Shown piece after piece: positions 1 to 64,000 of a DNA stretch of 64,000 nucleotides. The translations under genes were made by a program, and so were the position numbers. The notes under the pieces were generated by a model. It was not told where the DNA came from and ran no database searches. It saw only the letters and a program-made list of their open reading frames with translations. The stretch is from Candidatus Uhrbacteria bacterium. GTDB taxonomy: Bacteria; Patescibacteriota; Patescibacteriia; 2-12-FULL-60-25. Location: assembly GCA_016222815.1 (NCBI GenBank), contig JACRQE010000002.1, positions 1 through 64,000 of the forward strand. Reading direction: 5' to 3'. Positions within the stretch are counted from its first letter, which is position 1. Each line of letters begins with the position of its first letter.

Positions 1-146
1 GGCCTCCAAATGTCGCATGGGTGAGGATTGACCGAAGCTTGGCGTCAGACGGGACTCGTTCTAGTATGTTCATGGGAACGGTTGGTTAATTGTTAGCGCC
101 ACTAACATTTTACCTGCTGTTCCTTTTCGATTCTAAACGCCAGCCA

Positions 147-176
147 TTTCACGCAAAGCCCAACTACTGTTATCAT
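147..176 (+). promoter_or_regulatory. Possible promoter of the RluA-family gene
   Basis: TTTCAC/TTCACG at 147-153 and TATCAT at 171-176, about 17 bases apart. The -10 box lies only 6 bases before the start at 183, so a transcript from here would be leaderless or nearly so. The -35 match is partial. Nothing else was recognised in bases 1-146. Confidence 0.3.
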
Positions 177-182
177 TCGGGC

Positions 183-1130
183 ATGAAACACACATGGACC
201 GTAGACCGGGAGGATTCCAGAAAACGGCTGGATATATTCGTAGCGGAAAAGCTGCCGGAAGTGACACGCAGCCAAATCGCAAAACTGCTTAAATCCGGGG
301 CCGGGACGGTCAACGGCAAGCCCGCGACCGTGCACCGCTTTTTGAATCCGGGAGACAAGGTCGAGTTCGACGACATCTACTCTGCTGCGGGGGCGGGCTT
401 ATCCCGACAGACAGAGGATGCCAAAATTGCTCCCCTGCCGAAACTGCACATCATCGACGAAACCAAGGATTTCATCGTCATCGACAAGCCCACCGGGCTC
501 TTGGTGCATCCGGACAGCAAACAACAGACAGGGACGCTGGTGGATTTGCTGTTGGACTTCGACCCTAAGATCGCGAAAATCGGCGAATACCCGGAGCGGC
601 CGGGCATCATGCACCGTTTGGACAAGGAAGTCAGCGGGCTCATGGTCGTGGCCCGCACGCAGATGGCCTTTGATTCGCTCAAACAGCAATTCGCAGAACA
701 CTCGGTAGACAAGAAATACCTGGCGCTGGTCTTCGGCGAAATGAACAAAGACGAGGGCGACATCAAGTTCCGCATCGCGCATTCCAAGACCAAGAACCGC
801 ATGGCTGCGCGACCCAAACACGAAGAGGAGGGAAAAGCAGCGTGGACGCATTACACGGTATTGAAGAGATTTCGCCACGCGACATTGGTCGAGCTGACGA
901 TTCTTTCAGGACGCACCCACCAGATCCGCGCGCATCTGTTGGCCCTGGGACATCCGATCATGGGCGATGAACTTTATACCGCAAAAGCACCTGGACGCAG
1001 CCTGAAGGCTCCACGCTTGATGCTCCAATGCATCAGGCTCGGGTTCAAGGATCCGAAGACTGGCGAGCCGCGCGAATACGAGCTCAAACCCGTGAACGCG
1101 TTCGCCGAGATGGAGAAGAAATTGTCATGA
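183..1130 (+). CDS. RluA/RluD-family 23S rRNA pseudouridine synthase
   Basis: A 315-residue enzyme predicted to isomerise uridine to pseudouridine in rRNA. Residues about 10-60 form an S4 RNA-binding domain (RLDIFVAEKLPEVTRSQIAKLL). The catalytic motif HRLDKEVSG carries the conserved Asp near residue 147, and GRTHQIRAHL lies near the C-terminus. I chose the ATG at 183 because the S4 domain begins just after it; the frame is open to 90, but those extra residues do not fit the family. The stop overlaps the gmk start by four bases (ATGA), so the two are probably translationally coupled. The sequence does not show which rRNA position is modified (RluD and RluC types look alike). Confidence 0.9.
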   Translation: MKHTWTVDREDSRKRLDIFVAEKLPEVTRSQIAKLLKSGAGTVNGKPATVHRFLNPGDKVEFDDIYSAAGAGLSRQTEDAKIAPLPKLHIIDETKDFIVIDKPTGLLVHPDSKQQTGTLVDLLLDFDPKIAKIGEYPERPGIMHRLDKEVSGLMVVARTQMAFDSLKQQFAEHSVDKKYLALVFGEMNKDEGDIKFRIAHSKTKNRMAARPKHEEEGKAAWTHYTVLKRFRHATLVELTILSGRTHQIRAHLLALGHPIMGDELYTAKAPGRSLKAPRLMLQCIRLGFKDPKTGEPREYELKPVNAFAEMEKKLS

Positions 1131-1720
1131 CCCATCCCCCCATCATCATCGTCACCGGCCCGTCCGGCGCAGGGAAGTCCACGGTCGTGGACGCGATTCT
1201 GGCGAATGTAGGGGCGCGGTTTCCGCGCCCGGGCGGGGTAACCCCGCCCCTACGGAAATTCGTCACTTGCACCACGCGGCCAAGAAGACCTGGAGAAAAA
1301 AACGGTCGCGATTACCATTTCATGACGAGGAAGAAGTTCGAGCAGGACATCAAGGACGGATGGTTTTTCGAACACGCCGAGGTGTACGGCAACCTGTACG
1401 GCTCGTCGCGGCGCGTGATGGAGAAGCTGTTCAAAGGCAAATCCCCCATCATCGGCGTCTTGGACGTGCAGGGCGCGAAGACAGTGAAGAGGGTAATCCC
1501 GGAGGCCTTCATCATCTTCATCGATGCTCCGAAGAAATCGCTAGTCACGAGACTGAAGGATCGGAAGACGGACGCGGAGGAGCTTAAGCGGCGGATTGCT
1601 AAGATGGAGATGGAAAAAAAGCTGAAGAAGTCTTTCGATATAGCCATCATGAATCCGGACGGAAAAATCAAAGAGACCTTAAAGAAGGTCGAGGCGGCAA
1701 TCAAGAGGATCGTGAAATAG
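1127..1720 (+). CDS. gmk: Guanylate kinase with an in-frame palindromic insert
   Basis: A 197-residue kinase converting GMP to GDP with ATP. The P-loop GPSGAGKST is at residues 11-19, CTTRPRRPGE is the GMP-binding segment, and HAEVYGNLYG and VLDVQGA follow in the usual order. Between the P-loop helix and CTTR there are about 10 residues more than in E. coli Gmk. That extra stretch (about residues 28-43, ARFPRPGGVTPPLR) is encoded by a GTAGGGGC...CCCCTAC palindromic repeat at 1208-1253, so a repeat seems to have inserted without breaking the frame. The insert lies on the connection between helix 1 and the GMP-binding domain and may be tolerated as a loop. The start overlaps the upstream stop (ATGA). 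Confidence 0.93.
   Translation: MTHPPIIIVTGPSGAGKSTVVDAILANVGARFPRPGGVTPPLRKFVTCTTRPRRPGEKNGRDYHFMTRKKFEQDIKDGWFFEHAEVYGNLYGSSRRVMEKLFKGKSPIIGVLDVQGAKTVKRVIPEAFIIFIDAPKKSLVTRLKDRKTDAEELKRRIAKMEMEKKLKKSFDIAIMNPDGKIKETLKKVEAAIKRIVK
1208..1253. repeat. GTAGGGGC-type compound palindrome inside gmk
   Basis: The element begins GTAGGGGC and ends GCCCCTAC. It contains two smaller palindromes back to back (GGGCGCGGTTTCCGCGCCC, then GGCGGGGTAACCCCGCC). The same design occurs at 27825-27874 inside a glycosyltransferase gene, and a simpler version lies between genes at 3233-3261. Confidence 0.85.
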
Positions 1721-1806
1721 CGGTGGCAACTCTGCACTCGGTTCCACGTCAAACGTGGCTTATTTAAGCATAAATTAACATACTAACCGACTTCTCGGCC
1801 TGGAGC

Positions 1807-1835
1807 TTGACCAAATCCTAAAAATCCCTTAATCT
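1807..1835 (+). promoter_or_regulatory. Predicted rplS promoter
   Basis: TTGACC at 1807-1812 and TAATCT at 1830-1835 are separated by exactly 17 bases and lie 19 bases upstream of the rplS start. Confidence 0.5.
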
Positions 1836-1854
1836 AGCGCCACATCGTAAACAT

Positions 1855-2208
1855 ATGGCCGAAACCCAAAAATACCAGGCTTTGGAGCCTAAAGACGTGA
1901 CGTCGGGCATGCAGATCCGCGTCCACCAGAAAGTCAAAGAAATGAGCACCAAAGGCGAAGTGAAGGAGCGTATCCAGATCTTCGAAGGCTTGGTGTTGAA
2001 CACGCGCGGCGCCGGCCAGAGCAAGACCATGACCGTACGCAAGGTGACCGAGGGCATCGGCGTGGAGCGCATCTACCCCATCTACACCCCGAACATCGCC
2101 AAGTTGGAGCTGGTCCGCCAGTTCAAGACCCGTCGCGGGAATATCGGCTACACGCGGAAGAGCGGATTCAAACGAAAGCTAAAAGAGATCAAGTCCGAAA
2201 CGAAATAA
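1855..2208 (+). CDS. rplS: 50S ribosomal protein L19
   Basis: A 117-residue protein with the L19 core: [42 protein letters not shown]19 sits at the interface of the two ribosomal subunits. The C-terminal tail after [10 protein letters not shown] is basic and replaces the usual KLYYLR ending, which is modest divergence. It stands alone here rather than in the rpsP-rimM-trmD-rplS operon of many bacteria, with its own promoter and terminator. Confidence 0.94.
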
Positions 2209-2213
2209 ATCAA

Positions 2214-2236
2214 AAAGAGGCGCAAGCCTCTTTTTT
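2214..2236 (+). terminator. Rho-independent terminator after rplS
   Basis: Stem AAAGAGGC / GCCTCTTT with a GCAA tetraloop followed by a T run, 5 bases after the stop codon. Confidence 0.85.
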
Positions 2237-2255
2237 AGTACGTTCGGTCTGTAAG

Positions 2256-2322
2256 ATTCCACGGTTGAACCGGGGAATGACATTATATTCTGTCGTCCCA
2301 CGGCTTGACCGGGGGATCTTAC
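2256..2322. repeat. Pair of CCCCGGT/ACCGGGG-type short repeats
   Basis: Two related segments in opposite sense: CACGGTTGAACCGGGGAATGAC, then GTCGTCCCACGGCTTGACCGGGGG. The CTTGACCGGGG core recurs at about 46544 (the 3' end of the RmlD/RmlA fusion gene) and near 54384. They look like non-autonomous interspersed repeats. Confidence 0.6.
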
Positions 2323-2336
2323 CTTTGGATTCACCC

Positions 2337-3197
2337 CTATTCCAACCCCTTATCAACATTGATTGTCGGATCGCCGGAGCGGAGGATGTCGAGTGGGGCG
2401 TCGAGGGCGCTTTCGATCGGAGTGCCGAACTTGTAGTTGATGTAAAAGGCTTCGCTGATGTCGTCGACAATATTGCTCCAGTCATTGCCGAAGAGGCCGC
2501 GCGCCACCGTTTCGGTCTTGACCCAGCGCAGCACTCCCCCTTTGGTCGGCAAATAGGTCTTGGTGTCGGTCTGAAATTTGACGAGCTTGGAACCGGCTTT
2601 GTAGGTAATGTTTGAACCCATGGGGATGAGCGACATCTGGTCTACAGGTATCGTCTTCACGCTGGAGAAATCGCGGTACCAGGTGTAATACGCTTTTTCG
2701 TTGGGGAAGACGTAGCGCCGACCGTCGGCGCCGTAATAGTAGACGGCCGTGTCGGAGAGAGTGAGCACGTTGTTGTCATCCGGGATTTTGATCAGGTCGC
2801 CGGATTTGAGGTCCCAGTTCAAACCGCCGGAATACGTGATCGTGACGGTGCGCTGGAGCACGGTCCCATCAATCGTAGCGGTGTAGACAGAGGTGCCATT
2901 TTTGAGGGAGCTGACGAGGAAATAAGCCTTGCCCAGGGAGTCGGTCACGTCTGTTTGGACCGTTATCCAATCCAGTTTTCCGCGGGACGAAGTCAGGACG
3001 ACCTTCTTGCCCTCCATGGGCATGAGATTGGTATCTTTGGCCGTGACCGTGACTTTGGTGTTGGCGATACCGTCGGCTTTAAGTTCGGTCTTTTCGGACG
3101 AGATGCGGGACGAAGCCTGGTCAAGCGCGGCAGCGGCTTGGGCGAGCCCTGGGAAGGCCAACAAAACCAAGAGACTGATGATGATTGAACGACGCAT
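2337..3197 (-). CDS. Secreted surface protein: Ig-like (Big1-type) domain plus CPR-type C-terminal domain
   Basis: The predicted signal peptide is MRRSIIISLLVLLAFPGLAQA. Residues about 30-125 resemble an invasin/Big1 domain (SSEKTELKADGIANTKVTVTAKD...TSSRGKLDWITVQTD...GKAYFLVSS). The C-terminal half (GDLIKIPDDNNVLTLSDTAVYYYGADGRRYVFPNEKAYYTWYRDF...LVKFQTDTKTYLPTKGGVLRWVKTE...FYINYKFGTPI) is a domain I recognise from many CPR exported proteins; its function is unknown. The ATG at 3197 is preceded by an in-frame GTG two codons earlier; the ATG gives the better signal peptide. It lies downstream of uvrA, separated by a palindrome. Probably surface-exposed or periplasmic; ligand unknown. Confidence 0.75.
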   Translation of the reverse strand: MRRSIIISLLVLLAFPGLAQAAAALDQASSRISSEKTELKADGIANTKVTVTAKDTNLMPMEGKKVVLTSSRGKLDWITVQTDVTDSLGKAYFLVSSLKNGTSVYTATIDGTVLQRTVTITYSGGLNWDLKSGDLIKIPDDNNVLTLSDTAVYYYGADGRRYVFPNEKAYYTWYRDFSSVKTIPVDQMSLIPMGSNITYKAGSKLVKFQTDTKTYLPTKGGVLRWVKTETVARGLFGNDWSNIVDDISEAFYINYKFGTPIESALDAPLDILRSGDPTINVDKGLE

Positions 3198-3232
3198 ATG
3201 CACAGGATGATAACAATCAATGACAAATAAAG

Positions 3233-3261
3233 GTAGGGGCGGGTTTGAAACCCGCCCCTAC
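3233..3261. repeat. Perfect GTAGGGGCGGG...CCCGCCCCTAC palindrome
   Basis: A 29-base palindrome with a short TTTGAAA centre, between the uvrA stop and the surface-protein start. Read on the minus strand it is followed by CTTTATTT, so it may serve as a weak terminator of uvrA as well as being a dispersed repeat. Confidence 0.8.
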
Positions 3262-3265
3262 GTTT

Positions 3266-6151
<2,886 letters not shown>

Positions 6152-6297
6152 GTTGGTGTGCGGAAAACTATGAGAGATACGATTGTGCCGAATGCTAACA
6201 CAGATATTCCGGATGGGCAAGAGTCACACCGCAGTTAACGTAAATCCCCTGACTGACGCATATCCTGGAAAACCCACGCCTCGTCCAGGAAATAGAC

Positions 6298-6322
6298 GAA
6301 AAGCGCGGATTAACGCGCTTTT
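6298..6322 (-). terminator. Terminator of the DsbA-like / pilin-like operon
   Basis: Stem AAAAGCGCG / CGCGCTTTT around GATTAA, about 57 bases after the stop of the 706-residue protein. It lies between that stop and uvrA, which runs in the same direction. Confidence 0.65.
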
Positions 6323-6378
6323 GGTCGGTATTTATCATGGGCGTCCGAACAACTTCCGGGCTTACATCAAATCTCCTA

Positions 6379-8499
6379 TCACTCGTTGCATTTAGGTTCG
6401 ATGGGCGGACAGTAGCTTTTACCACACTTGCTCATCAATGCAGTGCCCGGATTGCTGGGGGCGTTCTTATCGGTCAAAGTGAAATCGCAAGTGATGCCCT
6501 TATCGCCGGAGATGGCGGCCTTCAGCTCCTGCTCGCTCCACATCGAAGGAGGCTGGACCAGAGACGTCAGGTTGGGATGGACGCCGCCACCGGGTTCGAT
6601 CCATGAACCGCAATAGAACGCTTCCTGCATATCCGCCTCATCCAATACTCCGCCATCGGCATATGCTTTGAAGCGCGACGTCCCGCTGTTGCCGCAATCG
6701 TTTTTGGTGATAATGGTGATGTCGTCAAGCGTGGCACACGAAGTGATGCCTCCGATAGCGCAGGAGACGAGGGATCTCGACGTATCTTTATATTTCAACC
6801 CCAAAACGATACCCCGCAAACCTCCGCTGTTGTTGCACGCGGTCTTGAGCTTCTGGAGATCGCCCTCGGAACCGCTCCACATGAATGCGACGCCACCGGC
6901 ATCGCCCTCGGTTGAACCGGCGAGCTGGGCTTTAAGGAATGCCGGAGTGTTAGCCTGGGCTTTCTTGAATCCGAATTTCTGTCCTGCGGACGGCTGGATC
7001 CAGTTGCACACGGCCATCAACTCGATGTTCTTGGGGACGCGGCCGTCGGCGAAATTAATGTAACCGGCGATTGAGGCTTTGACGCAGGCGTTACCCCTTG
7101 TCTTTTCCTCGCACTCTTCGATTTCCGAGTCCTTGGTGCAGGGCATGCAAAGCTTGCCTTTCTCCTCGCACTTCTGCCCCTGGCAACGCTGGCCCGTAAA
7201 ACCTTCGATGTAATATTCCTTGCCGCAGACCGTGTCTTCGGCCAAAGTCTCGAGTTTTGATTCGGAATAAAGCAACTGTCCGGGCGGGTCGCCGGAGTCG
7301 CCGAACTTCAAGGGCTTGCCGGGGTCGACAGGTTCGTAATCTTTGCACCAGTTGAATTCCGCGAAACGGAGAGTATTTATCATCTTGATGCCAAGCTTGT
7401 CGTACCTGGCCGTGGCCGGATTCAAGGTGTTAAGCAGGACCACGGCGGTCAGGGTCAGAATGAGCCCGATGATCGAGTTAAGGATGGTGTTTTTGGCGCT
7501 GGCAATGGTACCGATAGACGAACCCAGGATGTACTTGAATCCTCCGAAGACGAACATGATAGCCGATACGACCAAGGCTGCCGTGACGGCGAAGCGCAAC
7601 ATCAATTCGACCCAACCTCGGATGCCCAAGACTTGGGCTTGTTGCATGATGGGCGATGACAGCTGGATGACGGGTTCGGGGGCGAGGCAATAGCCCTGGG
7701 CTGTGGGGCAAGCTGAATCGACGCCGGTGAACACACCTTTGGCAGTGGCGCATTCCCCTGGCTTGAAGCACAGGACATTGACGTCGGATTCAAGCTGGGG
7801 CGCTCCTTCGGACTCGGCCTGATAGCGGCCGATACCCTGGGTCACGTCCACGCGGCCTTTTTTCTTTTGGCAATCGGCCTCACATGCAGAGAAAGTCGAA
7901 CGGCCGCGCTTATTCTCGTCCGGAGGCACAATCGCCTTATTCACGATGCAATAGCAGTCGCCGTAATAAATCGGGGGCTGTTTGTAACAGGTCTCGACGT
8001 CGATTTTGCCTTGGCCGTCGGTCGCGGGTTTGAAATTTTCGATGCAGCAGCCCTGTGGACCCTTATCACAAGCCAATTCCTTAGCCGCCTGGAGAGTGGC
8101 TTCGGGGAGATATTTGGCGCAGAAGGCAGTCGTATAAGCGACTATAGCCACGCCGATGACAGAAGCTTTGTCGGGAAAGATGGAGAGCTGGGTAGCGGCG
8201 GCGATGGCCGTGCACTTGCCACAGGCTAAAGTCAGGGCGTCGAGTTTTTTGTCAGGGCTCAGCTGCGAATAGCACAATGCGGCACAAACTTCCGGATAAG
8301 CCTTGGCGTATTGGACGGTTTGCTCCTGGCCGTTAACCGGAACCGTAGTGTCCTTGAGGCAATCGTCCAGGCCATCAGCCTTGGCGGCCAAAGGCAAAAA
8401 TAAACCGAGCACCACCCAACCAAGAAGACCGACCGCCAACGGCCGGGAAAATTTCTTGGACAGGTTCAAATGCATAATCGCTTGGCCGGGCAGGATCAT
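6379..8499 (-). CDS. Cys-rich secreted membrane protein with a VirB2/T4SS-pilin-like segment
   Basis: A 706-residue protein with an N-terminal signal (SRPLAVGLLGWVVLGLFLPLAAKA). A long Cys-rich region (CAALCYSQL, CGKCTA, CCIENF, CYCIVN) precedes two membrane helices around residues 300-365 (AALVVSAIMFVFGGFKYILGSS, NTILNSIIGLILTLTAVVLLNTLNP). This paired-helix segment looks like the TrbC/VirB2-type T4SS-pilin family that is frequent in CPR genomes. A second Cys-rich region follows and ends PPIEPKCNE. The start codon overlaps the stop of the upstream DsbA-like gene (ATGA), which supports the 8499 start and suggests its many disulfides depend on that neighbour. A role in a surface channel or appendage is inference; no other secretion genes are adjacent. 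Confidence 0.7.
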   Translation of the reverse strand: MILPGQAIMHLNLSKKFSRPLAVGLLGWVVLGLFLPLAAKADGLDDCLKDTTVPVNGQEQTVQYAKAYPEVCAALCYSQLSPDKKLDALTLACGKCTAIAAATQLSIFPDKASVIGVAIVAYTTAFCAKYLPEATLQAAKELACDKGPQGCCIENFKPATDGQGKIDVETCYKQPPIYYGDCYCIVNKAIVPPDENKRGRSTFSACEADCQKKKGRVDVTQGIGRYQAESEGAPQLESDVNVLCFKPGECATAKGVFTGVDSACPTAQGYCLAPEPVIQLSSPIMQQAQVLGIRGWVELMLRFAVTAALVVSAIMFVFGGFKYILGSSIGTIASAKNTILNSIIGLILTLTAVVLLNTLNPATARYDKLGIKMINTLRFAEFNWCKDYEPVDPGKPLKFGDSGDPPGQLLYSESKLETLAEDTVCGKEYYIEGFTGQRCQGQKCEEKGKLCMPCTKDSEIEECEEKTRGNACVKASIAGYINFADGRVPKNIELMAVCNWIQPSAGQKFGFKKAQANTPAFLKAQLAGSTEGDAGGVAFMWSGSEGDLQKLKTACNNSGGLRGIVLGLKYKDTSRSLVSCAIGGITSCATLDDITIITKNDCGNSGTSRFKAYADGGVLDEADMQEAFYCGSWIEPGGGVHPNLTSLVQPPSMWSEQELKAAISGDKGITCDFTLTDKNAPSNPGTALMSKCGKSYCPPIEPKCNE

Positions 8500-9257
8500 T
8501 TGGCATCCGCCTTCTTGCGCGCTTCATCAGCCACGACTTCCAGGAAATCCTTGTCCATCGCGCCTTCGAAAACTGTGCCGTTGAAGTAGAAGGCAGGAGT
8601 ACCGCTAATCCGCAATCCTTCACCCAATAAAACCGAAGAATTAATTTCACTTAGGTACTTACCGGTACGATAGCACTCGGCGAATTTGTTCGTGTCAACG
8701 CCCAGTGCTTTAACCTCTTGAACATAGCCTTCCAAACTCCTCTCCGAACCTTGCGTCGCAAACAGACGTTCTTGAAACGACCAGTATTTCGCGGGATCCA
8801 CATCGAAGACACAGCGTGCCGCCAATGCCGAGGCCTGCGCGTATGGGTAGAGCTCGGTAATCGGGTAATCGCGGATAATCAAATAGGCATCTTCGGCATG
8901 ACGCGCCATGTACTCCGCTATGACAGGCGCTACCTTTTTGGTATTTGGACATTCGTAATCCACGAACTCGACGATGTGGAGCTTGGCATCCGGATTACCC
9001 AGGGTGGGATTCGTCCCTTCTTCGATCCGCGCCAGCTCTTTGTCGGACAGACGCTTGTCCAAAGCTTTAGAAACGCTAATGCGCAACTGCTCGAAGCGCG
9101 TATCAGCCAAAGGCTGCATCTTGCCCATCTTGATGAGCACCATGAAGTAGACGGTCTGGCCGATCAGGAAGAGGATGGATGCCAGGATGAGACCGCCGAG
9201 GATGGCGCCGGCAAGCTTAAGGGGGCTCTTATACCAAGGTTTGAGGGTAGCGGACAT
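8496..9257 (-). CDS. Membrane-anchored DsbA/BdbD-like thioredoxin-fold protein, monothiol site
   Basis: A 253-residue protein with one TM helix (about 14-42) and an extracytoplasmic thioredoxin_4-type domain: NPDAKLHIVEFVDYECPNTKKVAP, an inserted helical region, and the cis-Pro loop ISGTPAFYFNG. The active site reads C-P-N-T: the nucleophilic Cys103 is present but the resolving Cys is Thr. An ordinary dithiol oxidase would have CPxC, so this may act as an isomerase or chaperone, or with an external thiol. The start at 9257 is chosen over 9287 because it gives a clean N-in anchor. It is directly coupled to a Cys-rich secreted protein, its likely client. Confidence 0.8.
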   Translation of the reverse strand: MSATLKPWYKSPLKLAGAILGGLILASILFLIGQTVYFMVLIKMGKMQPLADTRFEQLRISVSKALDKRLSDKELARIEEGTNPTLGNPDAKLHIVEFVDYECPNTKKVAPVIAEYMARHAEDAYLIIRDYPITELYPYAQASALAARCVFDVDPAKYWSFQERLFATQGSERSLEGYVQEVKALGVDTNKFAECYRTGKYLSEINSSVLLGEGLRISGTPAFYFNGTVFEGAMDKDFLEVVADEARKKADAK

Positions 9258-9290
9258 GGGCCCAGTGTAGCATAAAAACGACCCCATGAC

Positions 9291-9319
9291 TTGACTATCC
9301 GGCCGTAGCGGGATAACCT
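9291..9319 (+). promoter_or_regulatory. Candidate secG promoter
   Basis: TTGACT (9291-9296), 17-base spacer, TAACCT (9314-9319), with the secG start 15 bases further. The -10 match is only moderate. Confidence 0.4.
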
Positions 9320-9334
9320 CAACCCACTGAAATT

Positions 9335-9556
9335 ATGCGCAGCATCCTGCTTCCCATCCTGCAAATCCTGATCTCCATCCTGCTCGTGGCCGCTATCCTG
9401 CTGCAACAGCGCGGCACCGGTCTGGGCGCCGCTTTCGGCGGAGGCGGCGACGTTTTCCGCACAAAACGCGGCATAGAGAAAAGCCTATTCTACGCCACCA
9501 TCGGTTTGTCGGTCCTGTTCTTCGTGACCGCCATCCTGAACGTCGTGCTGGCGTAG
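9335..9556 (+). CDS. secG: Preprotein translocase subunit SecG
   Basis: A 73-residue protein with two membrane helices (LPILQILISILLVAAILL and ATIGLSVLFFVTAILNVVL) joined by the glycine-rich loop QQRGTGLGAAFGGGGDVFRTKRG, the SecG signature. SecG stimulates SecYEG-mediated export by cycling in the membrane. The length is normal for the family. It lies divergent from the DsbA-like operon and just upstream of an exported solute-binding protein. Confidence 0.92.
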   Translation: MRSILLPILQILISILLVAAILLQQRGTGLGAAFGGGGDVFRTKRGIEKSLFYATIGLSVLFFVTAILNVVLA

Positions 9557-9638
9557 GTCTGTAACGTGTCGCTTGTAACGCGGAACGTCACAACAGCCTG
9601 CTGACGTACGGGTTTCAAGCCTAGATTACGATAGCGCC

Positions 9639-11543
9639 ATGAACAAAATCCACTTGCCCTCATTCCTGAACCGGATATTCCGCCGGCCGTTTTCGAGGCA
9701 TCCGAAACCGCGGACCGAGGAGCTTTTGGATAACGCGGATCCGGACCATGCGCTGGTCGTATCCGTCACATCGCCCGACCGCATCCCGCGGATGGACCAA
9801 CTGCGATACGCCATGCAACTCCTGTCACAGAATGAGCGAAGGGTGCTGTTGGGAGCAGCCGTTTTGCTCATCCTGTCGCTCTGCACCGCGGCCACGCTTT
9901 TCGTCCAATCGCACACGGGCAGGCAACCGGCCGTGGGCGGAACCTATACCGAAGCGCTGATCGGACAACCGAAGTTCCTGAATCCGCTGGATGCCATCGC
10001 CAACGACCCGGACCGCGACCTGGTCAGGCTTGTCTACTCCGGACTGTTCAAATACGAGGGTTTGGAAACGGTGCCCGACCTGGCCGAAAGCTACGTTTGG
10101 TCAGACGAAGGCAAAACACTGACGGTCAAACTGCGCAATGACATATTTTTCCATGACGGCGAGCAGGTGAGCACGGACGACGTCAGGTTCACCATTGAAT
10201 CCATCCAGGACCAGAACCGGAAAAGCCCGCTTGAATCGCAATTCCGCAACGTCAAATTAGAAGCCCAGGACGACAAGACCATAATCTTCAGGCTGGAGAA
10301 AGCGGACATGAGCTTTTTATCCAAACTCACGGTCGGCCTGATGCCGGCCCACTTGTGGCAGGATTTACCGGCGGTCAGCGCGAGGCTGTCGGATTTGAAC
10401 CTGAAACCCGTGGGCTCCGGCCCGTACCGCATCAAAGCATTCACCCGAGACAGCCAGGGCAGCATCCACTCGTTCACCCTGGAACGGGATGACCGCTATT
10501 ATGGGGAAAAGCCGTTCATCAAAACCGTGGTATTCCAATTCTTCGTGGACAGGCGCCAAGCCCTGGACGCCTTCAAATCCGGCTTGGTGGACGCGGTCGC
10601 ATTCATCAACGCGACGGATATCGAAAAAATTGGCGCGTCCCAACGTCTGAAGAACATCAGTCTGGAATTGCCGCAAGAGACCGTGACATTCTTCAACCTC
10701 AAAGACAAAACGCTGGCCAACAAAGACGTGAGGCAGGCTTTGTCGCTGGCCGTGAACCGTGAAGACATCGTCGATGCATTCAACGGATCGGCCCAGGTCG
10801 TCACCGGTCCCTTCCCCTTCGGACCGATTGACGCGAGCACGACGGCGAGCAACCTGGACCAAGCCCGCGAACTCCTGACCAAAGCCGGTTGGGCGATGCC
10901 GCAAAACGGCAACATCCGAATTTGGGTAGGCACCAAAAAGACCGCTGCCCCATCATCCAAGACCAAGACGGCTACAGCCGCAACGTCGACCGCCGCCGAT
11001 ACCGTGACGGCAAATGCGAGTTCGACCCAGCTCACTCTGACCATCCTCTATCCCGACGACCCGGATCTGCAGAACGCAGCCGAAGCGCTGAAGCGCCAGT
11101 GGTCGCTGATCGGCGCCCAGGTGAACGTCGAATCCGCGCCCCTGGATGACGTGATGCGCCGGGCGACACGCGAACGGACGGCCCAAATAACTCTGTTGAG
11201 CATCTTCATCGGACCGGAGCAGGACCAGACGCCGTTCTGGTGGAGCGGAGGCGCCACGGTCCGGAGTTTCAATATTTCCGGCATCGCCAATCGCGATGTG
11301 GATGATGCGCTCCAGGCCATCAAAAACTCAACCACGACCGAAGCCGTGCAAGCAGCCAGGGACAAATTCACGGCGACGCTCGCGGAACAACTCCCAGCCA
11401 TCTTCTTGGTCAAGCCGGTCCAACATTATCTGGTTTCGAATACGATCAACGGCGAAAAAGACGATTCGACTATCGCCGCACCATACGAAAGGTTCAACGA
11501 CCTGGCCCACTGGTACATCAAGACCGGCTTGCAGTGGAAGTAG
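9639..11543 (+). CDS. Membrane-anchored extracellular solute-binding protein, family 5 (OppA/DppA-like)
   Basis: A 634-residue protein. A hydrophilic N-terminus and one TM helix (about residues 69-91, VLLGAAVLLILSLCTAATLFV) precede a peptide-binding SBP_bac_5 fold: GQPKFLNPLDAIANDPDRDLVRLVYSGLF, DLAESYVWSDEGKTLTVKLRNDIFFHDGEQVSTDDV, KPVGSGPYRI. Near residues 430-460 a Thr/Ala/Lys-rich low-complexity stretch interrupts the fold. No permease or ATPase genes are nearby, so it may act with a distant transporter or as a stand-alone binder. The 3' end overlaps the convergent GT2 gene by 26 bases. Confidence 0.85.
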   Translation: MNKIHLPSFLNRIFRRPFSRHPKPRTEELLDNADPDHALVVSVTSPDRIPRMDQLRYAMQLLSQNERRVLLGAAVLLILSLCTAATLFVQSHTGRQPAVGGTYTEALIGQPKFLNPLDAIANDPDRDLVRLVYSGLFKYEGLETVPDLAESYVWSDEGKTLTVKLRNDIFFHDGEQVSTDDVRFTIESIQDQNRKSPLESQFRNVKLEAQDDKTIIFRLEKADMSFLSKLTVGLMPAHLWQDLPAVSARLSDLNLKPVGSGPYRIKAFTRDSQGSIHSFTLERDDRYYGEKPFIKTVVFQFFVDRRQALDAFKSGLVDAVAFINATDIEKIGASQRLKNISLELPQETVTFFNLKDKTLANKDVRQALSLAVNREDIVDAFNGSAQVVTGPFPFGPIDASTTASNLDQARELLTKAGWAMPQNGNIRIWVGTKKTAAPSSKTKTATAATSTAADTVTANASSTQLTLTILYPDDPDLQNAAEALKRQWSLIGAQVNVESAPLDDVMRRATRERTAQITLLSIFIGPEQDQTPFWWSGGATVRSFNISGIANRDVDDALQAIKNSTTTEAVQAARDKFTATLAEQLPAIFLVKPVQHYLVSNTINGEKDDSTIAAPYERFNDLAHWYIKTGLQWK

Positions 11544-12270
11544 GCGGACGGTTTTTGATAAGAAAAATCTCACGTAAGATCCGTAGGACATGGCTGATTT
11601 TCACCCGGCTTTCGCGGCCATTGCGCCAGACAACCGGGATTTCCTGGACCGACAATCCGCGCTGTTTGGCGAGATACAGAAGCTCAACATCGAAGGCCCA
11701 GCCGCGGGTTTGGAGATTTGTGAAGAGAGGGAGAGCGCGCCGGCTGAAAAGCTTGAAACCGCATTGCGTATCATGGAACGGCAGGCCGAGATAGGTTCGT
11801 ACTCCAAGGTTGAACAAACGGCCGAGCCAGTGGCGATGCATGGGCTGGCGCTCTGCGATGTCGGCGCCGGCTACGCGGCGCGAACCGATGATGATATCCG
11901 AACTCCCCAGGTGCGGGAGCGCTTTTTTTATTTCTGACGGATGCGTGGCCAGGTCGCTGTCGAGGAAAACAACCCACTCGCCTTGCGCGGCCGATACGCC
12001 AGTTTTGACCGCAGCCCCTTTGCCCTGGTTGGTAGGATGTGAAATCGACCTTAGATAAGTTCCCCCGGTCAAGCCGTAGGATGACATATCAGGTGAGGAC
12101 TGTAGCAAATTTTCAACGATTGCCACCGTCCCATCCGATGAGCCATCGTCCACGACGATGATCTCACAGGATTTGCCGAGGACCTGAAAAACGCGACGCG
12201 TCTCGGATATCGCGGTTTCGACAGTCTTTTCTTCGTTGAATGCCGGGATGATTACCGAGAATTCTGGCAT
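11518..12270 (-). CDS. GT2 glycosyltransferase, dolichyl/polyprenyl-phosphate sugar synthase-like
   Basis: A 250-residue GT-A enzyme. MPEFSVIIPAFNEEKTV starts the nucleotide-binding fold, VVDDGSSDGT is the first Asp motif, and FLDSDLA is the metal-binding DxD. DTQCGFKLFSRRA with WAFDVELLYLAKQRG is typical of DPM1/ALG5-like enzymes, which load a sugar onto a polyprenyl phosphate. There is no C-terminal membrane domain. The likely role is making a lipid-linked sugar donor for envelope glycans or glycoproteins; the sugar cannot be read from sequence. It is convergent with, and slightly overlaps, the solute-binding-protein gene. Confidence 0.88.
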   Translation of the reverse strand: MPEFSVIIPAFNEEKTVETAISETRRVFQVLGKSCEIIVVDDGSSDGTVAIVENLLQSSPDMSSYGLTGGTYLRSISHPTNQGKGAAVKTGVSAAQGEWVVFLDSDLATHPSEIKKALPHLGSSDIIIGSRRVAGADIAERQPMHRHWLGRLFNLGVRTYLGLPFHDTQCGFKLFSRRALPLFTNLQTRGWAFDVELLYLAKQRGLSVQEIPVVWRNGRESRVKISHVLRILREIFLIKNRPPTSTASRS

Positions 12271-12302
12271 GCGTGGATGGTAGCATGTCGCATAAAAAGC
12301 AG

Positions 12303-12327
12303 AAGCCCCGGTGTGATACCGGGGCGA
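12303..12327 (-). terminator. Terminator of the three-paralogue operon
   Basis: Stem GCCCCGGT / ACCGGGGC. Read on the minus strand it is followed by TTCTGCTTTTTA. It lies 11 bases after the last gene's stop. Confidence 0.7.
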
Positions 12328-12337
12328 TAGGGAGGCG

Positions 12338-12922
12338 TCAGTCGGTGACGCTCAAGTCGGTTTCGATGGCGGTGACGATCTGATTTTCGTTACGGAACCG
12401 CTGTTCCAGCAGGGTGAGGTGGACGAGTTCATCGCGGCGCTGTCTGGTCCACTCTTCGAGTGCGTAGCCAAGCATGAACCACAGTTCACCGTAGCTGGTA
12501 TCCGCCATCTCGACGATGTGGGACGGGGTCGCGTGCTCGAGGCAGGCGCGGCTGACCCGCTCACCTTCGCCGGGGACTACGCGCGGCGCCCAGATCGAGA
12601 CAACCACCCAGATCAGGTCACGGGTGAATCCCACGATGTAGGCCGTGCAATCATTCGCCTGGCTGCGCGGCTGTACGCGTTTGAAGATACCGTACGGGTT
12701 ACGCCCGAACTCATCGACAGGACGGCCGGTCTCCACCGCGACGGATTGCGACGCCAGGGTGCGGTCCAGGCCGAGGATGCAGGGAAAATCTCCCAACCGC
12801 ACGAGAGGAGCTCCCTCCATCAGACCTCCGAGGGCCAACTGCCGCTCCTGCAGTAGGTCCAACCATTCGCGTTCGGTCAGATGTTCGGTGCGCAGGACGG
12901 TTTCAAAGAACTTACTGGACAT
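12338..12922 (-). CDS. Unknown protein, third member of a tandem paralogue set
   Basis: A 194-residue protein I do not recognise. It shares a layout with the two genes upstream: an N-terminal x-LxxxxWLDLLQERQxxL segment, a central predicted beta segment TAYIVGFTRDLIWVVVSIWAP, and a C-terminal helical region YGELWFMLGYALEEWTRQRRDELVHLTLLEQRFRNENQI. No signal peptide or TM helix is seen, so it is probably cytoplasmic. A GGAG Shine-Dalgarno precedes the ATG at about 8 bases, and the gap to the upstream gene is 11 bases, so it belongs to the same operon. Confidence 0.75.
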   Translation of the reverse strand: MSSKFFETVLRTEHLTEREWLDLLQERQLALGGLMEGAPLVRLGDFPCILGLDRTLASQSVAVETGRPVDEFGRNPYGIFKRVQPRSQANDCTAYIVGFTRDLIWVVVSIWAPRVVPGEGERVSRACLEHATPSHIVEMADTSYGELWFMLGYALEEWTRQRRDELVHLTLLEQRFRNENQIVTAIETDLSVTD

Positions 12923-12933
12923 GACGTTCTCCT

Positions 12934-13500
12934 TCAGTCCTTCTTGGACTTTGACTCGAGCTCATCGAGCAGGTCGTGTTCGAGCGAGAACTGACGATGC
13001 AGGGCCAAGGTCTGCTCATAGCGCTTTTCCTGACGACGCATCCAAGACCCGACCGCATTGCCCAAGAGGTTGAACAGGTGGCGGTACGAGAGGTCGTAGA
13101 ACTCGAAGTCTTCAGGGATGAGGAGATTTCTCATGGAGAACCGGCCGCGTTCGGGGTCCCTGACATCGAGCTCGATGTTGAACCACTTGCCTTCGCGGTG
13201 CAGTCCGTAGGCGTAGAGCCTTCCTTGGTCTTCGGCCTTATCGTGCCGCGACGTGACCCCGAAAATGCCGCGCAGCTGCAGAATCTCGGCGTTCTCGCAC
13301 GATTCCATATCATCCACCAGTCCGGAGAACGTGAAGGAGAGGGACGGTGAAGAGAAGTTCAGTTCGCCCAGCGTGGCCGTGGCGATTGACTTGAGTTTGG
13401 GGCGGACCAGCCGCTCGCGTTGGGCAAGGAGCTTGCGCCAATCTTCGTCGCGGAGCGGCTTGCCGCGCATGAGCATGCCCATGACCTTGCTCTTGATCAT
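12934..13500 (-). CDS. Unknown protein, second member of a tandem paralogue set
   Basis: A 188-residue protein of unknown function, like its neighbours: KPLRDEDWRKLLAQRERLVRPKLKSIATATLGELNF at the N-terminus, LYAYGLHREGKWFNIELDVRDP in the middle, and FEFYDLSYRHLFNLLGNAVGSWMRRQEKRYEQTLALHRQFSLEHDLL at the end. The start at 13500 overlaps the stop of the preceding gene (ATGA), which favours it over the longer frame to 13614. Probably cytoplasmic. Confidence 0.75.
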   Translation of the reverse strand: MIKSKVMGMLMRGKPLRDEDWRKLLAQRERLVRPKLKSIATATLGELNFSSPSLSFTFSGLVDDMESCENAEILQLRGIFGVTSRHDKAEDQGRLYAYGLHREGKWFNIELDVRDPERGRFSMRNLLIPEDFEFYDLSYRHLFNLLGNAVGSWMRRQEKRYEQTLALHRQFSLEHDLLDELESKSKKD

Positions 13501-14093
13501 CGTCGGACTTCCTCTGGCTTGGCACACATGGCTTTGAGGATCGTATCCTCCTGGACGAAGCGGTCGGCCACACTCTGCAGGCGCACGTGGCGCTCGCGGG
13601 ACGCTTCGGCCCACCTCTGCATTTCAATGGTGAGGAAGTCGAGCAGATCGCGGTAACCGACGAGGTACTTACTGACGATCTCCTGCGGCGACGGATTGAG
13701 GATCTCGACCTTGCTGATGGCGTAGGTCGAGGGAGCTGTCTGCTTCTCCTCGACAACGACTTCGAGCCATTCACCATCACGGGAAAAGCCGATGAGGTGG
13801 TACTTGGCCCCGTCATCTTCCCTGGACCAGACCTGCATGAAGAAACCCTGCAAGGACAGTCCGTCTGACGGATGTGTCACCTTTTCCGCCAAACGGTTGT
13901 TGAGGCAAACCGTCGGGGCGCTGTTGAAGCAATTGGGCATGAACTTAACCTCGCCGAGCCTGGTCAAGGTGATGCGATCCAGGAAACCGGCGACGATTTC
14001 GGCACGGTCCTTGAGCATTTTGAGCAGGTCGTCATCGGACGGTTCGTGGCCAGGCAATACTTCTTTGAAAAGGACGGACATGGATTCGGGCAT
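13497..14093 (-). CDS. Unknown protein, first member of a tandem paralogue set
   Basis: A 198-residue protein. Shared features with the next two genes: PSDDDLLKMLKDRAEIVAGFLDRITLTRLGEVKF, then KYHLIGFSRDGEWLEVVVEEKQ, then a C-terminal helix VGYRDLLDFLTIEMQRWAEASRERHVRLQSVADRFVQEDTIL. The ATG at 14093 has a strong AAGGAGAGA Shine-Dalgarno. The three genes form one operon and look like an expanded, diverged family, possibly forming a hetero-oligomer (inference). No domain is recognised. Confidence 0.78.
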   Translation of the reverse strand: MPESMSVLFKEVLPGHEPSDDDLLKMLKDRAEIVAGFLDRITLTRLGEVKFMPNCFNSAPTVCLNNRLAEKVTHPSDGLSLQGFFMQVWSREDDGAKYHLIGFSRDGEWLEVVVEEKQTAPSTYAISKVEILNPSPQEIVSKYLVGYRDLLDFLTIEMQRWAEASRERHVRLQSVADRFVQEDTILKAMCAKPEEVRR

Positions 14094-14140
14094 ACCCTCT
14101 CTCCTTGGTTAACCCTTCAGGCACACCTTTGGGTAATGGT

Positions 14141-14169
14141 TGCTTACGCGTTTTTTACGTGATTGTCAA
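14141..14169 (-). promoter_or_regulatory. Candidate promoter of the paralogue operon
   Basis: On the minus strand a perfect TTGACA (14164-14169) is followed after 17 bases by TAAGCA (14141-14146), upstream of the Shine-Dalgarno of the first gene. The -10 box is weak. Confidence 0.4.
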
Positions 14170-14221
14170 CTTGACGAGGATGTTTGGATGAGGCATCATC
14201 GGTGCACAAAAGAACAGGCAA

Positions 14222-14308
14222 GGGCGAGTGGCGGAACTGGTAGACGCACTGGCTTCAGGAGCCAGCGATCGCAAGATCATGAGAGTTCGAGTCTCTCCCC
14301 GCCCACCA
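14222..14308 (+). tRNA. tRNA-Leu (anticodon CAG)
   Basis: A class II tRNA. Acceptor GGGCGAG pairs with CCCGCCC (one A-C mismatch at pair 6-67). The D arm contains GGAACTGGTAGACGC. Anticodon stem CTGGC/GCCAG encloses TTCAGGA, giving CAG. The long variable arm has a GATC-GCAA-GATC stem, and the T arm is GAGAG-TTCGAGT-CTCTC. The discriminator A and the CCA end are encoded. The length, variable arm and layout match leucine tRNAs. Confidence 0.95.
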
Positions 14309-14315
14309 TGCAAGA

Positions 14316-14336
14316 ATCCCGCGAAAGCGGGTTTTT
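14316..14336 (+). terminator. Terminator after tRNA-Leu
   Basis: Stem CCCGC / GCGGG with a GAAA tetraloop followed by TTTTT, 10 bases after the CCA end. Confidence 0.85.
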
Positions 14337-14379
14337 GCTTTTTACGGGTGTCCGGAGTTTAATATCCACATAACGAATA

Positions 14380-14409
14380 CAGGGCGAACACATCGGTCCG
14401 CCCCTACGA
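14380..14409. repeat. Degenerate GTAGGGGC-type element
   Basis: AGGGCGAACACATCGGTCCGCCC followed by CTACG: the right half (CGCCCCTAC) matches the dispersed palindrome family, while the left half has decayed. It lies 9 bases upstream of the flavin reductase start. Confidence 0.5.
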
Positions 14410-14417
14410 ATACAATT

Positions 14418-14960
14418 ATGAAAATCCCAGTCTTATACGGTTCGATCCGCGAAGGGCGGAAGAGCGAAAGCGTGGCCAAGTTCATCCATGCGGAACTCGT
14501 GAAGCGCGGCATCGAGAGCGAATACGTGACGCCGGAGAACTATCACGGAAAATCCATGGAGAAAAAATTCCCGGAGCCCTGGAAGACAATCATGGCCGAA
14601 GCTGACGGACTCATCATCGTGTCCCCGGAGTACAACCATGGTTATCCCGGTCCGCTGAAGGAGATGCTCGATTCGCTGTACGAGGAATACAACTACAAAC
14701 CGGTCGGAATCATCGGCGCATCAGGCTTTTTGGGCGGCGGGCGCATGGTCGAGCAATTACGCCAGGTGGTCATCGAACTCAAGATGGTGCCAATCCGCGA
14801 AGCCGGCTACTTCCCCATGGTTTGGGAGCTTGCGGATGAAAAAGGAGAGCTGAAAAATCCGGAGCAGTACCTCCCCCGCCTCGAACCATTTTTTAAGGAA
14901 TTGTTCTGGTACGCGGAGGTGCTGAAGGAAGGGAAGGAAAAGCATCCGTGGGAGAAATAG
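14418..14960 (+). CDS. NADPH-dependent FMN reductase family protein
   Basis: A 180-residue flavodoxin-like protein. The N-terminal GSIREGRKSESVAKF is the FMN-phosphate loop. SPEYNHGYPGPLKEMLDSL is the FMN_red family signature, and GIIGASGFLGGGRMVEQLRQV provides the second flavin loop. The family reduces FMN, quinones or azo compounds with NAD(P)H in the cytoplasm; the substrate cannot be assigned. It follows tRNA-Leu and a decayed repeat and has no operon partner. Confidence 0.88.
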   Translation: MKIPVLYGSIREGRKSESVAKFIHAELVKRGIESEYVTPENYHGKSMEKKFPEPWKTIMAEADGLIIVSPEYNHGYPGPLKEMLDSLYEEYNYKPVGIIGASGFLGGGRMVEQLRQVVIELKMVPIREAGYFPMVWELADEKGELKNPEQYLPRLEPFFKELFWYAEVLKEGKEKHPWEK

Positions 14961-15040
14961 GATGGCGCTCAGGATCGGAATCCTATTCCAGAGGATTCTC
15001 GACGATGTATTTACGTTTGGCTGTCAAAGGATGGCTTCTT

Positions 15041-15069
15041 TTGACAAAATCCGCATTTTACTGTATAGT
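15041..15069 (+). promoter_or_regulatory. Strong promoter for RNase J
   Basis: TTGACA (15041-15046), 17-base spacer, TATAGT (15064-15069). Transcription would start near 15076, leaving a leader of about 225 bases before the start codon. Confidence 0.7.
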
Positions 15070-15075
15070 ATCCGT

Positions 15076-15300
15076 ATTCAGGTTGAGATTCGTCGCAGAT
15101 TCGCGTAGATTTACGCCAATTCCGACGGTTCTAAATCACCATAATCAAGATTGAACGAGTAAACTATCAAAGTTTTTCGTTTGTCAGCGAGTCATTAGAT
15201 ATGACTTTTTCCGCCAGAGATTGAACCAGACGTCCATCGGACGCAACATTTTTCAATCTGGCGGACACAAGATGGACTTTTCGTAAGTCCGAAACACAAT
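15076..15300 (+). promoter_or_regulatory. Structured 5' leader of RNase J mRNA
   Basis: The last 100 bases fold well. TCCGCCAGA-(GA)-TTGAA (15210-15225) pairs with TTCAATCTGGCGGA (15252-15265) and encloses CGTCC-ATC-GGACG (15231-15243). A second hairpin, GGACTT / AAGTCC, lies at 15274-15290, ten bases before the ATG. No Shine-Dalgarno is visible. A long structured leader on an mRNA-decay nuclease suggests autoregulation by cleavage, as known for E. coli rne; that role is inference. The rest of the 14961-15300 gap (14961-15040) shows nothing recognisable. Confidence 0.5.
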
Positions 15301-17421
15301 ATGGAACCATTCAGACGTACAGGAGGAACGACTCCGCCCAGCGGCGGATCGAAACCTTTCGGTTTTCGCCCCTTTCGCGGGCCGAGGAAACCACATAAAC
15401 CACAGGGACAACCGACGACGCAACCCCATCAAGCCCGTCCAGCCCAACCGGCGCGGCCTTTCGGTACGCCGTTCAAACGCTTCGATCAGAAGCCGGCGGT
15501 TTTCCAACAGCGCACCAAATCGATCCAAGGCAAGACCGAACAGGTCAAATCCCTGATCGACAAAGCAATCGCGCGCAACGGCAAGAAGGAACCGACCATC
15601 AAGGAAGGTTTGCGCCGCGAAGAAGGGCATAAGCCAAAAAAGGGACGGCGTATGGGACGCCCGGGCAGCCAAGTCGCGGCTCCGCGTTTGGGTACTTACA
15701 AACACAAACCCTACCTCAAAACCGGCACGGACACGGATAAATTGATGGTGAGCCCAAAACAGCGGCTCAAGATCATCGTCCTGGGCGGCAATGAAGAAGT
15801 CGGACGCAACATGTCGCTCATGGAGTACGGCGACGACATCATCCTCATCGACATGGGCCTGCAGTTCCCGGACGAGGACATGCCGGGCGTGGACTACATC
15901 ATCCCCAACGTCTCCTACCTCAAGGGCAAGGAGAAGAATATCCGCGGCGTGATCATCACCCACGCCCACTTGGACCATATCGGCGGCGTCCCCCACCTGG
16001 CTTCGATGCTGGGCAATCCGCCGATCTTCGGCACGGATTTGACCTGCGCGCTCATCAAGAAACGCCAGGAAGACCATCGCGACAAACCGCCGCTAAACCT
16101 GCACACCATAAAATCCGATGACGTGCTCCAGCTCGGTGTGTTCAAGATCGAATTCTTCGGCGTAGCCCACTCCATCCCCACGGCCATGGGCCTCATCGTG
16201 AATACCCCGTGTGGCATAGTGGTACACACCGGCGACTTCAAACTGGATTCGGCCCCGGGCGCGCAATCCCTGCAGGAGACGGAGAAAATCATGAAGCTTG
16301 GCGACCGCAACGTGCTGGCGCTCATGATCGACTCGACCAACGCTTCGCATACGGGCAAACAGCTGCATGAATACGAGATCCAGCACAACATTGACGACAT
16401 CATCGCCAACTCGCAAGGCCGCGTCATCATCGGCACATTCAGTTCGATGATCGCGCGTATCCAGCAGATCGTCTTGGCTTGCGAACGTCAGGGACGAAAG
16501 ATAGCGGTCGAGGGTTTCTCCATGAAATCCAACATGCTCATATCGCAGGAACTGGGCTACATGAAGGTCCAGAAAGGGACGCTCATCGACACCAAGGACA
16601 TCAACAAATACCCGCGCGACAAGGTGGCCATCGTGTGCACCGGCGCGCAAGGCGAAGAGCGGGCCGTGCTCATGCGCGTGGCCAACCGCGAACATCCAAT
16701 CATCGAGATCGAACCGGGCGACACGGTCGTGTTCTCGTCGTCCGTCATCCCGGGCAACGAACGCTCTGTCCAGCGCGTGACCGATACGCTCTACCGCGAA
16801 GGCGCCAACGTGGTGCACTACAAGATGATGGACGTGCACGCCGGCGGACATGCCAAACAGGAGGACCTGATCGAGACGCACCGCATGATCAAGCCGAAGT
16901 ATCTGATCCCCATCGAAGGCCACTACTCCTTTTTGGTGGAACACGCCAAGGCAGCAGTGCGCGGCGGGTTCAACCAAAACAACGTCATGATCGCGGACAA
17001 CGGCCAGATAATGGAGTTCGACCATCATGGCAACGGCCAACTGACCAACAAGAAAATCCCGACCGAATACGTGTTCGTGGACGGTCTGGGAGTCGGCGAC
17101 ACCAACCACATCGTGCTACGCGACCGCCAGGAACTTTCGGGCGACGGCATCGTTGTGGTCCTGGCCGTGGTCTCGGAACGCACCGGTAAGCTAATGCAAT
17201 TGCCCGAACTCATCTCGCGCGGTTTCATCTACATGAAGGACCAGGGAGAATTGATGGGCCAGGCGCGCAAAAAGGTCGCCGAGACCCTGCAGGACAACGA
17301 CCCGCGGAGCGGCGCCAACGCTGTTTATCTGAAAGAGAAGGTGCGCAACGACCTGGGCGAGTTCCTGTACAAGAAAACGGAACGAAGACCCATGATTTTG
17401 CCGGTTATAGTTGAGGTGTAA
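15301..17421 (+). CDS. rnj: Ribonuclease J with a long basic N-terminal extension
   Basis: A 706-residue metallo-beta-lactamase/beta-CASP ribonuclease with 5'-exo and endo activity in RNA maturation and decay. The catalytic core begins near residue 155 (LKIIVLGGNEEVGRNMSLMEYGDDIILIDMG). The HxHxDH motif is HAHLDH at 221-226, and VVHTGDFK, GTFSSMIARI, DVHAGGH and PIEGHY follow in the family order. About 154 residues rich in Pro, Arg, Lys and Gln precede the core and are absent from standard RNase J (about 555 residues). This extension is probably disordered and may bind RNA or partners. It is expressed from a strong promoter with a structured leader. Confidence 0.94.
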   Translation: MEPFRRTGGTTPPSGGSKPFGFRPFRGPRKPHKPQGQPTTQPHQARPAQPARPFGTPFKRFDQKPAVFQQRTKSIQGKTEQVKSLIDKAIARNGKKEPTIKEGLRREEGHKPKKGRRMGRPGSQVAAPRLGTYKHKPYLKTGTDTDKLMVSPKQRLKIIVLGGNEEVGRNMSLMEYGDDIILIDMGLQFPDEDMPGVDYIIPNVSYLKGKEKNIRGVIITHAHLDHIGGVPHLASMLGNPPIFGTDLTCALIKKRQEDHRDKPPLNLHTIKSDDVLQLGVFKIEFFGVAHSIPTAMGLIVNTPCGIVVHTGDFKLDSAPGAQSLQETEKIMKLGDRNVLALMIDSTNASHTGKQLHEYEIQHNIDDIIANSQGRVIIGTFSSMIARIQQIVLACERQGRKIAVEGFSMKSNMLISQELGYMKVQKGTLIDTKDINKYPRDKVAIVCTGAQGEERAVLMRVANREHPIIEIEPGDTVVFSSSVIPGNERSVQRVTDTLYREGANVVHYKMMDVHAGGHAKQEDLIETHRMIKPKYLIPIEGHYSFLVEHAKAAVRGGFNQNNVMIADNGQIMEFDHHGNGQLTNKKIPTEYVFVDGLGVGDTNHIVLRDRQELSGDGIVVVLAVVSERTGKLMQLPELISRGFIYMKDQGELMGQARKKVAETLQDNDPRSGANAVYLKEKVRNDLGEFLYKKTERRPMILPVIVEV

Positions 17422-17463
17422 AGCTAGATATTAGACCGTAGACGGTAGACGATAGCCAGAGAG

Positions 17464-17499
17464 TAGGGGCGTCCCGGTGTCCACCGGGACGCCTTTTTG
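17464..17499 (+). terminator. Terminator after RNase J
   Basis: A perfect stem GGCGTCCCGGTG / CACCGGGACGCC with TC at its centre, followed by TTTTT. It is preceded by GTAGGG, so it combines the dispersed GTAGGGGC motif with the CCGGTGTCCACCGG terminator palindrome used elsewhere. Confidence 0.88.
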
Positions 17500-17507
17500 G
17501 TTTTGGA

Positions 17508-17536
17508 TTGACAAAAAACGAGGTCGAGAATAAATT
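17508..17536 (+). promoter_or_regulatory. Promoter of the 269-residue unknown gene
   Basis: TTGACA (17508-17513), 17-base spacer, TAAATT (17531-17536), 31 bases before the start codon. Confidence 0.55.
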
Positions 17537-17567
17537 CTGGCCAGTCCTTTGAGAAAGAGGTCTGACC

Positions 17568-18377
17568 ATGGGGAACGATCAAGACAATTTAAAGGCGCTC
17601 CGAGAGCACATCGCGCAGTACCACAGCAGCGACAAGAAGGTTCTGGGGAGGATGTTCGCGGTCCAGGAGGAGCTGGCGGGCATGAGCGGGCAGTTCGTCA
17701 TGCTGGTGGACTACGTGAAGATCGGTCCATCACGGCGACGCATGCGGAGAGGTCCGCTGACCGGCGATTGCCTCACGTTCCATCATGTCGAGAAGACGTC
17801 AGAGGCGACGCTCTCCGTCGCCAATCTCACCGACGATAAGCTGCGCCTGGCAACGACCGAGGACAGCGGGTTGTACACGGGCAAGGTCGCGATGGGCAAA
17901 GCGCCTGACGGACCGATTTCGGTCCTTGATGCTCAAATCACGTTCGAGGCCCTGCAGTACTGGATCCTATTCGGGTCGGACGGTGGCAGGAGCGAATTCG
18001 ACGACGGCCGCACGAACAGGCTGCGAGTGATCGAAGTCGTGACAGGGGGCGCCAACATAATCCGCTGGATTACACATTGCTTCAGCGACCGCATCCGCCA
18101 TCACCACAAACGCGAGTGGCTGGAATTCGTCGTCAAGCTGATGCGGACGGTTGAGGGCGGTCCTAGAGCCTCTCACAAAGACGAATCCGCGTGGATCGCC
18201 TGTCTGCAGGGGCTTGGCGTCCGGGAGAGTTCGCTGTCCGTGAGGGATCTGAGCCCGAAAACCATTCGGGACCTGCGAGAGGAGCTGAGGGAGCACCTGC
18301 AGCGAGCCGAACTACTCGGCCACGGAAACGACCCGTACGTCCTGGACCTCAAGCGGCGTTACCCCGATCTCATCTGA
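17568..18377 (+). CDS. Unknown cytoplasmic protein
   Basis: A 269-residue protein I do not recognise. It is hydrophilic, with no signal peptide or TM helix. The N-terminus (NLKALREHIAQYHSSDKKVLGRMFAVQEELAGM) is helical. A beta-rich middle follows (VMLVDYVKIGPSRRRMRRGPLTGDCLTFHHVEK). The C-terminus (LSPKTIRDLREELREHLQRAELLGHGNDPYVLDLKRRYPDLI) is helical. An AGAGGT-type Shine-Dalgarno precedes the ATG, and it has its own promoter and terminator, so it is probably a real monocistronic gene. It shows no obvious similarity to the three-paralogue family. Confidence 0.7.
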   Translation: MGNDQDNLKALREHIAQYHSSDKKVLGRMFAVQEELAGMSGQFVMLVDYVKIGPSRRRMRRGPLTGDCLTFHHVEKTSEATLSVANLTDDKLRLATTEDSGLYTGKVAMGKAPDGPISVLDAQITFEALQYWILFGSDGGRSEFDDGRTNRLRVIEVVTGGANIIRWITHCFSDRIRHHHKREWLEFVVKLMRTVEGGPRASHKDESAWIACLQGLGVRESSLSVRDLSPKTIRDLREELREHLQRAELLGHGNDPYVLDLKRRYPDLI

Positions 18378-18385
18378 ACCACCTC

Positions 18386-18420
18386 AAACCCCTTCGCGGA
18401 TTCTCCGTCGAGGGGTTTTT
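18386..18420 (+). terminator. Terminator after the unknown gene
   Basis: Stem AAACCCC / GGGGTTT with an internal TCG(C)GGA/TCCG(T)CGA extension, followed by a T run. Confidence 0.75.
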
Positions 18421-18464
18421 CGATATTTGTCATTCCGCGGTGGATGAGGCAATCTATGGTGGCT

Positions 18465-19457
18465 ATGCCCGAACTCCTCTTCTCCGGCGTGAAGCCCACG
18501 TCCACACCGCACATCGGCAATTACATCGGCGCGCTCAAACAGTGGGCCGAAATCCAGCATCGTTACCAATGCCTTTTTTGCATCGTAGACCTGCACGCCA
18601 TCACGGTGCCGCAAGACCCGAAGGAGATGCGCGAACGGACGCTTGAGATCGCGGCAATTTATCTTGCCATAGGATTAGACCCCAAGCGGTGCACCCTTTT
18701 CGTCCAGAGCGAGGTCCACGAACATGCGGAACTGGGCTGGATCCTGGGAACTTTGGTCAAGATGTCGGAGTTGGAGCGCATGACGCAATACAAAGACAAA
18801 GCCAAGGTCAAAGGCGAGAACGTGGGTGCCGGGCTGTTCAATTATCCGAGTTTGATGGCGGCGGACATTTTACTTTACGATACGACGGTCGTGCCGGTGG
18901 GCGAGGACCAGATGCAGCATGTGGAACTGACGCGCATGTTGGCGCGGCGGTTCAACTCGACTTTCGGCGAGACGTTCGTGGAACCGCAATCCCTGGTTCA
19001 GAAAGTCGGAGCGAGGATAATGAGCCTGCAGGAACCGACCAAGAAGATGAGCAAGAGCGATGAGTCGGCGTCCGGGACAATCATGCTGACCGACAGCCCG
19101 GACGTGATACGCAAAAAGATTTCGCGGGCCGTGACCGACTCGGGCACTGACATCACATACGACGCAATCGAACGGCCGGCTATCTCAAATCTGTTGACGA
19201 TTTTCCACCACGCAACCGGCAAGCCGATCAAGGAGATCGAGGCCGAGTACGCTGGCAAAGGTTACGCGGATTTCAAGAAAGGTTTAGCCGAATCCGTGGT
19301 CGAGATGCTCTCCCCCATCCAAAAGAAACTCGACGAGTTCAAGAGCGACCCGGGAGAACTCGCGAGGATACTCGACGCCGGACGGGATGCGGCGCAGGAG
19401 ATGGCGGCGAAGAAAATGAAGGTCGTGATGGAGAGGGTGGGGCTGGGAAGGAAATAA
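18465..19457 (+). CDS. trpS: Tryptophanyl-tRNA synthetase
   Basis: A 330-residue class I synthetase charging tRNA-Trp. FSGVKPTSTPHIGNYIGAL contains the HIGN signature (HIGH equivalent). Also seen are DLHAITVPQDP, NVGAGLFNYPSLMAADILLYDTTVVPVGEDQMQHVELTR and the KMSKS loop in PTKKMSKSDESASGTI. Length and motif order are those of bacterial TrpRS. Three in-frame ATGs (18444, 18456, 18465) are possible; 18465 (MPELLFSG) fits the usual N-terminus best and none has a clear Shine-Dalgarno. Confidence 0.95.
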   Translation: MPELLFSGVKPTSTPHIGNYIGALKQWAEIQHRYQCLFCIVDLHAITVPQDPKEMRERTLEIAAIYLAIGLDPKRCTLFVQSEVHEHAELGWILGTLVKMSELERMTQYKDKAKVKGENVGAGLFNYPSLMAADILLYDTTVVPVGEDQMQHVELTRMLARRFNSTFGETFVEPQSLVQKVGARIMSLQEPTKKMSKSDESASGTIMLTDSPDVIRKKISRAVTDSGTDITYDAIERPAISNLLTIFHHATGKPIKEIEAEYAGKGYADFKKGLAESVVEMLSPIQKKLDEFKSDPGELARILDAGRDAAQEMAAKKMKVVMERVGLGRK

Positions 19458-19466
19458 CGACACCAG

Positions 19467-19494
19467 AAAAACCCCGCTTCGGCGGGGTTTTTTG
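19467..19494. terminator. Bidirectional terminator between trpS and the cyclase
   Basis: A perfect stem AAAAACCCCGC / GCGGGGTTTTT with a TTCG loop, with T or A runs on both sides, between convergent genes. Confidence 0.9.
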
Positions 19495-19497
19495 TTT

Positions 19498-21489
19498 TCA
19501 TTTCTTGGTATACACCCAAGTCCCGTCCCAATCCTCGGTCGGCGGTTCTTGGATGAAGTGTCCGCATCTTTCCTTGAGCAGGGATGTCGGATAGTCATCG
19601 GGGTTGGCCGAGAGGATGGCGGCGCAAGCGCCAGCGGACGAGATGAAATCGCGGGCGAAATATTTTTTGAGCGCCGCTTCAAAATCTTGCGCGAGTTTCT
19701 TTTGCGCTTCAGTCGCTTCGTGAGTCTCGGCAATCGCTTCGTAGATGACGACCGGTTCTTTCTTGCCTTTGACCGCCACTTTATCGAGACGGCGCGCCAG
19801 GATACGGTCGCCGAAGGCTTGGTACGTGGCTTCGGTCACGATGACGCCGACTTTGTATTGGCGGGTCAAAGCTTCGAGGCGCGAACCGAGATTGACGTTG
19901 TCGCCGATGACCGTGTAGTCGAAGCGCGCTTCACCGCCCACGTTGCCCACGACCATGTCGCCGGTGTTGATGCCCACGCCGATGCGGATTTCGACGTCGC
20001 CGAACTCTTTTTTGGCGTTCATCTCGTCGAGGACGTTCTGCATCTTGAGGGCGGTGGCCACGGCGCGGAAGGCGTGGTCAGGCTGGGCAAAGGGCGCATT
20101 CCAGAAAGCCATGACCGCGTCGCCGATGTACTTGTCGAGCACGCCGCTCTCTTCGAAGACGATGGCAGTCATGCGTGAGAGATATTTATTGAGGATCTCG
20201 ACGAGCTTGTCCGGACTCAACTTCTCGGAAATGGAAGTGAAACCGCAAATGTCGGAAAAGAGCACGGACATGTTCTTGCGCTCTCCGCCGAGTTTGAGTT
20301 TGGAGGGGTCTGCCAAAATGACTTCAACAACCGAGGGCGAGACGTAGCGCGAAAAAGCGGTCTTGAGCTGGCGTTTTTGGAGCTCGGAGGCGAGGCGGCG
20401 TTCGAGGGTGACCGCGGCGTAGGCAAAGACGAGCGTCAGAGTCGGCCACAGGATATCCAAGAGCCAGCCGCGGTCGAAGGCCAGGAAGGATATGAGGATC
20501 GAGGCAAACCAGACAGCGAGCGTGATCGGGATGCTCCAGCGGGCCCGGACGCGCGGAACCATGAAACCGATAAAGAGGCCCAGGATGATGAGATAAAAAG
20601 CTTGCAGCCAGTCCGGGACTGACTGGAGCCAGCGGCGGCTGAGCAAAGTATCGAGCACTGACGCATGGACCTCGACGCCGGACATGGGAACGCCGCGCGA
20701 GGTCGGAACAAGCAAGTTGTCGTGGAGGTCGTAAGCCGTGGCACCGACCAGGACGATACCGCCTTTGAGAAGAGCGAGGTCGGTTTTATCGAATAAAACG
20801 TCGGCGGCAGAGATGATGCGGAACGCGCCGGCCGGTGCGGGAGGGCCGGAGAAGTTGACGCGCATCCGTCCCAGGGAGTCTAGCGGCGCGCCGCGGAGCA
20901 GACCGGGCGTGCCGGCCAGTCGCAAGACTTCGGCTTCGAATGACGGGACAACCGAACCATCCGGGCCCTTTACCGTGAGGGGCAAACGACGGAAAACGTT
21001 GTCTGCATCTGGCGGAGAATTGACGAAACCGAGCGCTCCGGCAGCGCTTGAGAGCGACGCGATGGGCTGGACCACGTTCTTTGGATCGTACGTAAGGTTG
21101 CTGCGGCTCTGGAGAAGCGTGAGCTCGAGCGGCAGGACGACGTTAGCCGAGTTCTTCAGCGCGGCAGCCAGGGCCTGGTCGTCGTCTTTGTCCGAGGGTT
21201 CCGGAAAATTCACGTCGTATCCGATGACCGTGGCGCCAGCGTCTTTGAGTTTGCCGATCAATTGAGCATGGGTCTGGCGCGGCCATGGCCAGCGTCCGAT
21301 CTGCGTGAGGGATGCGTCATCGATGGCGATGAGCGTGAGACGGGGGTCCGGTTTATGCGGCAAAAAAAGGAGGTCCAGGGTGGGGTTGCTCCAGTTCTGG
21401 AGGATGCCGGTCAGAAGGCCGAGGCCGGCCAACAGACCGACGCAACCGCCTATGGCGATAGGCCGAAAGAACTCACGGGTAAGCTTCAT
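19498..21489 (-). CDS. CHASE2-domain adenylate/guanylate cyclase (class III)
   Basis: A 663-residue membrane sensor. After an N-terminal TM helix comes an extracellular CHASE2 domain (about 40-310: LTLIAIDDASLTQIGRWPWPRQTHAQLI, VIGYDVNFPEP, GGIVLVGATAYDLHDNLLVP, PMSGVEVHASVLDTLL), then three TM helices (about 320-385). The catalytic domain follows: VLFSDICGFTSISE with the metal-binding Asp, ESGVLDKYIGDAVMAFW with the substrate Lys, and ARFDYTVIGDNVNLGSRLE. The Lys/Asp pair favours ATP. It should convert an external cue into cAMP. The FecR-type gene just upstream (17 bases apart) is a frequent partner and probably part of the same sensory unit. Confidence 0.93.
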   Translation of the reverse strand: MKLTREFFRPIAIGGCVGLLAGLGLLTGILQNWSNPTLDLLFLPHKPDPRLTLIAIDDASLTQIGRWPWPRQTHAQLIGKLKDAGATVIGYDVNFPEPSDKDDDQALAAALKNSANVVLPLELTLLQSRSNLTYDPKNVVQPIASLSSAAGALGFVNSPPDADNVFRRLPLTVKGPDGSVVPSFEAEVLRLAGTPGLLRGAPLDSLGRMRVNFSGPPAPAGAFRIISAADVLFDKTDLALLKGGIVLVGATAYDLHDNLLVPTSRGVPMSGVEVHASVLDTLLSRRWLQSVPDWLQAFYLIILGLFIGFMVPRVRARWSIPITLAVWFASILISFLAFDRGWLLDILWPTLTLVFAYAAVTLERRLASELQKRQLKTAFSRYVSPSVVEVILADPSKLKLGGERKNMSVLFSDICGFTSISEKLSPDKLVEILNKYLSRMTAIVFEESGVLDKYIGDAVMAFWNAPFAQPDHAFRAVATALKMQNVLDEMNAKKEFGDVEIRIGVGINTGDMVVGNVGGEARFDYTVIGDNVNLGSRLEALTRQYKVGVIVTEATYQAFGDRILARRLDKVAVKGKKEPVVIYEAIAETHEATEAQKKLAQDFEAALKKYFARDFISSAGACAAILSANPDDYPTSLLKERCGHFIQEPPTEDWDGTWVYTKK

Positions 21490-21506
21490 ATTTTGGAGTC
21501 AAAAAT

Positions 21507-23471
21507 TCATGGCGCAACGATATTGAAATCGTGGAAGGCGGTGACCGTCTTATCCCCCTCTTTGTACGTGCCCACTACCTGGACCTGGCCGGCGGTATCT
21601 TGCCCGGCGTTGAAGACGTTCTTGTCCATGAAACCCAGGCGCAGGTTGGAAGCAGAGAAAGAAACCGAAGCCGTGACATCCTTAGTGCTACCATCTGAGT
21701 AGATTGCAGTCGCGGTGAATACGGCGGTGGCGCCGAAGACCAGGGAGACGGGTGCAGTCGTCGTGAGCTTGAGGGATTGGAGGACAATCGGCGCGGCTTC
21801 GGTGACATCGAGAGCCAACCGCGCTTCGAATCTGTCTTTTTCGGTGAGGAAGACGGCTGTGATATTTATCTTGCCGATTCCGTTCGGCGTCAGGACCGAA
21901 CCACTGGCTTCAGCGGGTCCGGTGACGTCAAATGTGCTTTGCGACGTCACATCAACCTGACTGCCGTCGGCTTTGATGGCCCTGACTTTGAGGCGGACAC
22001 TGTCGCCGACTTTGGGTTGACCCGGCAAGGCCGAAAGGCTGATGGTTTCGTAACTTTCCGTTTCTTGGACAGAGGGTGTCCCAGTCGCAGCCTCAAAACC
22101 TGTTTCTGTCGAACTCGTAGAGGACGCGGCCCCGTCAGACGGGACGGTCAACTGGCTTTGGGGTGGTTCGATGGCTGTGGCCAAGCGGACGCGGTAGGCG
22201 GCTTCACGGGCTTTCAGCACATTCAGCTTGCCGCGCAGCGCAGTCAGGCGGTCGCTTGGCGAGCCTTCGGGCAGATGATCCACATCACGCTCAACGTTGA
22301 CCAAGCCTTGGCGCGCCGCATCCAAAGCGCTGGCGGCTTCATCCAACGAGCTCTGGTCGATCAGCATGAGAGTCTCATCCAAGCGAGCATCGATGGCGCG
22401 CATCCTGGCATAAGCGACTTCGAGCCCGTCATCACCGGCCAAACTGACCTGCATATCCTCCAGCTTTTGCTTCATGCGATACAGAGGGGATGACGGTGAG
22501 ACCTGGGACAACAACGTCGAAGCTTCGAACAAGGCGCGGCGCATGGGCGAGCGGTATTTTTCGGCTTCCGGTCCATTAAGTTTTTCGGCGACTTCGTTCT
22601 CGACCGAGGTCAACGCGTTGAAAGCGGCTCCGGATTTGCCGCGTTCGATCAATCGCTTGATGGCGGCCAAACGGCGTTCGGCATACGTGACGTAAAGTTC
22701 GGGAGCCTTTTCTGCGGCGAGCGACAAGTGGAGTCTCTCCGACATCCTGGTCAAGCCATCTAAAACGCTGTCGGGTTTGGCGGCATCCAGATCGCCAAGA
22801 TGGGCAAGGAGACGTTCTTGGGAAGCGTTGGCGAAAACCAAGTCGCGTTTGAGGTTGCCGGACACCCAATCATCTTGTTTCAGGTCTTCGCCGGTTGCCT
22901 GTGTCCCCAACAACTTTCCGGAAGAATCGAACGAAACCGTAAATCCTTCGCTGACAACTAATCCACCGACCTCGACTGCGGATTCAAAAACCGTGATGGC
23001 CGTCCCGGTGGTTGAATGGGCAAGTTCAAAAGCCGTTCCCCTGACCGTAGCCACGACTGAATCGGCAGTGACCGTGAAAGTGTCGTCGAGTTCGAACAGA
23101 CGCAGGATGCGCGACCAGATACGGCCGTTCTCGAGTTCCAGCTTGACTGTGAAGGGTTGTCCGTCGGCCAAGGATACTTCGTTTATCCTGACCGTGGATT
23201 GGGGCGCAAGGCGTGCTTGGCTCAAATCGAAGAACGTCAGGGTGGCCGCGCCGGAACCGGTCCTGACAGAATCGCCTGCATTCAGGACATCGCCGTTCGT
23301 CGCGTTCTGCCATGAGTCTGAACCTGACCGTTGGACTTCTACCCCTTGGTTATCGATAGCCAGAGAAACATGCTGGCCTTCGCGTTCCGGAAGACTGCCC
23401 AGAGACCAAAAATACCAGGCTCCGGCGCCGAGGATTAAGGCAAAAAACAACAGAAACAGCCATTTCCGCAT
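21507..23471 (-). CDS. FecR-domain membrane-anchored extracellular protein with Ig-like C-terminal repeats
   Basis: A 654-residue protein with one N-terminal TM anchor (WLFLLFFALILGAGAWYFW). A FecR domain follows (about 50-190: NATNGDVLNAGDSVRTGSGAATLTFFDLSQARLAPQSTVRINEV, NGRIWSRILRL, TVTADSVVATVRGTAFEL). Then come a helical region (about 230-430) and two C-terminal bacterial Ig-like segments (VTSQSTFDVTGPAEASGSVLTPNGIGKINITA and TASVSFSASNLRLGFMDKN). The ATG at 23471 gives the TM anchor; the upstream extension would run into the rnpB region. It pairs with the CHASE2 cyclase, a known combination, and may tune or sense for it (inference). Confidence 0.85.
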   Translation of the reverse strand: MRKWLFLLFFALILGAGAWYFWSLGSLPEREGQHVSLAIDNQGVEVQRSGSDSWQNATNGDVLNAGDSVRTGSGAATLTFFDLSQARLAPQSTVRINEVSLADGQPFTVKLELENGRIWSRILRLFELDDTFTVTADSVVATVRGTAFELAHSTTGTAITVFESAVEVGGLVVSEGFTVSFDSSGKLLGTQATGEDLKQDDWVSGNLKRDLVFANASQERLLAHLGDLDAAKPDSVLDGLTRMSERLHLSLAAEKAPELYVTYAERRLAAIKRLIERGKSGAAFNALTSVENEVAEKLNGPEAEKYRSPMRRALFEASTLLSQVSPSSPLYRMKQKLEDMQVSLAGDDGLEVAYARMRAIDARLDETLMLIDQSSLDEAASALDAARQGLVNVERDVDHLPEGSPSDRLTALRGKLNVLKAREAAYRVRLATAIEPPQSQLTVPSDGAASSTSSTETGFEAATGTPSVQETESYETISLSALPGQPKVGDSVRLKVRAIKADGSQVDVTSQSTFDVTGPAEASGSVLTPNGIGKINITAVFLTEKDRFEARLALDVTEAAPIVLQSLKLTTTAPVSLVFGATAVFTATAIYSDGSTKDVTASVSFSASNLRLGFMDKNVFNAGQDTAGQVQVVGTYKEGDKTVTAFHDFNIVAP

Positions 23472-23502
23472 ATCTAAGCTGAAGCATAGCACGAGAAAAC
23501 CA

Positions 23503-23531
23503 TTGACAAAAGCGCAATTCACTGCTATATT
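23503..23531 (+). promoter_or_regulatory. rnpB promoter
   Basis: TTGACA (23503-23508), 17-base spacer, TATATT (23526-23531), a near-consensus promoter immediately before the RNase P RNA. Confidence 0.8.
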
Positions 23532-23540
23532 CGGCCATGT

Positions 23541-24012
23541 TTGGGCTGGACAGATGGCTGCTTCGCAAAGGCGCAAGCCCCAGCGGGGAGGAAAGTCCGG
23601 ACACCCGCCCCGACGTAAGTCGGGGTGTCGCGAGAGCCGCTAACGGCGGCCAGGATATAACGGAGTGAATGATGACATCGTGGCGTCCTGCCAAAAGCAG
23701 GAAATCGCGTCCAAAGTTTCTCCGCAAACCTAGGGAAAGTGCCACAGAGACAATACTAGCCGTTGCAAGACGGTGAAAGGTGAAAAGTGAAATGGTGTGG
23801 TCAGCCTCGGCTGACTGCTACGTTTCTCGGCCGATGGCAACGTCGGTTCGTGGCAAACCCTCTCTGGTGCAAGAGCAAGATCCGATTTCCGCGCAAGCGG
23901 GATGAGGAACTGGTAGCTCGCACGAGGTGATGAGCAATCATCATCCCAGATAGATGGCCATCCGGTCTGACGCAAGTCGGGCCGACAAAATTCGGCTTAT
24001 CGTCCAGTCTAG
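23541..24012 (+). ncRNA. rnpB: RNase P RNA (bacterial type A-like)
   Basis: The catalytic RNA of RNase P, which matures tRNA 5' ends. Conserved blocks are present in order: GAGGAAAGTCCGGAC (P4 5' strand region) near 23587, GCCACAGAGACAATAC near 23742, AGATAGATGGCCATC near 23948 and ACAAAATTCGGCTTA near 23985. P1 is closed by GGCTGGAC (about 23544-23551) with GTCCAGTC (24002-24009). A purine-rich, low-complexity stretch near 23772-23795 looks like a lineage-specific expansion. Exact ends are estimated from P1 and the promoter. Confidence 0.95.
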
Positions 24013-24017
24013 ACATG

Positions 24018-24049
24018 AAAACACCTTGGCTAATACCGAGGTGTTTTGA
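24018..24049 (+). terminator. rnpB terminator
   Basis: Stem AAACACCTTGG / CCGAGGTGTTT around CTAATA, followed by TGAT, six bases after the end of P1. Confidence 0.75.
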
Positions 24050-24076
24050 TAAATGGAACAAATAGTCCAAAAAAGC

Positions 24077-24082
24077 TATAAT
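24077..24082 (+). promoter_or_regulatory. -10 box of the sugar transferase gene
   Basis: A perfect TATAAT 11 bases before the ATG, without a recognisable -35 at standard spacing. The transcript would have a leader of only a few bases. Confidence 0.4.
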
Positions 24083-24093
24083 CTCCTCATCTT

Positions 24094-25527
24094 ATGCGCA
24101 TCCGACGAATGGACCTGACTTTCACGGCACTCCTTCTGCCATTAGACGCTTTGGCGCTGTATGCGGCGGCGGTTTCGGCGTACTCACTGCGCTTCTCGCG
24201 TTTCGTGACCGAAGTCAGGCCAATATTGCAGAACCTGAACTTCACGGAATACATCTCGGCCGCTTCGCTCTTCGTCGTGGTCTGGATCGGACTGTTCGCG
24301 CTCGCCGGACTTTATTCGCCGCGGCCGCGCAAAGCCTGGAACGAGCTCGGGAGATTGATACTCGCTTGCGGCGCCGGGACAATGGTCGTCATCGCGACCG
24401 TCTTTTTCCGCCGCGAAATCACGACGTCGCGCTTCATCATCCTGGCCGTGTTCGGGTTCTCGGTCGTGTACGTCTGGCTCGGCCGGCTGGTTCTGCGGAC
24501 GTTGCGGCACTCGCTTCTGTATTGGGGCGTAGGCCACAAACTGTTCGTGGTCGTCGGTTCATCGACGGCGGCCAACGACTTGGCCAAGACCTACAAATCC
24601 CGTCCGGTCCTGGGCGTCACGGTGGTCAAACAATTCAAGACATGGAACGAAGAGGCGCGCAGATACATCAAGACAATGAAGGAGAAAGATTCGCTGGACG
24701 GAATCATTTTGGCTGAACCAGATATGGCAAAAGAAGATGCGCTGGACCTGATAGCTTTCGCGGAGGAGAACCATCTGACGTTCCGTTACTTGGCCGACCT
24801 GTTCGCCGCGAAATTCACGAATATCCTGGTCACGACAGACACCGGCATCCCGGTCATCGAGGCGAAGCGGACGCCGCTCGACGGCTGGGGCCGCATCGCA
24901 AAGAGGTTTTTCGACGTGATTTTCGCTGTTTTTTTCCTGATCCTGTTCTCTCCCCTTCTGCTGATATCATGCCTGCTCCTGCTCATCGAGGACGGTCTGC
25001 CCGTCTTCTTCCAGAATGAACGGGTGGGCGAACAGGGACGCTATTATAAACTCTACAAACTACGCAGCATGTGGCGAAAGTTCTCGATCGGGCCGCAGTT
25101 CAAGGACGGAGACAAGGAGAGGCTGGAACTGGAGAAGAAGCTGATAAAACAAAAAAGCATCAAACAGGGTCCGGTGTATAAGATCGCGAACGACCCGCGC
25201 ATCACGCCCATCGGGAACTTTCTGCGCCGCTGGTCCATCGACGAACTGCCGCAGTTCTGGAACGTGCTTAAAGGCGACATGTCCATCGTAGGACCAAGGC
25301 CGCACCAACCCCGTGAAGTCTCGAGTTACGCCCCGCACCATCGCCGAGTCTTTGCCATCCGTCCGGGGATAACAGGCATGGCGCAGATCTCGGGACGAAG
25401 CGACTTGGAGTTCGAGGATGAGGTGAGGTTGGATACGTGGTATATCGAAAACTGGTCGTTGTGGCTGGACCTGTATATCGTACTTAAGACGCCTTTCGCG
25501 GTTTTATACAGAAAGGGAGCGTATTGA
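24094..25527 (+). CDS. Polyprenyl-phosphate sugar-1-phosphate transferase (WbaP/WcaJ-type)
   Basis: A 477-residue membrane enzyme that should start glycan assembly by moving a sugar-1-phosphate onto undecaprenyl phosphate. Four N-terminal TM helices (about 10-135) are followed by a Rossmann-like CoA_binding_3 domain (LFVVVGSSTAANDLAKTYK). Then come a membrane segment (RFFDVIFAVFFLILFSPLLLISCLLLL) and the catalytic bacterial sugar-transferase domain (FFQNERVGEQGRYYKLYKLRSM, RRWSIDELPQFWNVLKGDMSIVGPRP, RPGITGMAQISGR). Two GT4 enzymes follow at 26 and 27 kb. An internal ATG at 24112 is an alternative start. Confidence 0.92.
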   Translation: MRIRRMDLTFTALLLPLDALALYAAAVSAYSLRFSRFVTEVRPILQNLNFTEYISAASLFVVVWIGLFALAGLYSPRPRKAWNELGRLILACGAGTMVVIATVFFRREITTSRFIILAVFGFSVVYVWLGRLVLRTLRHSLLYWGVGHKLFVVVGSSTAANDLAKTYKSRPVLGVTVVKQFKTWNEEARRYIKTMKEKDSLDGIILAEPDMAKEDALDLIAFAEENHLTFRYLADLFAAKFTNILVTTDTGIPVIEAKRTPLDGWGRIAKRFFDVIFAVFFLILFSPLLLISCLLLLIEDGLPVFFQNERVGEQGRYYKLYKLRSMWRKFSIGPQFKDGDKERLELEKKLIKQKSIKQGPVYKIANDPRITPIGNFLRRWSIDELPQFWNVLKGDMSIVGPRPHQPREVSSYAPHHRRVFAIRPGITGMAQISGRSDLEFEDEVRLDTWYIENWSLWLDLYIVLKTPFAVLYRKGAY

Positions 25528-25548
25528 TCCCGCTGCATAAAATTTCAA

Positions 25549-25576
25549 ACCCCGATCGAGCGATCGGGGTTTTTGG
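25549..25576. terminator. Bidirectional terminator
   Basis: A perfect stem AACCCCGATCG / CGATCGGGGTT with AG at the centre and T/A runs on both sides, between convergent genes. Confidence 0.88.
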
Positions 25577-25577
25577 T

Positions 25578-25883
25578 TCAGGTGGTGGAGCTTTGCCACA
25601 CTTGTTGGATTTCCTGCCGGACCGTTTCGCGGTCGACGGTGTAGAGATAAAGGACTTGCTGAAGGATTCCGCCGCGGACAGTGACTTTGAGGCCGGCTGG
25701 GACATCGGCGAACTTGATGCGCTGGCGGCCGGGTCCGACATGGACCAATTCGGCGATCACCACCTTGGTCACGGCATCGAGTTTCTTGGCCGCCCGGATG
25801 ATGGGCTTAGCGGGTTCGATGACCGTCTGATGGCTGTCGCTGATTTTACTGCCGCCCAATAGACCAGTAGTCTTCGTCAGCAT
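25578..25883 (-). CDS. Small conserved-looking protein, possibly DUF2103-like
   Basis: A 101-residue basic cytoplasmic protein. LGGSKISDSHQTVIEPAKPIIRAAKKLDAVTKVVIAEL followed by RIKFADVPAGLKVTVRGGILQQVLYLYT resembles, from memory, the DUF2103 family of predicted metal-binding proteins; this is tentative. A strong AAGGAGGAG Shine-Dalgarno sits 7 bases before the ATG, and a good minus-strand promoter lies upstream, so the gene is almost certainly expressed. Confidence 0.7.
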   Translation of the reverse strand: MLTKTTGLLGGSKISDSHQTVIEPAKPIIRAAKKLDAVTKVVIAELVHVGPGRQRIKFADVPAGLKVTVRGGILQQVLYLYTVDRETVRQEIQQVWQSSTT

Positions 25884-25905
25884 CTCTCCTCCTTGGAGAA
25901 TTCAT

Positions 25906-25934
25906 TTATAACCGAAGTGGCCCTGAAAAGTCAA
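25906..25934 (-). promoter_or_regulatory. Promoter of the DUF2103-like gene
   Basis: On the minus strand TTGACT (25929-25934), 17-base spacer, TTATAA (25906-25911). The -35 lies inside a perfect 14-base inverted repeat (25925-25938 with 25947-25960), a possible operator. Confidence 0.6.
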
Positions 25935-25960
25935 TCCCCAGGGTTCGGGATTGACTTTTC
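25925..25960. repeat. 14-bp perfect inverted repeat in a divergent intergenic region
   Basis: GAAAAGTCAATCCC pairs with GGGATTGACTTTTC around CAGGGTTC. The arms contain TTGACTTTT on each strand, and one overlaps a -35 box. It could be a regulator binding site or a hairpin. Confidence 0.6.
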
Positions 25961-26000
25961 CTGCCGACAGAATCCGGACCGCCACCTAAAATGGGCGGAC

Positions 26001-27089
26001 ATGGGGATGAAAGTGGCGTTGGTCCATGATTACCTTATACAAGACGGCGGTGCCGAGCGGGTTTTGGGCGCTCTGCAGAGGATTTTCCCGAATGCCCCGA
26101 CCTTTACCATCATCTACGACCCAAAGCATCCCCAAGCGCAGGGCAAGGCCATAAAGACGTCGTTCCTGCAGAAATTCCCCTTCTCGCGGCGCCTGGACCA
26201 GTGGTACATGCCGCTTATGCCCTTGGCCGTGGAACAGATGGATTTCAGCGGATTCGACCTGGTCATCTCTTCGTCGAGTTCGTTCGCCAAAGGCATAATC
26301 ACGGCGCCGGAGACCAAACACGTCTGTTACATGCACACGCCGACGCGGTTCTTGTGGCATGACCGCATCGGATATCTGAACGACCTGCGCCAGCCGCGTC
26401 CCATCCGCATCGCCCTGCTGCCCATTCTCCAGCATCTCCGCCTGTGGGATAAGCTCGCGGCCGAACGTCCGACGCACGTCCTGACCAACAGCCTGACGAG
26501 CCGCGAACGCATCAAGAAATATTACGGGCGGGAGGCGGAAGTCATCTATCCGCCGGTGGACGTGGCTGGGATCAAGGTTTCGCGGACTCCGGGGACTTAT
26601 TGGCTTGCGGCAGGACGCTTGGTCGGATATAAACGCTTCGATTTGGCCGTGAAGGCTTTCGCCAAACTCCATCTGCCGCTCAAGATATTCGGCACCGGTC
26701 CGGAGATGCGGCGATTGAAGAAGATGGCGGGCCCCAAGACAGAATTCCTGGGCAACGTCACGGAACAGAAGAAGGCCGAGCTTTATCAGGGCGCGATCGG
26801 ATTCCTGTATCCGCAGGTCGAGGATTTCGGCATCACAGCCGTTGAAGCCATGGCCGCCGGAAAGCCGGTCATCGCTTACGGGTCCGGAGGCGGAGCGGAA
26901 AGCGTTTTGAACGGGGTTACCGGCGAACACATCGAGACGCAATCGTGGGAGAATATCGCTGACGCGGTCATCCGCTTAGATCCGGCAAAATACGACCCGA
27001 TGAGGATACGAGCCAGAGCCGAAGAATTCTCGGAGGAACGGTTCAAAGAAAAACTCACGGCTTACCTATCGTCTGTGGCCGGTGTTTGA
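26001..27089 (+). CDS. GT4 glycosyltransferase
   Basis: A 362-residue GT-B enzyme. The N-terminal half starts MKVALVHDYLIQDGGAERVL, with HTPTRFLWHD in the acceptor domain. The C-terminal half has YWLAAGRLVGYKRFDLAVKAFA, LKIFGTGPEMRRLKKMA and the EDFGITAVEAMAAGKPVIAYGSGGG donor-binding motif with the EX7E pattern. It transfers a hexose-type residue to a lipid-linked or polysaccharide acceptor; specificity unknown. I chose 26001 since MGMKVAL begins the fold (26007 is equally possible). It sits between the initiating sugar transferase and another GT4, so this is a small glycan cluster. Confidence 0.9.
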   Translation: MGMKVALVHDYLIQDGGAERVLGALQRIFPNAPTFTIIYDPKHPQAQGKAIKTSFLQKFPFSRRLDQWYMPLMPLAVEQMDFSGFDLVISSSSSFAKGIITAPETKHVCYMHTPTRFLWHDRIGYLNDLRQPRPIRIALLPILQHLRLWDKLAAERPTHVLTNSLTSRERIKKYYGREAEVIYPPVDVAGIKVSRTPGTYWLAAGRLVGYKRFDLAVKAFAKLHLPLKIFGTGPEMRRLKKMAGPKTEFLGNVTEQKKAELYQGAIGFLYPQVEDFGITAVEAMAAGKPVIAYGSGGGAESVLNGVTGEHIETQSWENIADAVIRLDPAKYDPMRIRARAEEFSEERFKEKLTAYLSSVAGV

Positions 27090-27104
27090 AGACTACCGAA
27101 AGAC

Positions 27105-28196
27105 ATGCGCCTGATCGTCGATGCCAGACCTTTCGCAGAACCAGTCCGAGGCGGAGTGGGACGCGTGGCTTTGGAAATCGTGGACGCTTATGCGGACTCT
27201 TTCCCTGACGATGAAATCATCTGCGCTACCACGGGTTCAGCGATTCCGAAACTGGAGAGCCGCCTCACGGTCAGACCGAACGTCAAGCACATCCACATCA
27301 AGATACCGAATAAATTTTGGAGCGCGCTTTCAATAGTCGGTGCGGTTTCATTATTTGAACAGACAGAGAAACGCAGCGGTAAAGCGGATGCTTTTTTCAT
27401 GCCGAACCTTGGCTTCGCAGGAAGACTGCCGAAGAATGTTCCGTCAGTCCTGTTGATGCATGATTTGTCGTTTTTGATAGAACCACGCTGGTTTTCGAGG
27501 AAACAGCGGCTGTGGCACAAGGCGGTGAAGGCGGCAGGCGCGATCCGCGGAGCGACCAAGTTGCTTGCGGTTTCGGAAACCACGAAAAGAGATGCGATGC
27601 GACTTCTTGGGATTAAAGATGGAAAGGTTGAGGTCATACCAATCGGAACGACCCTTGGGGCTAACCCCTCCCAACCTCCCCTTGAACCAAGGGGAGGAGA
27701 AATACCATCCAGATACTGCCTCGCGCTCGGTCTCGGCGACCCAAGGAAGAACGCGGCGACGGCGATTGAGGCGGTGAGGATGTTGAGGATGGAGGAGGGA
27801 TTTGGAGATTTGGGGTTGGTCATCGTAGGGGCAAGGCATGCCTTGCCCGCGGGCGACGCATGCGTCGCCCCTACGTGGTTGCAGACCATCTCCAACCCCA
27901 CGGACTCCGAACTCGCATCGTTGTACGCCAACGCCGCCGCATTCCTCTACCCTTCCTGGTACGAGGGTTACGGACTTCCGTTGCATGAAGCGGCGTCGTT
28001 CGGCACGCCGTGCATAGCTTCGACCTCCGGCGCTTTGCCGGGGACCGCGCCAGTCGGGACGGTCTTCTCCAATCCGGCCAAGCCTCATCACTGGGTCGAG
28101 GCGATAAAGCTGGCTTTGGGACAGCCAAAACAACCTTATTTATCCAACAAGAAAAATTGGGATCAAGCGGCAGAAATGCTGAATAAATCCTTTTAG
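27105..28196 (+). CDS. GT4 glycosyltransferase interrupted in frame by two palindromic repeats
   Basis: A 363-residue GT-B enzyme: MRLIVDARPFAEPVRGGVGRVALEI, VLLMHDLSFLIEPRWFS, LLAVSETTKRDAMRLLGI, YCLALGLGDPRKNAATAIEAVRML and the donor-site SWYEGYGLPLHEAASFGTPCIAS. Two foreign-looking stretches interrupt the C-terminal domain. Residues about 191-198 derive from a CCTCCCCTTG...CAAGGGGAGG palindrome (27675-27697), and residues about 241-257 (GARHALPAGDACVAPT) from a GTAGGGGC element (27825-27874). Both keep the frame, and flanking motifs are intact, so the enzyme may still work with extended loops. Its start lies 15 bases after the previous GT4 stop, so they are co-transcribed. Confidence 0.88.
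   Translation: MRLIVDARPFAEPVRGGVGRVALEIVDAYADSFPDDEIICATTGSAIPKLESRLTVRPNVKHIHIKIPNKFWSALSIVGAVSLFEQTEKRSGKADAFFMPNLGFAGRLPKNVPSVLLMHDLSFLIEPRWFSRKQRLWHKAVKAAGAIRGATKLLAVSETTKRDAMRLLGIKDGKVEVIPIGTTLGANPSQPPLEPRGGEIPSRYCLALGLGDPRKNAATAIEAVRMLRMEEGFGDLGLVIVGARHALPAGDACVAPTWLQTISNPTDSELASLYANAAAFLYPSWYEGYGLPLHEAASFGTPCIASTSGALPGTAPVGTVFSNPAKPHHWVEAIKLALGQPKQPYLSNKKNWDQAAEMLNKSF
27675..27697. repeat. CCTCCCCTTG-AAC-CAAGGGGAGG palindrome inside a GT4 gene
   Basis: A perfect 10-bp inverted repeat with a 3-base loop, translated in frame. It occurs once in the window. Confidence 0.75.
27825..27874. repeat. GTAGGGGC-type compound palindrome inside a GT4 gene
   Basis: The element starts GTAGGGGC and ends GCCCCTAC, with two inner palindromes (GGGCAAGGCATGCCTTGCCC and GGGCGACGCATGCGTCGCCC). 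Same design as the copy in gmk (1208-1253). Translated in frame. Confidence 0.85.
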
Positions 28197-28201
28197 AGCG
28201 A

Positions 28202-28256
28202 TTGACAGCCGGGAAAAGTGGGCTATATTGACATAAAGCCTAAAATTTGGTATAAA
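28202..28256 (+). promoter_or_regulatory. Tandem overlapping promoters of the large surface protein
   Basis: Promoter 1 is TTGACA (28202-28207), 16-base spacer, TATATT (28224-28229). Promoter 2 is TTGACA (28228-28233), 17-base spacer, TATAAA (28251-28256). The -10 of the first overlaps the -35 of the second. Both face the 1267-residue protein, implying strong expression. Confidence 0.7.
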
Positions 28257-28317
28257 AACACATTAAATAAGTAAGCATCGTCGCTGCAAATTTTAGCTCA
28301 ACCAAGCAAAAAAAACT

Positions 28318-31300
28318 ATGAAGAACTTCATCGCTAAGTTTGTTGCTGTTTTGGCCATCGTGGCCAGTATCGCCGCTACCGCTCCCCAGGTTTCGGCCGG
28401 CGGAGGCGGGTTTTCTCACAACTGGACCGACATCTCCAGCCTGATTGCCGAACGGCAAAACCGCCCGATTTGGGCCATGGCTTATGCCGCGCCATATTGG
28501 TACATGACCGATGGCCAAGATTTGTGGACCGGTGGCCATGTCTGGCGGACCGAAGGTACGGCCATGGCCGACATCACGACCGACGTCCGCAACGCCGGAA
28601 TCTCACGCGTCGACGACATCGTGAGCGACGGGCAGACGGTCCTGTTCCTCAAGGGCGTCATGGCCAAGAACAATTCCTTTGAAGTGCTGAAGTTCACGGG
28701 TTCATACACCAATGTTTCGTCCATCTTGCGCAACCAGCTGAATTCGGACGAAGGCATCATTTCGTTGAACGGCAAGGATGGGATGTGGGCCATGGTGACT
28801 TCCAAGGGTCGCGTTTATCTTTGGAACAGCGGCACGGGCAACGTCACCAGCATCATCGGCAATACCATCAACTATCCGGACTACTTGAATTACTCGGTGT
28901 ACAAAACTTCACCGAGCCAGGGCATAAGCACGTACGCATTCGCCGTACCCGTGTCGGCAGGCTGGTTCATCGGACAGAGACAGGGCGGCTACGACAACTG
29001 GGGTACCATGAAGTACTGGCTCCGCGACATCAACGGCAGTCTGATCGACGTAACCTCAAAATTCCACACCAGCGACGGCATCGAGTTCGTTGCTTCAAAC
29101 GGAAATAAAGCGCTGTTCCTGGCGACCTATGACCCGTCTTACCGCGGCAACGCGACCTCGCGTATGCTCTTCACATACGACGGCGTCACTGTCGCTGATT
29201 TGAGCACGCAGTATTACGGCGCCGACAGCACGTTCAATTGGAGGCGCGCCATAGCGGCGTATGACGGATCAAGTTGGTTAGTCGTGGAACGCGGCGACAA
29301 CAGCATCAGCCAGCGGAGCGTGCTGCAGATCAACACCAACTACATCTACAAACGCGATGACGTGAAGGACTACTTCATCAACATGGCATCAAACGCCAAC
29401 GGCACTATCCTGCTCGGCGGTGTGGAGTCAGAGGTCGGCAATGCGAATCCGAACTCGCCTCTTATGGCGAAATTGGCCAAAGCGTCATCGACCTATTCAT
29501 CGAACGGCACGACCTCGAACGGCTCTTTCGGCGGTGGCACGACGTATTCATCGTCAGCCGGTCCGAACGTGACGACTGCGGGCAATCCTTCGAATTACAC
29601 CGTCAATAACGGCGGGACTTTCGTGTACCGCGCTACGGCTTCTGACTCGAACGGCGTGAACCGCGTGAGCCTGTACGTGGACGGCAGCCTGGCCAAGACC
29701 TGCTATTCGGACACTTGCGAATATTCGAACGTCTATTACTCGAACAGCTTGTCCACGCGCAATATCCCGGTCTATGCCATCGCCATGGACAACCAGGGCT
29801 ACACCACACAGACCTCGAACGAGTACCTGAAGGTCCAGGGGACCGGCACGAACGGCCAACAGAACTCGACGCAGAACTCTTCAAGCGGAACCTACTACTG
29901 GAGCTATTTTGATCCGAACCAGACCACGCTCCAGCGCGGCAACACCATGACCTACAACGTGGGCGCCAACGACAGCGACGGCCTGAAGAAAATCGAGCTG
30001 TACGTCAACGGCCAGCTCAAACGCACCTGCGATTTGGGACGGTCCTACGGCAACCATGTCTGCGGCCAGACCATCTATGGCACGGATTATCTCTCCGGCT
30101 CCAGCCTGGCTTTGAACGCCCGCGTCCTGGATTATTCGGATAAGGAAACGTGGGTCCCGGTGCAGACCATCTACATCACTGACGGCAACGGCTCCAACAC
30201 GACCGGCGACATCTCGACCTGGACCTGGCTCGACCCGAGCGGCTCGACTTTGAACCGCACGAGCAACACGACTTTCCGCGTCCAGGCTTCGGCAACCCAG
30301 GGCTTGAACACCATGGAGGTTTACGTGAACGGCACGCTGAAACGGACCTGCAACTTTTCGCGCGTCTACGGGACACAGAACTGCGACCTGACCATCTACG
30401 GAAGCGACTACACCAACGGCTCGTTATTGAGCCTGAACGCCAAGGCCACGGACTATAACGGCAAGACAGCCTGGAGCGACAACAAATCGCTGACCGTTCA
30501 AGATAACGGGACGTACAGCACAGACGTCACCATCTCGGGCTTGATTGACCCCAAGGGTTCGTCAGGGCCGACGGTCGCGACGTTGTGGTACGGAAACTCG
30601 ACCAACTACCGCGTCCAGGCTTCGGCTGTACAGGGTCTGAACCGCATCGAGGTATATGTGGGTGGTACTTTGAAACGGACCTGCAATTTCTCCCGTGCCT
30701 ATGGAACGCAGAACTGCGATCTGACGATCAATAGTTACGATTACTCAAGCGTCTATTCGGCCGGCACGAGAGTGACGCTCAGCGCACGCGCAACCGACTA
30801 CAATGGAAAGACGGCTTGGACCGATGAGGAACTTGTCTTTGATGGCCAAGGTCAAAACTCGAACACCAATGCCAGCGTCGGTCTGCAGGCCAGCCCGAAC
30901 CAGACCACGTTCTCGAACGGCGACCAGGTGACGTTCAACGGCAGCGCCCAGGATGCGGACGGTTTGGCGCGCATCGAAGTCCTGTTCAACGGTTCGGTGG
31001 CCAAGACCTGCTATTTCAGCAACTCGACCAACTGGGAAACCTGCGCCTACACCACGAACGTGTACTCGGACGGCAGCAACAGCAAGTCGATCAACGCGGC
31101 GGTCAATGCCTTCGACCGTTACGGCAACAGCCGCGGCGTGAATCCGATCTACTACACGGTGAACGGCTACACGGGCTCAAACAACAATTCGAACACCAAC
31201 CCCACAACTTGGGCTTGGTCCGAACCGAACGAGAATCTGACCATCGCGACCAACGGCAACGCGACTTACCACGTCGGTGCCTGGGACCAGGACGGCCTGA

Positions 31301-32121
31301 AGCGCATCGACATGTACGTGAACGGCATCTATGCCAACACCTGCAACTTCGGTTCGGCCGCTTACGGCAACCGCGAGTGCCAGATCACGATCAACGGCTC
31401 AAGCTACAAGAACGGCGACAAGGTTTATGTGAACGCCAAGGCTGTTGATGCCTTGGACCGTGAAAGCTGGACCACGCCGCGGACCTATACGATCTCGGGT
31501 ACGGGTGGCACCACGGGCAACGGCAACGCGACCTATACCTGGGTCTGGGCCACGCCTGACGTGAACACGGTCACAAGCGGCCAGAGCGTGAAATTCAATG
31601 TCGGCGCCAGCGATGCCGACGGCATCCGCAAGATCGAGATCTTGGGCAACGGTACGGTGATGAAGACCTGCGACTTGGGCCTGGCCTATGGCAACCAGCA
31701 GTGTTCGATCGACGTATCCACGACCTATCCGGGCACGACCTACGCCAACTACTCCGGGCGCGTCACGGACGGCAACTATGCGACCACGAACTCGGAGACC
31801 AAGAGCTTCACCATCACGAACCCGACTCAGACGGCAGACAAAGTCGGAACGCTGTATGCCTGGAGCTCGCGCGACTACGGTTATGGCGCCAATGACACCA
31901 TCACGTTCACGGCCCAGGGCAATGATGCTGACGGCATCGACCGCATCGAGCTCTTCGTCAACGCCAACCTGGTAAAAACCTGCTACGGCTCGGGCACAGT
32001 GTCCTGCACCTGGATCGGCGGACCCTACCCTGACCGCAACACCGTGACCTACGCGGCGCGCATGGTGGACAAAACCGGACATAATTACATCACGGGATAC
32101 AAGACGATCGACAAGAAATAA
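28318..32121 (+). CDS. Large secreted surface protein with eight Ig-like, Cys-paired repeats
   Basis: A 1267-residue exported protein. The signal peptide is MKNFIAKFVAVLAIVASIAATAPQVSA. Residues about 30-390 are beta-rich with repeated W/YLWN-type blades and may form a propeller (inference). From about residue 415 to the end, eight repeats of roughly 100 residues follow. Each has a pattern like DSDGLKKIELYVNGQLKRTC...YGNHVC...LNARVLDYSDKETW, with a Cys pair 10-14 residues apart. Linkers are Ser/Thr/Asn/Gly-rich and could be glycosylated. No LPXTG or TM anchor is seen, so it may be an S-layer-like or adhesin protein. Tandem promoters and a strong terminator suggest abundance. Confidence 0.85.
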   Translation: MKNFIAKFVAVLAIVASIAATAPQVSAGGGGFSHNWTDISSLIAERQNRPIWAMAYAAPYWYMTDGQDLWTGGHVWRTEGTAMADITTDVRNAGISRVDDIVSDGQTVLFLKGVMAKNNSFEVLKFTGSYTNVSSILRNQLNSDEGIISLNGKDGMWAMVTSKGRVYLWNSGTGNVTSIIGNTINYPDYLNYSVYKTSPSQGISTYAFAVPVSAGWFIGQRQGGYDNWGTMKYWLRDINGSLIDVTSKFHTSDGIEFVASNGNKALFLATYDPSYRGNATSRMLFTYDGVTVADLSTQYYGADSTFNWRRAIAAYDGSSWLVVERGDNSISQRSVLQINTNYIYKRDDVKDYFINMASNANGTILLGGVESEVGNANPNSPLMAKLAKASSTYSSNGTTSNGSFGGGTTYSSSAGPNVTTAGNPSNYTVNNGGTFVYRATASDSNGVNRVSLYVDGSLAKTCYSDTCEYSNVYYSNSLSTRNIPVYAIAMDNQGYTTQTSNEYLKVQGTGTNGQQNSTQNSSSGTYYWSYFDPNQTTLQRGNTMTYNVGANDSDGLKKIELYVNGQLKRTCDLGRSYGNHVCGQTIYGTDYLSGSSLALNARVLDYSDKETWVPVQTIYITDGNGSNTTGDISTWTWLDPSGSTLNRTSNTTFRVQASATQGLNTMEVYVNGTLKRTCNFSRVYGTQNCDLTIYGSDYTNGSLLSLNAKATDYNGKTAWSDNKSLTVQDNGTYSTDVTISGLIDPKGSSGPTVATLWYGNSTNYRVQASAVQGLNRIEVYVGGTLKRTCNFSRAYGTQNCDLTINSYDYSSVYSAGTRVTLSARATDYNGKTAWTDEELVFDGQGQNSNTNASVGLQASPNQTTFSNGDQVTFNGSAQDADGLARIEVLFNGSVAKTCYFSNSTNWETCAYTTNVYSDGSNSKSINAAVNAFDRYGNSRGVNPIYYTVNGYTGSNNNSNTNPTTWAWSEPNENLTIATNGNATYHVGAWDQDGLKRIDMYVNGIYANTCNFGSAAYGNRECQITINGSSYKNGDKVYVNAKAVDALDRESWTTPRTYTISGTGGTTGNGNATYTWVWATPDVNTVTSGQSVKFNVGASDADGIRKIEILGNGTVMKTCDLGLAYGNQQCSIDVSTTYPGTTYANYSGRVTDGNYATTNSETKSFTITNPTQTADKVGTLYAWSSRDYGYGANDTITFTAQGNDADGIDRIELFVNANLVKTCYGSGTVSCTWIGGPYPDRNTVTYAARMVDKTGHNYITGYKTIDKK

Positions 32122-32132
32122 AAAAGATGAAA

Positions 32133-32165
32133 AAACCGCCCCGGTGTCCACCGGGGCGGTTTTGT
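32133..32165 (+). terminator. Terminator after the large surface protein
   Basis: A perfect stem AACCGCCCCGGTG / CACCGGGGCGGTT around TC, followed by TTGTTTT. Same CCGGTGTCCACCGG core as at 17468 and 36259. Confidence 0.9.
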
Positions 32166-32173
32166 TTTAACTC

Positions 32174-32869
32174 TTAGACGGTCCCGCCTAAATCTTCATC
32201 CGGCGCCAGTTCTTTCTGTTCTGCGTAGTAGAGGATTTCCTCATCCAGGATCTGGAGCGGCACGACTTCGCCTTCGAACAGGATGCGGTCTTCGAAGCGT
32301 TCTATCTTGGAGAAGACCTCGCTCTGCATATCCGGAGGCATGTCGGTCGCGAGTTCACGCAATTTTTCCAAGCGTTCGACGTAACCCTTCAGCTCATTTT
32401 CTCCGTCCTGGACAAAGACGCCGAGCGTCTTGTACTTGTCGCGCCAATAATCGTGGCGCAGCTGCTTGCGGACTTCGGAGATCTCGTAGCGTTCCGCATC
32501 CTGGAAAGCGACATCAGATTCGGCTTTGCCCAGGATCTTGTCCAAAGAATGGTCCTTGGCACCGTTGCGGGAACGTTTGAGCAGGTGGGCCGTGGACGGA
32601 CGGACAGTGGCCAGGATGCGCTCCCATTCGACTTCCTTCCCCTCTTCGGCGAAATATCGGTTGATGGCGAAACGCGCCGGCCAGATGGCGAACGCGAACT
32701 TGCGCGCCGCATCGGCGAGTTTTTCGACCGGGAGCTTTTTGCCATCGTGGTAACCCTGGACAACCTTCTCGGCATCTTCCTTGTCCTTGGCCGGGGCGTA
32801 ATCCAAATATTCGACAAGGAAATCAATGACGCGCGGCCGGTCCTGCAAATCCAAATAAAGGTCAGACAT
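32174..32869 (-). CDS. Unknown cytoplasmic protein
   Basis: A 231-residue, highly charged, mostly helical protein that I do not recognise. Segments include MSDLYLDLQDRPRVIDFLVEYLDYAPAKDKEDAEKVVQGYHDG, FAFAIWPARFAINRYFAEEGKEVEWERILATVRPSTAHLLKRS and KIERFEDRILFEGEVVPLQILDEEILYYAEQKELAPDEDL. No signal peptide or TM. I chose the ATG at 32869 over 32905. It is convergent with the surface protein. The 240 bases upstream (32870-33110) hold nothing I can assign. Confidence 0.7.
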   Translation of the reverse strand: MSDLYLDLQDRPRVIDFLVEYLDYAPAKDKEDAEKVVQGYHDGKKLPVEKLADAARKFAFAIWPARFAINRYFAEEGKEVEWERILATVRPSTAHLLKRSRNGAKDHSLDKILGKAESDVAFQDAERYEISEVRKQLRHDYWRDKYKTLGVFVQDGENELKGYVERLEKLRELATDMPPDMQSEVFSKIERFEDRILFEGEVVPLQILDEEILYYAEQKELAPDEDLGGTV

Positions 32870-33110
32870 GGCCGTAGTGTAGCGAAAAAACAGCTCGGCT
32901 TCCATCCCTTGCCAAAATCCCAGGTTTCCTATAAAGTGCCGGGGATTGAAAGATTCGGCTGTATTAACCGCGTTTTACCTTAATTCATGCGGGGACAGCT
33001 CGAAAACACGAATAAAAGACTCCCGCCTGTTTTTGCCATCGTGCATTGTCGGCAGGCCGGAAACCAACACGGAATTCGTATTGGAATCTTTCAAGCCAGA
33101 GTAAAATAAT

Positions 33111-34220
33111 ATGGGTAAAGCATCAGCTATCGACGAAACAAATAAATCAGCCGAGGTCGGCAAGCTCTTGGCGGACGAGACCAACTCGCCGTTCACGCGC
33201 TATCCGGCGGTCGGCGAAGTGGTCAAAGGTAAAGTCATCGCGGTCGGCCGGAACGAAGTCCGTATCGACATCGCCGGCCTGGCCATCGGTTTGGTCCGCG
33301 GTCCGGAACTCGACCCCACAGCCCACCTCACGGTCGGCGACGACGTCGAGGCTACGGTCATGGAGTTGGACAACGAATTCGGCGAACTCGAATTGAGCCT
33401 CAAAGGCGCAGACAAGAAGAAGTCGTGGGACAAACTGCGCGAACTCCAGGCCTCGGGCGAGATCGTCTCGGTCAAAGTGTTGGAAGCCAACAAGGGCGGA
33501 CTCATCGTACGCATGGAAGGCATCTCGGGCTTCTTGCCCGTATCGCAGCTCTCGCCGGAGAATTATCCGCGCGTGTCCGGCGGCGAAAAGGCGCGTATCC
33601 TCGAGAAGCTCAAGTCGCTCGTGGGCAACGCATTGGACGTCAAAGTCATCGACGTGAACGAGGACATGGGCAAGCTCATCGCCTCGGAAAAGTCGGTCTG
33701 GGAAACCAAGCAGGAAAGCGTCATCTCAAAATACAAAGTCGGGACGACCGTGGAAGGCGACGTCACGGCGGTCACGGACTTCGGCGCCTTCGTCCGCTTC
33801 GACACTAACCTGGAAGGCCTGGTCCACATCTCCGAGATCGCCTGGCAGCGCATCGACCACCCGCGCGACGTGCTCAAGGTCGGCGACCATGTGCGCGCCG
33901 AGATCATCAACATCGAAGGTTCCAAGATCTTCTTGTCCATGAAGAAACTGATGGACGATCCTTGGAAGCATGTGGGCGAACGCTTCAACATCGGCCAGAT
34001 GGTCAAAGGCAAGGTCATCAAGATCAACCCGTTCGGCCTGTTCGTGGAGCTGGACCCGGATATCCACGGCCTGGCGCACATCAGCGAACTCTCGAACCGC
34101 CCGGTCAAGGACGTGAACGAGATCGCGCGCATCGGCGACGAATTCGAATTCCGCATCGTCTCGATCGAACCGGAGAACCACCGCCTCGGACTGTCGTTGA
34201 GGAAGCCGAAGGAGGAATAA
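33111..34220 (+). CDS. rpsA: 30S ribosomal protein S1 (four S1 domains)
   Basis: A 369-residue protein with four S1 RNA-binding domains, starting about at GEVVKGKVIAVGRNEVRIDIAG, GEIVSVKVLEANKGGLIVRMEGISGFLPVSQLSP, GTTVEGDVTAVTDFGAFVRFDTNLEGLVHISEI and GQMVKGKVIKINPFGLFVELDPDIHGLAHISEL. The third and fourth are canonical. S1 holds mRNA at the 30S platform; four-domain forms are usual outside proteobacteria. Cytoplasmic. It ends in its own terminator. Confidence 0.9.
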   Translation: MGKASAIDETNKSAEVGKLLADETNSPFTRYPAVGEVVKGKVIAVGRNEVRIDIAGLAIGLVRGPELDPTAHLTVGDDVEATVMELDNEFGELELSLKGADKKKSWDKLRELQASGEIVSVKVLEANKGGLIVRMEGISGFLPVSQLSPENYPRVSGGEKARILEKLKSLVGNALDVKVIDVNEDMGKLIASEKSVWETKQESVISKYKVGTTVEGDVTAVTDFGAFVRFDTNLEGLVHISEIAWQRIDHPRDVLKVGDHVRAEIINIEGSKIFLSMKKLMDDPWKHVGERFNIGQMVKGKVIKINPFGLFVELDPDIHGLAHISELSNRPVKDVNEIARIGDEFEFRIVSIEPENHRLGLSLRKPKEE

Positions 34221-34251
34221 ATTGAGAATGTAGAGGCGTCTGCCCCGACCA

Positions 34252-34280
34252 AATCCCCCGAACAATCGGGGGATTTTGGT
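34252..34280 (+). terminator. Terminator after rpsA
   Basis: Stem AAATCCCCCGA / TCGGGGGATTT around ACAA, followed by TGGTT. Confidence 0.8.
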
Positions 34281-34369
34281 TGGTTTACCTACTCTCGACA
34301 AATCTCGCTATTTGGCGTAATTTAGGCTAATCTAGGACGGGCGCTTAGAGAAGGCTCAAGCCTATATTT

Positions 34370-36214
34370 ATGATGATTAAACCAAGTATGAACCAGACAA
34401 CCAAAACAATATTGATTTTCGTCGGCGCGCTGGCCGTGGTCGGCATCGCCCTGTCGTTCGTGTCGCTGAAGACTGACCAGAAGGTGGACATCACGACTTT
34501 GGCGAGCAACATCCAGGACGGGAAGATCAAAAGCGTGTCGGTCCAGGGCACGGAAATCAAGGCCGTGACCACGGACGACAAAAAGATCGTGAGCACCAAG
34601 GAGTCGAGCGAGTCGTTCTCCGAGCTCATGAAGAACTACAACGTGGACGCGGAGAAGCTGCGCGCTTTGCCGGTCGAGGTCAAAGAACCGGGCGGAGCCG
34701 CTTATTGGGCCGGGGCGCTATTGCCGACCATCATCCCCCTCATGCTGATCGTGGCGCTCATGTGGTTCTTTTTCCGCCAAGTCCAGGGACAGAACAGCAA
34801 GGCCATGATGTTCGGACAGTCCGGAGCGCGCGAGTCGGGCAAAGACGACAAGGATAAAGTCACGTTCAAGGACGTGGCCGGCGTGAAGGAGGCTAAGGAG
34901 GAGCTGGGGGAAATCGTGGAATTTTTGAAGCAGCCAGACAAGTTCACGGCGCTGGGCGCGAAGATACCGAAAGGCGTGTTATTGATGGGTTCGCCCGGAA
35001 CCGGCAAGACGCTTTTGGCGCGCGCCGTAGCCGGTGAAGCCGAAGTGCCGTTCTTCCATATCTCGGGTTCGGAATTCGTGGAGATGTTCGTGGGTGTAGG
35101 CGCCAGCCGCGTGCGCGACCTGTTCCTGAAAGCAAAGAAGACCGCTCCGTGCATCGTGTTCATCGATGAGATCGATGCCGTGGGACGCCAGCGCGGTTCG
35201 GGCCTGGGAGGTTCGCATGACGAACGCGAACAGACTTTGAACCAAATACTCGTGGAGATGGATGGCTTCGAACCGAACAGCGGCGTGATCGTCATGGCCG
35301 CGACCAACCGGCCGGACGTGCTGGACCCGGCATTGCTCCGCCCGGGACGCTTCGACCGCCGCGTGGTGCTGGACCCGCCGGACCTGAACGATCGCGAAGA
35401 AATCATCAAGATACACGCCAAAAAGAAACCGCTGGCCAAGGATGTTTCGTTGCGCCATCTGGCGGAACGCACGCCCGGATTCTCGGGCGCGGACTTGATG
35501 AACCTGATGAATGAGGGCGCCATCCTCGCGGCGCGTAAGAACCTGAAGGAAATCCCGATGCAGATGCTGTTGGATTCGATCGAGAAAGTCTTGCTCGGTC
35601 CGGAGCGCAAGAGCCATGTGATGAACGAGGATGAGAGGAAGGTCACGGCGTACCACGAAGCAGGACACGCCCTGGTGGCGCATCTTCTGCCCCATGCAGA
35701 CCCGGTACAAAAGGTCTCCATCATCTCGCGCGGCCGGGCTGCCGGTTATACGCTTAAGATGCCGATAGAAGACAGGACATCAAGGTCGTGCGAGGAATAT
35801 AAAGAGGATATCGCGGTCGCCATGGGAGGTTTTGCCGCGGAAAAGATTTTCTTCGGCGACATCACGACCGGAGCCACCATGGACATGAAGAACGCAACCA
35901 AAATCGCGCGCAGCATGGTCACGCAATGGGGTATGAGCGAGAAGCTCGGACCGCGGACATACGGCGTACAGGAAGATATGATTTTCCTGGGCCGCGAGAT
36001 CCACGAGAACCGCGACTACTCGGACGACAAAGCCACGCTCATCGACGCCGAGATAGACCGACTGATCCACGATGGTTTGGAGACGGCCAAGAAGCTCATC
36101 ACGGACAATAAGGATGCGATGGACCGGGTCGGTGAAAAATTGTTAGCAAAGGAAACTTTGGAACGCGACGAGTTCAACGAGACAATTGGCTTAACGAAGC
36201 CGAAAAAGAGTTAA
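34370..36214 (+). CDS. ftsH: ATP-dependent zinc metalloprotease FtsH
   Basis: A 614-residue membrane protease that degrades misfolded membrane and regulatory proteins. There is an N-terminal TM ([20 protein letters not shown]), an extracytoplasmic domain, and a second TM ([19 protein letters not shown]). The AAA module has Walker A GSPGTGKT, Walker [13 protein letters not shown] and the second region of homology [20 protein letters not shown]. The zinc protease has HEAGH in [15 protein letters not shown] and the ligand segment [13 protein letters not shown]. Length and order are standard. Starts at 34370, 34373 or 34388 cannot be separated. Confidence 0.96.
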
Positions 36215-36258
36215 GAGAGTCAGTTGGAGCTGGGTTGCAAAACGAAAATCAACAGAGA

Positions 36259-36289
36259 AGCGCCCCGGTGGCCACCGGGGCGCTTTTTG
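36259..36289 (+). terminator. Terminator after ftsH
   Basis: A perfect stem AGCGCCCCGGTG / CACCGGGGCGCT around GC, followed by TTTTT. Confidence 0.9.
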
Positions 36290-36343
36290 TACCATGCAAT
36301 CGCGCTACGGTCTGTCATCATTTTCGTGGTATCATAGAGGCAT

Positions 36344-37363
36344 ATGATACGTTCAAATACGCTTTCAAAATCAGCATCCCACGAACCTGTGTATCGCCAT
36401 GTGCTGCGCCAAGCCTGGCACTTCGCATGGCGCCACAAACATCTCTGGGTCTTATCCTTCTTTTCTTCGTTCCTGCTGACGGCCGGCAGTTACGATGTCA
36501 TCGGCAACACGTATCTGCACGTCCTCCAACAAAGCGAGGTCTTGTCAGGCGCCAACAGCGCCGTATCGAACATCTCCTTGAGCAACATGGGAGGCGTGAC
36601 CAACATCCTGACGGCATTCGAATGGGTAATCCTGCTTTGCGTCATCATCCTGGCGTTGCTCGCCTTCTCTTGCGTGGCCCAGGGGGCGCTCGTGTACTGC
36701 ATCGGAGCCGCTAGGCAAGGCGAAAAGACCCTTTTCAAGAAAGCGCTGGGCATTGGAGCGCGTGCATTCTGGCCAATCGCGACGCTGAATATTTTGGCGC
36801 TGTTAGTTTTCGCGGTGATTAAGTTCCTGATTGCCGCATTCCTCAATATCGCCTTAGCTGACGGCAGCGTCTTGTTCGGCTTGATATACGTCGCGGTCTT
36901 TGTCCTGCTCATGGCCCTGGCATTCGCCATCACCATCGTCCAGATTTTCGCCTTGAACGCCATGGTTCTGCAAGGAGCATCGGTTTCGGACGCGATTTCC
37001 CGCGGTTACACCCTGTTCCTCCGCCACTGGGTCGTGGCTGTGGAAACCGCGCTGATCTTAGCCCTGATCTCCATCGCCTTCAATATCCTTCTGGCCTATG
37101 TGATGTTCATCGGGGCGGTGCCGTTCATCCTGGCCATAGTCACGGCTTCGGTCGTGCAGGCGCCAATCATGTTCTGGGGCGCCATCATACTCGCCGGCTT
37201 CGGTCTGCTCGTGGTGTTCTTGGGCTCGATTGCATTCCTTTCCCAGCTCCAATACGCGGCCTGGACTTTCCTGTACCGCAGGCTCGGCGAAGGCGGTGTG
37301 GTTCCCAAGCTCCATCGCTTGGCCCGTTCAATCTTCGGCAGCTATTCAGTCCCAAACAACTAG
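36344..37363 (+). CDS. Polytopic membrane protein of unknown function
   Basis: A 339-residue integral membrane protein with about six TM helices. Examples are HLWVLSFFSSFLLTAG, FEWVILLCVIILALLAFSCVAQGALVYCI, FWPIATLNILALLVFAVIKFLIAAFLNIAL and LIYVAVFVLLMALAFAITIVQIFALNAMVL. The pattern of a cytoplasmic QAWHFAWRHKHLW start and an internal GASVSDAISRGYTLFLRHW resembles DUF975/GPDP-type membrane-domain proteins, but I cannot assign a family. It is 3 bases upstream of pilB, so they are co-transcribed; it may be a helper of pilus assembly (inference). A TATCAT -10-like box lies 8 bases before the start. Confidence 0.75.
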   Translation: MIRSNTLSKSASHEPVYRHVLRQAWHFAWRHKHLWVLSFFSSFLLTAGSYDVIGNTYLHVLQQSEVLSGANSAVSNISLSNMGGVTNILTAFEWVILLCVIILALLAFSCVAQGALVYCIGAARQGEKTLFKKALGIGARAFWPIATLNILALLVFAVIKFLIAAFLNIALADGSVLFGLIYVAVFVLLMALAFAITIVQIFALNAMVLQGASVSDAISRGYTLFLRHWVVAVETALILALISIAFNILLAYVMFIGAVPFILAIVTASVVQAPIMFWGAIILAGFGLLVVFLGSIAFLSQLQYAAWTFLYRRLGEGGVVPKLHRLARSIFGSYSVPNN

Positions 37364-37366
37364 CCT

Positions 37367-39229
37367 ATGCCTAAATCGGCGTCACCCACCCCGCCGCGGG
37401 CGCAATCCATAGAAGAACTGTTCAAGAAGACGACTCCAGCCCCTGCTGCCGGAGGCGCCCAACCGACCGACGTAAGTGCCAAACCGGCCAAGGCCAAACT
37501 GCCGAGCCAAACCACAGCGGTCGAGAAACTCGAAGAGAAAATCGGCGATGTCCGGCTGCGGGAAATCGAAAAAGCGACCCGCGAAAAAGCCGCGGTCACT
37601 GGTTTGCCATACATCAATTTCCAGGACGGTTATCCGATCCCACCGGAAGCCATCGCCGTGATTCCGCGCGCCCAGGCAGAGAAGCTGCAAGCCGTGGTTT
37701 TTTTCCGCGGAAGCGACCAAATCCGCATAGCGACGACCGAGCCCACCGAGGAAGTCCGCCAAATGGCCGAGAAGATGGGCAAGGATTTCGCGTCCACGAC
37801 CGCCATCTACCTCGTCTCCCCCACCAGCCTGAACATCGCGCTCAGGCTGTATGACGCTTTGCCGGAGATAAAAGAGGTCATCTACGGCGTGCGCATCGAC
37901 GAGAAGACACTGGAGAAATATGCGGTGGAAATCACGGACCTCAAAAAACTCCAGGAGACGATCACCAAGGTTTCTACTTCGGACATCGTGGCATTGGTCA
38001 TTGGCGGAGCATTGAAGCTCGACGCTTCGGACGTGCATGTGGAAGCCGAAGAGAACGACGTCAAAATCCGCTACCGCATAGACGGCGATTTGCGCGATGC
38101 GGCCAAACTTCCGAAGGACAGCTGGAAGCAGATGATTGCGCGCTTCAAGCTATTGGCCGGCGTGAAAATGAACGTGGACGACGTGCCGCAGGACGGGCGC
38201 ATCACTATCTACCTGACCAACGAAAAAGTCGACATCCGCTGTTCATTCCTGCCCACGGCGTTCGGGGAATCGGTAGTCATGCGTCTGCTGCGTCCGAAAT
38301 CCATCGCTTTGGAATTCGAACAGCTGGGCGTGCGCGGACGAGCCTGGGAAGCGCTGAAACGCGAGATCGAGCGGCCGAACGGCATGATCGTCACGACCGG
38401 TCCGACCGGGTCAGGTAAAACGACTACGCTATACGCGATACTCAAGAGATTGAATACCGAGGACGTAAAGATCATCACACTGGAAGAGCCTATCGAATAC
38501 AAACTGCAGGGCGTGAACCAGAGCCAGATTGACTATTCCAAAGACTACACTTTCGCTAAAGGTTTGCGTTCAATCCTGCGCCAAGATCCGGATGTGGTCA
38601 TGGTCGGCGAAATCCGCGATTTGGATACGGCGGAAATCGCCATCCAAGCCGCTTTGACCGGCCACTTGGTCATTTCCACCATCCATACCAACAGCGCGGC
38701 CGGCGCCATCCCCCGCTTCCTCTCCATGGGAGTCAAACCGTTCCTGCTTGCGCCGGCCATCAACTGCGTCATCGGCCAGCGCCTGGTGCGGCGCATCAAC
38801 CAAGAGGTAAAAGTCCCGGTCGAACTCACGCCGAGCGTCCTAGCCCAGGTCAAAGCCGAACTCTCCAAACTCCATCCTGACGTGCTCAAGGAGTACAAAG
38901 TTGATCTGGAACACCTGCAATTCTTTGGACCGAAGGAAGGCGCGGAAACACCGTACAAAGGACGGTTGGGTATCTACGAGATTTTCAGCATGAACAAGGA
39001 GATAGAGAAAATCATCCTGTCGGGCAAGGTCTCGGAATATGACATGATCGACATCGCGCTCAAGTCTGGGATGATCACCATGGCCCAGGACGGGTTGCTC
39101 AAAGCCCTGGACGGGCTGACGAGCGTGGACGAGGTGCTGCGCGCAGCTGAACTGCAGGCGCTCGAAGAAGAGCCGGAAGAGACGACACCGAAACCGGTGC
39201 CGCCACCCGCACCTACGCCGGCACCGTGA
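37367..39229 (+). CDS. pilB: Type IV pilus assembly ATPase (PilB/GspE family)
   Basis: A 620-residue secretion ATPase. A Pro/Ala-rich N-terminus precedes an MshEN-type domain (about 50-160: LPYINFQDGYPIPPEAIAVIPRAQAEKLQAVVF). The catalytic core has Walker A GPTGSGKTTT (about 344-353), the Asp box ITLEEPIEY, Walker B ILRQDPDVVMVGEIRD and the His box GHLVISTIHTN. It powers pilin polymerisation at the inner face of the membrane. The CxxC zinc pair common in PilB between the His box and the C-terminus is absent. The C-terminus ends in a Pro/Thr-rich tail. A PilT-type ATPase lies at the end of the window. Confidence 0.93.
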   Translation: MPKSASPTPPRAQSIEELFKKTTPAPAAGGAQPTDVSAKPAKAKLPSQTTAVEKLEEKIGDVRLREIEKATREKAAVTGLPYINFQDGYPIPPEAIAVIPRAQAEKLQAVVFFRGSDQIRIATTEPTEEVRQMAEKMGKDFASTTAIYLVSPTSLNIALRLYDALPEIKEVIYGVRIDEKTLEKYAVEITDLKKLQETITKVSTSDIVALVIGGALKLDASDVHVEAEENDVKIRYRIDGDLRDAAKLPKDSWKQMIARFKLLAGVKMNVDDVPQDGRITIYLTNEKVDIRCSFLPTAFGESVVMRLLRPKSIALEFEQLGVRGRAWEALKREIERPNGMIVTTGPTGSGKTTTLYAILKRLNTEDVKIITLEEPIEYKLQGVNQSQIDYSKDYTFAKGLRSILRQDPDVVMVGEIRDLDTAEIAIQAALTGHLVISTIHTNSAAGAIPRFLSMGVKPFLLAPAINCVIGQRLVRRINQEVKVPVELTPSVLAQVKAELSKLHPDVLKEYKVDLEHLQFFGPKEGAETPYKGRLGIYEIFSMNKEIEKIILSGKVSEYDMIDIALKSGMITMAQDGLLKALDGLTSVDEVLRAAELQALEEEPEETTPKPVPPPAPTPAP

Positions 39230-39289
39230 CGAAAAAAGTTGACTGAAAACAAATACGCCTCAACGGGGCGTATTTTGGATTATCGGATA

Positions 39290-39727
39290 TCAAACTATTT
39301 TCAATCTAATGACGCGGCTTTCACGGGCGGCGATCCACTTTTCGATTTTCTCCGGCCATTCCACGACCAGCAGGCTTTTTCCGTCAGACAGTTCTTCGTC
39401 GAGGTCCAGGACTTGGAGTTCAAGTTCGTCTTTGAGACGGTAAGCGTCCACGTGGACAAGACGGTGGATGCCGTTGACGGTTTTGGGAAGCTTGTAGCTC
39501 CTCATCAAGGCAAAAGTAGGGCTGGGCACAAAGCGCTTGATACCGAGGGCTTTGGCCAGCGCCTGGATGAACGTCGTCTTGCCGGCGCCGAGATTGCCTT
39601 GGACGGCGAGGATAGTTCCGGGACGGATAAGCGGAAGGAGTTTTTCGACGACTAAGCCCCAATCGTTTTCTGACGGGACTTTGACGGCTGTTGTTTTTCC
39701 TTTCGAAGAGATTTTGATGTTCCTCAT
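39290..39727 (-). CDS. tsaE: tRNA N6-threonylcarbamoyladenosine biosynthesis ATPase TsaE
   Basis: A 145-residue P-loop ATPase. Walker A is VQGNLGAGKTTFIQALAKALG, with family motifs SPTFALMRSY, LVHVDAYRL and LLVVEWPEKI. TsaE works with TsaB and TsaD to make t6A37 on ANN-decoding tRNAs. The start overlaps the tsaD stop (ATGA), consistent with one operon. tsaB is not adjacent. Confidence 0.92.
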   Translation of the reverse strand: MRNIKISSKGKTTAVKVPSENDWGLVVEKLLPLIRPGTILAVQGNLGAGKTTFIQALAKALGIKRFVPSPTFALMRSYKLPKTVNGIHRLVHVDAYRLKDELELQVLDLDEELSDGKSLLVVEWPEKIEKWIAARESRVIRLKIV

Positions 39728-40809
39728 AAATCAAGTTCGGGTTCGGCGTCCAACTTTTTCCAGGCATCGGTCTTGCCCTTGCGCAGACGCCAGAGGCCGG
39801 CGGCGGCAATCATGGCCGCGTTATCGGTATAGAAACCGGAGGGGGGTTTGAGCATCCGGACATCCGGAAGCTCGGCTTTGACGCAGCGCGCCATTTTTTC
39901 TTGAAGCTCTGAATTCGCCGAGACTCCGCCGACCATGATGATGCATTTCGGACGGTGAAGCTTGGCGGCGCGGATGGTTTTTTCGACCAGAACATCGGTT
40001 ATAGCGGCTTGGATGGAAGCGCAGAGATCGGGGAGGTCGTACCGCGTACCGCGTACCGCGTGCTTCGACTCTAAACCGAGCTTATCGACCAGGACGCGGA
40101 CGGCGGTTTTGAGGCCGGAGAAGGACATATCGAGAGACTTGTCCTTTAGCATGGGACGCGGGAGGTCGAAAGCTTTGGGATTGCCGGTTTTAGCCTGTTT
40201 GGACATTTCCGGGCCGCCGGGATACGGGAGACCGAGAAGCTTGGCCGTCTTGTCGAATGCTTCGCCGGCCGCGTCGTCGCGGGTGCGTCCTACGACTTTG
40301 TAGGAGCAGAAATCGCGCATGAGCACGAGTTCGCTATGGCCGCCGGAGACGAGCAATGCCAGGATAGGGAACTCCCAACGGCGGCGATTCTCGGGCACGA
40401 GCCAGGCCGAGGCCAAATGACCTTCGAGATGGTTCACGCCGACGATGGGTTTGCCGGTGAGCATGGCCAGGGTTCGCGCGGCTTCAACGCCGACGCGTAG
40501 CGCGGTGGCGAGCCCGGGACCCTTGGTCACGGCGATGGCGTCAAACGTCGAACGTTTTCCGGAGCTGATGATTTTCGCTCTGTCGAGGAGGGAGACCAGT
40601 TCGGCCACATGTGTCCGCGCCGCGACTTCGGGCACTACGCCGCCGAAACGCCGGTGGATCGGGATTTGGGTGGCGGTTTCGTGGTGACGTAGGCGTACCG
40701 CGTACTGCGTACCGCGTTCCGCGTAGTCCAAAAGCGCGACAGAGGTTTCGTCGCAACTGGTTTCGATACTTAGGACTTTGAAACGCTGATCCAGGACTTT
40801 CTTTGCCAT
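39724..40809 (-). CDS. tsaD: tRNA N6-adenosine threonylcarbamoyltransferase TsaD with two in-frame repeat insertions
   Basis: A 361-residue ASKHA-fold enzyme transferring the threonylcarbamoyl group to A37 of tRNA. It has LSIETSCDETSVALLD at the N-terminus, the metal ligands HLEGH (NHLEGHLASAWL), LVSGGHSELVLM and GGVSANSELQEKM. Two short stretches derive from GTACCGCG repeats: residues about 28-39 (AERGTQYAVRLR; 40694-40726) and about 249-257 (KHAVRGTRY; 40039-40063). Both keep the frame and avoid catalytic motifs, and they account for the slightly greater length than usual (about 340). Confidence 0.95.
   Translation of the reverse strand: MAKKVLDQRFKVLSIETSCDETSVALLDYAERGTQYAVRLRHHETATQIPIHRRFGGVVPEVAARTHVAELVSLLDRAKIISSGKRSTFDAIAVTKGPGLATALRVGVEAARTLAMLTGKPIVGVNHLEGHLASAWLVPENRRRWEFPILALLVSGGHSELVLMRDFCSYKVVGRTRDDAAGEAFDKTAKLLGLPYPGGPEMSKQAKTGNPKAFDLPRPMLKDKSLDMSFSGLKTAVRVLVDKLGLESKHAVRGTRYDLPDLCASIQAAITDVLVEKTIRAAKLHRPKCIIMVGGVSANSELQEKMARCVKAELPDVRMLKPPSGFYTDNAAMIAAAGLWRLRKGKTDAWKKLDAEPELDL
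40039..40063. repeat. GTACCGCG tandem repeat in tsaD (copy 1)
   Basis: Three GTACCGC units in series, translated in frame. The same family occurs at 40694-40726, 56923-56990 and 58774-58798. Confidence 0.8.
40694..40726. repeat. GTACCGCG tandem repeat in tsaD (copy 2)
   Basis: A series of GTACCGC, GTACTGC, GTACCGC, GTTCCGC and GTAG units, translated in frame. Confidence 0.8.
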
Positions 40810-40861
40810 AGATACTCCATCCTAATACGCCACGGAAAAAATGGCTATACCGCCACATGCC

Positions 40862-40889
40862 AAAACCCCCGCGGGGAAACGGGGGTTGG
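40862..40889 (-). terminator. gdhA terminator
   Basis: Read on the minus strand, stem AACCCCCG / CGGGGGTT followed by TTGGCA, 39 bases after the gdhA stop. Confidence 0.75.
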
Positions 40890-40927
40890 CTGGAACCAGG
40901 AGCTGGGTATCGGGACGGAACCTGGCG

Positions 40928-42157
40928 TCAAATAGTCTTGCGGATAGCCTGGTCGAGGCGCTTGAGGGCCACGATAAAGGCGGCCTCACGCTGGGTCACG
41001 GCGAATTCCTCGGCGACGCGGATCACGGCAGATGAGGCGTCGTCCATCATGGGTTTGAGGCGCTGGAAGACCTCGGTTTCACTCCAATGTTCACCAATCT
41101 TGTTCTGCTGCCATTCGAGATACGAGACGGTCACGCCGCCGGAATTGACCAGCACATCCGGAGCCACGGTCGTACCCTGCTTGGCCAAGATCATGTCAGC
41201 TTCAGGCGTGGTCGGTCCATTGGCGACTTCGAGCACCAGTTTAGCTTTGACCTCGGACGCCACTTCGGCTGTGATGACATTCTCCAATGCCGAGGGGACG
41301 AGGATGCCGCAAGCAAGACGCAGGAGCTCGTCGTTGGAGATTTCGCGCGCTTCGGCAGAGCGGACAAGATGGCCGGTTTCTTTTTTAAGCCGAATGACTT
41401 CCGGGATATCCAGGCCGTTCTCGTCGTGGAGGCCGCCTTGGGAATCGGACACGGCGATGACTTTGTAGCCATGGTGGTGGAACAGGCGGGCGATTTCCTG
41501 ACCGGCATTGCCGAAGCCTTGGACGGCCACGGTCGAAGATTCTGGATCCAAGCCGAGCTTGGCGCGGTAAGCATCGAAGACGTAGAAAGCACCTTGGCCA
41601 GTGGCCGTACCGCGGCCTTCGGAACCGCCGTGTTCGATGGTCTTGCCGGTCACGACCGCGGGTTCAGGCTGGCCCTTGTACTTGCCGAACTCGTCAGCCA
41701 GCCAATCCATGATTTGCGGGGTAGTGTTGACGTCCGGCGCGGGCACGTCCAAATCCTGGCCGATGACCGGGGCGATGGAACGCGTGAAGGAACGGGTAAG
41801 GTTTTCGAGTTCAGGTTTGGAGAGTTCCTTTGGGTTGACGGTCACGCCGCCTTTGCCGCCACCGAAAGGTATGTTGGCCACGGCGCATTTGATGGTCATC
41901 CAGAAAGACAGGGCTTTGACCTCGTCGAGATCGGTTTGAGCATGGAAGCGCAAGCCGCCTTTGTACGGACCGCGGGCCGAGTTCCACTGGACGCGATAGC
42001 CGTGGAAAAATTTCAGGGAACCATCATCCATTTTGACCGGGAAGTCGACTTCGACGAGCCTTTCGGGACGGCGCAGACGTTCCAGTGTAAAACTATCCAG
42101 ATGCATGGCGGTCGCGGCCAGATCCAACTGGCGCATGGCGTTTGAGAATGCGGACAT
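40928..42157 (-). CDS. gdhA: Glutamate dehydrogenase (Glu/Leu/Phe/Val family)
   Basis: A 409-residue enzyme interconverting glutamate and 2-oxoglutarate plus ammonia with NAD(P). The substrate domain has GYRVQWNSARGPYKGGLRFH, KCAVANIPFGGGKGGV with the catalytic Lys, and DVPAPDVNT. The Rossmann domain has VAVQGFGNAGQEIARLFHHHGYKVIAVSDSQGG. ANGPTTPEAD and DVLVNSGGVTVSYLEWQQN complete the family signature. The start at 42157 (MSAFSNAMRQLDLAATAMHLD) fits known N-termini. In a reduced genome this may be a rare link between amino acid and carbon metabolism (inference). Confidence 0.94.
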   Translation of the reverse strand: MSAFSNAMRQLDLAATAMHLDSFTLERLRRPERLVEVDFPVKMDDGSLKFFHGYRVQWNSARGPYKGGLRFHAQTDLDEVKALSFWMTIKCAVANIPFGGGKGGVTVNPKELSKPELENLTRSFTRSIAPVIGQDLDVPAPDVNTTPQIMDWLADEFGKYKGQPEPAVVTGKTIEHGGSEGRGTATGQGAFYVFDAYRAKLGLDPESSTVAVQGFGNAGQEIARLFHHHGYKVIAVSDSQGGLHDENGLDIPEVIRLKKETGHLVRSAEAREISNDELLRLACGILVPSALENVITAEVASEVKAKLVLEVANGPTTPEADMILAKQGTTVAPDVLVNSGGVTVSYLEWQQNKIGEHWSETEVFQRLKPMMDDASSAVIRVAEEFAVTQREAAFIVALKRLDQAIRKTI

Positions 42158-42308
42158 AGGGAAGTAAAAGTAAATAGCGAGTATCGAACAGGTAGATATT
42201 ACAACACTGGGAGCACGGTCGGGCAATAGCCGGAAAATAAGCCTAATAACGCAAATCCCCTGCCGTGGTCAGGCAAGGGATTTTCAAATATACGATGCAA
42301 GAAAAAAA

Positions 42309-42542
42309 TCAACCCAAGGCGTCCCGGATGAGGTCGGTTTCTTGGTTGATGATGCGCGCCAGTTCCGGCTCGTCCTTCTTATCCGCGGCTGTGCGTTTTT
42401 GGAGGAACAAGGCGTGCAGGCGCGGCATGAGCCCGAGGACTTTTTCGTAGATACCGGCCGGCGGATCGGGCAGACTGCCCATGATGCGCAGGAAGTCGGG
42501 ATCGGCGTTCGGGACTTTTTGGCTCAAGATCTCTGGTGACAT
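42309..42542 (-). CDS. Small unknown protein downstream of the 416-residue gene
   Basis: A 77-residue charged helical protein (MSPEILSQKVPNADPDFLRIMGSLPDPPAGIYEKVLGLMPRLHALFLQKRT...). No domain is recognised. It lies 7 bases after the preceding stop and is thus probably in the same operon. Its start is supported only by spacing. Confidence 0.6.
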   Translation of the reverse strand: MSPEILSQKVPNADPDFLRIMGSLPDPPAGIYEKVLGLMPRLHALFLQKRTAADKKDEPELARIINQETDLIRDALG

Positions 42543-42549
42543 ATTTGTT

Positions 42550-43800
42550 TTAGATTTTGGAGATATCCGGATCGTCGATGACGGCGATGACCTGCATGGA
42601 TTCGGAACGCTCGTCCAAACGGACGTAGAACCTGATTTCGTTATCTTTGATGAGCGGCAGCATCTTACCCATCGTCACCCGGATGCCCTCCAACCTGGAC
42701 TCGTTGAAGGCGGAGTCCATGAGCCGATTCAGGTCCGCAATCTGTTTGTTCAGTTCCGCCACTTTGGCGCGATGCCGGACGACTTCGGGCCGGCTCATGG
42801 ACGTTTCGGTCTTCGGCAAGGCGGCCAGTTCAGTTTTCGCTTCGGTTAGCCTGGCTTGGGCTTGGTTCCAATTCACTAGTTTTATGGGCTTTGAGGCAAA
42901 AGCGGCCTGGGCCGGGCGCTGGGGAAATTGGCTTGATTTCTCGGGCGAGAAATAAAGTTCAGCTCCGCCCATATTCGCCCAAACCGTCTGGTTGTCGCTC
43001 AAGACATCATGTTCGAGTTGGTGGCCGGGAGCCGGCCTTCTGGAAGCTGATTCGCGGGAGGGAGCGGCCCAGGGCGACGTGCGGCATGAGATGGTCAGCA
43101 ATTTACCCTGCTCCGGATCCTGATGCTGGACATCCTGCCATTCCATGCGTATCCCCCACTTGCGGTCAGGCAAGTGCGGCAAGAGCAAGTTCACGGCGCG
43201 CGCAGCGACAGCCTGACGTTCGTTCCGGATTTCTTCGGGGCGGATACTGGTGCGCATCACGTTATCCAGGCGCGCAGAATCGGACTGACCACGCGCCGCC
43301 ATGCGCCGCAACAGGTCGCGCGGAGTTCCGTGGGTCACGGCAAAAAAATTTTGGGGATTGGATCCGTCGAAACCCTCCGGGACTTGATCTATGGACGGCC
43401 TGGCGTTCGGCGGGATGAATTCAAGGTAAGCGCGCGGACCGGCATATGTGGCCGATGGCGGAAGCGGCGTTTCCGGTCCTTGCTGCTGGCGATGCATCCC
43501 ACGGCTGGCGTCGACGACAGTCGCCTCGCGAGCGGACCTAGGAACATAATCTTGGCCGGTCCCCTGTTGCCCGTACTTTATGTCATAGTCCATCCCTCCG
43601 GTCGCATTGGGCTCCAACGCCAACCAACCCACTTGCTTAGGCATAGCGCAGCCTTGGCTTTCGAGCGCCATCACAGCCATCAAAGCCCATTTCCAGGGGG
43701 AATTGGAGAGTTTTTCAATCAAACCTTTGCGCCGCGACTGGGCGTCAGCGAGAGAAATCTCGGGTGATGACTCAAAAGATCTTTCAGGCATATTGAGCAT
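42550..43800 (-). CDS. Unknown protein, possibly membrane- or lipid-anchored
   Basis: A 416-residue protein. A cytoplasmic N-terminus precedes one hydrophobic segment (WKWALMAVMALESQGC) whose LESQGC end weakly resembles a lipobox. The rest is hydrophilic and Arg/Gln/Pro-rich. A helical coiled-coil-like section NQAQARLTEAKTELAAL...RHRAKVAELNKQIADLNRLMDSAF precedes the conserved-looking end LIKDNEIRFYVRLDERSESMQVIAVIDDPDISKI. I know no family for it. The start could also be 43791. It is followed by the 77-residue gene at 7 bases. Confidence 0.65.
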   Translation of the reverse strand: MLNMPERSFESSPEISLADAQSRRKGLIEKLSNSPWKWALMAVMALESQGCAMPKQVGWLALEPNATGGMDYDIKYGQQGTGQDYVPRSAREATVVDASRGMHRQQQGPETPLPPSATYAGPRAYLEFIPPNARPSIDQVPEGFDGSNPQNFFAVTHGTPRDLLRRMAARGQSDSARLDNVMRTSIRPEEIRNERQAVAARAVNLLLPHLPDRKWGIRMEWQDVQHQDPEQGKLLTISCRTSPWAAPSRESASRRPAPGHQLEHDVLSDNQTVWANMGGAELYFSPEKSSQFPQRPAQAAFASKPIKLVNWNQAQARLTEAKTELAALPKTETSMSRPEVVRHRAKVAELNKQIADLNRLMDSAFNESRLEGIRVTMGKMLPLIKDNEIRFYVRLDERSESMQVIAVIDDPDISKI

Positions 43801-43847
43801 ATTAAACCACGACGACCGATGAGATACAAAAATCGTCCTTTAAAAAT

Positions 43848-43868
43848 CCTTCGACAAGCTCAGGACGA
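43848..43868. repeat. CCTTCGACAAGCTCAGGACG short repeat
   Basis: The motif TCCTTCGACAAGCTCAGGAC, between the unknown gene and trxB, is a hairpin-forming element (TCCT...AGGA) seen as an interspersed repeat in many bacterial genomes (from memory). Only one copy is seen here. Confidence 0.5.
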
Positions 43869-43882
43869 CGTTTAAGGCTGTC

Positions 43883-44809
43883 TTAGTTCTCCGCTAAAAA
43901 TTTTTCGGCTTCGAGCGAAGCCATGCAGCCGGTGCCGGCGGCGGTTATGGCTTGGCGGTATTTGGCGTCCTGGACGTCGCCGGCCGCGAAGACACCTGGG
44001 ACGTTGGTGCGCGTGGAGCCGGGGACGGTCTTGATGTAGTTTTTTTCGTCGAGTTCCAAAACACCTTTGAAAAGCGACGTATTAGGTTCGTGGCCGATGG
44101 CCGCGAAAACGCCGTCGATGGGCATCTCGCGGGTTTCGCCTGTGACAGTGTCTTTGAGACGTATGCCCGTGACATGGCCGACATCGACGCCGAGGATTTC
44201 GTCCACCGCGGTGTTCCAGACGACTTCAATCTTGGGATTGGCGAAAGTGCGCTCCTGCATGACTTTGGAGGCGCGAAACGAATCGCGGCGGTGGATGAGA
44301 TAGACTTTGGCGGCGAAACGCGTGAGGAAATTCGCTTCTTCCATGGCGCTATCGCCTCCCCCCACGATGGCGACGTTTTTGCCTTTGAAGAAAAAACCGT
44401 CGCAGGTAGCGCAGGCCGAGACCCCTTTACCGTACAGCGCTTTCTCGGATTCGAGGCCCAGGCGGCGGGCCGTGGCGCCGGTCGAGATGATGACCGTCTT
44501 GGCTTCATAGACCCTGTCGCCGACCATGACTTTGAGCGGAGAGCCTGAAAAATCCACGGCTGTGACGTTTTCGGAGATTATTTCGGTGCCGAAGCGCTTG
44601 GCTTGCTCGCGCATGTTGGCCATGAGTTCGGGGCCGAGGATGCCTTTGGGGAAGCCGGGGAAATTCTCGACTTCTGTAGTGGTCATGAGTTGGCCGCCCG
44701 GTTCAGGTCCTTCGAACAGGATCGGCTTCAGCTCGGCGCGGGCTGCGTAGGTCGCGGCTGTCCAGCCGGCCGGGCCGGAACCGATTATTATTACGTCGCG
44801 TGTTTCCAT
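43883..44809 (-). CDS. trxB: Thioredoxin reductase
   Basis: A 308-residue NADPH-dependent flavoprotein that reduces thioredoxin. The FAD site is [25 protein letters not shown]. The redox centre is CATC in [15 protein letters not shown]. The NADPH site is [21 protein letters not shown] with HRRDSFRAS. The C-terminal FAD motif is [29 protein letters not shown]. The start at 44809 removes nine residues not seen in the family. It lies downstream of trxA in the same direction, forming a complete thioredoxin couple. Confidence 0.95.
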
Positions 44810-44826
44810 ATTTTTTTGATATACAG

Positions 44827-44848
44827 AGGGGCGCAATAAAGCGCCCCT
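44827..44848 (-). terminator. Hairpin between trxA and trxB
   Basis: A perfect stem AGGGGCGC / GCGCCCCT with an AATAAA loop. The T run is poor, so it may attenuate rather than end transcription, or be a dispersed repeat. Confidence 0.45.
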
Positions 44849-44871
44849 GGATTCTAAACCTTGTGGCGGAA

Positions 44872-45195
44872 TTAGCCAATGATCTTATTCAGCTTATCAA
44901 GCATGGCTGCTTTCGGCATGCCGCCAACGAACTGTTCCGCGACTTTGCCGTCCTTGAAGACCAGGAAAGTCGGGATGGACATGACGTTGAATTTTCCGGC
45001 CGAATCAGGATTCTCGTCCACGTTGCATTTGCCGATCTTGAGTTTGGCGCCGTCGATTTCGTCGGCCAACTCTTCGATGACCGGGGCCATCATGCGGCAC
45101 GGACCGCACCAGGGCGCCCAAAAGTCTACCAAGACCGGGACATCTGACTTGAGCACCTCGTTCTGGAAATTATCGTCGGTGAAAGTGTGTTCCAT
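44872..45195 (-). CDS. trxA: Thioredoxin
   Basis: A 107-residue thioredoxin with the WCGPC active site in [23 protein letters not shown], the cis-Pro loop [13 protein letters not shown], and the family ending in a C-terminal helix. It is a cytoplasmic dithiol reductant. No signal peptide. It is reduced by the product of trxB just downstream. Confidence 0.96.
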
Positions 45196-45264
45196 AAAAT
45201 ATTTGATAGGATTATTCGCCAGAAAAGACTACGCCATCGGTGAATCCGAGGCAAGGGCGCCATG

Positions 45265-46482
45265 TCACCCGTGACGATGCGCGTCAAGTACGGATCCCTT
45301 GTTCGTGGGTTTCAAACGGTAGGCGGCAAGGTAAGTGGCGATGGGCATGGCCAGCACCAGGCCGATGCTGCCCACGAGCGTGCGGACGATCTCGGACGCC
45401 ACGACCTCGTTGTTCACTACCTGCGAGAAGGTCATGAACGGCGGTTGTTTGACGCTGAAGAGGAGGAGCAGAGGCAACGAAGCACCGGCATAGGCCAGGA
45501 AAAGCGTGTTGACCATGGCGCCGATATGCGTCTTGCCTATACGCATGGCCATGGCCGCGACTCGTCCCGGCGGAAGGGCGGGATTGGCTTCCCGAATCTG
45601 GATGACGGCCTCGATTTGGGCCAGGATGACATCGTCCAGAACACCGAGAGTACCGATCAGGATGCCGGCCAGATACAGGCCGGAGAAGTTGATACTTTTG
45701 GTGCCGACCCCGATCAGGAACATGGTCTCTTCCTGGGCCATGCCGGTCAGACGCGCCCACTGGGTAAAGACGGTCGCCAAACCCGCAGTCAGCAACAGGC
45801 AGATGAAGGCGCTTACCGCAGACAGGTTGGATTTGTGGTTGAAGCCTTCGGTCAGATAGACCAGGATGACGAAGATGGCCGCAGCTGTAGCGGCACCGAC
45901 CCAAAGCGGATCCCAGCCGCGGAAGATGAGAGGCACGGCGATGCCCATGATGCCGGCAAAACTGATCACCAGGCCGATAAGCGAGCGAAAACCCTTACCT
46001 GCGGTGATGACGATGACCGAGAGGATGAACAGGGCGGCCAACCAAAAAAGGGGCCAGCGTCGGACATAATCCACGACATAGAATTCCTCTGCCCCGTCGG
46101 GTGCGACTTGCCGGTTGACCACCACGCGGTCGCCGACATGATAGGTGCTGGCGGACACGGCATCGATCTCGCCGATGCCATGGAACTCGAATTCGCGGTC
46201 CTTCAAGCTGCCGGTCAGACCTTTGAGCTTGAGGTTTTGCTGGGTGCTGTGCGAACCATCAGCCTGGGTGATTTCGCGTTCCTCCATGACCTGGATGACC
46301 CGGGCCTCCGACACTTCGGAACCTGGCGCGGATTCCTCGACCACTTCCTGTGTGTCGGTCGCGACTCCCTGCTCGACGGTTACGTCCTCGGCGAAGACCG
46401 GATGCGGAAAAAGACCGATACCGGCAGTGAAAGCCAGGAGGCAACAAAAAATAAACGATGTCGTTTTTTGCATGAAGGTCAT
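45265..46482 (-). CDS. YibE/F-family membrane protein
   Basis: A 405-residue protein with a signal or TM segment at the N-terminus (FIFCCLLAFTAGIGLFPHPVFA). A small extracytoplasmic beta domain (RVIQVMEEREITQADGS...YHVGDRVVVNRQVAPDGAEEFYVVDYVRR) is followed by about seven TM helices. Signature sequences are AGKGFRSLIGLVISFAGI, GILIGTLGVLDDVILAQIEAV, MRIGKTHIGAMVNTLFLAYAGASLPLLLLF and EIVRTLVGSIGLVLAMPIAT. The family is widespread but its function is unknown. An alternative start is 46473. Confidence 0.88.
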   Translation of the reverse strand: MTFMQKTTSFIFCCLLAFTAGIGLFPHPVFAEDVTVEQGVATDTQEVVEESAPGSEVSEARVIQVMEEREITQADGSHSTQQNLKLKGLTGSLKDREFEFHGIGEIDAVSASTYHVGDRVVVNRQVAPDGAEEFYVVDYVRRWPLFWLAALFILSVIVITAGKGFRSLIGLVISFAGIMGIAVPLIFRGWDPLWVGAATAAAIFVILVYLTEGFNHKSNLSAVSAFICLLLTAGLATVFTQWARLTGMAQEETMFLIGVGTKSINFSGLYLAGILIGTLGVLDDVILAQIEAVIQIREANPALPPGRVAAMAMRIGKTHIGAMVNTLFLAYAGASLPLLLLFSVKQPPFMTFSQVVNNEVVASEIVRTLVGSIGLVLAMPIATYLAAYRLKPTNKGSVLDAHRHG

Positions 46483-46534
46483 AACTCAAACCATTCTAGA
46501 AGTTCGGCTTGGCTTGGGCAAATCCAAAGGGAGT

Positions 46535-48187
46535 TCAGCCCTGCTTGACCGGGGGTTTGGAAGCGAAATACTGGCTGGCTGACTGGATGTTGGCGAACGA
46601 ACCGGCATCCCACCAGGCGCCGCGCACCGGTTTGGCGATGAGCTGGTGCTGTTTGAGGTAATGGTTGTTGACGTCCGTGATCTCGAGTTCGCCGCGGCCT
46701 GACGGTTTGAGCGTCTTGATGATATTGAAGACTTCGGAATCGTAGACGTAGAAACCAACCTGGGCGAAGTTGGATTTGGGCTGTGCGGGTTTCTCTTCGA
46801 TGGAAATGGCGTTCCCCCACTGATCGATCTCCATCACGCCGTAAGCCTGGGCATTGCCGACCGGTTTGTAGAAGCCCATGGCACCTTGGCGGAAACCGGA
46901 GATGTGGGGGAAAAAGTTTTCGTCGAAAAGGTTGTCGCCCAGGATGACGGCGCAGTTGTCGCCGCCCACGAAGTCCTCGGCCAAGCCCAACGCCTGGGCG
47001 ATGCCTCCGGCCTGGTCCTGGATGCGATAGGTCAGGCGGCAGCCGAGATCATGGCCGGAGCCTAGAAGCTTCATGAACTGATGGGCATAGTCCGGACCCG
47101 TGACCAGCAGGATATCCTTGATGCCCGCATCGAGGAGCGTCTGGAGCGGATACATGACCATAGGCTTGTTGTAGACGGGCAGGAGGTGTTTGTTGGTCGT
47201 GTCCGTGAGAGGAGCAAGACGCGTACCTTTGCCGCCAGCCAAGATGATGCCTTTCATGCGACGCGGTTGGGCGAAGGCGGCGAACAAGGAGGATGCAGAC
47301 GGTTGGAGTGAAGGATCATGGTCCATATTCGGTGCTTCAGGTTTTACGATACGCGGAGCTACTGCGGCAGCGTATTTCTCCATGGTATCGCGCAGGGCGA
47401 CGTCGATGGGGCGCAGGTGGATACCGATCTCGGACAGACGCTTGTTCTGCATGACGCAGTTGGAACGCGCTTTGACGGCCAAGCCGCGGGCCACCAATTC
47501 TTCGTGTTTGATCCATTCGCAGGAATGGCCGGGGTCGACCATCTCTTTGTAGAGCGCGAGCAGATCACGATGCCGCAGAACGCCGGGATTGATCACGTGG
47601 AAGATGCCCACGCCGCGCTTTTCGATAAGCTGGTGCAGGGCGGAGATGAGGTCATCGACGATAGTCACGCTGTACTCGACATCCGTGACCTGGCTGAACT
47701 TGGACAGTTTGTCGATGAAGTTGCGTTCGCCGGGCTGGCTGTCGATGGGTGCACGCAAACGGGCGATGGCTACGTTGGGGAGTTTGGAGAGCACGAGGTC
47801 GGCCGCGTATTTGGTGCGCGAATGGTAGCCGCTCGGGTTGGCGAAATCGTTCTCGCGCCAGCCCAGCGGGTCGGGTGAGGAGCCGTAGAAGATGCAACCT
47901 GAACCCAGGTGGAGCAGGTAGATGTTTTTCTCTTGGCAGGCTTCGGCCAGGACCATGGGGCCGATGGTGTTGGAACGGTAGGTTTCGGCTTGGTGCGTCT
48001 CGCACCAGTCCACGTTCGGCTTGCCCGGTTTGCCGGCCGCATTCACGACAGCGTCGGGTTTGTGGTCATCCAGGGCCTTGAGGACGGCTTCTTTGTCGTC
48101 AATCCGGGCCTTGGACATGACCGAGTCGGGCCAAGCCTGGAGAAGACGGTTTCCGAGATAACCAGCGCCAAAAATCAGGATTTTCAT
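46535..48187 (-). CDS. Fusion: RmlD-like NAD-dependent sugar reductase + glucose-1-phosphate thymidylyltransferase (RmlA)
   Basis: A 550-residue two-domain protein. Residues 1 to about 285 are a short-chain reductase/epimerase: MKILIFGAGYLGNRLL, VVNAAGKPGKPNVDWCETH, NTIGPMVLAEAC, LGSGCIF, then SGYHSRTKYAAD, where the usual YxxxK spacing is displaced by one residue. After a linker (about 286-310), residues 311-550 are an RmlA-type nucleotidyltransferase: GIILAGGKGTRLAPLTDTTNKHLLPVYNKPM, ILGDNLFDENF, IEEKPAQPKSNFAQVGFYVYD, GELEITDVNNHYL. Together with rmlB upstream this should produce dTDP-activated deoxysugars. No Shine-Dalgarno precedes Met311, so it is a genuine fusion. Confidence 0.88.
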   Translation of the reverse strand: MKILIFGAGYLGNRLLQAWPDSVMSKARIDDKEAVLKALDDHKPDAVVNAAGKPGKPNVDWCETHQAETYRSNTIGPMVLAEACQEKNIYLLHLGSGCIFYGSSPDPLGWRENDFANPSGYHSRTKYAADLVLSKLPNVAIARLRAPIDSQPGERNFIDKLSKFSQVTDVEYSVTIVDDLISALHQLIEKRGVGIFHVINPGVLRHRDLLALYKEMVDPGHSCEWIKHEELVARGLAVKARSNCVMQNKRLSEIGIHLRPIDVALRDTMEKYAAAVAPRIVKPEAPNMDHDPSLQPSASSLFAAFAQPRRMKGIILAGGKGTRLAPLTDTTNKHLLPVYNKPMVMYPLQTLLDAGIKDILLVTGPDYAHQFMKLLGSGHDLGCRLTYRIQDQAGGIAQALGLAEDFVGGDNCAVILGDNLFDENFFPHISGFRQGAMGFYKPVGNAQAYGVMEIDQWGNAISIEEKPAQPKSNFAQVGFYVYDSEVFNIIKTLKPSGRGELEITDVNNHYLKQHQLIAKPVRGAWWDAGSFANIQSASQYFASKPPVKQG

Positions 48188-48224
48188 ATCCCCAAAGTCT
48201 TACCATAAGCAAAAAAAGTTGTCA

Positions 48225-49202
48225 TTACCGCGCTAAAAGCGGCTCCCACCACCCTCGATTCTCCACGTACCATTGGACAAATTTTTCGAGACCCTCTTCG
48301 AATTTCACTTGCGGTTCCCAGCCGAGTTCGGCTTTGGCTTTGGATGAGTCGATGGCGTAGCGGCGGTCGTGGCCTTTGCGGTCTTCGACGAATTTGATGA
48401 GCGAGTGCGGCTTGTGCAGGATGTCGAGGATGCGTTTGGCGATTTCGATATTCGGGATTTCCGCATTGCCGCCGAGGCAATATGTCTCGCCGACTTTCCC
48501 CTTTTCCAGGATAGCCTCGATGCCGCGGCAGTGGTCGTCGACGTGGATCCAGTCGCGGATGTTGAGGCCGTCGCCGTAGATTGGGAGCGGCAGGTCGCGC
48601 AACGCGTTCACGGTCATGAGCGGGAAAAGTTTTTCCGGGAACATGTACGGGCCGTAGTTGTTGGAGCAATTGGAGATGGTGAAGGGCAAATCATGCGTGT
48701 GGCAATAAGCGCGGACCAGCTGTTCGGCCGCGACTTTGGAGGCGGAATACGGGCTCCGCGCATCGTGGCAGGATTTTTCGTTGAACTTGTGCGGGTCATC
48801 GAGTTCGAGGCTACCGAAGACCTCGTCGGTCGAGATGTGGTGGAAGCGCTTGATTTGGCCGGCGCGGCGCTTGGTCTCTTCGAGGAGATTGTAGGTGCCG
48901 ATTACGTTGGTCTCGAGGAAGACTTTTCCGCCATCGATGGAACGGTCTACATGCGACTCGGCCGCGAAGTGGACAACGACATCAACACCTTCCATGGCGC
49001 GAACGACGTCCGCAGGATTGCGGATGTCACCGTGGACGAAGGTGTAGCGCGGATCTTTCTCGATATCCCGCAGGTTCTCGAGGTTGCCGGCATAGGTCAG
49101 CGCATCCAGATTCACGATGGAATCCGTCGGATGGTTGGCCAGCCAATAATGGATGAAATTGGAGCCAATGAATCCGGCGCCGCCGGTGACGAGGAGTTTC
49201 AT
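48225..49202 (-). CDS. rmlB: dTDP-glucose 4,6-dehydratase
   Basis: A 325-residue extended SDR: the NAD motif is VTGGAGFIGSNFIHYW, followed by DALTYAGNLENL, HFAAESHVDRSI, the catalytic Thr-Asp-Glu in ISTDEVFG and YSASKVAAE with Tyr/Lys. SNCSNNYGPYMFPEKLFPLM and GDGLNIRDWIHVDDHCRGIEAIL complete the RmlB signature. It converts dTDP-glucose to dTDP-4-keto-6-deoxyglucose. It is 37 bases upstream of the RmlD-like/RmlA fusion in the same operon; rmlC is not in the window. Confidence 0.95.
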   Translation of the reverse strand: MKLLVTGGAGFIGSNFIHYWLANHPTDSIVNLDALTYAGNLENLRDIEKDPRYTFVHGDIRNPADVVRAMEGVDVVVHFAAESHVDRSIDGGKVFLETNVIGTYNLLEETKRRAGQIKRFHHISTDEVFGSLELDDPHKFNEKSCHDARSPYSASKVAAEQLVRAYCHTHDLPFTISNCSNNYGPYMFPEKLFPLMTVNALRDLPLPIYGDGLNIRDWIHVDDHCRGIEAILEKGKVGETYCLGGNAEIPNIEIAKRILDILHKPHSLIKFVEDRKGHDRRYAIDSSKAKAELGWEPQVKFEEGLEKFVQWYVENRGWWEPLLAR

Positions 49203-49254
49203 ATGGATGAAATGTAGAGGACGACGTGCGGTACGTCAATCATCGCTCCATCCT

Positions 49255-49283
49255 TTGACTTCCCTGCTATGAACCCTTAAAGT
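49255..49283 (+). promoter_or_regulatory. Promoter of the small membrane protein gene
   Basis: TTGACT (49255-49260), 17-base spacer, TAAAGT (49278-49283), 28 bases before the start codon. Confidence 0.5.
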
Positions 49284-49311
49284 CCAACCGTCCTTTAACC
49301 ACGGAGACGCC

Positions 49312-49608
49312 ATGCCGGAAGACCGACCGCACTTCGACAGCCTGCGACCGGTCGAAACGCCGGTCCTGCCAGTGACTCTGCCGCCCAAGCCGATCCAAAA
49401 GCGGCATAAGAGGATAATCTGCACGATAGCCGTGATAGGCGCCGGCATTCTCGCCAACGCGTTCATCTGCTGGCTCCTGCTCTACCCTATCCTCGGCGAG
49501 AACCAACTCCTCGGGGCTTTACTCGCGGTCAGCACCCTGGTGACCCAAATCGCCTCATTCGTGGCGCACGTACTCATCTTCAACGAGGTGCGAGCGCGCC
49601 GACGCTAA
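49312..49608 (+). CDS. Small two-TM membrane protein, unknown function
   Basis: A 98-residue protein. A Pro-rich cytoplasmic N-terminus (MPEDRPHFDSLRPVETPVLPVTLPPKPIQKRHKR) precedes two TM helices (IICTIAVIGAGILANAFICWLLLYPIL and LGALLAVSTLVTQIASFVAHVLIF) and a basic end. A GGAG Shine-Dalgarno, a promoter and a terminator support expression. No family is recognised. Confidence 0.7.
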   Translation: MPEDRPHFDSLRPVETPVLPVTLPPKPIQKRHKRIICTIAVIGAGILANAFICWLLLYPILGENQLLGALLAVSTLVTQIASFVAHVLIFNEVRARRR

Positions 49609-49612
49609 ACAA

Positions 49613-49645
49613 TAGCCCCCTGGTGGACACCGGGGGGCTTCATTT
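49613..49645. terminator. Terminator between convergent small genes
   Basis: Stem AGCCCCCTGGTG / GACACCGGGGGGCT followed by TCATTTTTTT. A variant of the CCGGTGTCCACCGG family; it can act in both directions. Confidence 0.8.
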
Positions 49646-49658
49646 TTTTCCAAAAAAA

Positions 49659-50027
49659 TCACGGAAACGGACGGAATGACCGGACGTCCCGGGATTCTGC
49701 AGCTGTCAACACTTTCTTATCGGTTAATACATCCACCAGTCTTCCGACCTGCCGGTCTTCTTTGCGCATCATGGACACCATATCGCCTTTCAGATCACCG
49801 AGCTTATCGTCCAAGTAATTCTTAGTGACCATAGTCGCCTCGATTCTTCCAAGTCTAGATTCAAGGCTGGTGGTCTTGGAATCAAGGCTGTTTACTCTTG
49901 CATCGAGACCACCGATTCTTGAATTAACTTTTTCAAAACCATCATCCATCTTGTCGGATAGTTCTTGCACAGTCTCCGCGAGGAGACTAACGGCCTCTAA
50001 AATCTCATGTTTGGCTTCGTCCTCCAT
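49659..50027 (-). CDS. Coiled-coil protein, left copy of a duplicated pair
   Basis: A 122-residue helical protein: MEDEAKHEILEAVSLLAETVQELSDKMDDGFEKVNSRI, a heptad region GLDARVNSLDSKTTSLESRLGRIEATMVTKNYLDDKLGDLKGDMVSMM, then RKEDRQVGRLVDVLTDKKVLTAAESRDVRSFRPFP. It is closely similar to the protein at 54413-54769, including the ends and the upstream DNA, with divergence in the middle. Function unknown; it looks like a trimeric or dimeric coiled-coil. The pair brackets the TIGR-like locus. Confidence 0.75.
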   Translation of the reverse strand: MEDEAKHEILEAVSLLAETVQELSDKMDDGFEKVNSRIGGLDARVNSLDSKTTSLESRLGRIEATMVTKNYLDDKLGDLKGDMVSMMRKEDRQVGRLVDVLTDKKVLTAAESRDVRSFRPFP

Positions 50028-50089
50028 ATACTATATTGCTACCACGCTTGGATAGTTCAGTACAAGACGTGACAGCTAAGCGATTTTTC

Positions 50090-51094
50090 TTACTTTTCCA
50101 CACTTAAAGAGGAGATGCTTCCCTGCCAGCTTTCCTTATCGGTCTCACTACGTACCACCAGGAGTTCGTCAGCCGTGAGCTCGATGCCTTTGAGCAGCGG
50201 CGATGCGTTGAGACGTTCGAGAATTTTTTCGTCTGTCATTTGGATTGGATCTTCGCTTCCGACTGGAGAATCGAGCTGGATGACCACAGGTTTTTCGCGG
50301 AGCTTCACGTGTGAATGTGTTTTGATGACGCGGACGGCCAATGCCACACCTTCGAGGAGTTCTTCGACCGGCATGCCGGGATGGAGGTTGTATGCGGCGT
50401 TGCGCGTGGCCGACCAGGCGCGTGGCAGTTCTCCGACATAAATGCGGTTGCCGGAGTGGACGCGGTCCTTCGGACCAACGCCATCGGCTTTGGAAATACC
50501 CACGGACTCAACCAATCGGTTGCGGGCATAATCGGCGGCGGCCGGAATTATAGAATCGCCAATCGGTTCCAAACCATGGTCATCGGTATCGTAGAAAGCG
50601 GTTACAAAATTTGCGCCCGCGAATTCAGGACGCGACTTGAGATCGGTCGCTAGATTGGAAAAATATTCAGTCAGCGCCGCTTCATCGTTCTTGAAAGCCG
50701 CGCATCCAGCATGTCCGTCGCCGCTGCATTTGTGCGGAAAAAGATAGATATTGATTTCCTTGCCGGACTTCCGGGCTTCTTCGATTTGCGGTCCGTAGAG
50801 CTTCAGGAGTGTCTCGGCCGTGACACGACCGCCGGGCGAGGAAAAACTTTCGACGGCGCCGAGAGGTTCGCCGGTCGCTTCGTTCTGGAACGTGTTGCGT
50901 TCGTCCATGCAGCCGACGACCACACCAAAGGCTTTGGCCCTCCTCGCTTCACGAGCTTCACGCTGGGATGCGAACTCGGCGACAGCTTTCGTACGGTCCT
51001 GTTCGAGAAGTTGGAGTTCGCGCTCCTTTTGGGCTTCGCGCTCGGCATGGCTGACCGGCAATTCTTTGAGATCACTAAGTGTTTCGAATGACAT
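50090..51094 (-). CDS. Carbonic-anhydrase-like protein (beta class-like motifs), unknown role
   Basis: A 334-residue protein. After an N-terminal charged helix (about 15-55) come GVVVGCMDERNTF, ESFSSPGGRVTAETL and IYLFPHKCSGDGHAGC. This order (C-x-D-x-R, then a GGR loop, then H-x-C with a further H and C) resembles the zinc site of beta carbonic anhydrases (CxDSR...HxxC). The rest (FYDTDDHGLEPIGDSIIPAAADYARNRLVESVG, LPRAWSATRNAAYNLHPGMPVEELLEGVALAVRVI) is not typical, so this may be a distinct metal-binding family. The start at 51094 is preferred over 51106. Confidence 0.6.
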   Translation of the reverse strand: MSFETLSDLKELPVSHAEREAQKERELQLLEQDRTKAVAEFASQREAREARRAKAFGVVVGCMDERNTFQNEATGEPLGAVESFSSPGGRVTAETLLKLYGPQIEEARKSGKEINIYLFPHKCSGDGHAGCAAFKNDEAALTEYFSNLATDLKSRPEFAGANFVTAFYDTDDHGLEPIGDSIIPAAADYARNRLVESVGISKADGVGPKDRVHSGNRIYVGELPRAWSATRNAAYNLHPGMPVEELLEGVALAVRVIKTHSHVKLREKPVVIQLDSPVGSEDPIQMTDEKILERLNASPLLKGIELTADELLVVRSETDKESWQGSISSLSVEK

Positions 51095-51197
51095 AGTTGA
51101 AAGCAATTATACACGGCTACCATCTAAAACCCAGACAGAACCACTATTTTACCAAGAATTGTTGCAATCTTAGCCAAAATATTGGGACCTGACACCC

Positions 51198-51226
51198 TTG
51201 ACGGAAGTCACTTTTTCTGTTTAACT
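51198..51226 (+). promoter_or_regulatory. Candidate promoter reading into array 1
   Basis: TTGACG (51198-51203), 17-base spacer, TTAACT (51221-51226), 20 bases before the first array hairpin. Good -35, weak -10. It is the only plausible promoter in the 51095-51245 gap and points along the tas strand. Confidence 0.35.
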
Positions 51227-51245
51227 AATCAATCACCAAACTTAG

Positions 51246-52028
51246 CACCCTCTTCGGAGATTCCGAAAACTCAGACTTTCCGAAGAGGGTGCGACAGGAT
51301 TTGCGTTGAAATAACGAACGCGGGAATGCACCCTCACAATCTCGGCGGACGACTACCGAGGTGCGAGAAATCACGTGAAGAAGCCTGTCCGCCTTCAATC
51401 TTGCGGGACGAATGTAGGTCTGTTTCTAGTGAAGCGAAGATCGGCTTGTCCCGCTCGGGTGCAGCGGCAACGCTGCACCCGCCTTCTTCGGAAATTCTTG
51501 ATGAAACGGAATTTGCGAAGAGGGTGCGACGAGGACGATGTCGAACGACGCCTGGACGGCTGCACCCTCAATATTTTGGCCCGTCTGACGGACCTTCAAA
51601 CTCGCGGGACGACAAGGATGTTGTTTCAAACGAAACGACGATGCCCGTGTCCCGCCCGGGTGCAACGGTAACGCTGCACCCGCCCTCTTCGGAGATTCTG
51701 ACGAATCGGAATCTGCGAAGAGGGTGCGATGGTTCAACTGTCGAAAGATGATCCCCAGCCTGCACCCTCACAATCTAGGCGGACGATCAAGACAGTGCGA
51801 GTAATCACGTGACACGAGATGTCCGCCTTCGATCTCGCGGGACGAACGTTGGAGTGTATCCAAAGAAATGAAAGAAGCTTTGTCCCGCTCGGGTGCATCG
51901 GCAACGATGCACCCACCTTCTTCGGAGAATCTGGGTCCCCGCCTGCGCGAGGACGACGAAATAGGCGGATTTTCCGAAGAGGGTGCGAGTACGGCTGCGT
52001 CGAAAGACGACCGTTGGTGTGCACCCTC
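51246..52028 (+). repeat. TIGR-like guide array 1 (nine units, 18 nine-base spacers)
   Basis: The higher-order order is: conserved hairpin CCCTCTTCGG...CGAAGAGGG; unit in stem GAGGGTGC/GCACCCTC (type 1); unit in GGCGGAC/GTCCGCC (type 2); unit in GCGGGAC/GTCCCGC (type 3); hairpin GGGTGCA...TGCACCC. Each unit is spacer A (9), hairpin core, spacer B (9). Type 1: 51295-51326 caggatttg/acgcgggaa; 51530-51560 cgaggacga/ctggacggc; 51730-51760 tggttcaac/tccccagcc; 51989-52019 gtacggctg/ccgttggtg. Type 2: 51353-51385 ctaccgagg/gaagaagcc; 51787-51819 tcaagacag/gacacgaga. Type 3: 51412-51446 atgtaggtc/agatcggct; 51613-51647 caaggatgt/cgatgcccg; 51846-51880 acgttggag/aagaagctt. Core lengths are 13-14, 15 and 17 for types 1-3. 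The second block lacks a type 2 unit, and the fourth has only type 1. Confidence 0.9.
51915..51983. repeat. Array hairpin enlarged by a CCCCGCCTGCGCGAGG-type repeat
   Basis: The conserved CTTCTTCGGAGAATC...GGATTTTCCGAAGAGG hairpin carries an extra GGGTCCCCGCCTGCGCGAGG palindrome, with GACGACGAAAT after it, in its loop (about 51932-51962). The other copies of this hairpin have only about 10 loop bases. It appears to be an insertion of an interspersed repeat into the array. Confidence 0.7.
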
Positions 52029-52151
52029 ACCTTCTCAATGAATGTCCTGCCTCGGCGGGGCGAAACGGGGACGTCAAACGTCCTCACGTTCCTCACAACG
52101 TCCCGAAAGGGACACCATCGCGTAAAACGCGACAAACAAGGACAAGTCGGC
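52029..52151 (+). promoter_or_regulatory. Structured leader between array 1 and tas
   Basis: Three small hairpins: GGACGT-CAA-ACGTCC (52069-52083), GTCCC-GAAA-GGGAC (52100-52113) and TCGCG-TAAAA-CGCGA (52118-52132). An AAGGA Shine-Dalgarno-like sequence (about 52137-52141) precedes the tas start. No promoter is obvious, so array 1 and tas may share a transcript. Confidence 0.45.
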
Positions 52152-53804
52152 ATGAAAGACACCAGGTTTGTCGGAATCCGCCACCGCGTCAAGAAGACTG
52201 CCGAAGGCGAAGCCCGCCCGACGCAAGTCGCCATCCTCGCTGATTCCAAGGTCAAGTCCATTGACCTGGAGGACGAGCGAGCCGAGCTCGATTTCGTGCT
52301 CGGCATTTTCCCGGTCAAGTTCCGAGTAGTGGAACCCGAGGAAGACCTCACGCCGTTCGCCAAGCATCACGTCAAGTGGCGCAAGGCCAAGGCTGGCGAG
52401 GACCTCGAAGCTCTGCCCGAAAGCCACCGCACGCTCATCGAAAAGAAACTGCATGTGGCTGACAAGGTTCCGGCGGCCTACGAAGGACTGAAGGATGGCG
52501 ACACGGTCGCTATGTCCCTCGGCGGCTCCGGAGACTATCTGGCCTTCGCGCTCTCGCGTCAGGCGGACAAAGTCGGTGCCCAAGTCTTCCGCATCCCGCC
52601 GTTCCACCTCAAGGATCAGCGGCCGACCGCGGACAAGGACAGTGACGCCCAGCTCATGGCCGAGCTCGTGCGCGACAAGCGCCCGCTCTTCCGCCCGGTC
52701 ACGCCCCGCGACCGCGACCAGCTCCTTCTGCGCATCCGTTACCGCGGGTTCGAGGAAGCCATGAAGGCGCGCATCGCGACCGAACAGCGGCTGTACCAGC
52801 GGCTCATCGGCGAGATCTTCACCCAGCCCGACGGGCTCTATCCCGAAGGCGATTTGGAAGAAGCGTTCAAGGCGGCCAAGGCCAACGACAAGATCCTCAA
52901 GTCCCAAACGGCCGAAGAAGCTGCGCGCGAACGTGACATGCTCGCGGCGCTCCAAAAGCTCGAAGCCTTCAAGGTCATGGGGCCCGTCGAAGGCGTGGGA
53001 CCGCGCATCGCCGGACGGCTCACGGCCGCGGCGCTCGTCAATCTCGGACGCTTCGTGGTCAAGCCAGACGAAGCTGAGATTGAGAAACTACGCGTTGAAG
53101 CCACGGAATGGGCCAAGGTCGCGGAATGCGAGACGACCGGCATCGAGCGCAAGCCCAACGAAGCGCGGCGCGAATACTACTTCCGCGTGCGCCAAGTCTT
53201 GCTCGAACGCGGCGAAACCGACCGCTCCGAATCGCTCCAGGAAGCCATCAACTGCCTGGATCGCATCCGGAAGATCAAGCGCAAGGCAGAAGCCAAGAGC
53301 TGCAACAAGTTCAAGGCGTACTGCGGCGTCCACGTGTTCCAGGGCGGCAAGCACGGCGAACAGGCCGAGGAAGCGCAGTTCCCGCGGCGGCGCGGCGACC
53401 AGGTGGCCAACTGGTCGGGCACGGCGCGGCAGGCGTTCTTCCTGGTCGTGGACCAGTTCAACAAGCGGCCGGACAGCAAGTGGGGCAAGTACCTGCGCCA
53501 GATGAAGGCCAACCAGCGCAAACTGCATCCCGAACCCATCAAGGTCCCGTCGCTGAACAAGGACGGCACGCCCAAGCTCAACAAGAAGTCGGGCGAGCCC
53601 ACCCTGGTCAGCCGCTACACGGACGGTCACATCCACAAGCGCGCAGTCTGGCGCACGGCCACGAGATTCGCGGAATGGTTGTTCCGCGAGCTCGTCAAGT
53701 TTGAGACCGGCGCCACGACCGCACCTCCGGCCAAACTGCCCGAGCACAAAGGCGACACTCTACCATCGCCGCAGATGGCCGAGCCGGCCGCCTTGTCAGC
53801 CTAG
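52152..53804 (+). CDS. Tas-like / IS110-like Nop-type protein embedded in the guide array
   Basis: A 550-residue cytoplasmic protein. The N-terminal part (about 20-190) follows the IS110 DEDD/RuvC-like layout: VAILADSK (Asp31), GSGDYLAFALSRQADKVGAQVFRIPPFHLK, ADKDSDAQLMAELV (161-172, matching K-T-D-x-x-D-A), KRPLFRPV, then a helical EQRLYQRLIGEIF. The Glu normally after the second strand is not evident. A coiled-coil section (about 230-275) leads to GPVEGVGPRIAGRLTAAALVNLGRF (277-301), the IS110/Nop-type helix-hairpin-helix. The C-terminal region (KFKAYCGVHVFQGGKHG...RRGDQVANWSGTARQAFFLV) parallels the IS110 serine domain but has Gly where the catalytic Ser-Gly lies. The charged C-terminus is Pro-rich at the end. 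Array units begin 5 bases after its stop. I infer an RNA-guided binding protein, possibly nuclease-dead. Confidence 0.75.
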   Translation: MKDTRFVGIRHRVKKTAEGEARPTQVAILADSKVKSIDLEDERAELDFVLGIFPVKFRVVEPEEDLTPFAKHHVKWRKAKAGEDLEALPESHRTLIEKKLHVADKVPAAYEGLKDGDTVAMSLGGSGDYLAFALSRQADKVGAQVFRIPPFHLKDQRPTADKDSDAQLMAELVRDKRPLFRPVTPRDRDQLLLRIRYRGFEEAMKARIATEQRLYQRLIGEIFTQPDGLYPEGDLEEAFKAAKANDKILKSQTAEEAARERDMLAALQKLEAFKVMGPVEGVGPRIAGRLTAAALVNLGRFVVKPDEAEIEKLRVEATEWAKVAECETTGIERKPNEARREYYFRVRQVLLERGETDRSESLQEAINCLDRIRKIKRKAEAKSCNKFKAYCGVHVFQGGKHGEQAEEAQFPRRRGDQVANWSGTARQAFFLVVDQFNKRPDSKWGKYLRQMKANQRKLHPEPIKVPSLNKDGTPKLNKKSGEPTLVSRYTDGHIHKRAVWRTATRFAEWLFRELVKFETGATTAPPAKLPEHKGDTLPSPQMAEPAALSA

Positions 53805-53808
53805 TCTT

Positions 53809-54364
53809 GGGGACGTCTGTCTTCTTGGCCTGAAAGAGGTCGATCAAGAACCTGTCCCCCTCCCCCACACCAATGTGAATTGGTGTGGGGGCCTTCTTCG
53901 AAGATTCTGACGACTCGGAATCTGCGAAGAGGGTGCGTCCACTGCGTTGTCGGATGACGACGGTTGTCGTGCACCCTCACTATCTTGGCGGACGACGAGC
54001 ATGTAGCGGTAAATCGCGATGTTCGACTTGTCCGCCACCAATCTCGCGGGACGTACAAGGCGGTGTTCAACAGAACGATCACGTCTTTGTCCCGCACGGG
54101 TGCACCACACGGTGCACCCGCCCTCTTTGGAGGTTCTGATGACTCGGAATCTGCGAAGAGGGTGCGATCAACTCGGTGTAGAGATACGATCGTAGCGTTG
54201 CACCCTCACTATCTTGGCGGACGAATGGCGGGTTGCGAGAAATTGCGAACGGAAGGATGTCCGCCACCAATCTCGCGGGACGAAAGAGTGCGTGCTTCGA
54301 TAGGAACGTTGGTCGAAATGTCCCGCTCCCCCACACCAATGCGAATTGGTGTGGGGGAATTTTT
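53809..54364 (+). repeat. TIGR-like guide array 2 (seven units, 14 nine-base spacers)
   Basis: It starts 5 bases after the tas stop with a variant type 3 unit in stem GGGGAC/GTCCCC: 53817-53852, spacers ctgtcttct/tcaagaacc, 18-base core. A CCCCCACACCAAT...ATTGGTGTGGGGG hairpin follows, then two full blocks. Type 1: 53939-53969 ccactgcgt/cggttgtcg; 54168-54198 tcaactcgg/tcgtagcgt. Type 2: 53996-54028 cgagcatgt/tgttcgact; 54225-54257 atggcgggt/acggaagga. Type 3: 54055-54087 acaaggcgg/tcacgtctt; 54284-54318 aagagtgcg/tggtcgaaa. The GGGTGCA...TGCACCC hairpin separates the blocks. No spacer is repeated within or between arrays, whereas the stems are nearly invariant. Confidence 0.9.
54327..54364 (+). 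terminator. Terminal hairpin of array 2
   Basis: Stem TCCCCCACACCAAT / ATTGGTGTGGGGGA followed by ATTTTTAT. An almost identical hairpin lies at 53861-53892 within the array but lacks the T run. The position suits the end of a plus-strand transcript. Confidence 0.7.
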
Positions 54365-54373
54365 ATGCCAATG

Positions 54374-54393
54374 GCCCCGGTTTCTTGACCGGG
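54374..54393. repeat. CCCCGGT...ACCGGGG short palindrome
   Basis: CCCCGGT-TTCTTG-ACCGGGG between array 2 and the coiled-coil gene. It shares TTGACCGGGG with elements at 2256-2322 and may also terminate the minus-strand gene. Confidence 0.55.
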
Positions 54394-54412
54394 GCTGACA
54401 TAAACAAATCAC

Positions 54413-54769
54413 TCACGGAAATGGACGGTACGACCGGACATCCTTGGATTCTGCCATGGTCAAGACTTTTTTATCGGTTAATACCTCCACCAATCTTCCA
54501 ACCTGCCGGTCTTCTTTGCGCAGCATTGAAACCATATCGCCTTTCAAGTCGCCAAGTTTATCGTCCAGATAGCTTTTGGTGACCATGGTAGCTTTAATCA
54601 TAGTCACATCTGACTTGAGGCTGCTCACATCTGATTTAAGACTGCTCACATCTGACTTGAGGCTGCTCACGTCTGACTTGACGCCACCTAAGTCGTTCGA
54701 CAGATCCTGGACCTGATCGGCCAGCAGGCTGATGGCTTCTAAAATCTCATGTTTGGCTTCGTCCTCCAT
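54413..54769 (-). CDS. Coiled-coil protein, right copy, with 7-residue tandem repeats
   Basis: A 118-residue paralogue of 49659-50027. The N-terminus MEDEAKHEILEAISLLADQVQDLSNDLGG and the C-terminus ATMVTKSYLDDKLGDLKGDMVSMLRKEDRQVGRLVEVLTDKKVLTMAESKDVRSYRPFP match closely. The middle is replaced by SSLKSDV repeated about four times, encoded by 21-base tandem DNA repeats (about 54603-54680). Each repeat is one coiled-coil heptad, so copy-number change would lengthen the rod without frameshift. Function unknown. Confidence 0.75.
   Translation of the reverse strand: MEDEAKHEILEAISLLADQVQDLSNDLGGVKSDVSSLKSDVSSLKSDVSSLKSDVTMIKATMVTKSYLDDKLGDLKGDMVSMLRKEDRQVGRLVEVLTDKKVLTMAESKDVRSYRPFP
54603..54680. 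repeat. 21-base in-frame tandem repeat (heptad coding)
   Basis: About four copies of TCTGACTTGAGGCTGCTCACA-like units (small variations such as GATTTAAGA), encoding successive SSLKSDV heptads in the coiled-coil gene. Confidence 0.85.
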
Positions 54770-54858
54770 ATACTATATTGCTACCATGCTTGAGTGACGT
54801 ATCGCAAGGCATGACAACATAGCCACGAATCACTCTTTTCCACACTCGTAGAGCTGGT

Positions 54859-56877
54859 CTATCTCGGGATGGTAATTTTCCGTTCTTTGATCTCTTCGTG
54901 GTAGACCTCGAGGCGGTCGCCGATTTGGATTTTGGCTTTGCCTTTGTAGCCGATGCCGCATTCCTGGCCGCCGGCCGCTTCCTTCATGACCGACTTGCCG
55001 ACCTGGACCGTGTCGACGATGCCTTCGCCAATTGGTTCTTCGCCGCGCCAGACGCGGACCTTTTCGCCGGCCACGACTTTACCTTCCTTGACCTTGCCAC
55101 CCACCACCATGCGTCCGGTTTCGGTGCGGAAGATGGCCACAGTCTCGAACGTGCCGAGCGGCGTGCGGATGATCTCGGGCGGGACCAGGATGTTCAGCCG
55201 TTTGACCATGTCGTCGAACAGTTCGTAGATGATCTTGAATTCCTTGATGTCCACGCCTTTGTCGCGGGCCAGGAGTGAAGCCTGTTGCGTCGGGACCACG
55301 TTGAAGGCGTAGACCACAGACGGCTTGGAGTTCTCGGCGCGGGTCACGTCGCCTTCGTTGACGTTGCCCAAGCCTTTCTGGATGACTTCGATCTGCACAT
55401 CCTCGTGGCTGATCTTCTCGAACATGCCGAGCAGAGCCTCGAGCGAACCGAGCACGTCGCATTTCAGGATGATGGAAAGCGAAATCTTCTTCTTGACCGT
55501 CTCGCCTTCGGCCGGGACTGTCTTTGTAGCAGTTAGCTGCTGGGCGATCTGCATGCTGGTCTTGGCTTTCTTGACCTCCAGAGATTTGAAATCAACCGGG
55601 ACTTCGAGGATGTCGCCGACGGCTGGCAGGACCTTGAAACCTAAAATTTTGACCGGCGTTCCAGGCAGTGCTTCGTCGAGATTTTTGCCGGTCCAGTCGC
55701 GCATGGCGCGCACGCGGCCGTAGCCTGCACCGCCGATTCCGATGTAGTCGTTGCGGTGGAGCGTTCCGGCCTGGATGAGGACCGTGGCTACCGGGCCTTC
55801 GCCCTTGTCCAAGTGAGATTCGATGATGGTGCCCACGGCCAAACGGTCGGGGTTGGCGCGGATTTTGTCGGCATTCATGTCGGCGACGAGCAAGATGACC
55901 TCCAGAATTTCGTCGATGCCCGTGCCCTGCTTGGCCGAGATCTTGGCCAACGGCACTGTGCCGCCCCAGGCTTCGGTGGTCACGCCGGCGTCAGCCAACT
56001 GGGCCAACACGCGGTCCGGATCGGCTTCGGGTTTATCCATCTTGTTGAGCGCCACGACGTACGGCAGATGCGCGGCATGGATGATGTTAATGGCTTCTTT
56101 GGTCTGGGGCTGGACACCGTCGTCCGCGGCCACGACCAGGATGGCGATATCCGCGACTTTGGCGCCACGCGAACGCATGACAGTGAAGGCTTCGTGGCCA
56201 GGAGTGTCGATGAAGGTGATGGGGCGGTTCTTGCGCACGGCCTGGTAGGCGCCGATATGCTGGGTGATACCGCCGGCTTCCTTCTCCATGACGTTGGTGC
56301 GGCGGATGGCGTCGAGCAGCTTGGTCTTGCCGTGGTCCACGTGGCCCATGACCACCACGACCGGAGGTTTGGCTTTCAGGTTCTCATCTTTCTCGGCCTC
56401 GAAAAGTTCTTTGACGCGGTCCATGGCCTGGACCGTCTCGACTGCATCTTCTTTCTTGCCTTCCTCGGGTTTGGCCTTGAAGCCAAGCTCTTCGGAGATG
56501 ATGGCCGCGGTCTCGAAATCCAGGCGCTCGTTCTGCGAGGCCAGGATGCCGGCTTTCATGAGCTGTTGGATGACTTTGGTGACTGGCAGGTTGAGCTTGC
56601 CGGCCAGGTCGCGGACGATGATGACCTGGGGCAGGACGATCTGCTTGAGTTCACGCGGAGCGCCGGCTTCCCCGGGACGGGTGACGGTGTTGGAGAGCAG
56701 AGTGTTGCGCAGGCGTTCGCGGCGTTCTGCTTCGTACCATTTCTGGGCGATGCGCTCGCCGACCGCGTCGTCAATCTTGATGGCGCGGGTGCCGATATCG
56801 AAGCCGAGCGCCGGGAGTTTATCCAGGAGCTCATGCGGTGTGGTCTTTAGGCGACGAGCCAAGTCAGATACGTTCAT
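54859..56877 (-). CDS. infB: Translation initiation factor IF-2
   Basis: A 672-residue GTPase delivering initiator tRNA to the 30S subunit. Two IF2_N-type modules are present (MNVSDLARRLKTTPHELLDKLPALGFDI and VIIVRDLAGKLNLPVTKVIQQLMKAGILASQNERLDFETAAIISEELGF). The G domain has GHVDHGKT (178-185), DTPGHEAF and NKMD. Domains II-IV follow, with the C-terminal fMet-tRNA-binding part ending KIQIGDRLEVYHEEIKERKITI. It is shorter at the N-terminus than E. coli IF2, as in many bacteria. Neighbouring nusA/rbfA genes are absent here. Confidence 0.96.
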   Translation of the reverse strand: MNVSDLARRLKTTPHELLDKLPALGFDIGTRAIKIDDAVGERIAQKWYEAERRERLRNTLLSNTVTRPGEAGAPRELKQIVLPQVIIVRDLAGKLNLPVTKVIQQLMKAGILASQNERLDFETAAIISEELGFKAKPEEGKKEDAVETVQAMDRVKELFEAEKDENLKAKPPVVVVMGHVDHGKTKLLDAIRRTNVMEKEAGGITQHIGAYQAVRKNRPITFIDTPGHEAFTVMRSRGAKVADIAILVVAADDGVQPQTKEAINIIHAAHLPYVVALNKMDKPEADPDRVLAQLADAGVTTEAWGGTVPLAKISAKQGTGIDEILEVILLVADMNADKIRANPDRLAVGTIIESHLDKGEGPVATVLIQAGTLHRNDYIGIGGAGYGRVRAMRDWTGKNLDEALPGTPVKILGFKVLPAVGDILEVPVDFKSLEVKKAKTSMQIAQQLTATKTVPAEGETVKKKISLSIILKCDVLGSLEALLGMFEKISHEDVQIEVIQKGLGNVNEGDVTRAENSKPSVVYAFNVVPTQQASLLARDKGVDIKEFKIIYELFDDMVKRLNILVPPEIIRTPLGTFETVAIFRTETGRMVVGGKVKEGKVVAGEKVRVWRGEEPIGEGIVDTVQVGKSVMKEAAGGQECGIGYKGKAKIQIGDRLEVYHEEIKERKITIPR

Positions 56878-56922
56878 GTGGCGCAGAGTAAGGAATTTTG
56901 GCTAAAAAGTCAACTAATATGA

Positions 56923-56990
56923 CGTACCGCGTACTGCGTACCGCGTACACGAGCACTGCGGGGTACGAAGTACGCGGTACGCGGTACGAG
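56923..56990. repeat. GTACCGCG / GTACGCGG repeat cluster upstream of infB
   Basis: GTACCGC, GTACTGC, GTACCGC and GTACAC units are followed, after GAGCACTGCGG, by the opposite orientation (GTACGAA, GTACGCG, GTACGCG, GTACGAG), forming a large inverted repeat between divergent genes. The fullest copy of the family that also hits tsaD and truB. Confidence 0.85.
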
Positions 56991-57006
56991 CGGCTCTCCC
57001 ATCACC

Positions 57007-57035
57007 TTGACATTTCCAGTAAAATATGGCTTAAT
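57007..57035 (+). promoter_or_regulatory. Promoter of the 63-residue protein gene
   Basis: TTGACA (57007-57012), 17-base spacer, CTTAAT (57030-57035), 28 bases before the chosen start. Confidence 0.5.
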
Positions 57036-57063
57036 ACTGGGTCCTTTTGGGAGGGTCATGAAC

Positions 57064-57255
57064 ATGAAGAAGAAGGAAAAGAAGTATTTCATCTACGGTC
57101 TGAAAGATTTCCCCGCGCTCTGCGCAGCCATGGTGTTCGTCGGGTTCTGGGAGCTCGAAAAGCTCGCCAATCGGATCCGCGGCATCGAAGAGCCGCCGCG
57201 GCCCAAGGCCTCGGTGCGGAGGCAGAACAAGCTCATCGCGGAGATCTGGGGTTGA
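57064..57255 (+). CDS. Small unknown protein with one hydrophobic segment
   Basis: A 63-residue protein: MKKKEKKYFIYGLKDFPALCAAMVFVGFWELEKLANRIRGIEEPPRPKASVRRQNKLIAEIWG. The stretch FPALCAAMVFVGFW could be a short membrane helix. A GGAGG Shine-Dalgarno (57050-57054) lies 9 bases before the ATG at 57064, which I prefer over 57058 or the longer frame from 57007. No family is recognised. Confidence 0.6.
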   Translation: MKKKEKKYFIYGLKDFPALCAAMVFVGFWELEKLANRIRGIEEPPRPKASVRRQNKLIAEIWG

Positions 57256-57273
57256 AACAAGCCGAAGGCCCTA

Positions 57274-57312
57274 CCCGGCGGACGCTAGCCCAGCGCCGCC
57301 GGTTTTTCTTTG
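57274..57312 (+). terminator. Terminator after the small gene
   Basis: Stem CCGGCGGACGCT / AGCGCCGCCGG around AGCCC, followed by TTTTTCTTT. Confidence 0.8.
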
Positions 57313-57367
57313 GCGCAGCACTTCACAAAACCATGAAAAAGCGTAAACTCGCGGCGGAGGAGATCAA

Positions 57368-57889
57368 ATGTTCTTTCCGGCAGAGCTGGTCCACTGGGCT
57401 TGCAGCAAAAATCTCGATGACCCGCAGGCGTTCGCGGAAGTGGGGGCGCGTTTGTTGGAGACGGCCGAGCGCACGACCAAGGATTATCCCGAAGCGGTGC
57501 GCGTCTGGCTCAAGGAATTGCCGCCAGCCGAGGAGCAGACCAAGATCGTGAACCGGCTGAACGAGATTGCACGCGAAGCGGCTTGCGGACTCACCGACCT
57601 TCGCTGGTGGGATATCGTAAGACACGACCGCATCCTGGCCGCACGGCTCCAACCGCCGCATCCCGGACGGGTCTTGGAAATAATGTTCATGTGGCGGCGG
57701 ACCGACAAATCGGTCAACCCCGCCATGTACTTTTCGCCCAGCCCGACTGTCTATCGCGACTTCTCGCCGGTGCGCATCAATTTCGAAGCGCCGACTTACC
57801 AAGAGGTGAAGGCGCAGTTCAAGCTATGGCTTGCGGCCATGCCGCAGTGGGTCACGGAAGAACAGCCGGACAAACCAAAAGGCGCATGA
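57368..57889 (+). CDS. Unknown cytoplasmic protein
   Basis: A 173-residue protein. The N-terminal half is helical (LLETAERTTKDYPEAVRVWLKELPPAEEQTKIVNRLNEIAREAACGL). The second half is mixed (RVLEIMFMWRRTDKSVNPAMYFSPSPTVYRDFSPVRINFEAPTYQEVKAQFKLWLAAMPQW). A GGAGGAG Shine-Dalgarno sits 6 bases before the ATG. No family is recognised. Confidence 0.7.
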   Translation: MFFPAELVHWACSKNLDDPQAFAEVGARLLETAERTTKDYPEAVRVWLKELPPAEEQTKIVNRLNEIAREAACGLTDLRWWDIVRHDRILAARLQPPHPGRVLEIMFMWRRTDKSVNPAMYFSPSPTVYRDFSPVRINFEAPTYQEVKAQFKLWLAAMPQWVTEEQPDKPKGA

Positions 57890-57936
57890 TATGCGCCTCT
57901 ACGCTCCTGAGGACCGACCGACACGTCGGTCCTTTC
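57880..57936 (+). terminator. Double hairpin / terminator
   Basis: AGGCGCAT-GAT-ATGCGCCT (57880-57898) overlaps the stop codon. GGACCGAC-CGACAC-GTCGGTCC (57911-57932) then leads into TTTCCTT. It lies between convergent genes. Confidence 0.7.
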
Positions 57937-57940
57937 CTTA

Positions 57941-58423
57941 TCAGTCACCCTGCGCGAAAAGCACGACGTAGTTCTTACCGTATTTTTTGGCGCACTTGGG
58001 GCAGGTCGTATACCAGGTGAACATTTTTTTCATGTTGAAGTTTCGGTCCCTGACAAAACCTTCGAAATCTTTCATCCATTTTCCCGTATTTTTGAATTCC
58101 CCTTCATAGGCTTTACCCAAGAATCTCCCCGACAAAACGACGTTTTTGGCCCCTGGCACTTCTTTGTCCCCGGCCAGATATAAATCCATGTTCCATTTTG
58201 AAGTGTGGTCGGAAAGCCACATGCCGTCCTGTACCGCCGCTCCGGATTTCTGGACTTTGTCATAGAGCCTTTTCATGACCGAGCCGAAATTCATGGGCAT
58301 GAAAAACAGCGTAAAGACCTTATCTTTAATGAACCGTTTGTTTTGCCATTCGACGATCTTACCGTCCCACGGGGTCGGATCGAACTTCGGGCAGCACTCC
58401 GGCTGTTGAGGTTGGTTGTCCAT
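57941..58423 (-). CDS. Conserved protein of unknown function (CCPxFDPxPWD family)
   Basis: A 160-residue protein. PECCPKFDPTPWDGKIVEWQNKRFIKDKVFTLFFMPMNFGSVMKRLYDKV and the ending YTTCPKCAKKYGKNYVVLFAQ match a family I recall as conserved in Bacteroidetes, Firmicutes and others, sometimes labelled hydrolase without clear evidence. The CC and CPKC pairs could bind metal. The ATG at 58423 (MDNQPQQPECC) is preferred over 58465. Confidence 0.75.
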   Translation of the reverse strand: MDNQPQQPECCPKFDPTPWDGKIVEWQNKRFIKDKVFTLFFMPMNFGSVMKRLYDKVQKSGAAVQDGMWLSDHTSKWNMDLYLAGDKEVPGAKNVVLSGRFLGKAYEGEFKNTGKWMKDFEGFVRDRNFNMKKMFTWYTTCPKCAKKYGKNYVVLFAQGD

Positions 58424-58510
58424 AGATTTGCCATAAGTATAAGCGCAACTTTCGCGGAATAACAAGCGTGTCCACCTTCACAAAACCACCAAAACAAGTA
58501 AACTTGGCCA

Positions 58511-59164
58511 ATGGAAGGAAAAATACTCTTGGTCGACAAACCGGCGGGCATGACTTCGCATGATGTGGTGGATCGCGTGAGGAGGATTTTCAAGACGCGC
58601 CGAGTCGGACATGCCGGGACGCTTGACCCGTTCGCGACCGGGCTTTTGATACTCGGGATCGAGTCAGCCACCAAGGAACTTTCGAAGTATGTCGGCTTGG
58701 ACAAAACATACGTCGCGACCGCGAGATTGGGCGCGACGAGCACGACCGAGGATCCGGAGGGAGAAATCACGGAACGTACCGCGTACGACGTACCGCGGAC
58801 CGAGGACATCGAAACGGCCTTGGACAGATTCCGCGGCGGGTATCTGCAGACCGCGTCGGCGTTCAGCGCCAAGAAAGTCGGCGGCAAAAAGCTCTACGAG
58901 CTGGCGCGCAGAGGAAAGTTGGAGGGAGTGGAGATACCGAAGAAACAGGTGACGATATCAGAGCTCAAAGTCCTGAAATTCGAGTGGCCGCTTTTGACCT
59001 TCGAGGTCTCATGCTCCTCCGGGACATACGTGAGAGCCCTGGCGCGCGACATAGGCGAAGCGCTGGGCTGCGGCGCGTATCTGACTGAATTGAGAAGGAC
59101 GCGGATCGGAGAATTCGGAATCGGGGATGCAAGGAAGCTTGAGGAAATTTCGGATGCCTCTTGA
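58511..59164 (+). CDS. truB: tRNA pseudouridine-55 synthase TruB with an in-frame repeat
   Basis: A 217-residue enzyme forming pseudouridine 55 in the tRNA T loop. ILLVDKPAGMTSHDVVDRVRR, GHAGTLDPFATGLL with the catalytic Asp, KTYVATARLGATSTTEDPEG, SAFSAKKVGGKKLYELARRG and SSGTYVRALARDIGEALG are all present. The C-terminal PUA-like domain of longer TruBs is missing, a common short form. Residues about 88-96 (RTAYDVPRT) come from a GTACCGCG repeat (58774-58798) without loss of frame. Confidence 0.95.
   Translation: MEGKILLVDKPAGMTSHDVVDRVRRIFKTRRVGHAGTLDPFATGLLILGIESATKELSKYVGLDKTYVATARLGATSTTEDPEGEITERTAYDVPRTEDIETALDRFRGGYLQTASAFSAKKVGGKKLYELARRGKLEGVEIPKKQVTISELKVLKFEWPLLTFEVSCSSGTYVRALARDIGEALGCGAYLTELRRTRIGEFGIGDARKLEEISDAS
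58774..58798. repeat. GTACCGCG repeat in truB
   Basis: CGTACCGC GTACGAC GTACCGCGG: two repeat units and a variant, in frame in the loop after the TEDPEG motif. Confidence 0.75.
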
Positions 59165-59243
59165 CCTTTTTGGATTGTCTTGAACCGAGGCTCTGCATAT
59201 ACTCGTATAATCCATTAAATCATTATCCATTACTTTTGTGATT

Positions 59244-59615
59244 ATGCGAAAATTGATGATAGTCCCCGCAATATTCATCTCCTTGTTGGGCGCCGGCTGT
59301 GCAAAGGTAGCCGACACTTATCCGATAAAAACCGAACCGGCTGCACAGGTGAGCACATCGGTCACGGAGACACCGACTGAAACCAAGACCTACGTGCTGG
59401 AAGAAGTAGCGGCACACGCGACCGAATCCGACTGCTGGCTGGCGGTGGACGGAAAGGTCTATGACGTCACCAAGGCGGTCGAAAAACACCCAGGCGGTCC
59501 GGCAATCCTAAAGGGTTGCGGAAAAGATGCAACCGAGATGTTCAAAGGGGTCGAGAAACATGGCGATAAAGCCAGGGAATTCCTGACTGGCCTGTACATC
59601 GGCGACCTGAAATAA
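59244..59615 (+). CDS. Lipoprotein with a cytochrome b5-like heme-binding domain
   Basis: A 123-residue exported lipoprotein. The signal is MRKLMIVPAIFISLLGAGC, with the lipobox LLGAGC, followed by a Thr/Glu-rich linker. Residues about 48-123 form a cytochrome b5 domain: YVLEEVAAHATESDCWLAVDGKVYDVTKAVEKHPGGPAILKGCGKDATEMFKGVEKHGDKAREFL, with HPGG giving one axial His and KHGDKA the other. It may carry electrons or heme at the cell surface. The ATG at 59244 is chosen; a GTG at 59238 is possible. Confidence 0.85.
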   Translation: MRKLMIVPAIFISLLGAGCAKVADTYPIKTEPAAQVSTSVTETPTETKTYVLEEVAAHATESDCWLAVDGKVYDVTKAVEKHPGGPAILKGCGKDATEMFKGVEKHGDKAREFLTGLYIGDLK

Positions 59616-59639
59616 TTCCCCAAAATCCAAGAAATCGGC

Positions 59640-59670
59640 CCCGGCCCGCAAGGCCGGGGTTTGTTTTTGG
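59640..59670 (+). terminator. Terminator after the cytochrome b5-like gene
   Basis: Stem CCCCGGCC / GGCCGGGG around CGCAA, followed by TTTGTTTTT. The rest of the 59616-59924 gap (59671-59924) shows nothing I can support beyond a weak TTGATC near 59795. Confidence 0.85.
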
Positions 59671-59924
59671 CTCAACCAACACTCTGGACGGCTGACCCGA
59701 TTCCTGATATCGTCGGAGTACCGACCATTCAATTAACCCGTTCCGGACTTAGATGGTGACGCATTCGGGTCGGATCTTCCTCTCACAATTCCTTTTGATC
59801 GGACAAAAAAGCCCAAACATAGCGATTTCCAGCTGAAATAGAGACTCACCGGCTATTTTCCGATAGTCCAGACGAAGACCCAACTGACTCGGATACATTC
59901 CGTCATGTCCGGCGTAGAGCAAAT

Positions 59925-61460
59925 ATGGCATACGCATTGATAGGCATTGCCGTAGGCGCGCTCATCGGATACTTTGCCGCAGATTATTTCGCATCGGAAA
60001 AGGCAAGGAAGATGAAGCAGCGCGTCTCGGACGCAGAAGCTGAAGCGCAGAAGATAGTTTTGACGGCCCAAACCAAGGAACAAGAAATCCTGGTCAAGGC
60101 CAAGGATAAAGCCATCAAGATCCTCGAAGACGCCCGCGTCGAAGAGAAGAAGATGGCCGAAGAGATAAAACAGCAGAAGAACGAACTCACGAAGCGCGAG
60201 AACGAATTCGCGACCAAACTTTTGTCGTTGGACGAAGAACGCAAGGCAATCGAAGAGAACAAAACCAAGACAGCCGAAACGCTTAAGAATGTGGAAGAGC
60301 TCAAGGTCGAGGAGGCCAAGAAGCTGGAAGAGGTCGCCAAGCTAAGCCGCGAAGAAGCGTTGGAGCGCATCATGAAGCTGATCGAGGAACAGAACCAGGA
60401 AGCTCTCATGAGCCGCATGCGGAAATTGGACCTGATGGAGACCGAAGAGATCGAACGCAAGGCTAAGAACGTCATCGGCGTGGCCATCCAGCGGTTAGCT
60501 TCGACGGTCGTGGCCGAGACCACGACCACCTGGGTCGAACTGCCGTCGGACGACATGAAGGGACGCATCATCGGCAAGGAAGGCCGCAACATCAAAGCCA
60601 TCGAGCTTTTGACCGGTTGCGAGCTCATCGTGGACGATACGCCGGGCATGATCACGGTGTCAGGCTTCTCCCCCATCCGCAGGCAAGTGGCCAAGCGCGC
60701 TTTGGACAAACTGATCCAGGACGGCCGCATCCATCCGGGACGCATCGAAGAGACGGTGGACGAAGCCAAGCGCGAGCTGGCCATCGACATCAAGAAGGCC
60801 GGCGAAGACGCGTTGTACCAGCTCGGTATTTCCATGGCCGGCATTGACCCCAAGCTCATCCAGATATTGGGACGCTTGAAATACCGCACGTCATACGGCC
60901 AGAACGCGCTCCAACACTCCATGGAAGTCGCCAATTTGGCGGCACTCATGGGCGAGGAACTCAAAGCCAACGTCACGGTGTGCAAGAAGGGCGGTTTGTT
61001 CCATGACATCGGAAAAGCCGTAGACCACGACCTGCAGGGCGGACATCCGGAGCTGGGCTACCAGATTTTGAAGAAGTTCGGTTTCCCGGAAGAGATCTGC
61101 TACCAGTCAATCGGCCACCACGAAGACAAACCCAAGACGCTCGAAGCCGTGATCATCAAAGCCGCGGACGCCATCTCGGGCGCGCGTCCCGGAGCCCGCA
61201 AAGATTCATTCGAGCTGTACGTGAAACGTTTGGAGGAGCTTGAAGCCGCGGCTTCCGGATTCCCGGGCGTGGACAAGGTCTACGCCATCCAGGCCGGCCG
61301 CGAGATCCGCGTGTTCGTGAACCCGACCCAGATGGACGACTTCTCGGCCGCCCAACTGGCGCGCGATGTAGCCAACAAGATCGAAGCGGAACTGAAGTAT
61401 CCGGGAGAAATCAAAGTGACGCTGATCCGCGAGACGCGGATTATCGAGTACGCGAGGTAG
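59925..61460 (+). CDS. rny: Ribonuclease Y
   Basis: A 511-residue membrane-anchored endoribonuclease that initiates mRNA decay. An N-terminal TM (YALIGIAVGALIGYFAADYFA) precedes a long charged coiled coil (about 25-180). The KH domain has GRIIGKEGRNIKAIELLTG. The HD domain has ALQHSMEVANLAALMGEEL, GGLFHDIGKAVDHD and SIGHHEDKP. The ending KVTLIRETRIIEYAR is typical. With RNase J at 15 kb, both main Gram-positive-type decay nucleases are encoded here. The YmdB-type gene downstream is a familiar neighbour. Confidence 0.96.
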   Translation: MAYALIGIAVGALIGYFAADYFASEKARKMKQRVSDAEAEAQKIVLTAQTKEQEILVKAKDKAIKILEDARVEEKKMAEEIKQQKNELTKRENEFATKLLSLDEERKAIEENKTKTAETLKNVEELKVEEAKKLEEVAKLSREEALERIMKLIEEQNQEALMSRMRKLDLMETEEIERKAKNVIGVAIQRLASTVVAETTTTWVELPSDDMKGRIIGKEGRNIKAIELLTGCELIVDDTPGMITVSGFSPIRRQVAKRALDKLIQDGRIHPGRIEETVDEAKRELAIDIKKAGEDALYQLGISMAGIDPKLIQILGRLKYRTSYGQNALQHSMEVANLAALMGEELKANVTVCKKGGLFHDIGKAVDHDLQGGHPELGYQILKKFGFPEEICYQSIGHHEDKPKTLEAVIIKAADAISGARPGARKDSFELYVKRLEELEAAASGFPGVDKVYAIQAGREIRVFVNPTQMDDFSAAQLARDVANKIEAELKYPGEIKVTLIRETRIIEYAR

Positions 61461-61474
61461 ATCAAAAAGAAATA

Positions 61475-61504
61475 AAGACGGACCAACTAGGTCCGTCTTT
61501 TTGG
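61475..61504. terminator. Terminator between rny and the convergent SMR gene
   Basis: Stem AAAGACGGACC / GGTCCGTCTTT around AACTA, followed by TTTGG; usable from both sides. Confidence 0.88.
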
Positions 61505-61521
61505 TTTCGGCATCGTCACCA

Positions 61522-61842
61522 TCAAAGCTCAATCATGATGATGGCCAGCAAGCCTAGGGAAATGCCTGCGATATTGGTCCAGCTAAGTTTCTCGCGGAAA
61601 ACCAAGACCCCGATAAGAGCTGTGGCGGCGAAATTCACGACCATGAACACGGTACCTGCTTTTGAGAGCGCCTGGTACTTGAGTGATGCTGCCCAGAAGA
61701 GAGAGCCCACGGCGTAAAGCACGAAGCCGGCGATCAGGAACCAGCGCTTGTCGGCGTCAGCCCAGAGCTTGAAGAGTATGTCTCCGCCGACTTCAAGGAG
61801 TACGGCCAAGAGCAGGATGAGCGGGAAGACAGCTTTGTTCAT
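61522..61842 (-). CDS. Small multidrug resistance / EamA-like transporter
   Basis: A 106-residue protein with four TM helices: LILLLAVLLEVGGDILFKLWA with the membrane Glu typical of EmrE-like proteins, FLIAGFVLYAVGSLFWAASL, AGTVFMVVNFAATALIGVLVF and NIAGISLGLLAIIMIEL. The family exports cations, guanidinium or lipid-linked sugars as dimers. The position between Rny and YmdB genes gives no clue to the substrate. Confidence 0.82.
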   Translation of the reverse strand: MNKAVFPLILLLAVLLEVGGDILFKLWADADKRWFLIAGFVLYAVGSLFWAASLKYQALSKAGTVFMVVNFAATALIGVLVFREKLSWTNIAGISLGLLAIIMIEL

Positions 61843-61903
61843 GACGCAATTCTATCAGCCTCGCCGGGTTTGCCAAAATCCACCAGCCCGGCATAATGCG
61901 GAC

Positions 61904-62704
61904 ATGAACCAAACCAAGATACTGTTCTTCGGCGACATCGTGGGCGCCATCGGACGCAAAGGCGTGACCGAGCTCTTGCCCGCTCTGCGCGAGGAGTTCG
62001 CGCCCGACTTCGTGATCGGCAACGTGGAGAATCTGTCGCACGGCCGCGGCATCTCGGCCAAGACGCTGGTGGAGCTGGATGCCCTCGGATTCGACGCTTA
62101 TACCTCGGGCAATCATGTTTGGGAAAATGAAGCCGGACTGGCGTGTTTTTCGGATGCGAGATGGAAAGACAGATTGGTGCGGCCGGCCAACATCTTTCCC
62201 CACTATCCGGGACGGGGGTTCATGCCCATCATAAAAGGAGACAAGGCATTCTTGCTCGTCAACCTTTCAGGGCAGTTGTTCATGAAGGGAGAGGGAGAAT
62301 CTTTGTTCAAGGTCTTTGACCGGATCGCCAAGGAGAGACCGGAACTACCCATCCTGGTTGACCTGCATGCCGAGGCCACGAGCGAAAAGGAGGCATTCAG
62401 CCATTACGTGGACGGCAGAGCCCTGGCGGTCTTAGGCACCCACACCCATGTACCGACCGCAGACGCCAAAATCCTGGATGGAGGCACGGCCTACATTACA
62501 GACGTGGGAAGGTCCGGGGGTTACGATTCAGTGGTTGGATTCGAGAAAAATGCGGCTGTTAAGCGGTTTTTGGAGACTGATGAGAAGGCTTACGACCCCA
62601 CGCCAAAGGGCAGGATTGAGGTCAATGCCGTGCTCCTGACCGCTGACCTTGACACCGGACGCGCCCTGGGACTTGACCATATCCGTAAAATTCTTGATAA
62701 TTAA
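61904..62704 (+). CDS. YmdB-type metallophosphoesterase
   Basis: A 266-residue dinuclear-metal phosphoesterase. KILFFGDIVGAIGRKGV, DFVIGNVENLSHGRGI, GFDAYTSGNHVWEN, ILVDLHAEATSEKEAF and VLGTHTHVPTADAKIL carry the metal-binding Asp, Asn and His residues; TAYITDVGRSGGYDSVVG follows. The family includes B. subtilis YmdB, a 2',3'-cyclic nucleotide phosphodiesterase. The ATG at 61904 fits the family start. The end of the gene contains the hup promoter. Confidence 0.9.
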   Translation: MNQTKILFFGDIVGAIGRKGVTELLPALREEFAPDFVIGNVENLSHGRGISAKTLVELDALGFDAYTSGNHVWENEAGLACFSDARWKDRLVRPANIFPHYPGRGFMPIIKGDKAFLLVNLSGQLFMKGEGESLFKVFDRIAKERPELPILVDLHAEATSEKEAFSHYVDGRALAVLGTHTHVPTADAKILDGGTAYITDVGRSGGYDSVVGFEKNAAVKRFLETDEKAYDPTPKGRIEVNAVLLTADLDTGRALGLDHIRKILDN

Positions 62705-62722
62705 GCGCTTTTCAGGTATCAT
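62694..62722 (+). promoter_or_regulatory. Promoter of the HU gene
   Basis: TTGATA (62694-62699), 17-base spacer, TATCAT (62717-62722). It overlaps the stop codon of the YmdB-type gene, giving a leader of about 80 bases. Confidence 0.7.
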
Positions 62723-62808
62723 ATTGGCGTTAAGTTATTATTATCGTCCGTGAAGTTAGTGCGTTCCGTCGTCAGATGGTCCGCCCCAAACTCCACGATT
62801 CACGATCT

Positions 62809-63144
62809 ATGAACAAAGCAGAACTCATTTCTTACTTAGCCGAGAAAGTCGGCGTAACCAAGAAGCAGGCCGAGGACATGGTCGAGGCATTCGTCGAGGT
62901 CGTAACCAATACGCTCAAATCGGGCGGAGAGGTCACGATCGCGGGCTTCGGCTCATTCATGGCCAAGACGCGTAAAGGCCGCACGGGCGTGAATCCGCAG
63001 AACACGTCGCAGAAGATCGAAATCCCATCGGTCACGGTGCCCAAGTTCAAGGCTGGCAAAGGCCTGAAGGATGCCCTGAAACGCATCCAGATGCCGTCTG
63101 CCGCTCCGGCCGAGGCGCCGGCGCAAGCAGAGCCACAGGCGTAA
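62809..63144 (+). CDS. hup: HU-family DNA-binding protein
   Basis: A 111-residue nucleoid protein: MNKAELISYLAEKVGVTKKQAEDMVEAFVEVVTNTLKSGGEVTIAGFGSFMAKTRKGRTGVNPQNTSQKIEIPSVTVPKFKAGKGLKDAL, the full HU fold including the DNA-intercalating arm (RTGVNPQN...IPSVTVPKF). A C-terminal Ala/Pro/Glu tail of about 20 residues (MPSAAPAEAPAQAEPQA) is extra. The start at 62809 matches HU; upstream codons do not. Confidence 0.94.
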   Translation: MNKAELISYLAEKVGVTKKQAEDMVEAFVEVVTNTLKSGGEVTIAGFGSFMAKTRKGRTGVNPQNTSQKIEIPSVTVPKFKAGKGLKDALKRIQMPSAAPAEAPAQAEPQA

Positions 63145-63157
63145 GATCAGAACATAA

Positions 63158-63189
63158 AACCACCCCGGTTTCCACTGGGGTGGTTTTGA
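63158..63189 (+). terminator. Terminator after hup
   Basis: Stem AACCACCCCGGT / ACTGGGGTGGTT (one G-T pair) around TTCC, followed by TTGATTT. Confidence 0.82.
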
Positions 63190-63213
63190 TTTGTGCTATC
63201 CTATGTTTGAAAT

Positions 63214-64000
63214 ATGCCGAACGAAACTTTGTTGCTTGACCAGATTTTCGCCCAAGCCGTGGCTCTCGGCGCGTCAGATGTCCATCTTGCGATGGGTTCG
63301 ACGCCGGTTTTCCGGATAACCGGCAACCTGCAGAAAGGCGAAGGACAACCGGTGACGCGAGAGCTGCTCATCCAAGACCTGCAGAAGATTTTACAGCCCG
63401 AGACTTTCAAACGCTTCACGGTGGACAAACTGGATGCTGACTTCTCGCATTCACTACCGACCAAAGAAAGGTTCCGCGTGGATGTTTATTGGAAGATGGG
63501 CCAGCCGGCATTGGCGGCGCGCTACATCCCGGCGCGCATCCCGACGCTGGAAGAGCTGGATGTGCCGGATGCGGTGTATGATTTCGTTGGCTTGTCGAAC
63601 GGCATCGTGCTCGTGACCGGCCCGACCGGAGCCGGTAAATCCACTTTGCTCGCGGCCATGATAGAGCACATCAACCAAACGGAAAGCGACCATGTCATAA
63701 CGCTCGAGGACCCGGTGGAATTCATGTACGAACCCAAGATGTGCCTGATTTCGCAGCGCGAACTGGGCATAGATTTCCCGGATTTCGCGGCCGGCCTCAA
63801 ACACGTGTTCCGCCAGGATCCGGACGTGGTCTTGATTGGAGAGATGCGCGATCCGGAAACCATCATCACTGCGCTGACCCTGGCCGAGACCGGACATCTT
63901 GTATTCGCGACGTTGCACACCAACGGCGCTGCTTCGACCGTGGAGCGGCTCATCAACTCATTCCCGGCCGTGCAACAACAGCAGATCAGGCTCCAACTCT
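63214..64000 (+). CDS. pilT: Type IV pilus retraction ATPase (PilT), truncated by the window end
   Basis: The first 262 residues of a PilT/PilU-type ATPase. The N-terminal domain is LDQIFAQAVALGASDVHLAMGSTPVFRITGNL. Walker A is VTGPTGAGKST, the Asp box is VITLEDPVEFMYEPKMCLISQRELG, Walker B is VFRQDPDVVLIGEMRDPETI, and the His box is TGHLVFATLHTNGAASTVERLINSFP. It depolymerises pili for retraction, with PilB at 37 kb acting for extension. The reading frame is open at base 64000. Confidence 0.93.
   Translation, partial: MPNETLLLDQIFAQAVALGASDVHLAMGSTPVFRITGNLQKGEGQPVTRELLIQDLQKILQPETFKRFTVDKLDADFSHSLPTKERFRVDVYWKMGQPALAARYIPARIPTLEELDVPDAVYDFVGLSNGIVLVTGPTGAGKSTLLAAMIEHINQTESDHVITLEDPVEFMYEPKMCLISQRELGIDFPDFAAGLKHVFRQDPDVVLIGEMRDPETIITALTLAETGHLVFATLHTNGAASTVERLINSFPAVQQQQIRLQL

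What the first reader, a model, noticed from the sequence alone, without database searches (positions are those of the whole stretch)
51246..54364. A TIGR-Tas-like RNA-guided locus: two dual-spacer arrays around a Nop/IS110-like protein
Sequence: sixteen units, each made of two variable 9-mers separated by a conserved-shape hairpin, lie inside three near-invariant GC stems. No 9-mer repeats. The protein between the arrays has an IS110-type order (Asp motif, D-x-D-x-x-A-like motif, coiled coil, helix-hairpin-helix). Knowledge: TIGR-Tas systems, reported in 2025 in phages and parasitic bacteria, pair tandem interspaced guide arrays (about 36-nt RNAs with two spacers) with Nop-domain Tas proteins akin to IS110 and box C/D proteins. 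Inference: this is such a system in a CPR genome.
Basis: partly seen in the sequence, partly recalled or inferred. Interest (0 to 1): 0.97.

Follow-up and report, generated by a model that had tools for sequence, protein, structure and literature searches.

The report
CPR stem-loop TIGR-Tas guide locus
A small parasitic-type (CPR) bacterium carries a recently imported cassette of paired 9-letter RNA guides around one RNA-binding protein, a nuclease-dead member of the already described TIGR-Tas family, and the guides have changed completely relative to a sister locus while the scaffold has not.

Summary
There are 15 intact units, plus one collapsed unit, and each reads stem-GA-N9-T-hairpin-GA-N9-T-stem'. 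They use three fixed stems (A, B, C) and flank a 550-aa gene. All 15 lie here and nowhere else in the 1.3-Mb genome.

The protein is a Tas protein. NCBIfam TIGR_Tas_endo scores 99 bits against a cut-off of 100. A clade profile finds the solved TasR, 9MTY, at 9.6e-26. Foldseek ranks 9MTY first; all 17 significant matches are Tas or IS110-type chains.

Its RuvC domain has lost catalytic residues (R10 where the first Asp belongs). It matches the CPR clade 'inactive RuvC TasR with stem arrays' already reported by Faure et al. 2025 (PMC12045711). So it is a new member of a known kind, not the 36-nt dual-repeat type.

New here:
- The rule GA-N9-T, twice, holds across independent clade loci (53 units at 9 nt, at most 5 at any other length).
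- A sister locus in another genus (79% aa) shares stem arms (98.8%) but its spacers are near chance (29% vs 25%).
- The locus is an insertion, with empty sites in two same-genus genomes.

The target is unknown; there are no self-targets.

The parts
51182..51246 (+). probable leader/promoter region before the first array (TTGACG at about 51197, AT-rich stretch after it)
   Evidence: read by eye; a similar TTGACA...TTAAAT stands before the L001 array; the consensus scan did not call a promoter
51246..52028 (+). upstream array: units A1 B1 C1 A2 (B2 collapsed) C2 A3 B3 C3 A4
   Evidence: exact stems genome-wide only in this locus
51285..51335 (+). example A unit: GAGGGTGC-GA-N9-C-hairpin-GA-N9-T-GCACCCTC
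51344..51393 (+). example B unit: GGCGGAC stem
51403..51454 (+). example C unit: GCGGGAC stem, hairpin GTTTC-TAGT-GAAGC
   Evidence: folds at -24.7 kcal/mol, z -4.0
51456..51481 (+). linker hairpin D without spacers; further copies at 51657, 51890, 54097
   Evidence: differing but still paired arms in L001
51683..51724 (+). linker hairpin E; 5' arms start at 51248, 51482, 51683, 51916, 53892, 54121. Its 3' arm shares GAGGG with the 5' arm of the following A unit
   Evidence: -30.2 kcal/mol, z -7.0
52029..52151 (+). 5' leader of the gene with small hairpins
52152..53804 (+). tas gene, 550-aa TasR-like protein with degenerate RuvC domain, Nop/IS110-type RNA-binding region and a large insertion (about residues 303-380)
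53862..53891 (+). hairpin CCCCCACACCAAT-GTGA-ATTGGTGTGGGGG after the gene, no T run
53892..54326 (+). downstream array: E, A5 B5 C5, D, E, A6 B6 C6
54327..54363 (+). rho-independent terminator closing the locus
   Evidence: 14-bp stem then T run
49659..50027 (-). coiled-coil gene, copy 1: left edge of the inserted segment
   Evidence: 72% aa identity to copy 2; single copy at this place in G001
50090..51106 (-). 338-aa gene inside the inserted segment, no family match, no real homologue in same-genus genomes
54413..54769 (-). coiled-coil gene, copy 2: right edge of the inserted segment, next to IF2

Best explanation
This is a stem-loop-array TIGR-Tas system of the nuclease-dead TasR clade of CPR bacteria. 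Most likely array, gene and second array are transcribed as one unit ending at the terminator at 54327. Each unit folds into a stem with an inner hairpin that presents two box C/D pairs (C = (C)GA, D = U(G)) and two 9-nt spacers. A Tas dimer binds one unit through its Nop-type domain and uses the two spacers to pair with opposite strands of an 18-bp DNA target. Because the RuvC site is lost, it holds or bends the DNA without cutting, which probably silences or destabilises other mobile elements. Shown here: membership, unit grammar, loss of RuvC residues, total spacer turnover against a sister locus, insertion as a cassette, and no self-target. Inferred from the studied relatives: transcription, processing, two-strand DNA binding. 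Guessed: the biological target.
For: Family: TIGR_Tas_endo 3.7e-28 for this protein, and all 18 clade members match. Clade profile against TasR 9MTY 9.6e-26, then IS621 8.5e-6. Model pLDDT 85; 9MTY first, all 17 significant matches are Tas or IS110-type chains. The paper reports 9MTY as TasR and describes a CPR clade with inactive RuvC, large Nop insertions and stem arrays. Grammar: GA/T boxes at spacer 9 give 53 units in 25 other clade loci; other lengths give at most 5, other box words at most 8. RuvC: position 10 is never D/E in the 17 members that reach it, and TasR's first Asp of the D-x-x-D pair aligns to K162. Spacers near chance while stem arms are 98.8% identical between loci. No tandem 18-bp match in the host genome beyond re-paired controls. 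No shared partner or adaptation gene in 18 loci.
Against: No expression data. The protein falls 1 bit below the NCBIfam cut-off. No target was found, so action on DNA rests on relatives with active nucleases. E hairpins compete with the 5' arm of every A unit, which this model does not explain. Close relatives of this Tas were not found in phage, plasmid or IMG/VR collections, so a tie to mobile elements rests on the insertion alone.
Confidence: 0.82

Rival explanations
1. Same protein-RNA machine, but the guides act on RNA (snoRNA-like binding or modification), the idea raised by Faure et al. for this clade as an intermediate to box C/D RNPs.
For: Inactive RuvC and box C/D-like boxes resemble Nop5 RNPs.
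Against: No spacer is complementary to the host 23S or 5S rRNA (0.36 expected by chance, so a weak test; 16S not located). Fully variable spacers do not fit fixed RNA sites. Box C/D Nop5 is far behind TasR in the fold search (E 1.2). No methyltransferase or other partner gene is shared.
Confidence: 0.07
2. A bridge-RNA-guided transposition system of the IS110 type, the units being donor/target guides.
For: Protein similarity to IS110 recombinases.
Against: The catalytic Asp residues are lost, TasR matches better than IS621, and IS110 elements carry one bridge RNA, not 15 units. PF01548 finds nothing in this genome at its threshold.
Confidence: 0.03
3. A decayed, non-functional TIGR locus.
For: One collapsed unit (B2), an insertion in one E hairpin, some variant boxes (GT, GC).
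Against: Intact 550-aa frame, 79% identical to the sister with conserved motifs, 15 regular units with 9-nt spacers and unchanged stems.
Confidence: 0.06

Closest known systems
TasR with inactive RuvC and stem arrays in CPR (Faure et al. 2025, PMC12045711; inactive-RuvC example Ca. Buchananbacteria RIFCSPHIGHO2_02_FULL_56_16)
   Same: Host group, degenerate RuvC, large Nop insertion, stem-loop units with two spacers and C/D boxes, arrays on either side of the gene
   Different: Here stems are not variable: three fixed stems recur in A-B-C order, separated by two spacer-less hairpins (D, E). The published example could not be aligned here
Stem-loop TasA array from the Peromyscus gut contig (same paper)
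   Same: Dual spacers with C and D motifs inside palindromic stems; shown there to be processed into single units
   Different: TasA has no RuvC domain; stems vary from unit to unit
Dual-repeat TIGR-TasR of Thermoproteota (PDB 9MTY)
   Same: Fold, 9-nt spacers, box D 'UG' matches the U-G here, box C 'CCA' parallels (C)GA
   Different: Active nuclease, 36-nt tigRNAs with short repeats, no long stems
IS110/IS621 bridge-RNA recombinases (8WT6)
   Same: RuvC-like plus RNA-binding domain order, stem-loop guides
   Different: Catalytic, single bridge RNA, mobile-element ends

Membership tests
TIGR-Tas | Tas protein with Nop/IS110-type RNA-binding domain | tested here: met
   NF052498 99 bits (cut-off 100), profile vs 9MTY 9.6e-26, Foldseek first hit 9MTY
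TIGR-Tas | Array of units with two 8-12-nt spacers bounded by box C and box D, next to the gene | tested here: met
   15 units, 9-nt spacers, GA and T boxes; same rule in other clade loci
TIGR-Tas | Array transcribed and processed into single-unit RNAs bound by Tas | not testable with these tools
   needs small-RNA sequencing
TIGR-Tas | Spacers direct binding to opposite DNA strands in tandem | not testable with these tools
   no target found in the host genome; binding needs an assay
TIGR-Tas, dual-repeat type | Short alternating edge and loop repeats of 8-12 nt giving 36-nt tigRNAs | tested here: not met
   7-8 bp stems and 10-14-nt hairpins, unit length 48-52 nt
CPR inactive-TasR stem-array clade | RuvC domain lacking catalytic residues | tested here: met
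   R10 for the first Asp, no D/E there in any of 17 members; K162 opposite a TasR Asp. Roles of the positions partly from general knowledge of RuvC/IS110
CPR inactive-TasR stem-array clade | Large insertion in the Nop domain | tested here: met
   about 80 residues (303-380), helical, present in 6 of 18 members
CPR inactive-TasR stem-array clade | Groups with the published example in a tree | not tested
   published sequence not at hand
IS110 transposons | Catalytic DEDD recombinase with a single bridge RNA | tested here: not met

The most novel reading that the evidence does not exclude
TIGR stem arrays rewrite themselves in place: A-B-C modules are copied or recombined through the invariant stems, and the spacers then diverge faster than the scaffold, so new guides arise without any acquisition machinery.
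Probability: 0.25. Interest if true: 0.75.

Novelty: new member of a known kind. Interest (0 to 1): 0.47.

Why it matters
How TIGR arrays gain spacers and what they target are stated open questions in the founding paper. This locus and its sister give a pair with the same scaffold, different spacers, different chromosomal sites and a clean empty site. They show that the guides turn over while stems and boxes stay put. A duplicated module in the sister hints at change in place.

Tried and rejected
Tandem 18-bp self-targets in either order, plus same-strand order: nothing beyond re-paired spacers and the sister's spacers. rRNA complementarity: none in 23S/5S; 16S was not found with exact motifs. 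Rfam on the locus: no real hit. Relatives in IMG/VR, phages and plasmids: none. A partner gene conserved beside tas: none; the shared families are tas itself, reading frames antisense to it, and housekeeping genes such as translational GTPases. Consensus promoter scan: none called. Scanning viral contigs for 18-mer targets was judged uninformative, since by my rough estimate of the collection's size chance matches would be of order one per pattern.

Full report
OBSERVATION. With exact stem arms the window holds 15 dual-spacer units, in the order A1 B1 C1 A2 C2 A3 B3 C3 A4, then the gene, then A5 B5 C5 A6 B6 C6. These are the only ones in all 1,298,452 bases of the genome on either strand. Each reads stem, GA, 9 nt, T, hairpin, GA, 9 nt, T, stem'. 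Over the window and sister units together, GA is kept in 23 of 31 units at each C position (GT is the usual variant), and T in 26 and 30 of 31 at the two D positions. Stem A is GAGGGTGC, B is GGCGGAC and C is GCGGGAC. A sixteenth unit, B2, has collapsed (read). Between modules stand two hairpins without spacers, D and E. The inner hairpins co-vary: 111 of 124 cells paired, null mean 81, maximum 95; within stem class 111 against a mean of 104 and a maximum of 110.

PROTEIN. The 550-aa product matches NCBIfam TIGR_Tas_endo at 3.7e-28, 99 bits with a cut-off of 100. Seventeen relatives were found in genome contigs; the titles that name a group are CPR/Patescibacteria, and some say only 'bacterium'. 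All 18 clade members match the same model. The clade profile finds PDB 9MTY at 9.6e-26 and IS621 at 8.5e-6. The paper deposits 9MTY as the TasR structure. The AlphaFold2 model has mean pLDDT 85.3. In the Foldseek search against the PDB, all 17 matches with E below 0.001 are TasR, TasH, IS621 or ISCro4 chains, TasR first (E 1e-8, TM by target 0.61-0.63), while box C/D Nop5 appears only at E 1.2.

RUVC IS DEGENERATE. Where RuvC/IS110 proteins carry the first Asp (GI-D, general knowledge), this clade has GI-R and never D or E in the 17 members that cover the site. The first TasR Asp of its D-x-x-D pair aligns to K162, while D165 is kept. D11A abolished TasR cleavage, so loss of the activity is the likely reading here, though not assayed. 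An insertion at about 303-380 is shared by the five longest relatives.

GRAMMAR IN OTHER LOCI. Scanning L002-L017 with the rule taken from this window gave 34 units on the gene strand, 2 on the other and none in shuffles. Over 25 loci (L002-L017 plus L120-L128) spacer length 9 gave 53 units, other lengths at most 5, and other box words at most 8. Some of the L120-L128 loci may not be oriented to the gene, and one of them repeats a genome seen before; this may explain the 15 opposite-strand units there. Boxes U-G and C-G-A parallel the UG and CCA boxes of TasR.

SISTER LOCUS AND TURNOVER. L001 (G016, same family, other genus) has the same A/B/C/D/E scaffold around a 79% identical Tas, with 16 units. 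Same-class stem arms are 98.8% identical between loci; spacers are 29% identical against 25% by chance. Within L001, units B and C of one module (8072-8180) are near copies of those at 8541-8650, with 6 changes in 36 spacer positions and few outside them, while the A units beside them have unrelated spacers (counted by eye). This suggests copying or recombination through the stems. One pair is thin evidence.

INSERTION. In two same-genus genomes the sugar-nucleotide gene at 48225-49202 is followed directly by IF2: G001 has one coiled-coil gene between them, G003 has none. The window instead has two copies of the coiled-coil gene (72% aa) enclosing the 338-aa gene and the whole TIGR locus. In G016 the locus sits before RNase J. 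Tas is 79-80% identical between the two genomes, against 69% for RNase J, 65% for TrpS and 48% for the peptide-binding protein. Tas is absent from the three same-genus genomes. Horizontal transfer is the simplest reading. In the phylum sample 13 of 380 genomes carry a relative.

TARGET. No unit has a tandem 18-bp match in the host genome better than controls, and no spacer is complementary to 23S or 5S rRNA. No shared partner gene was seen. The most likely role is binding of foreign DNA without cutting. That step is inferred.

WHAT IS KNOWN. Faure et al. (PMC12045711) describe stem-loop arrays and a CPR clade of TasR with inactive RuvC, large Nop insertions and stem arrays. This locus fits it. 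The fixed three-stem modules and the D/E linkers, where E competes with the 5' arm of every A unit, are particular to this pair of loci as far as seen here.

Noticed in passing
51248-51292 and the five other E/A junctions; also six in L001: The 3' arm of hairpin E overlaps the 5' arm of the next A stem (GAGGG) in all 12 A units seen, so the two folds exclude each other; E is the stronger. Possible processing or switching element.
   Followed up: partly
51931-51972: One E hairpin carries an insert with a REP-like palindrome (TCCCCGCCTGCGCGAGGACGACG); the core occurs once in this genome.
   Followed up: partly
50090-51106: 338-aa gene imported with the locus, no Pfam match; its GCMDERN and SSPGGRV stretches recall beta-carbonic-anhydrase-like proteins (impression from memory).
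   Followed up: partly
40038, 40693, 56923: Tandem CGTACCG heptamers between genes; 14 such tandem places in the genome.
   Followed up: partly
L001:2926-4488: A caspase-like gene (SFAIIGGHG...SSCSTG motifs, read by eye) lies upstream of the sister locus.
   Followed up: no
own genome (G000): 16S rRNA was not found with eight exact universal motifs although 23S and 5S are present (L067); it may be missing, interrupted or divergent.
   Followed up: no

What the first reader, a model, noticed from the sequence alone, without database searches (positions are those of the whole stretch)
51246..52028. Higher-order array built from three different stem types in a fixed order
Published dual-spacer arrays are usually drawn with one repeat type. 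Here GAGGGTGC, GGCGGAC and GCGGGAC stems alternate as 1-2-3 and each block is closed by constant hairpins (CTCTTCGG... and GGGTGCA...), giving a super-repeat of roughly 220-240 bases. Using different stems would stop neighbouring units from mispairing in one transcript, and might assign guides to different complexes.
Basis: partly seen in the sequence, partly recalled or inferred. Interest (0 to 1): 0.78.

Follow-up and report, generated by a model that had tools for sequence, protein, structure and literature searches.

The report
Ordered multi-stem TIGR guide-RNA array
In a small Patescibacteria (CPR) bacterium, an array of paired-guide RNAs of the recently described TIGR-Tas kind is built from three different hairpin stems that follow one another in the same order, and this ordering turns out to be a rule across distant relatives, which gives a handle on how such arrays fold and grow.

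Summary
At 51245-52028, nine dual-spacer units use three private stems (GAGGGTGC, GGCGGAC, GCGGGAC) in the order 1-2-3, 1-3, 1-2-3, 1, with constant hairpins between blocks. A second array, 1-2-3-1-2-3, follows the gene (53892-54358). The gene between them (52152-53804) encodes a Tas protein: NCBIfam TIGR_Tas_endo E 3.7e-28 (99 bits, cut-off 100), and its family profile hits PDB 9mty. This is a TIGR stem-loop array of the CPR clade with an apparently dead RuvC domain, described by Faure et al. 2025. What I did not find described is the ordering. A relative in another genus (79% identical Tas) keeps all three stems and the order with new spacers. Over 17 Patescibacteria loci, 149 of 166 successive steps follow each type's usual successor (94.5 expected); same-type neighbours occur twice (41 expected). 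Each block begins with a hairpin (HA) whose 3' arm overlaps only the first unit's stem. Likeliest mechanism: stems that differ between neighbours keep units in register in one transcript, and arrays grow by in-phase block copying. Separate complexes per type are not supported (one Tas gene, same box motifs). Processing, targets and HA's role are untested.

The parts
51245..51292 (+). HA hairpin of block 1; 3' arm overlaps the 5' arm of unit 1a
   Evidence: inverted repeat I7, 22-nt arms, 86% complementary; helix score 17.5
51285..51335 (+). unit 1a, stem GAGGGTGC; spacers CAGGATTTG / ACGCGGGAA
51344..51393 (+). unit 2a, stem GGCGGAC; spacers CTACCGAGG / GAAGAAGCC
51403..51454 (+). unit 3a, stem GCGGGAC; spacers ATGTAGGTC / AGATCGGCT
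51456..51481 (+). HB hairpin CGGGTGCAGCG-GCAA-CGCTGCACCCG closing block 1
51482..51524 (+). HA hairpin of block 2, overlaps unit 1b
51520..51569 (+). unit 1b
51604..51655 (+). unit 3b (unit 2 of this block is lost; remnant about 51578-51593)
51657..51682 (+). HB hairpin closing block 2
   Evidence: I3
51683..51724 (+). HA hairpin of block 3, overlaps unit 1c
   Evidence: I10
51720..51769 (+). unit 1c
51778..51827 (+). unit 2c
51837..51888 (+). unit 3c
51891..51914 (+). HB hairpin closing block 3
51916..51983 (+). HA hairpin of block 4 with a longer GC-rich loop, overlaps unit 1d
51979..52028 (+). unit 1d, last unit before the gene (the relative also ends its upstream array on unit 1)
52152..53804 (+). 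tas gene (550 aa): Nop/IS110-like Tas protein, RuvC-like N-terminus without the first acidic residue, about 80-aa insertion in the Nop region
   Evidence: NCBIfam NF052498 E 3.7e-28; family profile to PDB 9mty E 1.2e-17; alignment A1
53861..53891 (+). HB-like hairpin CCCCCACACC..GGTGTGGGGG before array 2
53892..53933 (+). HA hairpin, overlaps unit 1e
53929..54095 (+). units 1e, 2e, 3e (53929-53978, 53987-54036, 54046-54095)
54097..54120 (+). HB hairpin CGGGTGCACC-ACAC-GGTGCACCCG
54121..54162 (+). HA hairpin, overlaps unit 1f
54158..54326 (+). units 1f, 2f, 3f (54158-54207, 54216-54265, 54275-54326)
54327..54358 (+). intrinsic-terminator-like hairpin with ATTTTTAT tail ending array 2

Best explanation
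This is a TIGR stem-loop array serving one Tas protein of the Patescibacteria (CPR) clade whose RuvC domain looks dead. SHOWN BY SEQUENCE: each unit is stem-CGA-[9 nt spacer A]-TG..short hairpin..CGA-[9 nt spacer B]-T-stem. Neighbouring units carry different private stems, in a cyclic order kept within loci and between lineages. Each block opens with a hairpin (HA) that shares GAGGG with the first unit's stem. INFERRED: one transcript folds into independent units; each pair of box signals binds one protomer of a Tas dimer; the two spacers pair with opposite strands of a DNA target, which is bound and not cut. Because units are only 8-9 nt apart, identical neighbouring stems would let the 3' arm of one unit pair with the 5' arm of the next. 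Alternating stems fix the register, which is why same-type neighbours are almost absent. Arrays grow by copying whole blocks in phase, which preserves the 1-2-3 order, and the spacers then turn over completely.
For: Protein: NCBIfam TIGR_Tas_endo 99 bits, cut-off 100, E 3.7e-28; five of six relatives tested exceed the cut-off (109.9-133.8 bits); family profile to PDB 9mty E 1.2e-17. Unit grammar, at positions not used for detection: loop TG in 166 of 217 units (7% shuffled), loop CG[AT] in 136 of 217 (2%), both in 121 (under 0.5%); loop stem of 3 or more pairs in 112 of 128 against 17% shuffled. Order: L005/L036 (79% identical Tas, other genus) has the same three stems, 1-2-3 in every full block, all spacers new. 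17 loci: modal transitions 149/166, shuffled mean 94.5 and maximum 109; same-type neighbours 2, shuffled mean 41.4 and minimum 23. Between lineages, 56 of 57 close class pairs run 1<2<3. In-phase copying: all 7 unit pairs sharing 12 or more of 18 spacer bases are same-type pairs, none of 1165 different-type pairs. HA: helix score 11.5-19.5 on first-of-block units in WIN, L036, L045 and L049, against a shuffled 95% point of 9.5. Register: uniform stems lower correct folding from 0.82 to 0.66.
Against: The folding benefit is modest and absent in L041 and L075. In the global fold the type-1 units of array 1 are not predicted to form, because HA takes their 5' arm. Shared descent plus block duplication could explain the order with no folding advantage. 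The three stem classes used for the between-lineage count were defined after seeing the data. No target was found. No RNA data exist here. Structure prediction failed and was then switched off.
Confidence: 0.66

Rival explanations
1. The fixed order is only inheritance: an ancestral block of several stem types is copied by tandem duplication or gene conversion, and no advantage attaches to different neighbouring stems.
For: Near-identical copies are always in phase with type: 7 same-type pairs, 0 different-type pairs. Order is kept between genera. Blocks have constant borders.
Against: Spacers of same-type units are at background (5.1 of 18 identical against 4.7 for different types) while stems stay identical, so neutral drift after duplication does not fit. 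Loci with quite different stem sets and 2 to 6 types nearly all avoid same-type neighbours. No good array with a single stem type was found.
Confidence: 0.35
2. The stem classes are functional labels: class 1, overlapped by HA, is conditionally folded, so its guides are made only when HA is opened, while classes 2 and 3 are constitutive.
For: HA overlaps only the first unit of each block, in WIN 6 of 6, L036 6 of 6, L045 4 of 4, L049 7 of 7, and less strongly L082 and L056; L075 has a similar hairpin on another type. In array 1 predicted stem probability is 0.0-0.1 for type 1 and 0.94-0.99 for type 3.
Against: Type-1 units in array 2 fold at 0.09-0.81 depending on unit and settings. Several ordered arrays show no HA (L041, L046, L062, L064, L069, L074). 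All types carry the same protein signals.
Confidence: 0.2
3. HA and HB are processing or insulation hairpins that separate blocks (for example sites cut by an RNase III-like enzyme) and have nothing to do with unit choice.
For: They lie at block borders in both arrays and in L005, and HA is long (22-nt arms in block 1). Faure et al. saw cleavage at linkers of a stem array (PMC12045711).
Against: A pure insulator would not need to share GAGGG with the first unit's stem, yet that overlap recurs in divergent loci.
Confidence: 0.35
4. A box C/D-snoRNP-like RNA methylation guide array rather than a DNA-binding one.
For: Box-like motifs, Nop-type protein, RuvC without its first acid; Faure et al. 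suggested this clade as a possible intermediate (PMC12045711).
Against: No fibrillarin over cut-off in 11 Tas-bearing genomes, while the control rings in archaea.
Confidence: 0.05

Closest known systems
TIGR stem-loop arrays with TasA, Peromyscus gut contig (Faure et al. 2025, PMC12045711)
   Same: two short spacers per unit, box C/D-like signals, palindromic arms instead of edge repeats, sub-arrays around one Tas gene
   Different: there the arms are described as variable; here a small set of fixed stems recurs in a fixed order, loops are true repeats, and HA/HB hairpins frame each block
CPR TasR clade with inactive RuvC, Nop insertion and stem arrays (same paper)
   Same: host group, missing acidic residue, Nop insertion, stem array; this locus very probably belongs here
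   Different: the text I could read does not mention ordered stem types or the hairpin overlapping unit 1; the supplement was not readable
Dual-repeat TIGR arrays (TaTIGR, FpTIGR)
   Same: 9-nt spacers, box D TG and a box C shared by edge and loop, unit core of 34-38 nt
   Different: edge repeats there are 8-12 nt with only two pairs; here edges are 7-8 bp stems separated by linkers
IS110 bridge RNA / transposase
   Same: distant protein homology
   Different: no transposase-level match (30.7 bits, cut-off 140), an array instead of one two-loop RNA
Archaeal/eukaryotic box C/D snoRNP
   Same: Nop-type protein and paired guides
   Different: no fibrillarin, no K-turn boxes, many units in arrays

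Membership tests
TIGR-Tas | Nop-domain Tas protein encoded beside the array | tested here: met
   NF052498 99 of 100 bits for the window protein (split by an insertion), 109.9-133.8 bits in five of six relatives tested, 95.3 in the sixth; profile to 9mty E 1.2e-17. Strictly, the window protein is one bit under the curated cut-off.
TIGR-Tas | units with two short (about 9-nt) spacers, unrelated from unit to unit | tested here: met
   9/9 nt in nearly all 31 units of the window and L036; spacer identity at background
TIGR-Tas | box C and box D signals equivalent in edge and loop | tested here: met
   TG/CGA in both; loop signals in 166/217 and 136/217 units against 7% and 2% shuffled
TIGR-Tas | processing into about 36-nt guides | not testable with these tools
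   needs RNA sequencing
TIGR-Tas | tandem-spacer DNA targeting | tested here: inconclusive
   no site with 2 or fewer mismatches in the window outside the arrays; at 3 mismatches 8 sites against a re-paired control of mean 4.0, maximum 8; one exact pattern absent from the genome
TIGR stem-array subtype, CPR inactive-RuvC clade | palindromic arms flanking each unit | tested here: met
TIGR stem-array subtype, CPR inactive-RuvC clade | RuvC domain lacking its catalytic acids | tested here: inconclusive
   none of the 46 readable rows has an acidic residue at the GI-x position (37 read RHR); the other acids were not placed because no structure model could be made
TIGR stem-array subtype, CPR inactive-RuvC clade | Patescibacteria host | tested here: met
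   nearly all of the 48 relatives are named as Patescibacteria/CPR MAGs, the rest are unnamed or uncultured bacteria
box C/D snoRNP | fibrillarin methyltransferase partner | tested here: not met
   0 of 11 genomes over cut-off
IS110 | IS110 transposase | tested here: not met
   NF033542 30.7 bits against cut-off 140; PF01548 21.7 against 29

The most novel reading that the evidence does not exclude
The three stem classes are conserved functional labels (AGGGT[AG]C, then [GT]GCGGAC, then GYGRGAC) kept in order across deep Patescibacteria lineages. The HA hairpin that overlaps only the first unit of each block is an RNA switch that decides whether that unit's guide is made, so that the array is a regulated multi-guide programme rather than a plain list of guides.
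Probability: 0.2. Interest if true: 0.85.

Novelty: new variant of a known kind. Interest (0 to 1): 0.62.

Why it matters
How TIGR arrays arise, are maintained and expand is named as an open question by their discoverers (PMC12045711). A family-wide rule (neighbours differ, order is cyclic, copies are in phase with the block) makes two answers testable: stems that differ between neighbours as register control, and block-wise copying as the growth step. The HA overlap adds a concrete, testable control point. For design of multi-guide TIGR constructs it suggests avoiding equal neighbouring stems.

Tried and rejected
Rfam: nothing but RNase P and a tRNA in the window, so not a known RNA family. 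PADLOC: no hit. Viral contigs: three scans, no relative, so no sign of a phage home for this clade. PDB by the single sequence: none, found only with the profile. Targets: no enrichment. Fibrillarin partner: absent. The apparent single-stem exception L038 shows a second, imperfect stem type between its GCGGGAC units when read by eye. First calls used wrong gene coordinates. One folding script timed out. A first order survey missed the window through a name clash and was redone.

Full report
WHAT IS THERE. The stretch 51245-52028 holds nine hairpin units with exact 7-8 bp arms and 34-38 nt inside. Resampled sequence of the same stretch gives 0.65 such units on average, 4 at most. Three stems occur, in the order 1-2-3, 1-3, 1-2-3, 1. 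Block 2 has lost unit 2. Between blocks lie HB (CGGGTGCA..TGCACCCG) and HA (C(C)CTCTTCGG..CGAAGAGGG). Super-repeats are 235, 200, 259 and 229 bases.

UNIT ANATOMY. Every type has the same plan: arm ending in C, GA, 9-nt spacer A, TG, short hairpin, CGA, 9-nt spacer B, T, arm starting with G. Units were chosen by their outer arms only, so the inner signals are an independent test. Across 217 units of the family, TG sits at the expected place in 166 (7% in shuffled interiors), CG[AT] in 136 (2%), both in 121 (under 0.5%). The loop's own stem has 3 or more pairs in 112 of 128 against 17% shuffled. In TIGR guide RNAs the anchors are UG (box D) and CCA (box C), they can diverge between arrays, and they covary between edge and loop (PMC12045711); here they read TG and CGA and match between edge and loop in the same way.

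THE PROTEIN. The gene product scores 99 bits with NCBI's TIGR-Tas model, whose cut-off is 100, in two stretches around an insertion. Of six relatives tested, five score 109.9-133.8 and the 79% relative 95.3. A profile of eleven relatives finds PDB 9mty at E 1.2e-17. That chain has 331 residues, the length the TIGR-Tas paper gives for TaTasR; that they are the same protein is my inference. The N-terminal strand reads GIRHR where an acidic residue would be expected; none of 46 readable family members has one there. This fits the CPR TasR clade with inactive RuvC, Nop insertions and stem arrays (PMC12045711). The genome has one Tas gene.

IS THE ORDER A RULE? A relative in another genus (G032, L005/L036; 79% identical) has the same three stems and 1-2-3 in every full block before and after the gene; its upstream array also ends on unit 1, and no spacer is shared. 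A scan of one genome per species gave 48 loci, nearly all named as Patescibacteria. In the 17 loci with at least five units and two types, 149 of 166 successive steps follow the commonest successor of their type; shuffling labels within loci gives 94.5 on average, never above 109 in 2000 trials. Same-type neighbours occur twice; shuffles give 41.4, never under 23. The number of types runs from two to six. The steps are not independent (blocks are copies of one another), so these counts show that the rule holds and are not p-values for its cause. Locus by locus the order is clear in WIN, L036, L037, L041, L045, L049, L064 and L075; others are too short to tell, and L040, L069 and L082 do not follow it cleanly.

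BETWEEN LINEAGES. Stem classes recur: AGGGT[AG]C or AGGGGAC, then [GT]GCGGAC, then GYGRGAC. Of 57 closely spaced pairs that fall in two of these classes, 56 run in the order 1<2<3, in ten of eleven loci. The classes were drawn up after seeing the data and the arms are purine-rich, so this is suggestive only. The Tas tree is nearly a star, so it cannot say whether the order is ancestral.

THE HA HAIRPIN. For each unit I measured the best upstream helix reaching at least four bases into its 5' arm. First-of-block units score 16.5-19 (window), 12.5-18.5 (L036), 11.5-16 (L045), 12-19.5 (L049) and 9.5-11.5 (L082). Other types mostly sit at the shuffled background (median 6.5, 95% point 9.5). In L037 a similar but interrupted hairpin is visible by eye, although this measure did not score it. 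In the window, HA and unit 1 compete for GAGGG. In a global fold, types 2 and 3 form (0.93-1.0, except 2a) and the type-1 units of array 1 do not (0.0-0.1), while in array 2 one of the two does.

HOW IT MOST LIKELY WORKS. Shown: anatomy, protein kinship, order, near absence of same-type neighbours, in-phase copies (all 7 spacer-sharing pairs are same-type), HA overlap. Inferred: one transcript, unit-by-unit processing, Tas binding, DNA binding without cutting. With linkers of 8-9 nt, equal neighbouring stems could pair across the linker. Replacing all stems in an array by one lowers mean predicted correct folding from 0.82 (perfect native arms) to 0.66. The effect is large in L037 and about nil in L041 and L075, so register control is plausible but not proven as the selective reason. 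Block copying explains how the order is kept, and does not by itself explain why stems stay constant while spacers are randomised.

WHAT FAILED OR STAYS OPEN. No target was found. Sites with three mismatches in the window number 8 against a mean of 4.0 and a maximum of 8 for re-paired spacers. The target layout used (spacer A, then the reverse complement of spacer B, gap 0-2) is my reading of the 8-nt 3' overhangs reported for TasR. No fibrillarin partner exists in 11 genomes. No relatives were found among viral contigs. The supplement of the TIGR-Tas paper, which may show some of these arrays, could not be read; novelty of the ordering is judged from its main text and from one review.

Noticed in passing
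49651-50104 and 54405-54846: Two diverged direct copies (about 71% identical over 400 bp) of a small coiled-coil gene frame the Tas locus. The same-genus genome G007 (L095) has sequence for one copy beside infB and no Tas match, which suggests a lineage-specific gain or loss of roughly 4.7 kb.
   Followed up: partly
50090-51106, minus strand: A 338-aa open reading frame beside the array, inside the framed segment, with no Pfam or NCBIfam match.
   Followed up: partly
51930-51966: HA of the last block in array 1 carries a GC-rich stretch (GGGTCCCCGCCTGCGCGAGGACGACGAAATAGGCGGA) not found elsewhere in the window.
   Followed up: partly
L006:2265-4700: A much more distant Tas in the same family (G001) has units with another box C (CT instead of GA) and appears to repeat GCGCGGC then GAGAGGAC both before and after its gene, so ordered stems may reach beyond this clade.
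   Followed up: no
23542-24015: Bacterial class A RNase P RNA, 161 bits.
   Followed up: no
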